DNA of 42,729 nucleotides. It comes from an uncultured Pelagibacteraceae bacterium. Its GTDB lineage: Bacteria; Pseudomonadota; Alphaproteobacteria; Pelagibacterales; Pelagibacteraceae. The notes below the pieces were generated by a model, which saw nothing but the letters and a program-made list of their open reading frames with translations, did not search any database and was not told where the DNA came from. The DNA lies in the NCBI GenBank assembly GCA_902559565.1, contig CACEIH010000001.1, positions 1 to 42,729 on the forward strand. Direction: 5' to 3'. Of the stretch, positions 1 through 42,729 are shown piece after piece (positions within the stretch are counted from its first letter, which is position 1; each line of letters starts with the position of its first letter). The translations under genes and the position numbers were made by a program.

Positions 1-2
1 AA

Positions 3-629
3 AGAACTGGTTTAGAAGGATCGATTATTTTGGACCATATCAAACACCCATTAATTTTTTTAGGAAAACAAATTGGAATATTGATCCCATTTTTCTTTTT
101 GATTTATCTATTAATTAAAAAAATAAAATTTAGAATAAATTTAAAAGATAAAAAATTATTATTTTTGGTATTTATAAATATACTTCCAATTATCTTAATG
201 TTTATTACTTCGGTGGTAACTGGATCAAAAATAAGAACAATGTGGATGACACCTTTTTATTTATTTTTTGGAGTATTTTTTGTTTATTTATTTCAATCTC
301 AAATTAACGTTAAAAAAGTTAATTCATTTTTATATGGGTTTTTAATTTTATTTTTCTTATCACCTATTCTGTATTCATATGAATCTATCAGTAATACGGA
401 TAAGCGAACAGATTATCCAGGAAAAGAAATTGCAGCAAAAGTGCAAATTGTTTGGGATCAGGATTTCGATAACAAGATTCAATTTGTAACTGGAAATGAG
501 TGGAATGCTGGAAATCTTTCATATCATTTAAATTCAAGACCTAAATGGGAAGGATTTACTAATGATCAAATTTTGAATAGGTCTTCACAATTTATTTGCG
601 TAGATGAAGTTTGTTTGGGAAGATACTAG
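3..629 (+). CDS. C-terminal part of a membrane glycosyltransferase (PMT/ArnT-like GT83 family); 5' end outside the window
   Basis: Reading frame is open from base 3 to the stop at 627-629, upstream of the listed Met; hydrophobic multi-TM segment with 'HIKHPLIFLGKQIGILIPF', typical of PMT_2-type proteins. Confidence 0.6.
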   Translation, partial: RTGLEGSIILDHIKHPLIFLGKQIGILIPFFFLIYLLIKKIKFRINLKDKKLLFLVFINILPIILMFITSVVTGSKIRTMWMTPFYLFFGVFFVYLFQSQINVKKVNSFLYGFLILFFLSPILYSYESISNTDKRTDYPGKEIAAKVQIVWDQDFDNKIQFVTGNEWNAGNLSYHLNSRPKWEGFTNDQILNRSSQFICVDEVCLGRY

Positions 630-646
630 AATAAATAACTTTATTA

Positions 647-1516
647 ATGAAAATTAAAATATTAATTCCTGTTTATAATGATTGGCAATCAGTTTCCAAA
701 TTAGTTGATGATATCGATAGTTTATCAATAGATAGAAACTTTGAAATTTCTATTATAATAGTAAACGATGCATCAAATCATGATCGCCAAGAGGAAGATA
801 AAAATTTAGAAAATATTCAATCTATAAAGATTCTTAATATGAAAATAAATCAAGGTCATTCAAGATGTATTGCAACTGGATTAAAATATATTTATGAGAA
901 AGAAGATTTTGATTATGTTATTCCAATGGATGGAGACGGTGAAGATAGACCTGAAGAAATAAAAGAATTTTTAAATCAAATTGAAAATTCAAATAATAAA
1001 GCTTTAATTGGAGTAAGAATTAAAAGGTCAGAAAGCACAATGTTTAAAATTTGCTATCAATTTCATAAATTAATTACATTAACTTTTACGGGTAAATTAA
1101 TTAAATTTGGAAATTATACATGCTTACCAAAAAAGACTGTTGAAAAATTGATTAATGAAAAAGCTACTTGGAATAGTTTTTCTGGATCTTTAACAAAGAT
1201 TGAAAAGGATTTATTGTCAGTTCCTTCAATAAGAGGGGAAAGATATTTTGGACCTTCAAAAATGAGTTTTTTCAATTTATTAAAGCATTCACTGTCAATT
1301 ATAAGTGTTTTCAAAAAAACAGTTTTAATACGTTCAGCTTTATTTATTATTTTTTATATACTTATGATAAAAAGTAATGCATCAGTAATAACTTCAATAC
1401 CATTGGTTTTATTGCTTATAATGATTTATTCAGTTTCAAGTTTAGCCTTAAGAGAAAATATGGATGAATTTGACAAAGCTTTGTTAAACATAAAAAATAT
1501 CGATACGATCAAATAA
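647..1516 (+). CDS. Family 2 glycosyltransferase with C-terminal TM segments
   Basis: N-terminus 'MKIKILIPVYNDWQSVSKLVDDI...IIIVNDAS' and 'DYVIPMDGDGEDRPEEI' are GT-A/GT2 motifs. Confidence 0.85.
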   Translation: MKIKILIPVYNDWQSVSKLVDDIDSLSIDRNFEISIIIVNDASNHDRQEEDKNLENIQSIKILNMKINQGHSRCIATGLKYIYEKEDFDYVIPMDGDGEDRPEEIKEFLNQIENSNNKALIGVRIKRSESTMFKICYQFHKLITLTFTGKLIKFGNYTCLPKKTVEKLINEKATWNSFSGSLTKIEKDLLSVPSIRGERYFGPSKMSFFNLLKHSLSIISVFKKTVLIRSALFIIFYILMIKSNASVITSIPLVLLLIMIYSVSSLALRENMDEFDKALLNIKNIDTIK

Positions 1517-1520
1517 ATAA

Positions 1521-2351
1521 ATGAATAAGTTTTTAGTATCAATACTATTTAGTTTAATAGTTTTAGTATCTACCAATTCACCCAAAGAAGTTAGTGCTAG
1601 AGAAATTACAAATATTCAATGGAATAAAAGTGTAGCTAAAGGTAAAAAACTTAAAAAATTTAGAGAAACTGTAACTTCACCAGCTTTAGGAAAAAAAGCA
1701 TGGAAGATTACTTTATTACCTGGGGATTGTGGAAGAGATAAAGAAGGTGATTACTCTGATTGTAAAAACAATGGTAGAGATGCTGTTGTAGGTCATGGTG
1801 GAGGAGACCGGGCTCGAAGTGAATATTCTTCAGACAAAAGATACACTGGAGAAAAATGGATATCAGTAAGTATTTATCTACCCAATGATTTTAAATCTGT
1901 CGAGCCAGTTAGTACTTCCCTTTTTCAGATTTATGAATGGGGAAAAACAAATCAACAAAGACATCCAAGAATGATGTTGAGAGTAAAGAATGGAGTTTTA
2001 GAACCAAGATATTTCCCTGTTAATGGACGTGATGTTTCAGGAAAAATAAACAAACATCTATTTATTGATGATATGAGAAATAAGTGGACAACAATTATTT
2101 TTCATACAAAAATGGGCAAAGCACCTGGGGAAGGATTTTCAAAAATGTATGTAAACAATATTCTTTACAATGAATATAATGGAAGAACCGGCTATGGGGG
2201 TCAATTTTTTAATAAATTTGGAATTTATCATAGCTGGATTTCTAGATGGAATGACGCAATAAATGGAGAATATCCAACCCAAGTTGTTTATTATGACAAT
2301 TTATTTAGAACAAATAAAAAAGAAAAACTTTTGAAATTAATTCAAAATTAA
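1521..2351 (+). CDS. Secreted heparin-lyase-I-like polysaccharide lyase family protein
   Basis: Signal peptide; 'GDCGRD...SDCKNNGRD...RSEYS', 'FQIYEWGK', 'GQFFNKFGIYHSWISRWND' resemble the Polysacc_lyase (jelly-roll) family; paralogous to the ORFs at 2351 and 5110. Confidence 0.6.
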   Translation: MNKFLVSILFSLIVLVSTNSPKEVSAREITNIQWNKSVAKGKKLKKFRETVTSPALGKKAWKITLLPGDCGRDKEGDYSDCKNNGRDAVVGHGGGDRARSEYSSDKRYTGEKWISVSIYLPNDFKSVEPVSTSLFQIYEWGKTNQQRHPRMMLRVKNGVLEPRYFPVNGRDVSGKINKHLFIDDMRNKWTTIIFHTKMGKAPGEGFSKMYVNNILYNEYNGRTGYGGQFFNKFGIYHSWISRWNDAINGEYPTQVVYYDNLFRTNKKEKLLKLIQN

Positions 2352-3298
2352 TGAAAAAAATATTGATTTTTTCTGTATCTTTACTTTTAAGTTTTTCAAG
2401 CTTTGCTCTTTCAAACACATTAACAATTAAAAAGAATAGAGTAATAAAAACACAAGGAGATGTTTTTTATAAATGGCCTCATAAATGGAAGTTCAGCTAT
2501 TTGATGGAACATTGGAAGCCTTATGCTATTCAAGAGACAACTGAAAATGTAAGATATGGTAAAACTGCTTTAAGATTTGAATTAAGGTCTGGTAGTTGTG
2601 GCAAAACCTCTGGATCTGACGATTGTAAAAATGGTCCATATGGGTCTGAAAGATATGAATTGCTCCCAAATAATAATGAAAGAGACATAAGTTTTAATGG
2701 AAATGTTTGGCATACTATTTCGTGGTATATAGAAAAATTTCATACTCCATTGGAAGGACATAATTCAATTTGGCAACTTCATAATGATGGTGATTGGGCT
2801 CCTATGTTTAATACTGATTTAACATTTGATGGTCTTTATTGGCAAAGACGAACAGCTTGCAACGTTCCTGAAATTTACAAAAAATACAATGCTAAAGGAA
2901 ATGATGGTTGCACAATTAAGTGGAAAGAAAATGCTAATGTTAAAATTATGGATAGAAAAGATCTATTTGATAGATGGAATGATGTAATAATGAATGTTAA
3001 TTATACAGCTAAAGATGATGGTTATTTAAAGTTGTGGATTAATGGAAATCTAGTTTACCATTATCAAGGACCTATTAAACCGCCCAACAAAGGAAAAGGG
3101 TGGAGTAATAATTCAACAATGCAATTTGGAATATATAGAACAGCAGATGATGGTGTTCATCTCCATACTCAAATAAATTATTATGATGAAATCAGATATG
3201 CCAAAAAAAAATGCTCGAAACTTAAATTAGAAGAGCTAGGTTATGATTGTAAAAAACTTGAAAGCCAGAAAATAGAAGTCGATACTTTATTTAATTAA
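2351..3298 (+). CDS. Secreted heparin-lyase-I-like polysaccharide lyase family protein
   Basis: Signal peptide; 'FELRSGSCGKTSGSDDCKNGPYGSERYEL', 'SIWQLHNDGDW', 'MQFGIYRTADDG'; start overlaps the previous stop (TAATG). Confidence 0.65.
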   Translation: MKKILIFSVSLLLSFSSFALSNTLTIKKNRVIKTQGDVFYKWPHKWKFSYLMEHWKPYAIQETTENVRYGKTALRFELRSGSCGKTSGSDDCKNGPYGSERYELLPNNNERDISFNGNVWHTISWYIEKFHTPLEGHNSIWQLHNDGDWAPMFNTDLTFDGLYWQRRTACNVPEIYKKYNAKGNDGCTIKWKENANVKIMDRKDLFDRWNDVIMNVNYTAKDDGYLKLWINGNLVYHYQGPIKPPNKGKGWSNNSTMQFGIYRTADDGVHLHTQINYYDEIRYAKKKCSKLKLEELGYDCKKLESQKIEVDTLFN

Positions 3299-4575
3299 TT
3301 AACTTTAATTGTTGGCAAAGAATAAAAATCAGCGGTATCTATTTTAGAAGAGTATTGCCTTCTCATATTCCATTTTTTATGAACACCAGCACTTGCAAGA
3401 CTTAATGTGGATCTTCCATATCTATAATTAGTATTATCAATTGATCTCATTAAACTTTTTATTTTTTCATCTTTTTCAGATGAAAATAAATTTTTTCTTC
3501 CATCATCGTTGCTCAATCCTGTAAGCATAACACCAGCTTTTTGATATTGATAACCATTTTTAAAAATTTTTTCTAAAATAGAAACTGCAGTCTTAACAGT
3601 TTCAATACTATTGTTTGTTGCAATAGGAAAATCAATTGTTTTTGCATTTGAATAATAACCAAAGTTCCTTTGAAAAGGACTTGTTCTAACAAAAACAGTA
3701 ACTGCTTTTGCAACTAAAGACTCTGATCTGATTTTTTCAGATGCATTTAAACAATAGCTTGCAACTGCTTCTTTCAATTCTTGAAACTTTTCAATTCTCT
3801 TTCCAAATGATCTTGAGACAACACAACTTTTTCTTTTTGTTTGTGTAGTTTCTAAATTAATACAGGGAATACCTCTGAGTTCCATCGCAGTTCTTGAGCT
3901 TAAAACATTGGAACACTTTTTAATCCAAGTATTAGATTTATTTTTAAGTTGCTTTGCATTATAAATTCCATTTTTTTGATAAAATTTTGTAAGCTGTCTA
4001 CCCACACCCCATACATCATTTATTTCAACTTTTTCTAAAATAGGATCTAAATTTTCTATATCAATCAAACTCACAACACCAGATTGTTTTTTCTTTGCGA
4101 TATGATTTGCAACTTTGCTTAAAGTTTTAGTTTTAGCAATACCGATACTTGTTGGTATTCCAGTCCATTGCAAAACTGTTTCTCTAATTTCTCTTCCAAC
4201 TTTTTCAACCTCAGAATCTGGAAAATTCGATAAATCTATAAATGCCTCATCAATTGAATACACTTCTATTGCTTCGTTAAATCTTTTAAGAGTTCTCATT
4301 ACTCTTCTAGATAGATCTCCGTATAAAGAATAATTTGATGAAAAAACTTCAACTTTATTTTTAACAATAATATCTTTAGCTTTAAAATAAGGTTCACCCA
4401 TTTTAATTCCTAACGCTTTTGCTTCATTGGATCTAGAAATGATACAACCATCATTATTAGATAAAACTACAACAGGTTTTTTTCTTATTCTTGGATTAAA
4501 TAATCTTTCACAAGAAACATAGAAAGAATTACAATCAACTAAGGCTAGTTTTCTAGTACGTTGAATGGATGACAT
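3295..4575 (-). CDS. umuC: Y-family DNA polymerase, UmuC (Pol V catalytic subunit)
   Basis: 'LALVDCNSFYVSCERLFNP', 'YSIDEAFIDLS', 'GIPTSIGIAKTKTLSKVANHIAK'; overlaps umuD. Confidence 0.95.
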   Translation of the reverse strand: MSSIQRTRKLALVDCNSFYVSCERLFNPRIRKKPVVVLSNNDGCIISRSNEAKALGIKMGEPYFKAKDIIVKNKVEVFSSNYSLYGDLSRRVMRTLKRFNEAIEVYSIDEAFIDLSNFPDSEVEKVGREIRETVLQWTGIPTSIGIAKTKTLSKVANHIAKKKQSGVVSLIDIENLDPILEKVEINDVWGVGRQLTKFYQKNGIYNAKQLKNKSNTWIKKCSNVLSSRTAMELRGIPCINLETTQTKRKSCVVSRSFGKRIEKFQELKEAVASYCLNASEKIRSESLVAKAVTVFVRTSPFQRNFGYYSNAKTIDFPIATNNSIETVKTAVSILEKIFKNGYQYQKAGVMLTGLSNDDGRKNLFSSEKDEKIKSLMRSIDNTNYRYGRSTLSLASAGVHKKWNMRRQYSSKIDTADFYSLPTIKVN

Positions 4576-4948
4576 AAGTTACAACCCCCCAAATAAAAAC
4601 ATCTTCTTCTTCATTGATTAAAATTCTATTAGAAAAGTCTTTAGAGCCAGAAGTTAGAAATTTTTTATCTCTTTCTTGGACTAAAGTTTTAACAACAAGT
4701 TCATCATGAACATTTGCAATAACTGTTGAAAAGTTTTTTGGTTTTAAACTTTTATCAACAACTAATAAATCTCCATCATTAATTCCAACATCGATCATCG
4801 ATTTTCCCTGAACTCGGATAATGAAAGTTGCTGGAACATTTTTGATTAAATGCATGTTTAGATCGATATCTTCTTCGATGTAATCGGTTGCAGGTGAGGG
4901 AAAACCAGCGCCAGCTTTATGTAGATAATAAGGGACAGTTAATTTCAT
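4553..4948 (-). CDS. umuD: UmuD, S24-type self-cleaving SOS protein
   Basis: 'AGFPSPATDYIEEDIDLN', 'VQGKSMIDVGINDGDLLVVD' (Ser) and 'ELVVKTL' (Lys). Confidence 0.93.
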   Translation of the reverse strand: MKLTVPYYLHKAGAGFPSPATDYIEEDIDLNMHLIKNVPATFIIRVQGKSMIDVGINDGDLLVVDKSLKPKNFSTVIANVHDELVVKTLVQERDKKFLTSGSKDFSNRILINEEEDVFIWGVVTYVIHSTY

Positions 4949-4963
4949 GTTCTTGTTTTGTTC
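4949..4963 (-). promoter_or_regulatory. LexA-type operator, GTTC-N7-GTTC, immediately upstream of umuD
   Basis: Plus-strand GTTCTTGTTTTGTTC, an exact match to the alphaproteobacterial LexA direct-repeat consensus GTTCN7GTTC, abutting the umuD start. Confidence 0.8.
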
Positions 4964-5019
4964 TAATTTATAGCGTATTTATACAATGCACGCAAGAGGT
5001 TGTATTTTGAGTCCGTAAT

Positions 5020-5054
5020 TGAATCAAAAGTGAATCAAAACGTGAACATCAAAA
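5020..5054. repeat. Short tandem direct repeats TGAATCAAAAG / TGAATCAAAAC / TGAACATCAAAA
   Basis: Read directly: TGAATCAAAAGTGAATCAAAACGTGAACATCAAAA. Confidence 0.6.
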
Positions 5055-5070
5055 CTACATTTTGTATGCT

Positions 5071-5079
5071 TGTGGATAA
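5071..5079 (-). promoter_or_regulatory. Perfect consensus DnaA box (TTATCCACA on the minus strand)
   Basis: Plus strand TGTGGATAA in the umuD / 5110-gene intergenic region; a single box could be chance. Confidence 0.4.
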
Positions 5080-5109
5080 CTTCAACCAAGGATAGTTTGA
5101 TTAAACTCA

Positions 5110-5853
5110 ATGAAAATTTTTTTAATTATATTCTGCTTCAGTTTTTTTTGCTTTCTAAATGTGAATGCAGATGAATGGAAAGTTAAAAATAAATGGAAAA
5201 TTTCTTGTGGGATAGTTGATAAAGAATCTTTAGTGGTAAATGGAAAACCAAAAACTAGATATAATAAAAGTGAATTCAAATTAGAGAGTGTTATTTTCAA
5301 ATTAGATAAAGGGGACGTTGGCAGTTGTCCAACTGACAAAAAACCAGCTTATAAATTTGATTATTCTGGAAGACAAGAAATTACTCATAGATTACCATTT
5401 GGTAAAACTATATTTGAAACAGATATTTATATTGAGGGAGCACCACAATATAGATCAACAGTTTTTCAAATACATGATGGAAGAAACAAAGGTGCCCCAC
5501 CTAGTTGGATTGGCATTGGTATGGACTGGAAACTTAAATACAAATTTCCAAAAGGAGAATGTTCACCAGAAAAATGTAAAAAGATAAAAACTGCTTACTT
5601 AAAACCTGGAAAGAAAAATAGATTTAAAGCAAGCATTGATTATCAAAAAAAATCAAAATCATTAACTGTTTTTTATTATCTAAATAATGAGATGATAGCT
5701 AAACATGTAGACGTACCTTTGTCTAAAAAAAAAACAGATGGGCCTTACGGACCGAGCAAACCCTACATTAAAATTGGTATTTACAGAATTGGAGAAACAG
5801 GTACAACGAGTTTTGCTTACAATAATCTTATAATAAAAAATAAAAAAAAATGA
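5110..5853 (+). CDS. Secreted heparin-lyase-I-like polysaccharide lyase family protein (third paralog)
   Basis: Signal peptide; 'DKGDVGSCPTDKKPAYKFDYSGRQEITHRLPFGKTIFETDIYIEGAPQYRSTVFQIHDGRN', 'PYIKIGIYRIGETG'. Confidence 0.55.
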   Translation: MKIFLIIFCFSFFCFLNVNADEWKVKNKWKISCGIVDKESLVVNGKPKTRYNKSEFKLESVIFKLDKGDVGSCPTDKKPAYKFDYSGRQEITHRLPFGKTIFETDIYIEGAPQYRSTVFQIHDGRNKGAPPSWIGIGMDWKLKYKFPKGECSPEKCKKIKTAYLKPGKKNRFKASIDYQKKSKSLTVFYYLNNEMIAKHVDVPLSKKKTDGPYGPSKPYIKIGIYRIGETGTTSFAYNNLIIKNKKK

Positions 5854-5874
5854 CAATAAAATAACGGAGAAAAT

Positions 5875-6237
5875 ATGAAAAAACTTACATGTCATTGTGG
5901 TGCTGTAGAAGCAGAAATTAATTTAGATGGAGATTTAGCTAAAGTAATAAAATGTAATTGTTCTATTTGCAAAAGAAAAGGAGCAATCATGTCGATGGTA
6001 AAAAATGAAGATTTTAAAATTACTAAAGGTGAAGATAAATTAAAACTTTATCAATTTCATTCGAAAGTAGCTAAACATTACTTTTGTTCTGAGTGTGGAA
6101 TTTACACTCATCATAATCCGAGGATCAATCCAGCAATGACAGGATTTAATGTTGGATGTATTGATGAAATAGATACTTTTAAATTAAACGAAGTTCCTAT
6201 AAATGATGGTAAAAACCATCCGTTAGATAAAAAATAA
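5875..6237 (+). CDS. GFA (glutathione-dependent formaldehyde-activating-like / CENP-V) domain protein
   Basis: 'CHCGAVEAEI', 'CNCSICKRKGA', 'HYFCSECGIYTHH' zinc-ligand pattern. Confidence 0.85.
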   Translation: MKKLTCHCGAVEAEINLDGDLAKVIKCNCSICKRKGAIMSMVKNEDFKITKGEDKLKLYQFHSKVAKHYFCSECGIYTHHNPRINPAMTGFNVGCIDEIDTFKLNEVPINDGKNHPLDKK

Positions 6238-6242
6238 TTTTC

Positions 6243-7163
6243 ATGCAACAATTTAGTTTATGTTTTGGTAAAGTAAAAAAAGATTGTTTAAAGTTTATTA
6301 AATCTCAAGAAACAAAAGCAGACAAATTCAAGAATAAAGAGAGAATGATAAAATCCTTTTTAATTCCATTATGTTTTTGGATAAGTAAAAAAGCTGATAA
6401 AAAAAAGCCATATTTTGTGGGTTTAGCAGGTGGCCAGGGTACCGGTAAAACAACGATAAGTTCTTTAATAAGAATTATTTTAACTAAATATTTTAAATTA
6501 AATGTTTTTAGAATTTCAATAGATGACTTTTACAAAACAAGAAAAGAGCGAATGAATTTATCAAAAAGAGTTCATCCTATGCTTTTAACTAGAGGCGTAC
6601 CTGGAACACATGATATTAATGTGATGTTAAGTTTTTTTAAAAAAGTAAAAAGTAAAAAATTTAAAAAACTTAAACTTCCGACTTTTAACAAAGCTATTGA
6701 TGACAGGTTTAATAAAAAAAAATGGTATGATTTAAAAAAGAGACCAGATGTAATTATTTTTGAAGGATGGTGTGTTGGTGCAAAATCAGAAAAAAATAAT
6801 ACTTTAAAGAAAACAATTAATTCATTGGAAAAGGCAAAAGACCAAAAACAGATTTGGAGAAAATATGTTAATCATCAATTAAAATCAAAGTACAAAAGAT
6901 TATATTCACAATTAAATTGTTTAGTCTATCTAAAAGCGAAAAATTTTAGTTTGTTACAGAAATGGAGATTAAAACAAGAAAGAAAACTTTGGGTTAAAAG
7001 TAAAGTGAAATCAAAAATAATGAGTAGAGGAGATGTATTAAATTTTATGCAAACTTATCAAAGAATAACTCAAAATATGTTTAAATATATGCCCAAGTAT
7101 GCTTCAATTATTTTAAATTTAAACACTAACCATCAAATTAAATCTGCGGTATATAAAAAGTAA
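6243..7163 (+). CDS. P-loop kinase, D-glycerate 3-kinase-like
   Basis: Walker A 'GLAGGQGTGKTTIS', 'ISIDDFYKTRKER', 'RGVPGTHDI', 'LPTFNKAIDDR', 'IIFEGWCVG'. Confidence 0.75.
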   Translation: MQQFSLCFGKVKKDCLKFIKSQETKADKFKNKERMIKSFLIPLCFWISKKADKKKPYFVGLAGGQGTGKTTISSLIRIILTKYFKLNVFRISIDDFYKTRKERMNLSKRVHPMLLTRGVPGTHDINVMLSFFKKVKSKKFKKLKLPTFNKAIDDRFNKKKWYDLKKRPDVIIFEGWCVGAKSEKNNTLKKTINSLEKAKDQKQIWRKYVNHQLKSKYKRLYSQLNCLVYLKAKNFSLLQKWRLKQERKLWVKSKVKSKIMSRGDVLNFMQTYQRITQNMFKYMPKYASIILNLNTNHQIKSAVYKK

Positions 7164-8458
7164 TGAAATTTTTTTTTAAAACTTTTCTAATATTATTTTT
7201 TTCTTTGAACTCTGTTTTTGCAGAAACTTTTGATGCTGCTTTAAAAAGGGCTTATGACACTAATCCAGAATTAAATGCAGAAAGAAAAAGTTTAAATATC
7301 TCTGAACATGAATTAAAAGTTTCTAGAAGTTCATATCTCCCGACAATAACTTTAGAGGGTAGTAAAAGTCAGGAAAATACTGACAAGTTAACCAATCGAA
7401 ATGGTTCGAATGCATCTATTACGGATGTAGATCCAGAGGTAAGATCTATTACAATTACGCAAACATTAATTGATTTTGGAAGAGGAGCAGAATTAGCAAA
7501 AAGTAAAATAGGTATTAACTTAGCTAAAGCAAAACTTTTAAAGAAAGAACAAGAAATTTTATATAAAGCTGTTGAAGCTTATACAGGATTAATTTCAGCA
7601 AAAGAAAAACTTTCTATAAACAGTTCAAATGTAAATTTGCTAGAAAGACAAGTTGAAACAGATAGAATTAGATTAGAAAGAGGCAATGTCTCTTTGTCAG
7701 ACGTTTCGCAATCAGAGTCATCGTTAGCAGGAGCACAAGCAAAATTAATAGAAGCTGAAAATGAACTTTTTACCAGTAGGTTGAATTATGAAAATGTAAT
7801 AGGCCAACTAAATGATGTTGAAAGTTTGGATAAAAGTTCAATTAATGGTTTAGACTTACCAAATCAATTAAGCGAAGCAATTGATATATCTAAAAAAAAT
7901 AATCCTGATTTGATCATTGCAAAACTTGAATATGAACAATCAAAAAAAGATACTATAAGTGCAAGATCTGATTTGGCGCCAACAGCAAAATTATCATTTG
8001 ATAGATCAAAAACCGAAGATCTTAGCTCAACTTACGATGAAAAAGAACAAGATACATTAAAAGCAACAGTTACTTGGCCATTTTTTTCTGGTGGAAAAAA
8101 TTATGCAAATTTGAAAAAAAATAAAAGTTCTGAAGAGAGAAAAAGCTTGCTTTTAGATTATTCAACAAAAAAAAATCAAACAGATGTAGCTAGTGCATGG
8201 ACTTCGTACCAATCTAATCAAAGCTTATTGATTTCGGTTAAGGCTCAAGTAAATGCAGCAGAAATTGCAAATGAAGGTATTGTTGCTGAATACAATAGTG
8301 GATCAGATCGAACTACTTTAGAGGTAATTCAGTCTAATTCTTTATTATTGAATGCTCAGATTTCATTGGTCGATTCTGAAAGAAACTTTATTCTATCTAA
8401 ATTTAATCTTCTTAAATCCATTGGATTGCTCAATAGTGAGTATCTAAAAATTAGATAA
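7163..8458 (+). CDS. tolC: TolC-family outer membrane efflux protein
   Basis: Signal peptide, 'FDAALKRAYDTNPELNAERKSLNISEHELKVSRSSYLPTITLEGS', repeated coiled-coil organisation. Confidence 0.88.
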   Translation: MKFFFKTFLILFFSLNSVFAETFDAALKRAYDTNPELNAERKSLNISEHELKVSRSSYLPTITLEGSKSQENTDKLTNRNGSNASITDVDPEVRSITITQTLIDFGRGAELAKSKIGINLAKAKLLKKEQEILYKAVEAYTGLISAKEKLSINSSNVNLLERQVETDRIRLERGNVSLSDVSQSESSLAGAQAKLIEAENELFTSRLNYENVIGQLNDVESLDKSSINGLDLPNQLSEAIDISKKNNPDLIIAKLEYEQSKKDTISARSDLAPTAKLSFDRSKTEDLSSTYDEKEQDTLKATVTWPFFSGGKNYANLKKNKSSEERKSLLLDYSTKKNQTDVASAWTSYQSNQSLLISVKAQVNAAEIANEGIVAEYNSGSDRTTLEVIQSNSLLLNAQISLVDSERNFILSKFNLLKSIGLLNSEYLKIR

Positions 8459-8500
8459 TTAGCCAGTTTTTAGCTTTAAATAAATTAATCTTGCTAATGA

Positions 8501-8515
8501 GAACAAAATGTGTAC
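8501..8515 (+). promoter_or_regulatory. Near-consensus LexA-type box upstream of recA (one mismatch)
   Basis: GAACAAAATGTGTAC; reverse complement GTACACATTTTGTTC against GTTCN7GTTC; shares the TTTTGTTC right half with the umuD box. Confidence 0.5.
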
Positions 8516-8564
8516 ATTTATTTCATGATTCGAGTGTTAAAAAAAATTAAAAAACGAGGAAAAA

Positions 8565-9713
8565 ATGACTAAAAATAACTTAAAAGTAGTTAAATCTACA
8601 AAAGATCAAGAATTGGATAATAAAGAAAAAAATAAAGCTTTAGAAGCAGCTATTAGCCAAATTACAGATAATTTTGGAAAAGGTTCAGTTATGAAGCTGG
8701 GCGAAAAAAGAGCTATGGATATCGAGTCAATATCTACAGGTTCTTTAAGCTTAGATTTAGCTTTAGGAATAGGTGGTTTACCAAAAGGAAGAATTATTGA
8801 AGTTTATGGACCAGAGTCATCTGGAAAAACAACATTAGCTTTACAAGTTGTTGCTGAGGCTCAAAAAGCAGGTGGAATTTGTGCATTTGTAGATGCTGAG
8901 CACGCTTTGGATCCAGTTTATGCAAAAAAATTAGGAGTGAATACTGAAGAGCTTTTAATTTCACAACCAGACGCAGGTGAACAAGCCTTAGAAATAGCAG
9001 ATACGCTAGTAAAATCAGGGTCTATTTCAGTTATAGTAATTGACTCAGTTGCAGCTTTAACTCCAAAAGCTGAAATTGAAGGTGAAATGGGCGACCATCA
9101 CGTAGGTCTTCAATCAAGATTAATGAGTCAGGCTTTAAGAAAATTAACTGGTTCAATTTCAAATACAAATACAATGATGATTTTCATTAACCAAATCAGA
9201 ATGAAAATTGGAGTTATGTTTGGAAGTCCAGAAACAACATCAGGTGGAAATGCACTTAAGTTCTATTCATCTGTAAGAATGGACATTAGAAGAATTGGTG
9301 CCATCAAAGATAAAGATGAAATTATTGGTAACTCTACAAGAGTAAAAGTAGTTAAGAATAAAGTTGCTCCGCCATTCAAAGTTGTTGAATTTGATTTAAT
9401 GTATGGAAAAGGAATTAGTAAAATGGGTGAGTTAGTAGACCTTGGAGCTAAAGCAGATATTATTGAAAAATCAGGAGCATGGTATGCTTATAAAGGAGAA
9501 AAAATAGGACAAGGTAGAGAAAATGCCAAAGTCTATTTAGCCCAAAATCCGCAAGTTGCTGCAGAAATAGAAATGGCAATTAGGGAAAAAGCAGGTGTGA
9601 TTTCTAAAAAGATTGAGGGAAATCCATTAAGTCCTGAAAAAATTGAAAAAGAGAAGAAAGTGGCTGAAAAAGAAGAAGCTAATAAAGAAGCTACTCCTCC
9701 TAAAAAGAACTAA
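8565..9713 (+). CDS. recA: Recombinase RecA
   Basis: '[23 protein letters not shown]', '[17 protein letters not shown]', '[29 protein letters not shown]'. Confidence 0.99.
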
Positions 9714-9738
9714 AATTAAAGGTCATCTTTAAATTATA

Positions 9739-12473
<2,735 letters not shown>

Positions 12474-12482
<9 letters not shown>

Positions 12483-13688
12483 TTTCTTTTTCAGATTTTG
12501 ATCTATTATATCTAAAAATTGATTTGTTGTTAGATACTTACTTGATGGACCAATTAGTATTGCAAGATCTTTTGTCATAGATCCATTTTCTACACATTCA
12601 ATACAGACTTTTTCAATTGTATTTGAGAACTTGATCAGTTCATCATTTCCATCTAATTTTCCTCTATGAGCTAGTCCTCTAGTCCATGCAAAGATTGAGG
12701 CTATCGGGTTGGTTGATGTTTCTTTTCCTTGCTGATGCATTCTATAGTGTCTTGTAACAGTACCATGAGCTGCTTCAGCCTCCATTACTTTTCCATCTGG
12801 TGTTAATAATGTACTTGTCATTAAACCTAAGGAACCATACCCTTGGGCCATTGTATCAGATTGTACGTCACCGTCATAATTTTTACATGCCCAAATATAT
12901 TTACCACTCCACTTCATTGCGCAAGCTACCATGTCATCAATTAATCTATGCTCATAAGTAATTTTTGCATCCTCAAATTTTTTTTTAAACTCCTTATTAA
13001 AAACTTCTTCAAAAATATCTTTAAATCTTCCATCATATTTTTTAAGAATTGTATTTTTAGTAGATAGATAGACTGGCCATTTTTTAATTAATCCATAACT
13101 AAAACAAGATCTTGCAAAGTCTTCAATTGATCTATCTAAATTATACATTGAAAGTGCTACCCCTGGACCAGTAAAATTAAAAACTTCATGTTTAATTTCT
13201 TCTTTACCATCTTCTGAGGTCCATTTAATTTCCATTTTCCCCTTTCCAGGAACTTTAAAATCAGTTGCTCTATATTGGTCACCAAAAGCATGTCTACCAA
13301 TAACAACTGGATCTGACCATGATGGAACTAATTTTGGAATGTTTGAACAAATAATTGGCTCTCTAAAAACTGTTCCTCCAATAATATTTCTTATTGTCCC
13401 ATTAGGAGATCTCCACATTTTTTTAAGTTTAAATTCTTCTACTCGAGCTTCATCAGGAGTAATAGTTGCACACTTAATACCTACGCCAATTTTTTTAATC
13501 GCATTAGCAGAGTCAATTGTGATTTTGTCATCTGTATCATCTCTACTTTTCATACCCAAATCATAGTATTCAATACCCAGATCAAGATAAGGAAGTATCA
13601 ATTTCTTTTTAATAAAATCCCAGATTATTCTGGTCATTTCATCACCATCTAACTCTACTATTGGGTTTTTTACGCTAATTTTGCTCAC
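12474..13688 (-). CDS. icd: NADP-dependent isocitrate dehydrogenase
   Basis: '[26 protein letters not shown]', '[39 protein letters not shown]'; 3' end overlaps alaS. Confidence 0.95.
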
Positions 13689-13761
13689 TTATATTTTATC
13701 TTAATAATTGAATTTCGCGATTTTATATACATATTAATGACAAATTATCAAATAGAAGAAT

Positions 13762-14409
13762 ATGTTTAGTAAAATATTTCCTAAAATTCATGCAGAAGGT
13801 TACAAATTTTTAGTAATTGTCGGGATAATTACGATTGCATTTTATAGTTTTAGTGATTTTTTGGGTTTGATAGGTTTAGTTTTATCTATATGGGTTTATT
13901 ATTTTTTTAGAGATCCTGATAGAGTAATAATTGGAGATGATAACTATCTAGTAAGTCCCGCAGATGGAGAAATTATTAAAGTTGAAGAAGTTGATGGCCC
14001 AAAAGAACTTGGGTTAGAAAATAAAAAATTTAAAAAGATCAGTGTTTTTATGAATGTTTTTGATTGCCATGTTAATAGAACTCCATGTGGTGGAAAAATA
14101 GAGGAAATTTTATATAAACCAGGAAAATTTTTTAATGCTTCACTTGATAAAGCGAGTGAAGATAACGAAAGAAATTACTTCAAAATAAAAGATAATCAAA
14201 ATAATGACATTATTGTAGTTCAGATTGCCGGTCTTGTTGCGAGAAGAATAGTTTGTGAATCAATTAAAGATCAAGAATTAAAACAAGGAGACAGAATTGG
14301 AATGATTAGGTTTGGTAGTAGAGCAGATGTGTATTATGAAAATTACGAACCGTTAGTTAAAGTTGGTCAAAAAGCTATTTCTGGAGAAACATTGTTAGCT
14401 AAAAAATAA
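13762..14409 (+). CDS. psd: Phosphatidylserine decarboxylase proenzyme (short form)
   Basis: 'FFRDPDR', 'SPADGEI', 'CHVNRTPCGG', self-cleavage-type 'RFGSRADVY'. Confidence 0.93.
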   Translation: MFSKIFPKIHAEGYKFLVIVGIITIAFYSFSDFLGLIGLVLSIWVYYFFRDPDRVIIGDDNYLVSPADGEIIKVEEVDGPKELGLENKKFKKISVFMNVFDCHVNRTPCGGKIEEILYKPGKFFNASLDKASEDNERNYFKIKDNQNNDIIVVQIAGLVARRIVCESIKDQELKQGDRIGMIRFGSRADVYYENYEPLVKVGQKAISGETLLAKK

Positions 14410-14410
14410 A

Positions 14411-15214
14411 ATGGAACAAAAAAAAAATAATTTTAAAATTGTATCTGATAAAAAAGCCAGAATAATTTTACCAAACGCAATTACGCTTATAGGTGTTTGT
14501 CTAGGTCTAACTTCAATTAAGTTTGCAATAGATGGAAAATTTGCAATAGCTATTATTGCAATATTGTTTGCTGGTTTAATGGATGCTTTAGATGGAAGAA
14601 TAGCAAGATTAATTAAAGGTACTTCAAAAATGGGTAAAGAATTAGACTCTCTAGGAGATGTTATTAGTTTTGGGGTAGCGCCAGCACTTATAATGTATTT
14701 TTGGAATTTACAATATCTAGAAAAGTTAGGATGGTTTGTTTGTTTAATATATGTAGTTTGTGTTGCTTTAAGATTAGCAAGATTTAATATTAATTCTGAC
14801 GAAGAACCATCATGGAAAGATAATTTTTTTGAGGGAATGCCGTCACCAGCGGGTGGAATAATTGTTTTAATGCCTTTAATATTTAGTTTTAGTGGATTAG
14901 GAGTTTTTTTTTCAGAAATTAATTATGATTTATTAGTTCCAATTTTTTTTGTTGCAGTTTCAGTATTATTAATAAGCACAATTCCAACATATTCATTTAA
15001 AAAAATTATCATACCAAGATCAATGACAAAATTTCTATTATTTGGAATGGTTTTATTTTTTGGTGCGTTGTTAGTTTATACGTTTAAAGTTTTAGCTGTG
15101 AGTTCTTTTATATATCTTTGCTTAATCCCAATAAGTTATTTTCATTTTAAAAAGATTAAAAAAGAAAAAAATATAACTTCAGATAAAGATGAGGGATTAG
15201 AAGATATATTATAA
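14411..15214 (+). CDS. pssA: CDP-diacylglycerol-serine O-phosphatidyltransferase
   Basis: CDP-alcohol phosphotransferase motif 'DALDGRIARLIKGTSKMGKELDSLGDVISFGVAPA'; adjacent to psd. Confidence 0.93.
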   Translation: MEQKKNNFKIVSDKKARIILPNAITLIGVCLGLTSIKFAIDGKFAIAIIAILFAGLMDALDGRIARLIKGTSKMGKELDSLGDVISFGVAPALIMYFWNLQYLEKLGWFVCLIYVVCVALRLARFNINSDEEPSWKDNFFEGMPSPAGGIIVLMPLIFSFSGLGVFFSEINYDLLVPIFFVAVSVLLISTIPTYSFKKIIIPRSMTKFLLFGMVLFFGALLVYTFKVLAVSSFIYLCLIPISYFHFKKIKKEKNITSDKDEGLEDIL

Positions 15215-16126
15215 ATGAAAAAAAATGTAATTGTTTCATTAGCTGATGCTAATTACTTCCCACTTTTAGAAGAGTTAATAAATTCTATAAAAAGATTTAA
15301 AGAAAGTGAGAATGTTGCAATATGTATTTTAGATGCAGGACTGACAATAGAACAAAAAGAAAAGTTATTAAAAAAAGTAGATGAAATTAAGTCAGCAGAA
15401 TGGGACATTGAAGTACCTCAAAGAAAAGTAAAAGAAAAAGAGTGGCTTAAAAGTCAGGTATCGAGAGCTTTTTTACCAAAATATTTTCCTAATTATGAAA
15501 AATATTTATGGATAGATTGTGATGCATGGGTAAATGATTGGAGTTGCGTTGAGCTATATTTCAAAGCTTGTGATAATGGCAAACTTGGTATTACACAAAC
15601 TATTGGACCAGGATACAAAATAACATCAAAAGTTAATTGGTTATTTGGAAAACTTGCTTTAATAAAATCTCAAAATTTTAAACATGCAGTAAAATCAAAA
15701 ATTGGTTACGAAAAAGCAAGAAAATTAGCTTTTGCACCACATATTAATATTGGCGTTTTTTCTTTAGAAAAAAATTCTAAAGGTTGGAGTTCTTGGCAAG
15801 ATAATTTATCGAAAACATTAAAAGCTGGTAATATTTTTGGTTCAGAAGGATTGGCTATAAATATGTCAGTATATATAGATGATTTAGAAACTGAATTTTT
15901 ACCTTTAAATTGTAATTGGATTACAAGTAACTTACTTCCAAAATATGATGAAAGACAAAAAACATTTGTCGAACCATATTTACCAAATTATAAAATTGGA
16001 ATTATGCATCTTGCAGCAGGTATCTGGAAAGACGGTAAAGATATGAGATTAGATAAAAGTGTTTTGATAGAAATAGAAACAACAGATAATAAAAAAACAA
16101 TTAAAAGTTTGAGATTTAATAATTAA
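15215..16126 (+). CDS. Putative glycosyltransferase (nucleotide-diphospho-sugar transferase, GT8-like)
   Basis: 'YEKYLWIDCDAWVNDWS' DxD-like motif and 'INIGVFSLEKNSKGW'. Confidence 0.55.
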   Translation: MKKNVIVSLADANYFPLLEELINSIKRFKESENVAICILDAGLTIEQKEKLLKKVDEIKSAEWDIEVPQRKVKEKEWLKSQVSRAFLPKYFPNYEKYLWIDCDAWVNDWSCVELYFKACDNGKLGITQTIGPGYKITSKVNWLFGKLALIKSQNFKHAVKSKIGYEKARKLAFAPHINIGVFSLEKNSKGWSSWQDNLSKTLKAGNIFGSEGLAINMSVYIDDLETEFLPLNCNWITSNLLPKYDERQKTFVEPYLPNYKIGIMHLAAGIWKDGKDMRLDKSVLIEIETTDNKKTIKSLRFNN

Positions 16127-16738
16127 TTGAAAAAAAATAAAATTTCGAAAAATTGGGTTAATAGACAAAGAAGAGACATCTTTGTTCGACAATCAAAAGT
16201 AGATGGGTATAGAGCAAGGTCAGCTTATAAATTAATTGAAATAAATGAAAAATTTAAAATTTTTAAAGGTGGAATGTCAGTTATAGATATTGGAGCAGCA
16301 CCAGGCAGTTGGTCTCAATTTGCATCTAAATCTATCAAGAACGGAAAGTTAATTTCAATTGATCTAAAAAAAATGGATCCGATTCAAAATAGTATTCAGA
16401 TAAAGGGAGATTTCACTGATCAGAAAATTCAAAATGAAATTAAAAGTTATTTTACTAAAGGTTTTGATGTGGTTATGTCTGATATGGCAGTTAATACTAC
16501 CGGTATCAAAAATATAGATTCAATTCAAACAGGCGAATTATGTAAAGAAGCCATGGTTTTTTCCAAAGAAGTGGTGCACGAAAAAGGTTTCTTTATTTCA
16601 AAAATATTTATGGGATCAACGTTCAATGAAATTGTCGCACTTGGGAAAAAAATTTTTAAAGAAGTAAAGGTTTTTAAACCCAAATCAAGTAGAAAAGATT
16701 CCAAAGAAAGTTTTATTATTTGCAAAAATCTTAGATAG
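16127..16738 (+). CDS. rlmE: 23S rRNA (uridine-2'-O-) methyltransferase RlmE/FtsJ (TTG start)
   Basis: 'RSAYKLIEINEKFKIFKGGMSVIDIGAAPGSWSQ', 'VVMSDMAVNTTG'. Confidence 0.9.
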   Translation: MKKNKISKNWVNRQRRDIFVRQSKVDGYRARSAYKLIEINEKFKIFKGGMSVIDIGAAPGSWSQFASKSIKNGKLISIDLKKMDPIQNSIQIKGDFTDQKIQNEIKSYFTKGFDVVMSDMAVNTTGIKNIDSIQTGELCKEAMVFSKEVVHEKGFFISKIFMGSTFNEIVALGKKIFKEVKVFKPKSSRKDSKESFIICKNLR

Positions 16739-16775
16739 CCACTTTAAATTTAAAAGGAATCATATATAAAAGATT

Positions 16776-17852
16776 ATGGTTCCTATAAAAGAAGCACTTA
16801 CCTTTGATGATGTTACGCTTGTACCCAAATACTCAGAAATATTACCTTCAGAAGTTGACACCAGCATTAAGTTAACAAATTATTTAAAATTAAAAATTCC
16901 AATTTTATCTTCGGCAATGGATACTGTGACTGAGAGCAAAATGGCGATAGCAATTGGAAAAGCAGGAGGATTAGGAGTAATTCATAGAAATTTAGAAATT
17001 AAGAATCAAATTTTAGAGATTAGAAAAGTAAAAAAATATAGATTGCCAGTCGGCGCTGCTGTTGGAGCAGGACCTAGAGAGTTCAAAAGAGCAGAAGAAA
17101 TTTTAAAGGAAAATATTGATATGATTGTTGTTGATACTGCGCACGGCCACACAAAAAAAGTTTCAGAGATTATAAGATATGTTAAAAAGATAAAAAATAA
17201 TAAAACAGCGTTATGTGCAGGAAATATTGCAACACCTGAGGCTGCTAAATTTCTTATTAAATTAGGAGTTGATATAATCAAGGTTGGAATCGGACCAGGT
17301 TCTATTTGTACTACGAGATTAGTTGCAGGTATTGGAGTGCCTCAATTGAGTGCAATTTTGAATGTTAGAGATGGAATTAAAAATAAAAAAACTAAAATTA
17401 TTTCAGACGGAGGAATTAAATATTCAGGTGATTTATCAAAAGCTTTTGCAGCAGGTGCTGATGCAGTTATGATAGGATCGCTGTTTGCAGGTTCAGATGA
17501 AACTCCTGGTAAATTAATTAAAAGAAATGGAAAATTATTTAAGAGTTTTAGAGGAATGGGTTCTGTGGGCGCTATGAACAAAGGTTCAGCAGACAGATAC
17601 TTTCAATCAAAACAAAAAGATAGCTCTAAATATGTACCAGAAGGTGTTGAGGGATTTGCTAAATATAAAGGTAAAGTTAGTGAAATAATTTATAAATTAA
17701 TTGGTGGCCTAAGATCCTCAATGGGTTATCTTGGCTCTAAACAAATAAAGCACTTAAGAAATAAACCGAAATTTGTAAAAATAACTAAAGCAGGATTTTA
17801 TGAAAGTATGGTTCATAATGTTGATATTATTAAGAGTGATAACAAATACTGA
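16776..17852 (+). CDS. guaB: IMP dehydrogenase lacking the CBS (Bateman) subdomain
   Basis: '[21 protein letters not shown]', '[22 protein letters not shown]', '[11 protein letters not shown]', but only 358 aa; the frame passes from '[24 protein letters not shown]' directly to '[10 protein letters not shown]'. Confidence 0.95.
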
Positions 17853-18292
17853 TGTATAAAAAACTTCAATTTACTTTATTAGCTTATTTTGTAATTAACT
17901 TTACTAATATTTCTTTAAGTAATGAAAATTTTTTTAATAAAGGATTAAAACTTTTTAATGATAAAAAATATGAAGATGCAAGATTTATGTTTGAAAGAAG
18001 TATTGTATTTAATCCAAAAGACTCAACATCATACTTATATCTAGCAAAAATTTACAATATTGAGGAAGATCAAAAAAAAGAGGAAAAAAATTTAGAAGCA
18101 ACGCTACTAATTCAGCCAGATAATGAAGAAGCATTATTGATGTCTATGAAAATAGCTTTGGAAAAATCTAATTACTCAAAAGTAAAAGATTTATCAAAAA
18201 CGTTTACTAAAGTTTGTAAAGAGTTATGTGATGAGAACAAAAATATTTTAGAAACTCTTGCAAATATAGAGCCAAAAAATAATGAGTCTTGA
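17852..18292 (+). CDS. Small secreted/periplasmic TPR-repeat protein
   Basis: N-terminal signal-like segment; '[42 protein letters not shown]' TPR pattern. Confidence 0.7.
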
Positions 18293-19844
18293 TAAAACTC
18301 TGAATAAAATCTTAATCATAGATTTTGGTTCTCAATTTACTCAATTAATAGCAAGAAGAATAAGAGAGTTAGGAATTTTTTCAGAAATAGTAAGTCATAA
18401 GAAAATTAAAAATAAGGATATTAATGATTATGTTAAAGGTATAATCTTGTCTGGCGGACCTTTAAATGTTTACGAGATAAATAAATATTCTTTTGATAAA
18501 AAGATTATCGAAAATCAAGTCCCAGTGTTAGGGATTTGTTTTGGGCATCAAATTCTTTCAAAATTAAATGGCGGTAAAGTTAAGAACTCGAAACATAGAG
18601 AGTTTGGATTAGCAAATATTTATAAAAAAAAAGAAAGTGATCTTACAAAAAATTTATTTAAAAAAAAAAAGACAATTAAAGTATGGATGAGTCATGCCGA
18701 TCAAGTTTCAAAATTACCACAAAACTTTAATGTGGTAGCTTCAAGTAAAAATTCAAAGTTTGCTATTATTGAAAACAAAACAAAAAAATTTTACGGTGTT
18801 CAATTTCATCCAGAAGTAACACACACTGAAAATGGAAAAAAAATTATAAGTAATTTTATTTTTAATATTTGTAGTATGAAAAAAAATTGGTCTTCAAAAG
18901 ATCAGAGGCAAAAACTTATTAAAGACGTAAGATATCAAGTTGGGAATAAGAAGGTAATTTGTGCATTATCAGGAGGTGTTGATAGCAGTGTAGTTGCTCA
19001 ACTACTTAATAAAGCAATTGGAAAAAAATTATATTGTATTTTTGTTAACACTGGTCTTTTGAGAAAGAATGAGGAGAAGCAGGTGATTAAAACTTTTAAA
19101 AAAAAATTAAAGATAAATTTGATTCATGTTAATGCTGAAAAAGAATTTTTAAAAAAGTTAAGAAATGTCTCAGATCCAGAAAGAAAAAGAAAAATAATTG
19201 GAAACTTATTTATAAAAATTTTTGAACGATATGCAAAAAAAATTAAAGATGTAAAATTTTTAGCTCAAGGAACACTTTATCCTGACTTGATTGAAAGCAA
19301 GTCAGTTACAGGTAGTCAAACTTCTAAAATAAAATCACATCATAATGTTGGTGGTTTGCCAAAAAAAATGAGTTTGAAATTAGTTGAACCGCTTAAGTTT
19401 TTATTTAAAGATGAAGTAAGAAAATTAGGATTAGAACTTAATTTAAGTAAAGAAATCATTTCTAGACATCCTTTTCCTGGCCCAGGTTTAGCGATTAGAA
19501 TGCCGGGGAAAATCACAAAAGAAAAAATCGACATATTAAAAGAAGCAGACAATTATTTTATCCAAGCATTAAAAGATCATAATTTGTATCATAAAATTTG
19601 GCAGGCTTATGCCGCTTTACTGCCAGTAAAAACTGTTGGGGTTATGGGAGATAATAGAACATATGAATATTTATGTTTATTAAGAGCCATAACATCTGAA
19701 GATGGGATGACCGCAGATTTTTACGAATTTAAAAAAACATTTATTCAAGAAATCTCAAATAAAATTGTGAATAGCATTAGAGGAATTAATAGAGTAGTTT
19801 ATGACATTACTTCAAAACCTCCTAGTACAATTGAGCTAGAGTAA
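18282..19844 (+). CDS. guaA: GMP synthase (glutamine-hydrolysing)
   Basis: '[20 protein letters not shown]', 'GICFGHQ', '[15 protein letters not shown]', '[11 protein letters not shown]', '[13 protein letters not shown]'. Confidence 0.98.
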
Positions 19845-19845
19845 A

Positions 19846-20625
19846 ATGAATAAAAAAATTAAAAAAATTCTTAATAAAAAAAATAAATCTAAGATTGTTT
19901 GTTTAACTGCATATTCCAAAAATATTGCTTCAATTCTAGATAAACATTGCGACCTAGTATTAGTAGGAGACTCTCTTGGCTCAGTTCTTTATAATTATAA
20001 ATCTACCAAAGAGGTAACATTAAAGAAAATGATTGATCATTCTAAGAGTGTTAGATTTGGTGTAAGAAAGTCACTAATGGTAGTAGATATGCCATACAAT
20101 ACTTATCGAAATCCAAAAGAAGCAATTAAAAACGCAAAATTAGTTATAAAAAAAACTAAATGTGATGCAGTAAAGTTAGAGGGAGGAAAAAAAATAATAT
20201 CTATAGTTAAATCTTTAGTAAAGAGCAAGATACCAGTAATGGGCCACTTAGGTATTTTACCTCAAACTGAAAAAAAATTTACGTTTAAAGGTAAAAAATT
20301 ATCTGAAAGAAATAGAATTTTAAAAGATGCTCAACTATTAGAAAAAGCAGGTATTTTTTCAGTAGTATTAGAGTGTGTAGAAACAAAATTATCAAAGAGA
20401 ATAACTGAAACTTTAAAAATTCCAACAATAGGTATTGGATCTTCAGTCTTTTGTGATGGCCAAGTGTTAGTGACTGATGATTTGATTGGTTTAAGTGAAA
20501 GTAGATTTAGATTTGTAAAGAAATACTTAAACACATCTAAATTAATTAATTCAGCGGTTAAAAGTTTTAAATCAGAAGTATCAAAAAAAAAATTTCCTAA
20601 AACGAAACATTCTTTTAAATATTAA
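19846..20625 (+). CDS. panB: 3-methyl-2-oxobutanoate hydroxymethyltransferase
   Basis: 'LVLVGDSLGSVLYNYKSTKEVTLKKMIDHSKSV', 'VKLEGGK', 'PVMGHLGILPQ', 'PTIGIGSSVFCDGQVLVTDDLIGL'. Confidence 0.9.
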   Translation: MNKKIKKILNKKNKSKIVCLTAYSKNIASILDKHCDLVLVGDSLGSVLYNYKSTKEVTLKKMIDHSKSVRFGVRKSLMVVDMPYNTYRNPKEAIKNAKLVIKKTKCDAVKLEGGKKIISIVKSLVKSKIPVMGHLGILPQTEKKFTFKGKKLSERNRILKDAQLLEKAGIFSVVLECVETKLSKRITETLKIPTIGIGSSVFCDGQVLVTDDLIGLSESRFRFVKKYLNTSKLINSAVKSFKSEVSKKKFPKTKHSFKY

Positions 20626-20630
20626 ATTTA

Positions 20631-22112
20631 TTAACCCATTGTAAATGGATCTGACATTGGTTTGTCAGAAGAATTATACCAAGTTGTTTTAATTCTAGTA
20701 TATTCTTTAATTGACTCTATTCCTGCTTCTTTACCATAACCACTATCTTTAATTCCACCAAAAGGCGCCATTGGAGAAATTAGTCTATAAGTGTTTATGA
20801 AAACTATCCCTGCTCTTATAGCTTTTGAAACTCTTAGTCCCCTTGCAAAATTAGATGTATAAACCCCGGACGATAATCCATATTTATTATCATTCATTTT
20901 TTCTATTACTTCTTCTTCATTGCTAAATTTCATCACTGATAAAATTGGACCAAATAATTCATTTTCTGCAACAGGTAATTTATGATTTTCACATTCAATT
21001 ATCGTTGCTGGAAAATAATAACCCTTATTTGAAATTGAAGATCTTTTGCCTCCACATCTTATTTTTCCACCTTGTTCTATCGTAGCTTTGATATTTTTTT
21101 CAATATTTTCTAATTGTTTAAAACTATTAAGAGGTCCCATTTGAGCATCTTCTTCCATCGGACTTCCTAATTTTATTTTTTCTGCTTTATTAATTAATTT
21201 TTTTAGAAATTCATCATAAATTTTCGTTTGTAAATAGAGTCTTGATCCAGCTATGCAGCTTTGTCCGCTAGCTCCAAATATACCAGCAGTGATCCCATTC
21301 AAAGCATTTTCTTGATCAGCATCATCAAAAACAACCACTGGGCTTTTGCCTCCAAGTTCTAAACTTACTTGTGATAAATTTTCAGCAGAATTTTTTATAA
21401 TATGTTTTGCAGTTTCTGGACCTCCTGTAAAAGCGATTCTTTCTACAAGATTGTGAGTAGTTAATGCCTTACCACATGGCTCACCTAAACCTGTGATTAT
21501 ATTAATAACACCCTTAGGTATTCCTGTTTTTTCAATTAGTTTTCCAAATTCTAGAAGAGTTACTGGTGCTAATTCTGATGCTTTAATTACAACCGTATTT
21601 CCCATTGCAAGAGCTGGAGCCAACTTAACTGCTGTCAAAAGCATTTGTGAGTTCCAAGGGATAATCGCTGCAACAACACCTATAGGTATTCTTGTTGTTG
21701 TAACTTGCATATCTGGTTTATCAATTGGAACTACAGTCCCTTCAACTTTGTCTGCTAATCCTGCAAAATAATCATAATATTCTGCTATATAATTTGCTTG
21801 AGTTTTAGTTTCTCTATAAAGTTTTCCTGTATCAATTGTTTCAATTTTACCAAGATGTTCTGCATTAGCTCTCAGTTGTTCTGCTATCAGCATTAAGTAC
21901 TTTGCTCTTTCTCTTGGATGAAGTTTTGACCAATTGTTTTCGAAAGCATTTTGTGCTGCTTGAACAGCTTTATCTACATCTTTTTCATCTGCTTCGGGAA
22001 CTGTTGCCCAAACTTCATTATTTTCGGGATTTAAAGATTCTATTTTTTTTCCTGATGATGAGTTTACCCACTCACCATTAATATACATTTTAAAATCTTG
22101 AATTTTTGACAT
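20631..22112 (-). CDS. NAD(P)-dependent aldehyde dehydrogenase
   Basis: 'IIPWNSQMLLTAVKLAPALAMGNTVVIKASE', 'VSLELGGKSPVVVFDDAD', 'GASGQSCIAGSRL'. Confidence 0.93.
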   Translation of the reverse strand: MSKIQDFKMYINGEWVNSSSGKKIESLNPENNEVWATVPEADEKDVDKAVQAAQNAFENNWSKLHPRERAKYLMLIAEQLRANAEHLGKIETIDTGKLYRETKTQANYIAEYYDYFAGLADKVEGTVVPIDKPDMQVTTTRIPIGVVAAIIPWNSQMLLTAVKLAPALAMGNTVVIKASELAPVTLLEFGKLIEKTGIPKGVINIITGLGEPCGKALTTHNLVERIAFTGGPETAKHIIKNSAENLSQVSLELGGKSPVVVFDDADQENALNGITAGIFGASGQSCIAGSRLYLQTKIYDEFLKKLINKAEKIKLGSPMEEDAQMGPLNSFKQLENIEKNIKATIEQGGKIRCGGKRSSISNKGYYFPATIIECENHKLPVAENELFGPILSVMKFSNEEEVIEKMNDNKYGLSSGVYTSNFARGLRVSKAIRAGIVFINTYRLISPMAPFGGIKDSGYGKEAGIESIKEYTRIKTTWYNSSDKPMSDPFTMG

Positions 22113-22895
22113 TTAACTATTAATAAAATTTCTTATATTCATATTAACATCATCTGCACACTCTATACTACAAAGATGTTTTCCATTTTTAATCTCAACA
22201 TACCTTGAATTAACTAAATCTTTTGTTAATTCTTTAGACATAGCTGGTGTTGATCCTGAATCATCAGAGCCTGTTATAACTAAAGTTTTTGAAGTAATGT
22301 CTTGTATTACCTGAGTATTATCTTCATGATTAGCAAACAATTGATAAGCTTTAAGGAAATTTTTATGGTCTTCAGGTTTTTTTGATAAAATATTCATAAA
22401 TAAGTTATATGTTTTTGGATTTTTCTCTAAATATTCATCTGTAAACCATCTTTTAAGTGCTTGTTTTGAAATTGGTTTGTTTAACTTTGCTTGGTTATAT
22501 CTATCAAGAACAAGAGATCTTTCCTCACTTGATCTTTTATATGTTGTTCCAATCAATATTAGTTTATTAATTTTATCTCCCGATTTCGATGCAAAATCTA
22601 AAGCAATTAAAGAGCCTAACGAAAAGCCAATTAAATGAATTTTATCAATATTGAGATATTCTAAAATTTCATTTAGTTGATTAGAAAAATCACCAAGATT
22701 TAATTTCTCTTTTTTACATGGAGTTTTTCCATGGCCGAGTAAATCATAAGTTATAGTTGAAAATTCATTTAAATTTTCTATTTGTGGTTTCCACATTTGA
22801 TGATCAAGACCGACACCATGTATGAACACTAATGGAGTATTATCCTTTTTTATATAGATATAGTGATTTTGATTTGGGTCAAAATTATTAGACAT
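22113..22895 (-). CDS. Alpha/beta-fold hydrolase
   Basis: 'PLVFIHGVGLDHQMWKPQIENL', 'IHLIGFSLGSLIALDFA' nucleophile elbow, 'NGKHLCSIE' His region. Confidence 0.88.
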   Translation of the reverse strand: MSNNFDPNQNHYIYIKKDNTPLVFIHGVGLDHQMWKPQIENLNEFSTITYDLLGHGKTPCKKEKLNLGDFSNQLNEILEYLNIDKIHLIGFSLGSLIALDFASKSGDKINKLILIGTTYKRSSEERSLVLDRYNQAKLNKPISKQALKRWFTDEYLEKNPKTYNLFMNILSKKPEDHKNFLKAYQLFANHEDNTQVIQDITSKTLVITGSDDSGSTPAMSKELTKDLVNSRYVEIKNGKHLCSIECADDVNMNIRNFINS

Positions 22896-22899
22896 TAAA

Positions 22900-23487
22900 T
22901 TATTTTGGATCTAATCCCATCTCTTTCATATCTTGATAACGATCACCTGTTCTTGCGTGCGCTCTTCCACTTGAAGCTCCACCAATTGCAATAACAATCT
23001 CATCATTGAAAGGAGCATCATGAATAGTGAATTCGTGTGTTAAATAATAAGGTCTTAAACCTGAATCTGTTTTGTGCATCATAGGTATAGATATTTTTGA
23101 ACCTGCAGGACCTCTAGTATTAGTAAAACTTAGATAAGATGTTCCACCAACAGCATCTCTAAATTTATTTCCAAATCTTAAAGTATGAATAAATGCTGAT
23201 GCATGTTCTATTTCACCATCTAAACCTACTGTTCCAGCTTTACCATAAGCTAATATTTTTTCTGGAGATCCAATTTCTTTTATAAGTTCTGGTACCAGAA
23301 TATCACCAAGCTTTGGAGCTAAATCTAAAATAATTGGCTTGAGATCTTCCACAAATCCTTTGCCATGCCATGGATTTTTAAAAACTGCTGCAACTGAAAC
23401 TAATAAAACAGGCTCTTTTGCTTTTTTTCCACCTTCAATGAAAGTTTTATCTATAAATTTATTAAACTTTCTTAATTCAAGTTCCAT
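22900..23487 (-). CDS. DUF1185 / amino-acid-synthesis (AA_synth) family protein
   Basis: 'AVFKNPWHGKGFVEDL', 'AYGKAGTVGLDGEIEHASAFIHTLRFGNKFRDAVGG', 'TIHDAPFNDEIVIAIGGASSGRAHARTGDR'. Confidence 0.75.
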   Translation of the reverse strand: MELELRKFNKFIDKTFIEGGKKAKEPVLLVSVAAVFKNPWHGKGFVEDLKPIILDLAPKLGDILVPELIKEIGSPEKILAYGKAGTVGLDGEIEHASAFIHTLRFGNKFRDAVGGTSYLSFTNTRGPAGSKISIPMMHKTDSGLRPYYLTHEFTIHDAPFNDEIVIAIGGASSGRAHARTGDRYQDMKEMGLDPK

Positions 23488-24653
23488 TAACTTGCTTTCT
23501 CTAAGCTTGAAGGATCAATATTTATTTTTGGAATAACTTCATCATTAAATAATTTTATACTTTTCATGCAAGCCATATGATCTATCCCAGGAAAATTAGA
23601 CCACACTTGAAGATTTTGTAAATTAAGTTCTGATTGTAATTCTTTTATTTTACCAACAACATATTCAGGTGTCCCAAATAATAAATTTCTCTTATGTAAA
23701 AATTCATAATTAAGTAAATCCAATTTATGTTTTGTTTCTGGTAGTTCTTCTCCAGGATCCATATGGTTACCTAATCCTCGCCAATGACAGACCCATCTCA
23801 TATAATTTATTATATGTTCACCAGCTAATTTTTCAGCCTCTTCCATAGTTTCAGCAACAAACATATCTCTTACCAAAGAAATTCCTTCCCCTAGAGGAAC
23901 TTCTCTATTTTCTGCTTTTGACTTAGCATCTCTATATATTTCAAACCTTTTCTTTAAAGCTTTTACAGTGGGTATCCACATAATAGTGTTTAAACCATTT
24001 TGAGCCGCCCATTCTATTGACCTTGCACCATCAACTACTTGCCAAATTGGTGGGTGCGGGCTTTGTTTTGGTTTTGGTACAACACTTATTTTTTTAATTT
24101 CATTTGTTTTTGTATCAACAAATTTCTTGTCTGGAGGGCTCATATCATGCTGCCAAATAAAATTAGGAGAAGGATAGGTATAAAATTCTCCTTTGTGATC
24201 AAAAAACTCTTCAGTCCATGCTTTTTTCATTATGGTTAATGTTTCATCAAATAATCTAAAATTTTTTGCTTGATCTTTTAGATCAGCTTCTTTGTTCATG
24301 TTTATTGCTTCTCTACCATATATCCCTCTTCCTATACCAACCTCAACTCTTCCATTTGACAATTGATCTAATAACGCAATGTCCTCAGCAAGTCTGATAG
24401 GATTATGAAAAGTTATTACATTACATGCTTGTCCAATTCTAATTTGTTTAGTTCTAGCAGCCGCATCAACACCCATCATTATTGGGTTTGTGCAAGATTC
24501 CATTCCTTCGTGATTGAAGTGGTGTTCTGTGTACCAAATGGAGTCCCAATTATTTGCATCACAATAAGTTGTGATTTCTTTAGTTTCATCAAGTAATTGA
24601 TTGTAAGGCTTATGTTTCCAGTTAGTGGTATTACAAAAATATCCAAATTTCAT
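23487..24653 (-). CDS. Luciferase-like (LLM class) flavin-dependent monooxygenase
   Basis: 'WDSIWYTEHHFNHEGMESCTNPIMMG', 'HNPIRLAEDIALLDQLSNGRVEVGIGRGIYGREA'. Confidence 0.9.
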   Translation of the reverse strand: MKFGYFCNTTNWKHKPYNQLLDETKEITTYCDANNWDSIWYTEHHFNHEGMESCTNPIMMGVDAAARTKQIRIGQACNVITFHNPIRLAEDIALLDQLSNGRVEVGIGRGIYGREAINMNKEADLKDQAKNFRLFDETLTIMKKAWTEEFFDHKGEFYTYPSPNFIWQHDMSPPDKKFVDTKTNEIKKISVVPKPKQSPHPPIWQVVDGARSIEWAAQNGLNTIMWIPTVKALKKRFEIYRDAKSKAENREVPLGEGISLVRDMFVAETMEEAEKLAGEHIINYMRWVCHWRGLGNHMDPGEELPETKHKLDLLNYEFLHKRNLLFGTPEYVVGKIKELQSELNLQNLQVWSNFPGIDHMACMKSIKLFNDEVIPKINIDPSSLEKAS

Positions 24654-24761
24654 TCGAACCTCCTTAAATTATTAAATCTAAGACGATTGATCCCACTTTC
24701 GTATTTTTGATAAATATCGACGAGTTATGTATCGCTCAAGTCTACTTTAATTTAACTAGAC

Positions 24762-24787
24762 TATTTAATCAATATATATTTAATCAA
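24762..24787. repeat. Direct repeat TATTTAATCAA x2, 15-bp period, in the divergent promoter region
   Basis: TATTTAATCAA at 24762-24772 and 24777-24787, separated by TATA, just upstream of the ATG at 24795. Confidence 0.6.
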
Positions 24788-24794
24788 GCTATAG

Positions 24795-25538
24795 ATGAAA
24801 CTTACTAAATTAGAACCAAAATTTATTAAAAAGCATAACCCTAGGATAGGGTTAATTACCTTGGCTAGTGATTTTAGAATTGAAAAAGACTTCAATAATG
24901 TGATTCATGGAAAGGAAATAGATTTATATTCTAACAGAATAAAATCTTATAACCCGCTAACAAATGAAACATTAAAAAAAATGGCAGAAGATATCACTGA
25001 TGTTACTAAAGAAATTTTACCAGATCAAAAATTAGATTGTGTTGCGTATGGATGCACTTCAGGTACGATTGCTGCAGGATATAAATCTATTTATGATAAG
25101 GTAAATTTGGCTAAACCTAATACAAAAGTAACAACACCAATTACATCAGCAATTAATGCATTGAAGTTTTTAAAAGTAAATAGATTATCAATTTTTACCC
25201 CCTATACTGACCAAATTAATCAATCTGTCATAAATTATTTTAAAAAAGAAAATATCGAAATATCAGAATTATCTTTTTTTGATATTGCATCAGATATAGA
25301 TATAGGCAAAGTGGATCCAAATCATTTATTTGAGGTTTTAATTAAAAAAGATTTATCAAAAAGTGATGCACTATTTGTTTCTTGTACAGCTTTACCAGTT
25401 TTATCGATTATTAATGATTTAGAAAAAAAATTAGGTAAACTTATTTTATCTAGTAACCAAACTTTAATTTGGGATACACTCAAACAAATAAATTTCAAAA
25501 ATAAAGTTGAAGGATATGGTGAATTATTTAATAATTAA
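24795..25538 (+). CDS. Asp/Glu racemase superfamily protein, EutA / maleate isomerase / arylmalonate decarboxylase-like
   Basis: 'RIGLITLASDFRIEKDF', 'DCVAYGCTSGTIAAG', 'TPITSAINALKFL', 'DALFVSCTALPVL'; two Cys motifs. Confidence 0.8.
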   Translation: MKLTKLEPKFIKKHNPRIGLITLASDFRIEKDFNNVIHGKEIDLYSNRIKSYNPLTNETLKKMAEDITDVTKEILPDQKLDCVAYGCTSGTIAAGYKSIYDKVNLAKPNTKVTTPITSAINALKFLKVNRLSIFTPYTDQINQSVINYFKKENIEISELSFFDIASDIDIGKVDPNHLFEVLIKKDLSKSDALFVSCTALPVLSIINDLEKKLGKLILSSNQTLIWDTLKQINFKNKVEGYGELFNN

Positions 25539-25540
25539 AT

Positions 25541-26710
25541 ATGTTATTTACTAAAGAAGAATACAAACAAAGACTTTCAAAAGTACAGAAGATGATGAAA
25601 AAAAAAGGCATCGAACTTTTAATTTCACACGACACAAATAACATGAATTACTTAACAGGTTATGATGCATGGTCTTTTTACTACGCACAATGTGTAATTG
25701 TACATATTAATTCCGATGAACCATTGTGCTTTGTAAGAGATCAAGATGCAGGTGGAGCTTTTATTAAAACTTATCTAAAAAAAGAAAATATAATTGTTTA
25801 CGATGAACATTATATTCATACTTGGCCAAAACATCCATATGATTATTTGGTAAAAATAATCAAGGATAAAAAATGGGATAAACTTTCAGTAGGCTTGGAG
25901 ATGGATGCGCATTATTTTACAGCGTTTTGTTATGAAAAAATTAAACAAGGTTTGCCTCAGGCAAAAATAAAAGACTCAGAAAGACTAGTTAATTGGGCAA
26001 GGTTAATAAAATCAGATGCAGAAATAAATTATATGAAATCTGCTGCAAAAATTTCAGAAATTGGAATGAAAACAGCTTTTGATGTAATAAAACCTGGAGT
26101 TCGACAATGCGATGCTGTTGGTGAGATACAAAAAGCATTGTTTTATGGTACTCCAGAATTTGGTGGTGAATATGCAAGTATCGCAACATTGTTACCAACG
26201 GGTAAGGGCACATCTGCTTCGCATTTGACTGCAACTCAAGATAAGTTTGTTGAAGGTGAAGCAACAATTATTGAGCTCTCAGGAGTTTATAAAAGATATC
26301 ATGCACCAATGGCGAGGACTGTCTTATTAGGAAAACCCGATCAGTTAAAGATCGATACAATGAAAAAGACAATTGAAGCACTGCAAGCAGGAATTGATGC
26401 AACAAAACCTGGCAACACAGTTGATGATGTGGCTCAGGCATTTTGGAAAATTTTAGATAAATATGGAATAGAAAAGAAATCTAGAACTGGTTATTCAATT
26501 GGAATTGGTTATCCACCTGACTGGGGTGAACATACTCTAAATATCTATAAAGGCGATATGACTCCATTAGAGCCTAATATTTGTTTTCATATGATTGCTG
26601 TAATGCAATTTGGAAATTGGGGAGTAGAAGCCTCTGAAGCAATAAGGGTTACGGATAAAGGAGCTGAATTATTTTGTAATTTATCTAAAGAACTTCACGT
26701 TAAAAGCTAA
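25541..26710 (+). CDS. M24-family hydrolase resembling ectoine hydrolase (DoeA/EutD)
   Basis: 'NMNYLTGYDAWSFYYAQCVIV', 'LVNWARLIKSDAEINYM', 'SRTGYSIGIGYPPDWGEHTLNI', 'EASEAIRV', recognised from memory as DoeA-like. Confidence 0.75.
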   Translation: MLFTKEEYKQRLSKVQKMMKKKGIELLISHDTNNMNYLTGYDAWSFYYAQCVIVHINSDEPLCFVRDQDAGGAFIKTYLKKENIIVYDEHYIHTWPKHPYDYLVKIIKDKKWDKLSVGLEMDAHYFTAFCYEKIKQGLPQAKIKDSERLVNWARLIKSDAEINYMKSAAKISEIGMKTAFDVIKPGVRQCDAVGEIQKALFYGTPEFGGEYASIATLLPTGKGTSASHLTATQDKFVEGEATIIELSGVYKRYHAPMARTVLLGKPDQLKIDTMKKTIEALQAGIDATKPGNTVDDVAQAFWKILDKYGIEKKSRTGYSIGIGYPPDWGEHTLNIYKGDMTPLEPNICFHMIAVMQFGNWGVEASEAIRVTDKGAELFCNLSKELHVKS

Positions 26711-26766
26711 TTATTAAAGGTTGAAATTTATTCTCACAAATGTTTTAAATTCATTAAATTATTTCA

Positions 26767-27846
26767 ATGAATAAAGAATTCGTAAAATTTGATAAAGTAG
26801 ATAAGAGTTACGACGGTAAAACATTAGTCGTAAAAGATCTTCAATTAGATATTGAAGAAGGTGAGTTCGTAACAATGTTAGGACCTTCTGGTTCTGGAAA
26901 AACTACTTGTCTAATGATGTTGGCTGGATTTGAAACACCAACACACGGTGAAATTTACTTAGATGGAAAAGCAATATCAAGTATTCCTCCTCACAAAAGA
27001 GGAATTGGGATGGTGTTTCAAAACTATGCTTTATTTCCACACATGACTGTTTATGAAAATTTAGCATTTCCACTAAGAGTGAGAAAAATTCCAAAAGATG
27101 AAGCTGATAAAAAAATTGATAAAGCATTGTCGATGGTATCGTTACAAGGTTTTGCTGACAGAATGCCAGGTCAGTTATCAGGTGGACAACAACAAAGGGT
27201 TGCTGTAGCAAGATCCTTAGTATTTGATCCACAATTAGTTTTAATGGATGAACCTTTAGGAGCTTTGGATAAAAATTTAAGAGAGAGTATGCAATATGAA
27301 ATAAAACATATTCACGAAAGTATTGGTGTAACAGTTGTTTATGTTACCCATGACCAAAGTGAAGCTTTAACTATGTCAAACCGAATAGCAGTATTCAATG
27401 ATGGGAAAGTTCAACAACTTTCAAGTCCTGATGAGCTTTATGAAAAACCAGTTAATTCTTTTGTTGCAGAATTTATTGGTGAGAATAATACTTTTGCTGG
27501 TGAGGTTTCAGATATTTCGGGTGGAAAATGTAAAGTAAAGGTAGCTAATACAGAAATATTAGCAAACCCTATATCAGTAAAAGGAAAAGGTGAAAAAACA
27601 AAAATTTCTTTGAGACCAGAAAGAGCTTTGATTAATCCAAGTGACAAAATGGACAACATTCACACAGGAAAAATTGAGGAAGTAATATATCATGGAGATC
27701 ATACAAGAGTTCGTATTAACCTTTTAGGTAACAATGAATTTATTTTAAAAGTTCCAAATAGCTCAGCCAATATGGATATTAAGCTTGGCAAAGATATCAA
27801 AATCGGGTGGAACAGTGAAGACGCAAGAGCTCTAGATCCCAAGTAA
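26767..27846 (+). CDS. ABC transporter ATP-binding protein (PotA / polyamine-opine type)
   Basis: Walker A 'GPSGSGKTT', 'LSGGQQQRVAVARSLVFDPQLVLMDEPLGALD', C-terminal TOBE-type domain. Confidence 0.95.
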   Translation: MNKEFVKFDKVDKSYDGKTLVVKDLQLDIEEGEFVTMLGPSGSGKTTCLMMLAGFETPTHGEIYLDGKAISSIPPHKRGIGMVFQNYALFPHMTVYENLAFPLRVRKIPKDEADKKIDKALSMVSLQGFADRMPGQLSGGQQQRVAVARSLVFDPQLVLMDEPLGALDKNLRESMQYEIKHIHESIGVTVVYVTHDQSEALTMSNRIAVFNDGKVQQLSSPDELYEKPVNSFVAEFIGENNTFAGEVSDISGGKCKVKVANTEILANPISVKGKGEKTKISLRPERALINPSDKMDNIHTGKIEEVIYHGDHTRVRINLLGNNEFILKVPNSSANMDIKLGKDIKIGWNSEDARALDPK

Positions 27847-27875
27847 TATATCATTAAATTAGGTAAAATGGGCTG

Positions 27876-27904
27876 TTGACTCTCATTATCTATCTTGTTG
27901 TAAT
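27876..27904 (+). promoter_or_regulatory. Sigma70-type promoter for the solute-binding protein gene
   Basis: TTGACT (27876-27881), 17-bp spacer, TGTAAT (27899-27904). Confidence 0.6.
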
Positions 27905-27938
27905 CTGTTTTTTAAAAAAACGTTTAAACGGAGGAAAA

Positions 27939-29063
27939 ATGAAGACAATTAGTAAATTATTACTAGCCATTTCTTTTGCTATCTCTGTAACTACTTCAGC
28001 ATTTGCTACAACAGTAACAGCTGTGTCTTGGGGTGGAGCTTATACAGAGTCTCAAAAGTTAGGGTACGGAGATCCTACTGCTAAGGCCCTTGGAATAAAT
28101 ATTGCTTGGGTTGACTATTCAGGTGGATTATCTGAGATCAAAGCACAAAAAGAGGCTGGCAAAATTACGTGGGATATTATCGACGTTTTTGCTATGGATA
28201 CTATCAATGGATGTGACGAAGGATTATTTGTTGAATTTGATTTTGACAAAGACTTCCCACCTGCACCAGATGGAACTCCAGCAAGTAAAGATTTCTTTAC
28301 TGATATGCCTAGCAAATGTGCTGTTGGAAATATTCTTTACTCATGGAACTATGCTTACAGTACAAAAGCATTCCCAGGTAAAGGACCAAAAACAATCAAA
28401 GATTTTTTTAACACTAAAAAATTCCCTGGAAAAAGAGCTATCTACAAAAGCGCTTTAACAAACTTAGAGATTGCTTTAGCTGCAGATGGTATCAAACCAG
28501 GAAAAGGTGGAAAGAAAATCTACAAAGCTTTAAACACTGAAAAAGGTGTTGAAAGAGCAATGAACAAGATCAAAGAGTTATGCGCAAACGACAACTGTGT
28601 ATTTTGGTCTGCAGGTGCTCAACCACCAGAATTGTTAGTTTCAGGTGAAGTTGTAATGGCTACAGGTTGGAATGGTAGATTCTTTAACGCAGAAGTTGGA
28701 GAAGGTGCACCAATCAAACAAGTATGGGATGGACAAGGTCTTGACTACGAGTACTTCGTGCAAGTTAAGGGTGGACCAAACGATGCTAATGGTATGGCTA
28801 AAAAAGCTTTGGCTATGATGACTAACACTGAAATGTTAGCTGGTAGTGCAAAATATATTGCTTATGCTCCTTGGAGAAAATCTTCTATAGCTATTATGGA
28901 AGCAGGAGAGCCTTGGTATAAAGATGGTAAGACTAATATGGTACCACAAATGCCAACAGCACCACAAAACACTAAAAACTATTTCTTAGTTGACCCTATC
29001 TTCTGGGCTGACAACGGAACTGAGCTTGGTGAGAAGTGGGAAGCTATGAAAGCTGGTCTATAA
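27939..29063 (+). CDS. Periplasmic solute-binding protein (PotD / polyamine-like)
   Basis: RBS GGAGG before ATG 27939; signal peptide 'MKTISKLLLAISFAISVTTSAFA' then 'TVTAVSWGGAYTESQKLGYGDP'. The ORF-track start (TTG 27876) coincides with the -35 box and is rejected. Confidence 0.93.
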   Translation: MKTISKLLLAISFAISVTTSAFATTVTAVSWGGAYTESQKLGYGDPTAKALGINIAWVDYSGGLSEIKAQKEAGKITWDIIDVFAMDTINGCDEGLFVEFDFDKDFPPAPDGTPASKDFFTDMPSKCAVGNILYSWNYAYSTKAFPGKGPKTIKDFFNTKKFPGKRAIYKSALTNLEIALAADGIKPGKGGKKIYKALNTEKGVERAMNKIKELCANDNCVFWSAGAQPPELLVSGEVVMATGWNGRFFNAEVGEGAPIKQVWDGQGLDYEYFVQVKGGPNDANGMAKKALAMMTNTEMLAGSAKYIAYAPWRKSSIAIMEAGEPWYKDGKTNMVPQMPTAPQNTKNYFLVDPIFWADNGTELGEKWEAMKAGL

Positions 29064-29100
29064 TTTAAGTTTAATTAAACTTAATTATATATTATAATTT

Positions 29101-29131
29101 AAGGGCGGTTATTTAATAACCGCCCTTTTTA
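29101..29131 (+). terminator. Intra-operon Rho-independent terminator between the binding protein and permease genes
   Basis: Perfect 12-bp stem AAGGGCGGTTAT-TTA-ATAACCGCCCTT plus U-tract, 7 bp before the permease ATG at 29135. Confidence 0.85.
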
Positions 29132-29134
29132 TTT

Positions 29135-30388
29135 ATGAGCTCAGAATCACAACAAATTTTAACAACAGATGGAATACCTTTAGAGGTAAGTCTAAAAAAA
29201 GCTGAAAGAAGAAATAAAATAAAAGCTTTCTTGCTAGTTGCTCCTTTATTATTATTTTTAATCATCACATATGTGTTTCCTATTGGCGATATGCTTATGA
29301 GAAGTGTTGATGATAAAATGGTAACTGAAATGCTTCCTAAAACATTTAAAGCAATGGAGAAGTGGAATGGAAAAGAATTACCTGAAGAAGAAGTTTTTGA
29401 AGCTTTTTATTTAGATTTCAGACAATTAGTAGATGAAAAACGTGAAGGAAAATTATCTACACAACTTAATTACACAAAGAATGGTTTCAAAAGTATTATT
29501 AAAAAATTAAGAAGAAAATCAAAAAATTTTGAAGAAGGAAATTACAAAGAACAAATAATGGCTGTTCATAAAAGATGGGCAGATGTTGAATATTGGAAAG
29601 CAATTAAAAGAAGAGCTCCAGCATTTACTGGTCAAAAATATCTAAAAGGTATGGATATGTATAAGAATGAAAATGGAGAAATAGTAAGCGTTGAAGAAGA
29701 TAGGAGAATACATAGAATTTTATGGCTTAGAACTTTAGAAATTGCATTTTTTGTAACATTATTTTGTTTTTTGATGGCCTATCCAATAGCTCATTTGTTA
29801 GCTACTTTACCTATGAAGTACAGTAACTTACTAATGATCTGTGTCCTTCTTCCGTTTTGGACATCATTACTCGTAAGAACTGCGAGTTGGATGATCTTGT
29901 TGCAACAACAGGGAGTCGTAAATGATTTATTTGTTGGAATAGGTTTAGTTGCAGATGATGCAAGACCACAAATGATGTATAATAAAACTGGAACATATGT
30001 TGCCATGACACAAATTTTGCTCCCCTTTATGGTTCTGCCTCTTTACAGTGTAATGAAAACTATTTCACCAAGCTTAATGAGAGCTGGAAAATCTTTAGGC
30101 GGAACGCCAATAGTTGCTTTCTGGAAAGTATATTTTCCTTTAACAATTCCTGGTATTGGAGCAGGTTGTTTGTTGTGTTTTATATTAGCAATCGGTTATT
30201 ACATTACACCAGCCTTAGTTGGAGGGGCATCTGGTACTTTAATTAGTAACCAAATTGCTTTTCATATGAAGAGTACACTTGATTGGAGTTTTGCTTCAGC
30301 AATGGGTTTAATGTTGCTTAGTGGAGTATTGGCGATTTATTGGGTTTATAACAAACTAGTTGGAATAGATAATATTAAATTAGGATAA
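29135..30388 (+). CDS. ABC transporter permease (PotB type) with a long insertion after TM1
   Basis: Multi-TM; EAA-like 'SLMRAGKSLGGTPIVAFWKVYFPLTIPGI'; about 135-aa hydrophilic insert. Confidence 0.92.
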   Translation: MSSESQQILTTDGIPLEVSLKKAERRNKIKAFLLVAPLLLFLIITYVFPIGDMLMRSVDDKMVTEMLPKTFKAMEKWNGKELPEEEVFEAFYLDFRQLVDEKREGKLSTQLNYTKNGFKSIIKKLRRKSKNFEEGNYKEQIMAVHKRWADVEYWKAIKRRAPAFTGQKYLKGMDMYKNENGEIVSVEEDRRIHRILWLRTLEIAFFVTLFCFLMAYPIAHLLATLPMKYSNLLMICVLLPFWTSLLVRTASWMILLQQQGVVNDLFVGIGLVADDARPQMMYNKTGTYVAMTQILLPFMVLPLYSVMKTISPSLMRAGKSLGGTPIVAFWKVYFPLTIPGIGAGCLLCFILAIGYYITPALVGGASGTLISNQIAFHMKSTLDWSFASAMGLMLLSGVLAIYWVYNKLVGIDNIKLG

Positions 30389-30393
30389 ACAAA

Positions 30394-31248
30394 ATGGCTT
30401 TACCAAAACACACAGAATTACATTACAGAATTTGGCACTACTTTTACTTATTTATTTGTGGGTCAGTTTTCTTTTTTTTAATTGCACCACTATTTGTAAT
30501 ATTCCCCCTTTCTTTTAATGCAGAAGAGTTTTTAAGTTTTTCTGATGGGATGAAAAGTTTGGATCCAGATGCTTTTTCATTGAGATGGTATAAAGATATG
30601 ATTTATGGAACAAAAAACCCATGGGGTCTAGCAGCTAAAAATAGTTTTATAATTGCAATTTTTGCAACTATAGGATCTGTATTGCTTGGAACTGTTGCTG
30701 CATTAGGATTAAGCAGCAGACATATGCCATATAAGGGTATTATCATGGCGATACTAATCTCTCCAATGATTGTTCCTTTAATTATTTCTGGTGTAGCAAT
30801 ATTTTTCTTTATGGCAAAAGCTGGATTAGCAGCTACACACACAGGAATAGTTCTTGCACATATTATTTTAGGGACACCATTTGTTGTAATTACTGTTACA
30901 GCGACATTATCAGGATTTGATCATAGCGTAACAAGAGCTGCAGCAAGCCTTGGAAGTAATCCAGTAAACACTTTTATGAAAATTACATTACCCTTAATAT
31001 TACCTGGTGTTATTTCTGGTGGATTATTTGCGTTTGTAACATCATTTGATGAAGTTGTGGTTGTTTTATTTTTAGCTGGTCTTGAAAATACAACTATTCC
31101 GATTCAGATGTGGACGGGTTTAAGAGAACAGTTAAGTCCAACTATTCTTGCAGTTGCAACTTGTCTAATTATTTTGTCAACATTAATATTAGTTACCGCT
31201 GAGCTTTTAAGAAGAAGATCTGAGAGACTCAGAGGAATAAACCGATAG
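30394..31248 (+). CDS. ABC transporter permease (PotC type)
   Basis: 'TRAAASLGSNPVNTFMKITLPLILPGVISGGLFAFVTSFDEVVVVLFL'. Confidence 0.93.
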   Translation: MALPKHTELHYRIWHYFYLFICGSVFFFLIAPLFVIFPLSFNAEEFLSFSDGMKSLDPDAFSLRWYKDMIYGTKNPWGLAAKNSFIIAIFATIGSVLLGTVAALGLSSRHMPYKGIIMAILISPMIVPLIISGVAIFFFMAKAGLAATHTGIVLAHIILGTPFVVITVTATLSGFDHSVTRAAASLGSNPVNTFMKITLPLILPGVISGGLFAFVTSFDEVVVVLFLAGLENTTIPIQMWTGLREQLSPTILAVATCLIILSTLILVTAELLRRRSERLRGINR

Positions 31249-31260
31249 TAAAATCATTTA

Positions 31261-33483
31261 ATGAAAATTAAGAACGTAGTGGTGATTGGCTCTGGAACAA
31301 TGGGTAGTGGTATTGCTGCTCACTTATGTAATGCAAATGTACCCGTAACTTTACTTGATTTGAAAACAGAGATAAGTGAAAAAGCTAGAGAAAGAATTCA
31401 TAAGTCAAGACCTCCTTTACTAATTGATAAATCTAAAATTAATAATATTAAAGTTGGAAATATTTCAGATGATTTTGATGTAGTTAAAGATGCAGATTGG
31501 ATTGTTGAAGCAGTAGTGGAAAGAATAGATATCAAACATCAAATTTATGAAAAGATATTTAAGGCAAGAAAAGATGGAGCTATAGTCTCATCAAATACAT
31601 CATCAATTCCAATTAAAGTTTTATCTGAACATTTAACAGATATAGAAAAAAAAGATTTTTGTATTACACACTTTTTTAATCCTGTCAGATATATGGGTCT
31701 GCTTGAGATTGTTAAAAATGAAAACAATGATCTTAATAAGATTAATAAATTAAAAGAATTTTGTGAAGTAGAATTAGGCAAGGGTGCAATAGTTTGTAAC
31801 GATACTCCAGGTTTTTTAGGAAATAGAGTTGGTGTTTATGCAATGCAAGTTGCTATGACAGAAGCGTTTAAGATGAAACTTTCTGTTGAAGAAGCAGACG
31901 CAATATTTGGAAGACCAATGGGTATTCCTAAAACAGGTGTGTTTGGACTATATGATTTAATTGGTATCGATTTAATGGCTGATGTATTGAAAAGTTTTGT
32001 TAAAGAATTACCAGAGACAGATGAGTTTCATCAAGTTGCAAAAGAAATTCCATTAGTAAAAAAATTAATTGAGACTGGCTATACAGGAAGAAAAGGTAAA
32101 GGTGGATTTTATCGAATGAACAAAACTGGAGCCACTAAAGTAATGGAAGCTATTAATCTTGAATCTGGAGATTATTCTCCTAGCAAAAAGATTGATGTTA
32201 AATCAGATAAAGTAGATCTAAAGACATTAATCAATAGAAAAGATAAGTATGGTGAATATGCTTGGTCAGTTTTATCTAAAATAATTAAATATGCTTCCTC
32301 ATTAGTACCGGGTATTACAAAAGAATTTAATGATATTGATGAAGCAATGAGACTAGGTTTTAATTGGTCCAAAGGTCCTTTTGAGATGCTTGAAGAAATA
32401 GGTGTAAAAAATTTCTTTAATAGAGTTGATGACTTTGCTGGTAATAAATTTTTAGAAAATTTATCAAAAACTAAAAATGAAGATTTTTATGGTGAGAGAC
32501 AAAAATACACGAACATAGAAACTTTAGGAAAAGTTAAAAAAACAGCATCTAGTTTAGATGGAAACGACTCTGCAAAAATCTATAGATTTAATGATTATAA
32601 TATTGTTGAGTTTACTACTAAAGCTAACGCTCTAGACTATGACTCAATGGATGCTTTAAAAAAAGCAACAGATAAACCTCTAATAATTATAAATGAAAGT
32701 ATGCAATTTTCTGCAGGTGTGAACTTAACTTACACAATGCAATTTGCAGACAAAAAAGATTTTAAATCGATTGAAAAATTTATTAAATATTTTCAAGAAA
32801 CTTGTAAGCATTTAAAATATTCAAAATATCCAGTAGTTTCAGCTCCATCAGGATTAACTTTAGGTGGTGGATTTGAGGTAATGGTGCAAAGTAATTTTGT
32901 TGCATCTCATACAAATATTGTTGTTGGTCTAGTAGAAACTATTGTGGGTTTAATTCCAGCAGGGGGTGGATGTAAGGAAATGTTAGCAAGATGGCTTGAT
33001 ACTGATGAGGCAAAGAAAGATCCAAATTACGCACCTTTAAAAGTCTTTGATATAATTGGATATGGTAAAACAGCTACCTCACCAGTTGAAGCGGAACCAA
33101 TGAAATATTTGAGACCTTCTGATAAAAAAATAATGAATAGAAATAGTTTATTAGAAGTTTCCAAAAAAATTATTACAGATAATAAAGATTTTAAGTCACC
33201 AAGTGAGCTTGAATTTAAGCTTCCAGGAAAAGCTGTAAGAGGGGAAATGGATAAAATTTTAGATAAACTTTATAATGATAAAGTTATTTTAGATCATGGT
33301 GTCGAAGTTGCGAAAGAATTAGCACATGTTTTAAGTGGAGGAGATACCACAATTGATAAAACTTTATCGGAAGATGATTTATTTAAATTAGAACTAGATG
33401 CTTTTATGAGATTAATTGAAACTCAAAAAACTCAAGATAGAATAAAGCATACTTTAGCCACTGGTAAACCTTTAGTTAATTAA
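31261..33483 (+). CDS. 3-hydroxyacyl-CoA dehydrogenase / enoyl-CoA hydratase fusion (HAD domain N-terminal, crotonase domain C-terminal)
   Basis: 'VVIGSGTMGSGIAAHL', 'FCITHFFNPVRYMGLLEIV', 'CNDTPGFLGNRVG', then crotonase-type 'GLTLGGGFEVMVQSNFVASH...GLVETIVGLIPAGGG'. Confidence 0.92.
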   Translation: MKIKNVVVIGSGTMGSGIAAHLCNANVPVTLLDLKTEISEKARERIHKSRPPLLIDKSKINNIKVGNISDDFDVVKDADWIVEAVVERIDIKHQIYEKIFKARKDGAIVSSNTSSIPIKVLSEHLTDIEKKDFCITHFFNPVRYMGLLEIVKNENNDLNKINKLKEFCEVELGKGAIVCNDTPGFLGNRVGVYAMQVAMTEAFKMKLSVEEADAIFGRPMGIPKTGVFGLYDLIGIDLMADVLKSFVKELPETDEFHQVAKEIPLVKKLIETGYTGRKGKGGFYRMNKTGATKVMEAINLESGDYSPSKKIDVKSDKVDLKTLINRKDKYGEYAWSVLSKIIKYASSLVPGITKEFNDIDEAMRLGFNWSKGPFEMLEEIGVKNFFNRVDDFAGNKFLENLSKTKNEDFYGERQKYTNIETLGKVKKTASSLDGNDSAKIYRFNDYNIVEFTTKANALDYDSMDALKKATDKPLIIINESMQFSAGVNLTYTMQFADKKDFKSIEKFIKYFQETCKHLKYSKYPVVSAPSGLTLGGGFEVMVQSNFVASHTNIVVGLVETIVGLIPAGGGCKEMLARWLDTDEAKKDPNYAPLKVFDIIGYGKTATSPVEAEPMKYLRPSDKKIMNRNSLLEVSKKIITDNKDFKSPSELEFKLPGKAVRGEMDKILDKLYNDKVILDHGVEVAKELAHVLSGGDTTIDKTLSEDDLFKLELDAFMRLIETQKTQDRIKHTLATGKPLVN

Positions 33484-34119
33484 CATCCTAATTGAATTTA
33501 TATAGTCAGGCCTTAATACATACTGGGATTTATCAAGATATTTAATTTTTTTTAAGGCTTTTAAACCGTAAATAACTTTTCCAATTGGAGTATATTCAGT
33601 TTCATATAAAGGTTCATCTCTTAGTAGAATAAAAAATTGACTATCTTCAGTGTTATATTTTTGAGTTCTTGCTAAAGCAACACTGCCTTTTTCAAAATTA
33701 AATGGATTATCTACTTCAGAATTAATAGTTCCTAGTCCTGATTTACCTGTTCCAATTTTTCCATAATCTATATTTCCTTTTTTACCAAACTCTAAATCTC
33801 CAGCTTGAACAAGTGTATCTTTAATAACTCTATGAAAAGCAACATCATCATAAGATTTAGATTTTATCAAAGTTATAAATCTTTTTACCCCATTTGGAGA
33901 AATTTCAGGATAAAGTTCTATAATAACATTTCCACAAGGAACATTTAATACTGCAATGTTTTTTGGTTTATCAAATTTAATCTTATAAGGATCATAATCT
34001 TTAACGAACAAACACTTATCTTTTATTAAAAAAAAAGAACCAAAAGAAAATAAAGCCAAAACAATTATAAAAGTTAAGATTATTTTTTCAGATTTAGAAG
34101 CTTTAATTTTTTTAATCAT
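33472..34119 (-). CDS. Cyclophilin-type peptidyl-prolyl cis-trans isomerase, membrane-anchored or secreted
   Basis: 'GNVIIELYPEISPNGVKRFITLIKSKSYDDVAFHRVIKDTLVQAGDLEFG'; N-terminal TM. Confidence 0.9.
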   Translation of the reverse strand: MIKKIKASKSEKIILTFIIVLALFSFGSFFLIKDKCLFVKDYDPYKIKFDKPKNIAVLNVPCGNVIIELYPEISPNGVKRFITLIKSKSYDDVAFHRVIKDTLVQAGDLEFGKKGNIDYGKIGTGKSGLGTINSEVDNPFNFEKGSVALARTQKYNTEDSQFFILLRDEPLYETEYTPIGKVIYGLKALKKIKYLDKSQYVLRPDYINSIRMLIN

Positions 34120-34838
34120 AGAATAAAATTTTTATCAATCTTCAATAAATTATTTTTTATGAATTGTATCTTTTTTTTTAAAATTAGATCACTATTATTA
34201 AAGCTTGAACCAATCATTAAATGTGAAAATACTTCAGCCATATCTTCTGAAGCTGTTGATCTAGAATATTCTGTAAAAAAACCCTCTGTTTTTTTATAAG
34301 TATCCAATCCTATTTTATCAGTACAAGTAGAGCATTCTGCATATTTAAAATTTTTTACATTAAACTCAGACCATACTTTTTCATCAAATATTTCTTTGAA
34401 GCTGTCATTTATTATATGAAATACTTCATGGTGAATTACTCTTTCAAAATATTTTTCATCAAATTTTATATCTAGGATTAAAGTTTTCATTACATTATCT
34501 GGTATTCCAGCGGTATTTATATTTGAAATAGATAAATCTTCACAAAGAACAATATATTTAAGATTAATTTTTTTTAAAAATTTTTGATTATACCTATTCA
34601 AATTTTTTTGGATTATTTTATATTTTTCATCCAAAACTTTTTTTTCTGAACTAAAGCAATTAATATTATTATCTACACCAATTGTGAATGGTTGCTTGGC
34701 ATATAAGTATCTAAGTTTATTTGAAGTGTTGATCTCATAAATTTCAAGATTGGGAATTTTTATTAGATTATAAATCGTATCAGCTTGTCCATGACCAAAG
34801 ATAAATAAAGATAATAAAATTAATCTTATTAAGTTCAT
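34116..34838 (-). CDS. Putative secreted zinc metallopeptidase-like protein (HExxH)
   Basis: Signal peptide; 'ERVIHHEVFHIINDSF' carries HEVFH, with a downstream 'EDMAEVFSHL' segment. Confidence 0.5.
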   Translation of the reverse strand: MNLIRLILLSLFIFGHGQADTIYNLIKIPNLEIYEINTSNKLRYLYAKQPFTIGVDNNINCFSSEKKVLDEKYKIIQKNLNRYNQKFLKKINLKYIVLCEDLSISNINTAGIPDNVMKTLILDIKFDEKYFERVIHHEVFHIINDSFKEIFDEKVWSEFNVKNFKYAECSTCTDKIGLDTYKKTEGFFTEYSRSTASEDMAEVFSHLMIGSSFNNSDLILKKKIQFIKNNLLKIDKNFIL

Positions 34839-34891
34839 AAATTTATATATAGAAGATATTCCAAATTAAAAGAATGTGATACAGTTTTACT

Positions 34892-35851
34892 GTGAAAAAA
34901 AAAAGAAATAAAAATCCAATCCAACCTGTAAGTGGAACTAAAGTGCCACGGTTTGCTGGTCCCTCAACATTTGCAAGATTACCCGAATTAAGAGATGTAG
35001 AAAGTTGTGATGTAGCAATTGTTGGAATCCCATTTGATGCTGGCACAAGTTATAGACCAGGTGCAAGATTTGGCCCCCAAAGTATAAGGCAAGCATCTAG
35101 ACATTTAAGAACAAATTATCATCCAAGTTATGATGTTGAGCCATTTAAAGTACAACAGGTTGCTGATGCTGGAGATATTACATGTAATCCTTTTAATATT
35201 GATGAAGCAATTAAGCAAATTGAAGTAGGTGCAACTGATTTACTCAAAAAAACTGGAGGTATAATAAGTTTGGGTGGTGATCATACAATTGCATTTCCAT
35301 TATTAAAAGCAGTCAATAAAATTAATAATGGCCCTGTTGCTTTAGTTCATTTTGATGCACATCTAGATACATGGGATACTTATTTTGGTGCCCCTTATAC
35401 TCATGGGACTCCTTTTAGAAGAGCTAGAGAAGAAAATTTATTCTTAGATGATGCATCTATGCATGTAGGTATTAGAGGACCTTTATACAGTAGAAATGAT
35501 ATTAAAAATGATGAAAGTTTCGGTTTTAAGATAATTCATTGTGATGAATTTCAAACTGAAGGAACTGATAAAATTGCAGAAAGGATTAGACAAAGAGTTG
35601 GAGACAATCCATTATATCTGTCTATTGATATAGATGTTTTGGATCCTGCTTTTGCACCGGGCACAGGCACACCAGAAATTGCTGGGATGACAACTAGAGA
35701 AATGGTTAATGTGATAAGAGGTTTATCTGGCATGAATTTAATTTCTGCAGATGTTGTTGAAGTTTCACCAGCATATGATCATGCAGAGGTAACATCGCTT
35801 GCTGCTGCAACGATAGTTTATGAATTAACAAATTTGTTTGCAAAAAAATAA
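34892..35851 (+). CDS. Ureohydrolase (agmatinase / guanidinobutyrase family), GTG start
   Basis: 'GGDHTIAFPLL', 'HFDAHLDTWDTYFGAPYTHGTPFRRA', 'SIDIDVLDPAFAPGTGTPE' metal-binding motifs; the HLDTWDTYFG signature recalls guanidinobutyrase-type enzymes. Confidence 0.88.
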   Translation: MKKKRNKNPIQPVSGTKVPRFAGPSTFARLPELRDVESCDVAIVGIPFDAGTSYRPGARFGPQSIRQASRHLRTNYHPSYDVEPFKVQQVADAGDITCNPFNIDEAIKQIEVGATDLLKKTGGIISLGGDHTIAFPLLKAVNKINNGPVALVHFDAHLDTWDTYFGAPYTHGTPFRRAREENLFLDDASMHVGIRGPLYSRNDIKNDESFGFKIIHCDEFQTEGTDKIAERIRQRVGDNPLYLSIDIDVLDPAFAPGTGTPEIAGMTTREMVNVIRGLSGMNLISADVVEVSPAYDHAEVTSLAAATIVYELTNLFAKK

Positions 35852-35871
35852 AGAAAAGGTAGGAGTCTGTT

Positions 35872-37308
35872 ATGGAAAATAAAAAAAATTTTTATATTGA
35901 TGGAAAATGGGTATCACCAAAAAGTAAACATGAAATAAAAGTAATTGATCCTGCTACTGAAGAAAACTGTGCAGTTATTTCTTTAGGAAATAAAGATGAT
36001 GTGAATGATGCAGTGAGTGCAGCCAAAAAAGCATATGGCTCATGGGCATTTTCTTCAAAAGATGAAAGAATTAAATTATTAGAGAAGCTTTACGAAAATT
36101 ATAAAAAAAGATGGGCTGATATTGCTGAAGCAATCACTATGGAGATGGGCGCTCCAAAAGATTTTGCAACAAAGTTACAGGCTGGCACAGGTGCTGCTCA
36201 TTTAAAATCTTTTATTAGATATTTAAAAAATTTTGAATTTGAAAAACCATTAGGTGATCACGCTCCAAATCAAAGACTAATTTATGAACCAAAGGGTGTT
36301 TGTGCATTAATAACTCCTTGGAACTGGCCTATGAATCAGGTTTGTTTAAAAGTAATGCCAGCTTTAGCATCTGGATGTACGATGGTTTTAAAACCTTCTG
36401 AACTTGCTCCACTTTCTTCAATGATACTCGCAGAGTTAATTGATGAAACAAAATTTCCAGCAGGAGTATTTAATTTGGTTAATGGAGATGGTGCTACTAC
36501 AGGGGACGCTTTAACTAGTCACCCTGATATAAATATGATTTCATTTACTGGTTCAACACGAGCTGGTGCCCTGATTTCTCAGAATGCTGCTAAAGATTTT
36601 AAAAGAGTAAGCTTGGAATTAGGCGGAAAGGGAGCAAATATTATTTTTAAAGATGCTGACCCTGAAGCTATAGAGAGAGGCGCTCTAAGATGTTTTAGAA
36701 ATTCAGGACAATCGTGTAATGCCCCTACTAGAATGTTAGTAGAAAAATCAATGTACAATGAATCTATTGAAAGATTAAAAAAATATACTGAAAGTTTTGA
36801 GGTTGGTGACCCCAAAAAAGAAGGTGATCATATAGGACCTGTAATTTCTGAAACTCAATATAATAAAATTCAAACATTGATAAAAAAAGGAATAGATGAG
36901 GGAGCTAAATTAGTTGCAGGTGGACCTGGAAAGCCTGAGGGATTAGAAAAAGGTTATTTTGTTAAACCGACTGTTTTTGCTGATGTAAATAATGATATGG
37001 AAATTGCTAGAACAGAAATTTTTGGACCAGTTTTATCTGTAATACCTTTTGAAAATGAGGAAGAGGCAATTAAAATTGCCAATGATACTCCCTACGGGTT
37101 AACTAATTACATTCAAACTCAAGATAAAGAGAAAGTTAAAAGAGTTGCAAGAAAATTACGATCAGGAATGGTAGACGTTAATGGTGCTGGGATAGCTGTT
37201 GATGCGCCGTTTGGTGGTTTTAAACACTCAGGTATCGGTCGAGAAGCAGGAGAACATGGGCTAGAGGAGTTCTTAGAAGTTAAAGCTGTTGGCGGTTGGA
37301 ATAACTAA
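35872..37308 (+). CDS. Aldehyde dehydrogenase
   Basis: 'LITPWNWPMNQVCLKVMPALASGCTMVLKPSE', 'VSLELGGKGANIIFKDAD', 'NSGQSCNAPTRMLV'. Confidence 0.94.
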   Translation: MENKKNFYIDGKWVSPKSKHEIKVIDPATEENCAVISLGNKDDVNDAVSAAKKAYGSWAFSSKDERIKLLEKLYENYKKRWADIAEAITMEMGAPKDFATKLQAGTGAAHLKSFIRYLKNFEFEKPLGDHAPNQRLIYEPKGVCALITPWNWPMNQVCLKVMPALASGCTMVLKPSELAPLSSMILAELIDETKFPAGVFNLVNGDGATTGDALTSHPDINMISFTGSTRAGALISQNAAKDFKRVSLELGGKGANIIFKDADPEAIERGALRCFRNSGQSCNAPTRMLVEKSMYNESIERLKKYTESFEVGDPKKEGDHIGPVISETQYNKIQTLIKKGIDEGAKLVAGGPGKPEGLEKGYFVKPTVFADVNNDMEIARTEIFGPVLSVIPFENEEEAIKIANDTPYGLTNYIQTQDKEKVKRVARKLRSGMVDVNGAGIAVDAPFGGFKHSGIGREAGEHGLEEFLEVKAVGGWNN

Positions 37309-37315
37309 TTATATA

Positions 37316-37380
37316 TAGTCTCGAAGTGTCCATTTTAGGCTTAAAGCAATTAATCATTGATATACAATACTTAGAGACTA
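37316..37380 (+). other. Inverted repeat / potential structured 5' leader element upstream of the NCS1 permease
   Basis: TAGTCTCgAAGTgT ... aTACTTaGAGACTA: near 14-bp closing stem enclosing about 37 nt with alternative inner CAAT/ATTG pairings. Confidence 0.4.
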
Positions 37381-37490
37381 GCATTAAGAAAATCATTTGT
37401 TTGTATTTAAAATAGAAATCATTAGGGTTCTCTCATTAACGTTGCGTAAATTAAACTAGTTATAACTCGCAATACACAGAGGAGAAAAAT

Positions 37491-38945
37491 ATGAGTAGAT
37501 CAAAATCGCTCTACAACGCTGATTTAGCACCAACTCCATCAAATAAAAAAAATTGGGGATGGTTCGAGATTTTCAACGTGTGGGCAAATGATGTTCAAAG
37601 TTTATTTGGATATACTTTAGCAGCATCATTATTCTTAGCCTCAGGGTTAAATGGCTGGGCAGTATTTTTAGCATTAATACTTGCTGGCTTTTTCATCATG
37701 TGGTTAGTAAATCTTTCTGGAAAACCAAGTGTTAAACACGGAATACCTTATCCAGTATTTGCTAGGGTAAGTATGGGTGTGTTTGGAGCAAACTTTCCTG
37801 CTATGGCAAGAGGGCTTGTGGCTATGTTCTGGTATGGAGCACAAACTTATGCAGCATCAACTGCAGTAGCACTTTTAATTACAGGTATTACTGGTAACCC
37901 AGGCACTGAGATGTTCTTAGGAATGACAGGAGTAATGTGGGTATCATTTATATTTGTATCAGCTTTCCAAGTTTACTTATTTTGGCAAGGTGTAGACCTA
38001 GTAAAAAGGTTCTTAAACTTTGCAGGACCAGCGGTTTATGTTGTTATGGTTCTATTAATGTTAGTAATTTGGTTTAAAGCTGGTGGAGGTCTTTTATCAG
38101 AAGTAGGTGAAATATTTTCTGGAGGAGCAAGATCAGGTGGATTTGAAGGTTTAGGTTCATTTGGAGCTTTCCTAGCAGTATTTTCAATTATGGTAGGATA
38201 TTTCGCTGCCGTAGTAATCAACTTTGGTGACTTCGCTAGATTTGTTAAAAATGAAGATGAAATGAAAAAAGGTAACCTATGGGGATTAGTAGGTAACGTA
38301 ATATTCTTCTCATTTATTACTTTAATGATTACTGGTGGAACAATCGCTATCTTTGGAGAATATGTAGCAAATCCAACTGATATGGTAGCTAAAGTAGACA
38401 ATCTTGCATTAACAATAGTTGCAGCATTTGCATTCTTTGCAGCAACAGTTGGTATCAACATGGTTGCAAACTTTATACCGCCAGCGTATGACCTTGCAAA
38501 CTTAATGCCAAGCAAAATCAATTTTAGAACTGGTGGTTTAATAACTGCTGCATTTGGTTTTGTTATTGGTGGTATGTGGGTTGCAGTAATTACTCAAATG
38601 GGACTATTTCCATTTGTAAACACTTTAGGTGCAATTTTAGCTCCTGTGTTTGGTATAATGATTACTGATTACTATATAATCAAAAAACAAAGATTAGATG
38701 TTGATGATCTATTTACTGACTCGCCTAAAGGTAAGTATCACTATAATGGTGGTTTTAATGGTAAAGGTATGTTGGCATGGGTACTATCAGGGTATATTGC
38801 TGTTGGTACAGTTTGGCCAAACATTTTATTCTTAGGAATGGATGATTTCTTTGCTAACTTAGGTGGTGGCGGTGGATATGCTTGGATAATTGGAGCATCA
38901 TTAGGTGCTTTAATTCACTTAGCAATATCATCATCAAGAAAATAA
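37491..38945 (+). CDS. NCS1-family nucleobase / allantoin / hydantoin permease
   Basis: 'NVWANDVQSLFGYTLAASLF', 'GKPSVKHGIPYPVFARVSMGVFGANFPAMARGLVAMFWYGAQTYAASTAV'; adjacent to allantoin catabolism genes. Confidence 0.92.
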   Translation: MSRSKSLYNADLAPTPSNKKNWGWFEIFNVWANDVQSLFGYTLAASLFLASGLNGWAVFLALILAGFFIMWLVNLSGKPSVKHGIPYPVFARVSMGVFGANFPAMARGLVAMFWYGAQTYAASTAVALLITGITGNPGTEMFLGMTGVMWVSFIFVSAFQVYLFWQGVDLVKRFLNFAGPAVYVVMVLLMLVIWFKAGGGLLSEVGEIFSGGARSGGFEGLGSFGAFLAVFSIMVGYFAAVVINFGDFARFVKNEDEMKKGNLWGLVGNVIFFSFITLMITGGTIAIFGEYVANPTDMVAKVDNLALTIVAAFAFFAATVGINMVANFIPPAYDLANLMPSKINFRTGGLITAAFGFVIGGMWVAVITQMGLFPFVNTLGAILAPVFGIMITDYYIIKKQRLDVDDLFTDSPKGKYHYNGGFNGKGMLAWVLSGYIAVGTVWPNILFLGMDDFFANLGGGGGYAWIIGASLGALIHLAISSSRK

Positions 38946-38960
38946 TTAAATTTTAAATTT

Positions 38961-38992
38961 AAGCCCGTCAATTTTATTGGCGGGCTTTTTTT
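38961..38992. terminator. Terminator hairpin between converging NCS1 and allA genes
   Basis: AAGCCCGTCAAT-TTT-ATTGGCGGGCTT plus T-run (one G.U pair). Confidence 0.8.
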
Positions 38993-39494
38993 ATATTTGG
39001 AATTCTAGAGTAATATTCTCTTTATTTAAATCGTGAAGAACTAAATTATCTCCACTACCCAATCTATCTATAACTAAAAAATTCATATCTTCTGTTGAGA
39101 TTAATGGGAAATGCCAAACACCAGGATTATAGTTTACACCAATTCCTTTCGGTATAATAAAAGATTCTAACTTGTTTAAATCTGGTTTGTCACCTTCGGG
39201 AGCCACAAAAGCTAAAAAAGTTGTTTCTTTCATCGGAATAAAAGCTTGGCTTCCAAGTGGGTGCTTTTCCATCATATCAACTTTCATAGGAAAAGATCTT
39301 TTGAGAGCAGAAAATATACTAATAGTAGACTCACCATTATCCTTTTTAGTATTTAAATTTGCAATTCCATCATATCGTTTTGCGTAACCATTATTAATTT
39401 CAATAGGCTTGATATCTGCAGTTGTTATCATATCACCAAATTTTTTAAAATTTTGTTTAGTTATTGGTTTAGGTTTAACTACTAAGCTTTTCAT
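38991..39494 (-). CDS. allA: Ureidoglycolate lyase
   Basis: 'LTKQNFKKFGDMI'-like N-terminus, 'MEKHPLGSQAFIPM', 'GVGVNYNPGVWHFPLI'-like motif. Confidence 0.88.
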   Translation of the reverse strand: MKSLVVKPKPITKQNFKKFGDMITTADIKPIEINNGYAKRYDGIANLNTKKDNGESTISIFSALKRSFPMKVDMMEKHPLGSQAFIPMKETTFLAFVAPEGDKPDLNKLESFIIPKGIGVNYNPGVWHFPLISTEDMNFLVIDRLGSGDNLVLHDLNKENITLEFQI

Positions 39495-40474
39495 ATTTTT
39501 TTTCCAAAAATTCTAAATCTAGAAATACCACCATCAGGAAATATATTTATTTTTATATGATTGATTTTATTTTTTTTCATTAAAGAATTTTTAAAACTAT
39601 GAGTTTTGTTAGCTGACAATTTTGTATTTTTTAATAAATATTTCCATTTGTTTGAAGAGTTTACAATTTGTTTAGAGCTTTTAGACGACAAATAAGCAGC
39701 TTGTAATGAACAGTAACTGGGATAATTTCCTTTAAAGTGATGAGTTGAGATTTCAATTTTATCTATTGAGCTTCCATCAATAGAATTCAAAATTAACCAA
39801 TCATTTCCTTTGCCTCTTCGTCTTCTAGTCTCCCAGCCATCACCCATATTTTTTGCTTTACCAGGGGCTAAAACATTTTCAGCTCTTCCAAAATGTTCAT
39901 TATTGCAAGCAATAACTGATGCTCCGTCTAATAATGAAGCAAGATTTATTTTTTTATTCTTAAATTTTTTTGATTTTGCAATCGAACCATATAATCTTAA
40001 TCTAGCAACACCACCATCAGGAAAAATGTTAAATTTAATATGTGTAAATATTTTATTGTTTTTGACTGAAAAAAAATGATGTGAATTAGCTTTAACCTTT
40101 TTTTTTGAAAGAATTGAAGTCCATTTAAATTGTTTGATTTTGTTTGAATTGGAATTAGCTCCTTCAATTGAGACCATTGAAGGCTGATTACCATTAAAAT
40201 GAGATGTATCTACGTCAATCTTAGAAATTTTTCCTGGCTTACCTAATTTTAAAACAATATAATCATGTCCTGAAGTTCTTTTTCTTCTAGATTCCCATCC
40301 ATCCATCCATTTTCCATGTTTATCAAAAACACCCTCTTTGAATACAGGAATGGTTGGGCTTATAATTCTATTAGCTGAAGCAAAAAAATCATCAGTTTTA
40401 TAAATAACTTTTGTACCCAGTCTTGGTTGAGCTAAATCTATTAACCCGTTAGTAAATATTATTTTTTCTTTCAT
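39491..40474 (-). CDS. alc: Allantoicase
   Basis: 'DLAQPRLGTKVIYKTDDFFASANRIISP', 'GKWMDGWESRRKRTSGHDYIVLKLG', duplicated 'GDGWETRRRRGKGNDWLIL' domain. Confidence 0.95.
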   Translation of the reverse strand: MKEKIIFTNGLIDLAQPRLGTKVIYKTDDFFASANRIISPTIPVFKEGVFDKHGKWMDGWESRRKRTSGHDYIVLKLGKPGKISKIDVDTSHFNGNQPSMVSIEGANSNSNKIKQFKWTSILSKKKVKANSHHFFSVKNNKIFTHIKFNIFPDGGVARLRLYGSIAKSKKFKNKKINLASLLDGASVIACNNEHFGRAENVLAPGKAKNMGDGWETRRRRGKGNDWLILNSIDGSSIDKIEISTHHFKGNYPSYCSLQAAYLSSKSSKQIVNSSNKWKYLLKNTKLSANKTHSFKNSLMKKNKINHIKINIFPDGGISRFRIFGKKI

Positions 40475-40475
40475 A

Positions 40476-41375
40476 TTATGAGTAATTTTTAATCCAATGT
40501 TTTGCTATATCAATTCTTTTACAAATCCACACATCTTCAAATTTAAGAACATAGTCTAAAAATTTCTTTAAAGATTGAATTCTACCAGGTCTGCCAACTA
40601 GTCTACAGTGTAGTCCAACTGACATCATTTTGGGATATGTTTTTCCTTCCTCATATAAAGTATCAAAGCTATCTTTTAAATAATTATAAAAATGATCACC
40701 AGTGTTAAATCCTTGGTTTGTTGCAAATCTCATATCATTGTTATCTAAAGTATAAGGGACAATCAGTTGTTTCTTTTTACCTCTATATTCCCAATATGGT
40801 AAGTCATCACTATAACTATCACTATCATATAAAAAACCGCCATCATCAAAAACTAAGTCTCTTGTATTTGGGCTACATCGACCTGTGTACCAACCCAACG
40901 GTCTAGAACCAAAAATATCTTTAATTGTTTTGATTGCAAGTTGCATATGTTTTTTTTCAGCAGATTTTTTTATATTTTGGTAGTCTATCCATCTGTAGCC
41001 ATGTGCAGCAATTTCATAATCACCATTTTTAATTGCATTACATACCTCAGGGTTTTGTTTTAATGCTAACCCTACACCAAAAATTGTTACAGGGATTTTT
41101 TTTTCTTTGAACAATTTATCTAGTCGCCAAAATCCTGCTCTTGAACCATATTCATAAATACTTTCCATGCTTATATGTCTTCCCTTAATTGCTTTAGCGC
41201 CAATAATTTCTGATAAAAAAGTCTCTGAGTATTTATCTCCATTTAATATCGAATTCTCTCCTCCTTCTTCATAATTCAATACTATTTGAAGAGCTAATTT
41301 TGCATTATTAGGCCATGATATTTTTTTTCCTCTGCTACCATAACCAACAAGATCTCTTGAGTTTTTTTTAACCAT
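40476..41375 (-). CDS. puuE: Allantoinase PuuE (polysaccharide-deacetylase-like fold)
   Basis: 'RDLVGYGSRGKKISWPNNAKLALQIVLNYEEGGENSI', 'EIAAHGYRWIDYQNI', 'GWYTGRCSPNTRDLVF'. Confidence 0.93.
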   Translation of the reverse strand: MVKKNSRDLVGYGSRGKKISWPNNAKLALQIVLNYEEGGENSILNGDKYSETFLSEIIGAKAIKGRHISMESIYEYGSRAGFWRLDKLFKEKKIPVTIFGVGLALKQNPEVCNAIKNGDYEIAAHGYRWIDYQNIKKSAEKKHMQLAIKTIKDIFGSRPLGWYTGRCSPNTRDLVFDDGGFLYDSDSYSDDLPYWEYRGKKKQLIVPYTLDNNDMRFATNQGFNTGDHFYNYLKDSFDTLYEEGKTYPKMMSVGLHCRLVGRPGRIQSLKKFLDYVLKFEDVWICKRIDIAKHWIKNYS

Positions 41376-41413
41376 GTATAATTTTAATTAAATTCTGATT
41401 TTTTTATAATTTT

Positions 41414-42604
41414 TTAATCTGAAATAGAATTAGACTTTATACCATTTAAGAAATTTATGCATTTCTTTAATTCACTAAGTTCAATAAATTCATCTACTTT
41501 ATGAGCTTGTTCAATAGAACCAGGACCACATACTACTGTACTAATACCAATTTCTTGAAATAAACCTGCCTCAGTTCCAAATGATACTACTTCTCTGGAA
41601 TTGTCACCAGTTAAACTAGCAACTAATTCACATGCCTCAGATTTTTTTACTCGATCAAATCCCGTAACTTCACCAATAATTTTTTTTGTAATTTTTGAGT
41701 TTTTAAACACTTTTTTCATTTCTGGTAATAGAATTTCATTTGCATATTTATCAATTTGGTCATTTAAAAATTTTCCATCTTCCTTAATAACTGGTCTTGT
41801 TTCCCAATTAATATGACATTTATCTGCAATAACATTATGAGCAATTCCACCAAAAATTCCGCCAACTTGTAAAGTTGAAAAAGGTGGATCAAAAATAGAG
41901 TCTTTTGGTGCTCTTTTTTTCAATTCTTCTCTTAGTTCAAGTAATTTATTTGCATACCTTGTAGCAAATTCAACTGCACTTACACCTTTGTGTGGTGCCG
42001 AGCTATGACCGGCTAAACCTTCAAAATAAGTTGTATATTCATAACAGCCCTTATGAGCATCAATAATTTTCATTTTTGTTGGTTCACCAATTATACAGAT
42101 ACCATTTTGAATATTTCTTTTTTTTAATTCTTCGATTAAAATTGGTGCTCCTATACAAGCTGTTTCTTCATCAAAAGTAAATGAAAAATGTATATCTCTG
42201 TTTAAATTTGTTTTTGCGTAGATTGGAGCAAAAGCCAATGCACAAGCAATAAAACCCTTCATATCACACGAACCTCTACCATAAAGCTTGTCACCTTTAA
42301 TAGTTGCTTTAAATGGATCGGTGCTCCAGCTTTTAGAAACTGGCACTGTATCTGTATGTCCTGATAAAATAATTGGTTTAGTTCCGTTAGTTTTTTTTGC
42401 TTTTAAAGTAGCAAAAAGGTTTACTCTTTTTTTATCCTCATCGAATGTTTTAAAAGATGTCGCTCCAAGTTTATGAAGGTAATCATCGCAATAATTTATT
42501 AAAGCACTGTTATCTTCTCCAGAAATTGTCCTAAAACCTATAAGGTCAGTTAAAATTTTTACTGAATTATTATATAATTCCTCTAAATTAATTTCTGTAC
42601 TCAT
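41414..42604 (-). CDS. M20-family deacylase, ArgE (acetylornithine deacetylase)-like
   Basis: 'LSGHTDTVPVSKSWSTDPFKATIKGDKLYGRGSCDMKGFIACALAF', 'FDEETACIGAP', 'IGEPTKMKIIDAHKG'. Confidence 0.88.
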   Translation of the reverse strand: MSTEINLEELYNNSVKILTDLIGFRTISGEDNSALINYCDDYLHKLGATSFKTFDEDKKRVNLFATLKAKKTNGTKPIILSGHTDTVPVSKSWSTDPFKATIKGDKLYGRGSCDMKGFIACALAFAPIYAKTNLNRDIHFSFTFDEETACIGAPILIEELKKRNIQNGICIIGEPTKMKIIDAHKGCYEYTTYFEGLAGHSSAPHKGVSAVEFATRYANKLLELREELKKRAPKDSIFDPPFSTLQVGGIFGGIAHNVIADKCHINWETRPVIKEDGKFLNDQIDKYANEILLPEMKKVFKNSKITKKIIGEVTGFDRVKKSEACELVASLTGDNSREVVSFGTEAGLFQEIGISTVVCGPGSIEQAHKVDEFIELSELKKCINFLNGIKSNSISD

Positions 42605-42633
42605 AACTAATAATTATTATAAATACTGCCATT

Positions 42634-42729
42634 ATGAAAGAACAAATAACATATGATATTTTTGAAAAAGTTGACATCAGAGTTGGTACCGTAATATCGG
42701 TAAAAAAAAATGAAAAAGCTAGAAAACCC
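42634..42729 (+). CDS. N-terminal fragment of a CsaA-like tRNA-binding domain protein (continues beyond the window)
   Basis: Translation from ATG 42634: MKEQITYDIFEKVDIRVGTVISVKKNEKARKP, with the tRNA-binding/EMAP-like 'DIRVGTV' motif. Confidence 0.75.
   Translation, partial: MKEQITYDIFEKVDIRVGTVISVKKNEKARKP

Follow-up and report, generated by a model that had tools for sequence, protein, structure and literature searches.

In ectoine clusters EutA presumably acts together with EutB and EutC on hydroxyectoine, and the S. meliloti EutA protein scores 458 bits on the corresponding NCBIfam model, TIGR02990. The EutD/DoeA hydrolases are described by TIGR02993, on which the reference DoeA proteins of the Sinorhizobium and Leisingera ectoine clusters score 815-837 bits, while an M24 paralogue in a gamma-glutamyltransferase (GGT) cluster of Bradyrhizobium attains 435 bits. 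Among Pot-type ABC transporters, one of the PotD type reportedly ranks with the most abundant proteins of SAR11 (PMC8437039), and the PotD-annotated SAR11 binding protein SAR11_1336 is cited as an importer of DMSP and betaines (PMC13310141).

The window, which denotes the whole 42,729-nucleotide stretch of DNA analysed here, is contig 1 of a SAR11 (Pelagibacteraceae) genome of 767 kb that is 59% complete, and the named relatives closest to it are Pelagibacteraceae (SAR11) genomes obtained from single cells and metagenomes. It encodes an EutA-like protein and an M24 hydrolase, with the ORFs located precisely where the initial annotation had placed them and separated by 2 bases on the same strand (Table 1). 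The proposed likeness to EutA and DoeA is confirmed as well: the top NCBIfam models are TIGR02990 EutA (1.4e-56) and TIGR02993 DoeA (2.5e-137), and the top PDB sequence match of the M24 protein is the DoeA structure 6TWK, with all other M24 entries far lower. This resemblance to the ectoine proteins is not by chance. Both proteins nevertheless fall below the equivalog cut-offs of these models (192 vs 318 bits and 458 vs 613 bits, respectively), and are on their sequence scores genuine homologues that stop short of membership of EutA and DoeA. A DddP-type DMSP lyase was also considered as the identity of the M24 protein and rejected, with a score of just 30 bits. The M24 gene is present in 188 of the 247 genomes of the order, or roughly three in four of those sampled from SAR11. 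Across the same loci the two proteins evolve at unequal rates, EutA being the faster (mean identity of 65%, compared to 91% for M24).

Table 1. Features of the window in and around the eutA-M24 gene pair.
Feature	Position	Strand	Evidence
Divergent operon: luciferase-like monooxygenase, AA_synth (DUF1185), alpha/beta hydrolase, aldehyde dehydrogenase	20631-24653	-	
EutA-like protein, 247 aa	24795..25538	+	TIGR02990 192 bits, PF17645; cysteines C87, C197
EutD/DoeA-like M24 hydrolase with creatinase/prolidase fold, 389 aa	25541..26710	+	TIGR02993 458 bits; PDB 6TWK 3e-101
Pot-type ABC transporter ATPase (PotA-like)	26767..27846	+	TIGR01187 potA 381 bits, above cut-off
Periplasmic substrate-binding protein (SBP)	27936..29063	+	PF13416; PDB 8JV1, 3e-172, 74% identity
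Hairpin and T run between SBP and permease genes (likely partial terminator)	29101..29127	+	Consensus match only
Pot-type permease (PotB-like)	29135..30388	+	ORF; conserved order
Pot-type permease (PotC-like)	30394..31248	+	ORF; conserved order
3-hydroxyacyl-CoA dehydrogenase / enoyl-CoA hydratase fusion	31261..33483	+	PF02737, PF00725, ECH domains
ArgE-type acetylornithine deacetylase	41414..42604	-	TIGR01892 351 bits, cut-off 298; in allantoin-type operon

The pair is firmly tied to the genes of a transporter, a linkage that the initial annotation did not note and that offers the strongest clue to function. The M24 gene has an eutA-like gene directly 5′ of it in all 80 named loci, at a spacing of -4 to 6 bases, and in 77 of the 80, some of which end before the last permease, it is followed 3′ by potA-SBP-potB-potC, although the flanking genes are variable. 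The acyl-CoA fusion gene found after potC is optional, being absent from part of the 80 loci, and no Rfam elements were identified between positions 20000 and 38000 of the window. The best structural match of the SBP, 8JV1, bears the title "spermidine/putrescine-binding periplasmic protein"; it may be SAR11_1336, with the window SBP as its ortholog. The link between this type of transporter and EutD-like enzymes extends beyond SAR11. Of 240 genomes sampled from the class, 22 non-SAR11 genomes contain both an SBP of the same subfamily and an EutD-like M24, and in five of these, belonging to four families, the two are encoded at most 10 kb apart (expected count: 0.17; P ~1e-6, or 3e-5 counting four families). 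The transporter is found immediately 5′ of a DoeA-clade gene in two of the five (G472 and G358). A further contig with the SAR11 gene order and an M24 protein 89% identical to that of SAR11 is labelled as part of a Rhodobiaceae MAG (NYSO01000069.1), but is probably mis-binned.

We suggest that the pair supplies the enzymes of a combined transport and hydrolysis operon, eutA-M24-potA-SBP-potB-potC, which would serve to import and hydrolyse a small zwitterionic osmolyte by DoeA-type chemistry in a remodelled pocket, with a substrate that is probably not ectoine; we give this reading roughly even odds (a probability of about 0.5). We infer both the class of substrate and the direction of the reaction. 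The Pot-type transporter would bring in a small zwitterionic nitrogen-containing compound of the compatible-solute type, and the M24 hydrolase, with an active site of the ectoine-hydrolase kind, would open its ring or cleave an amidine or amide bond. The EutA-like protein, a predicted two-cysteine isomerase or racemase, may determine the stereochemistry of the substrate or product, or the geometry of a double bond in either. An N-acyl product would subsequently be deacylated by a separate enzyme, putatively an M20D protein in a sister family and possibly an ArgE-type protein in Pelagibacter.

That the window lacks EutB, EutC and EutE, as observed in the initial annotation, is confirmed, and this absence holds across the order. 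A search of 197 genomes of the order, including 149 that are at least 90% complete, found no EutE/DoeB (TIGR02994). EutC (at 1e-20) was likewise found in none of 97 genomes of the order, and EutB in none of 97 above the cut-off, with weak dehydratase-level matches in five; 59 of the 97 are at least 90% complete. These order-wide searches for EutE, EutB and EutC lead us to reject the suggestion that the remaining ectoine genes lie elsewhere in the genome. With these other ectoine genes lacking throughout the order, the pair probably acts on a related but different compound.

Phylogenetic analysis of 56 M24 sequences resolves a DoeA clade of 25 rows (support 100/100) and a separate clade of 12 rows (100/99), which contains the SAR11 proteins and that of a 1.6-Mb alphaproteobacterium (G436) and stands apart from the DoeB-adjacent (DoeA) clade. 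The SAR11 clade is probably the sister of the DoeA clade, with support of just 87/86 at the fork. When the active site is aligned to DoeA (6TWK numbering), Y52, R70, H238, E255, R269, R326, D338, W339, E341, H361 and E374, which by this alignment would constitute the DoeA catalytic centre, are unchanged throughout the ten SAR11 sequences. Conserved residues adjacent to them are replaced (G48A, V53Y/M, H54A/S/P, W67C/L, G69V/I, Y129H, S345N, R347Y/S and W367Q), as is W241 in most of the sequences, and the window protein carries V53Y, H54A, Y129H, S345N, R347Y, W367Q and W241A. Of the 83 DoeA-invariant positions the SAR11 proteins keep 59-68, while 77 are kept in two homologues from eut-type clusters outside the DoeA clade (L073 from Priestia, and L225). 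This count alone separates no functions, since two homologues encoded adjacent to DoeB-like genes (L247 and L248) also keep 66-68; these retain Y129, S345, R347 and W367, and it is on such specific positions that the argument for a difference would rest. Position 53 aligns with creatinase Arg64, a substrate-binding residue, and the changed residues are therefore likely to line the pocket, as their proximity to the catalytic residues also suggests. The predicted structure of the M24 protein is poor (pLDDT 52). The positions of the M24-metallopeptidase five-ligand motif look replaced as in DoeA in an alignment that contains no metal-dependent member. Because residues conserved among the homologues are replaced beside the catalytic ones, the substrate is probably not ectoine, and the alternative raised in the initial annotation, that the pair acts on another ring, is favoured by the combination of kept and replaced residues.

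The EutA-like protein is confidently modelled by AlphaFold (pLDDT 93), with maleate cis-trans isomerase as its best PDB fold match (TM 0.85) and arylmalonate decarboxylase (AMDase) as the second-best. C87 and C197 are invariant across 76 sequences. The fold and the two cysteines fit the maleate isomerase/AMDase superfamily, to which the protein belongs, and the invariance of both cysteines makes isomerase or racemase chemistry plausible. In another SAR11 genome (G030), the genes near that of the EutA-like protein include one for a gamma-glutamyltransferase and one for an M24 protein other than that of the pair (41%); this M24 falls in the clade that is GGT-linked in Bradyrhizobium.

Sister lineages, which the initial annotation did not consider, offer a candidate for the deacylation step. 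In a sister family (f2), the M24 gene, whose product shares 72% identity with that of the window, is preceded by genes for a Rieske oxygenase (GbcA-like) and an M20D deacylase, in that order, and M20D is found in nearly all genomes of this family sampled and just once in the family of the window. Other gene orders comprise a diaminopropionate ammonia-lyase-like gene, M20D, EutA and M24 (g3), and Rieske, semialdehyde dehydrogenase (SSADH), M20D, EutA and M24 (g10; a run of this kind is seen in G127), while in g4 an amidinotransferase gene lies 5′ of the M24 gene. Within 19 kb of the G436 genome, an M24 protein 51% identical to that of the window and the same Pot-type transporter are encoded together with an M20D protein, a second M24, a hydroxyproline dehydratase-like protein and sarcosine oxidase.

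For Pelagibacter, the ArgE-type protein is possibly a generic deacylase serving the pair. Of the 38 Pelagibacter genomes, 35 give a match above the cut-off, while no other genus tested does; within the family, most of these other genera also lack the M24 gene. In the complete Pelagibacter genomes checked the ArgE-type gene is located 10-26 kb away. This link is, however, confounded by phylogeny, as the presence of the gene differs from genus to genus, and the genes beside it in its operon are of the allantoin type. The deacylase pattern thus fits an N-acyl product in need of deacylation, with confounding at the genus level barring a firm claim. The ArgE-type gene is part of a purine/allantoin-type block (37491-42604), which comprises an NCS1 transporter gene followed by minus-strand genes that by eye include ureidoglycolate lyase-like, allantoicase-like and PuuE-like members.

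The main rival explanation, possible though doubtful in our estimation, is that the M24 protein is a divergent true ectoine or 5-hydroxyectoine hydrolase, in which case the Pot-type transporter would import ectoines, the hydrolase would yield N-acetyl-diaminobutyrate, and a non-DoeB deacetylase, the M20D protein in the sister family or the ArgE-type protein in Pelagibacter, would act next, followed by generic transaminases and dehydrogenases. DoeA being the nearest structure and the DoeA clade the probable sister of the SAR11 clade are consistent with this, as is the occurrence in other bacteria of M20-type deacylases beside DoeA-clade genes with no adjacent DoeB, namely in S. meliloti with EhuABCD (L076) and in a second cluster with eutB, eutC, atf and asnC (L234). 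The sister-family M20D protein furthermore scores best on the DoeB2 model (NF038260; 321 bits, cut-off 550), and the diaminopropionate ammonia-lyase-like gene of the g3 operon would suit such a route. Against it stand the residues that are kept both in the DoeA clade and in the more distant homologues of eut-type clusters but replaced in the SAR11 M24 proteins, the M24 score of 458 bits, close to the 435 bits of the GGT-linked paralogue, and an order devoid of EutB, EutC and EutE.

We attach little credence to a role of the pair in the breakdown of creatine or another guanidino compound, with the M24 protein as a creatinase-like amidinohydrolase. The M24 family includes creatinase, an arginine:glycine amidinotransferase gene is located directly 5′ of the M24 gene in one genome (G045), and in G436 the M24 gene lies 3′ of the sarcosine oxidase genes. 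The window protein, however, matches creatinase (1chm) at just 3e-9 and lacks the creatinase motif, having a glutamate of the DoeA type instead, and creatinase was rejected as the main reading because a true creatinase (C3:22878; 1chm, 9e-161), adjoining its own amidinotransferase, is encoded elsewhere in the same genome. In that region (C3:22878-23525; L001:1000-3335) the creatinase gene is directly followed by the arginine:glycine amidinotransferase gene, with a DMT-type transporter encoded upstream.

It is scarcely credible that the pair forms part of the adjacent, divergent luciferase-like operon and perhaps of a trigonelline-type pyridinium pathway, for although the enzyme set of that operon recalls the trigonelline (Tgn) pathway, it lies beside the pair in just 7 of the 80 loci. 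The others have in its place a transporter of the liv type or a cassette with aldehyde dehydrogenase, or lack any insert, so that panB is directly 5′ of eutA, and membership was rejected because these flanking cassettes swap. The operon is a cassette of 4.2 kb that some loci carry between panB and eutA and others lack, and it resembles a pathway that opens the ring of a pyridinium or a similar heterocycle; Tgn is mentioned in PMC8269262.

Returning to the import and hydrolysis of an osmolyte other than ectoine, we propose more tentatively that the locus may represent a so far undescribed osmolyte-catabolic operon of SAR11, in which the "polyamine" transporter supplies substrate to a DoeA-type hydrolase with a new specificity. 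If true, a so far unassigned marine nitrogen compound would be a regular food of one of the ocean's most abundant cell types. The identity of the substrate would provide the abundant PotD-type transporter with a catabolic partner, and could add SAR11 to, or remove it from, the consumers of ectoine or other osmolytes in the sea. For SAR11 genes, automatically assigned names such as "ectoine hydrolase" are without proof and possibly incorrect.

In comparison with known systems, the M24 protein shares with EutD/DoeA (TIGR02993, 6TWK) its family, length, catalytic-type residues and frequent EutA neighbour, but differs in its score (458 vs 613 bits), its probable sister-clade position, the changes at V53, H54, Y129, S345, R347 and W367, and the lack of EutE/DoeB. 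The EutA-like protein likewise resembles the EutA of ectoine clusters in sequence (~32% identity), in both cysteines and in its adjacency to an M24 gene, but scores 192 vs 318 bits and is found without the partners EutB and EutC. With maleate cis-trans isomerase and arylmalonate decarboxylase it has the fold in common, and its cysteines align with both catalytic-type cysteines of maleate isomerase, although identity is only ~20% and the gene context is another. The transporter resembles the SAR11_1336-type "PotD" system in its Pot-type operon and in an SBP 74% identical to 8JV1, which may correspond to SAR11_1336, a protein whose DMSP and betaine ligands are reported second-hand (PMC13310141). 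Finally, an accessory cluster of S. meliloti (EhuBACD-M24-M20-racemase) differs in that its M24 belongs to the DoeA clade (611.7 bits), its transporter is of the Ehu rather than the Pot type and an M20 gene is included in the operon, but like the SAR11 locus it has no EutB, EutC or DoeB alongside, and it shares with it the combination of a transporter, an EutD-like M24 and an EutA-like protein.
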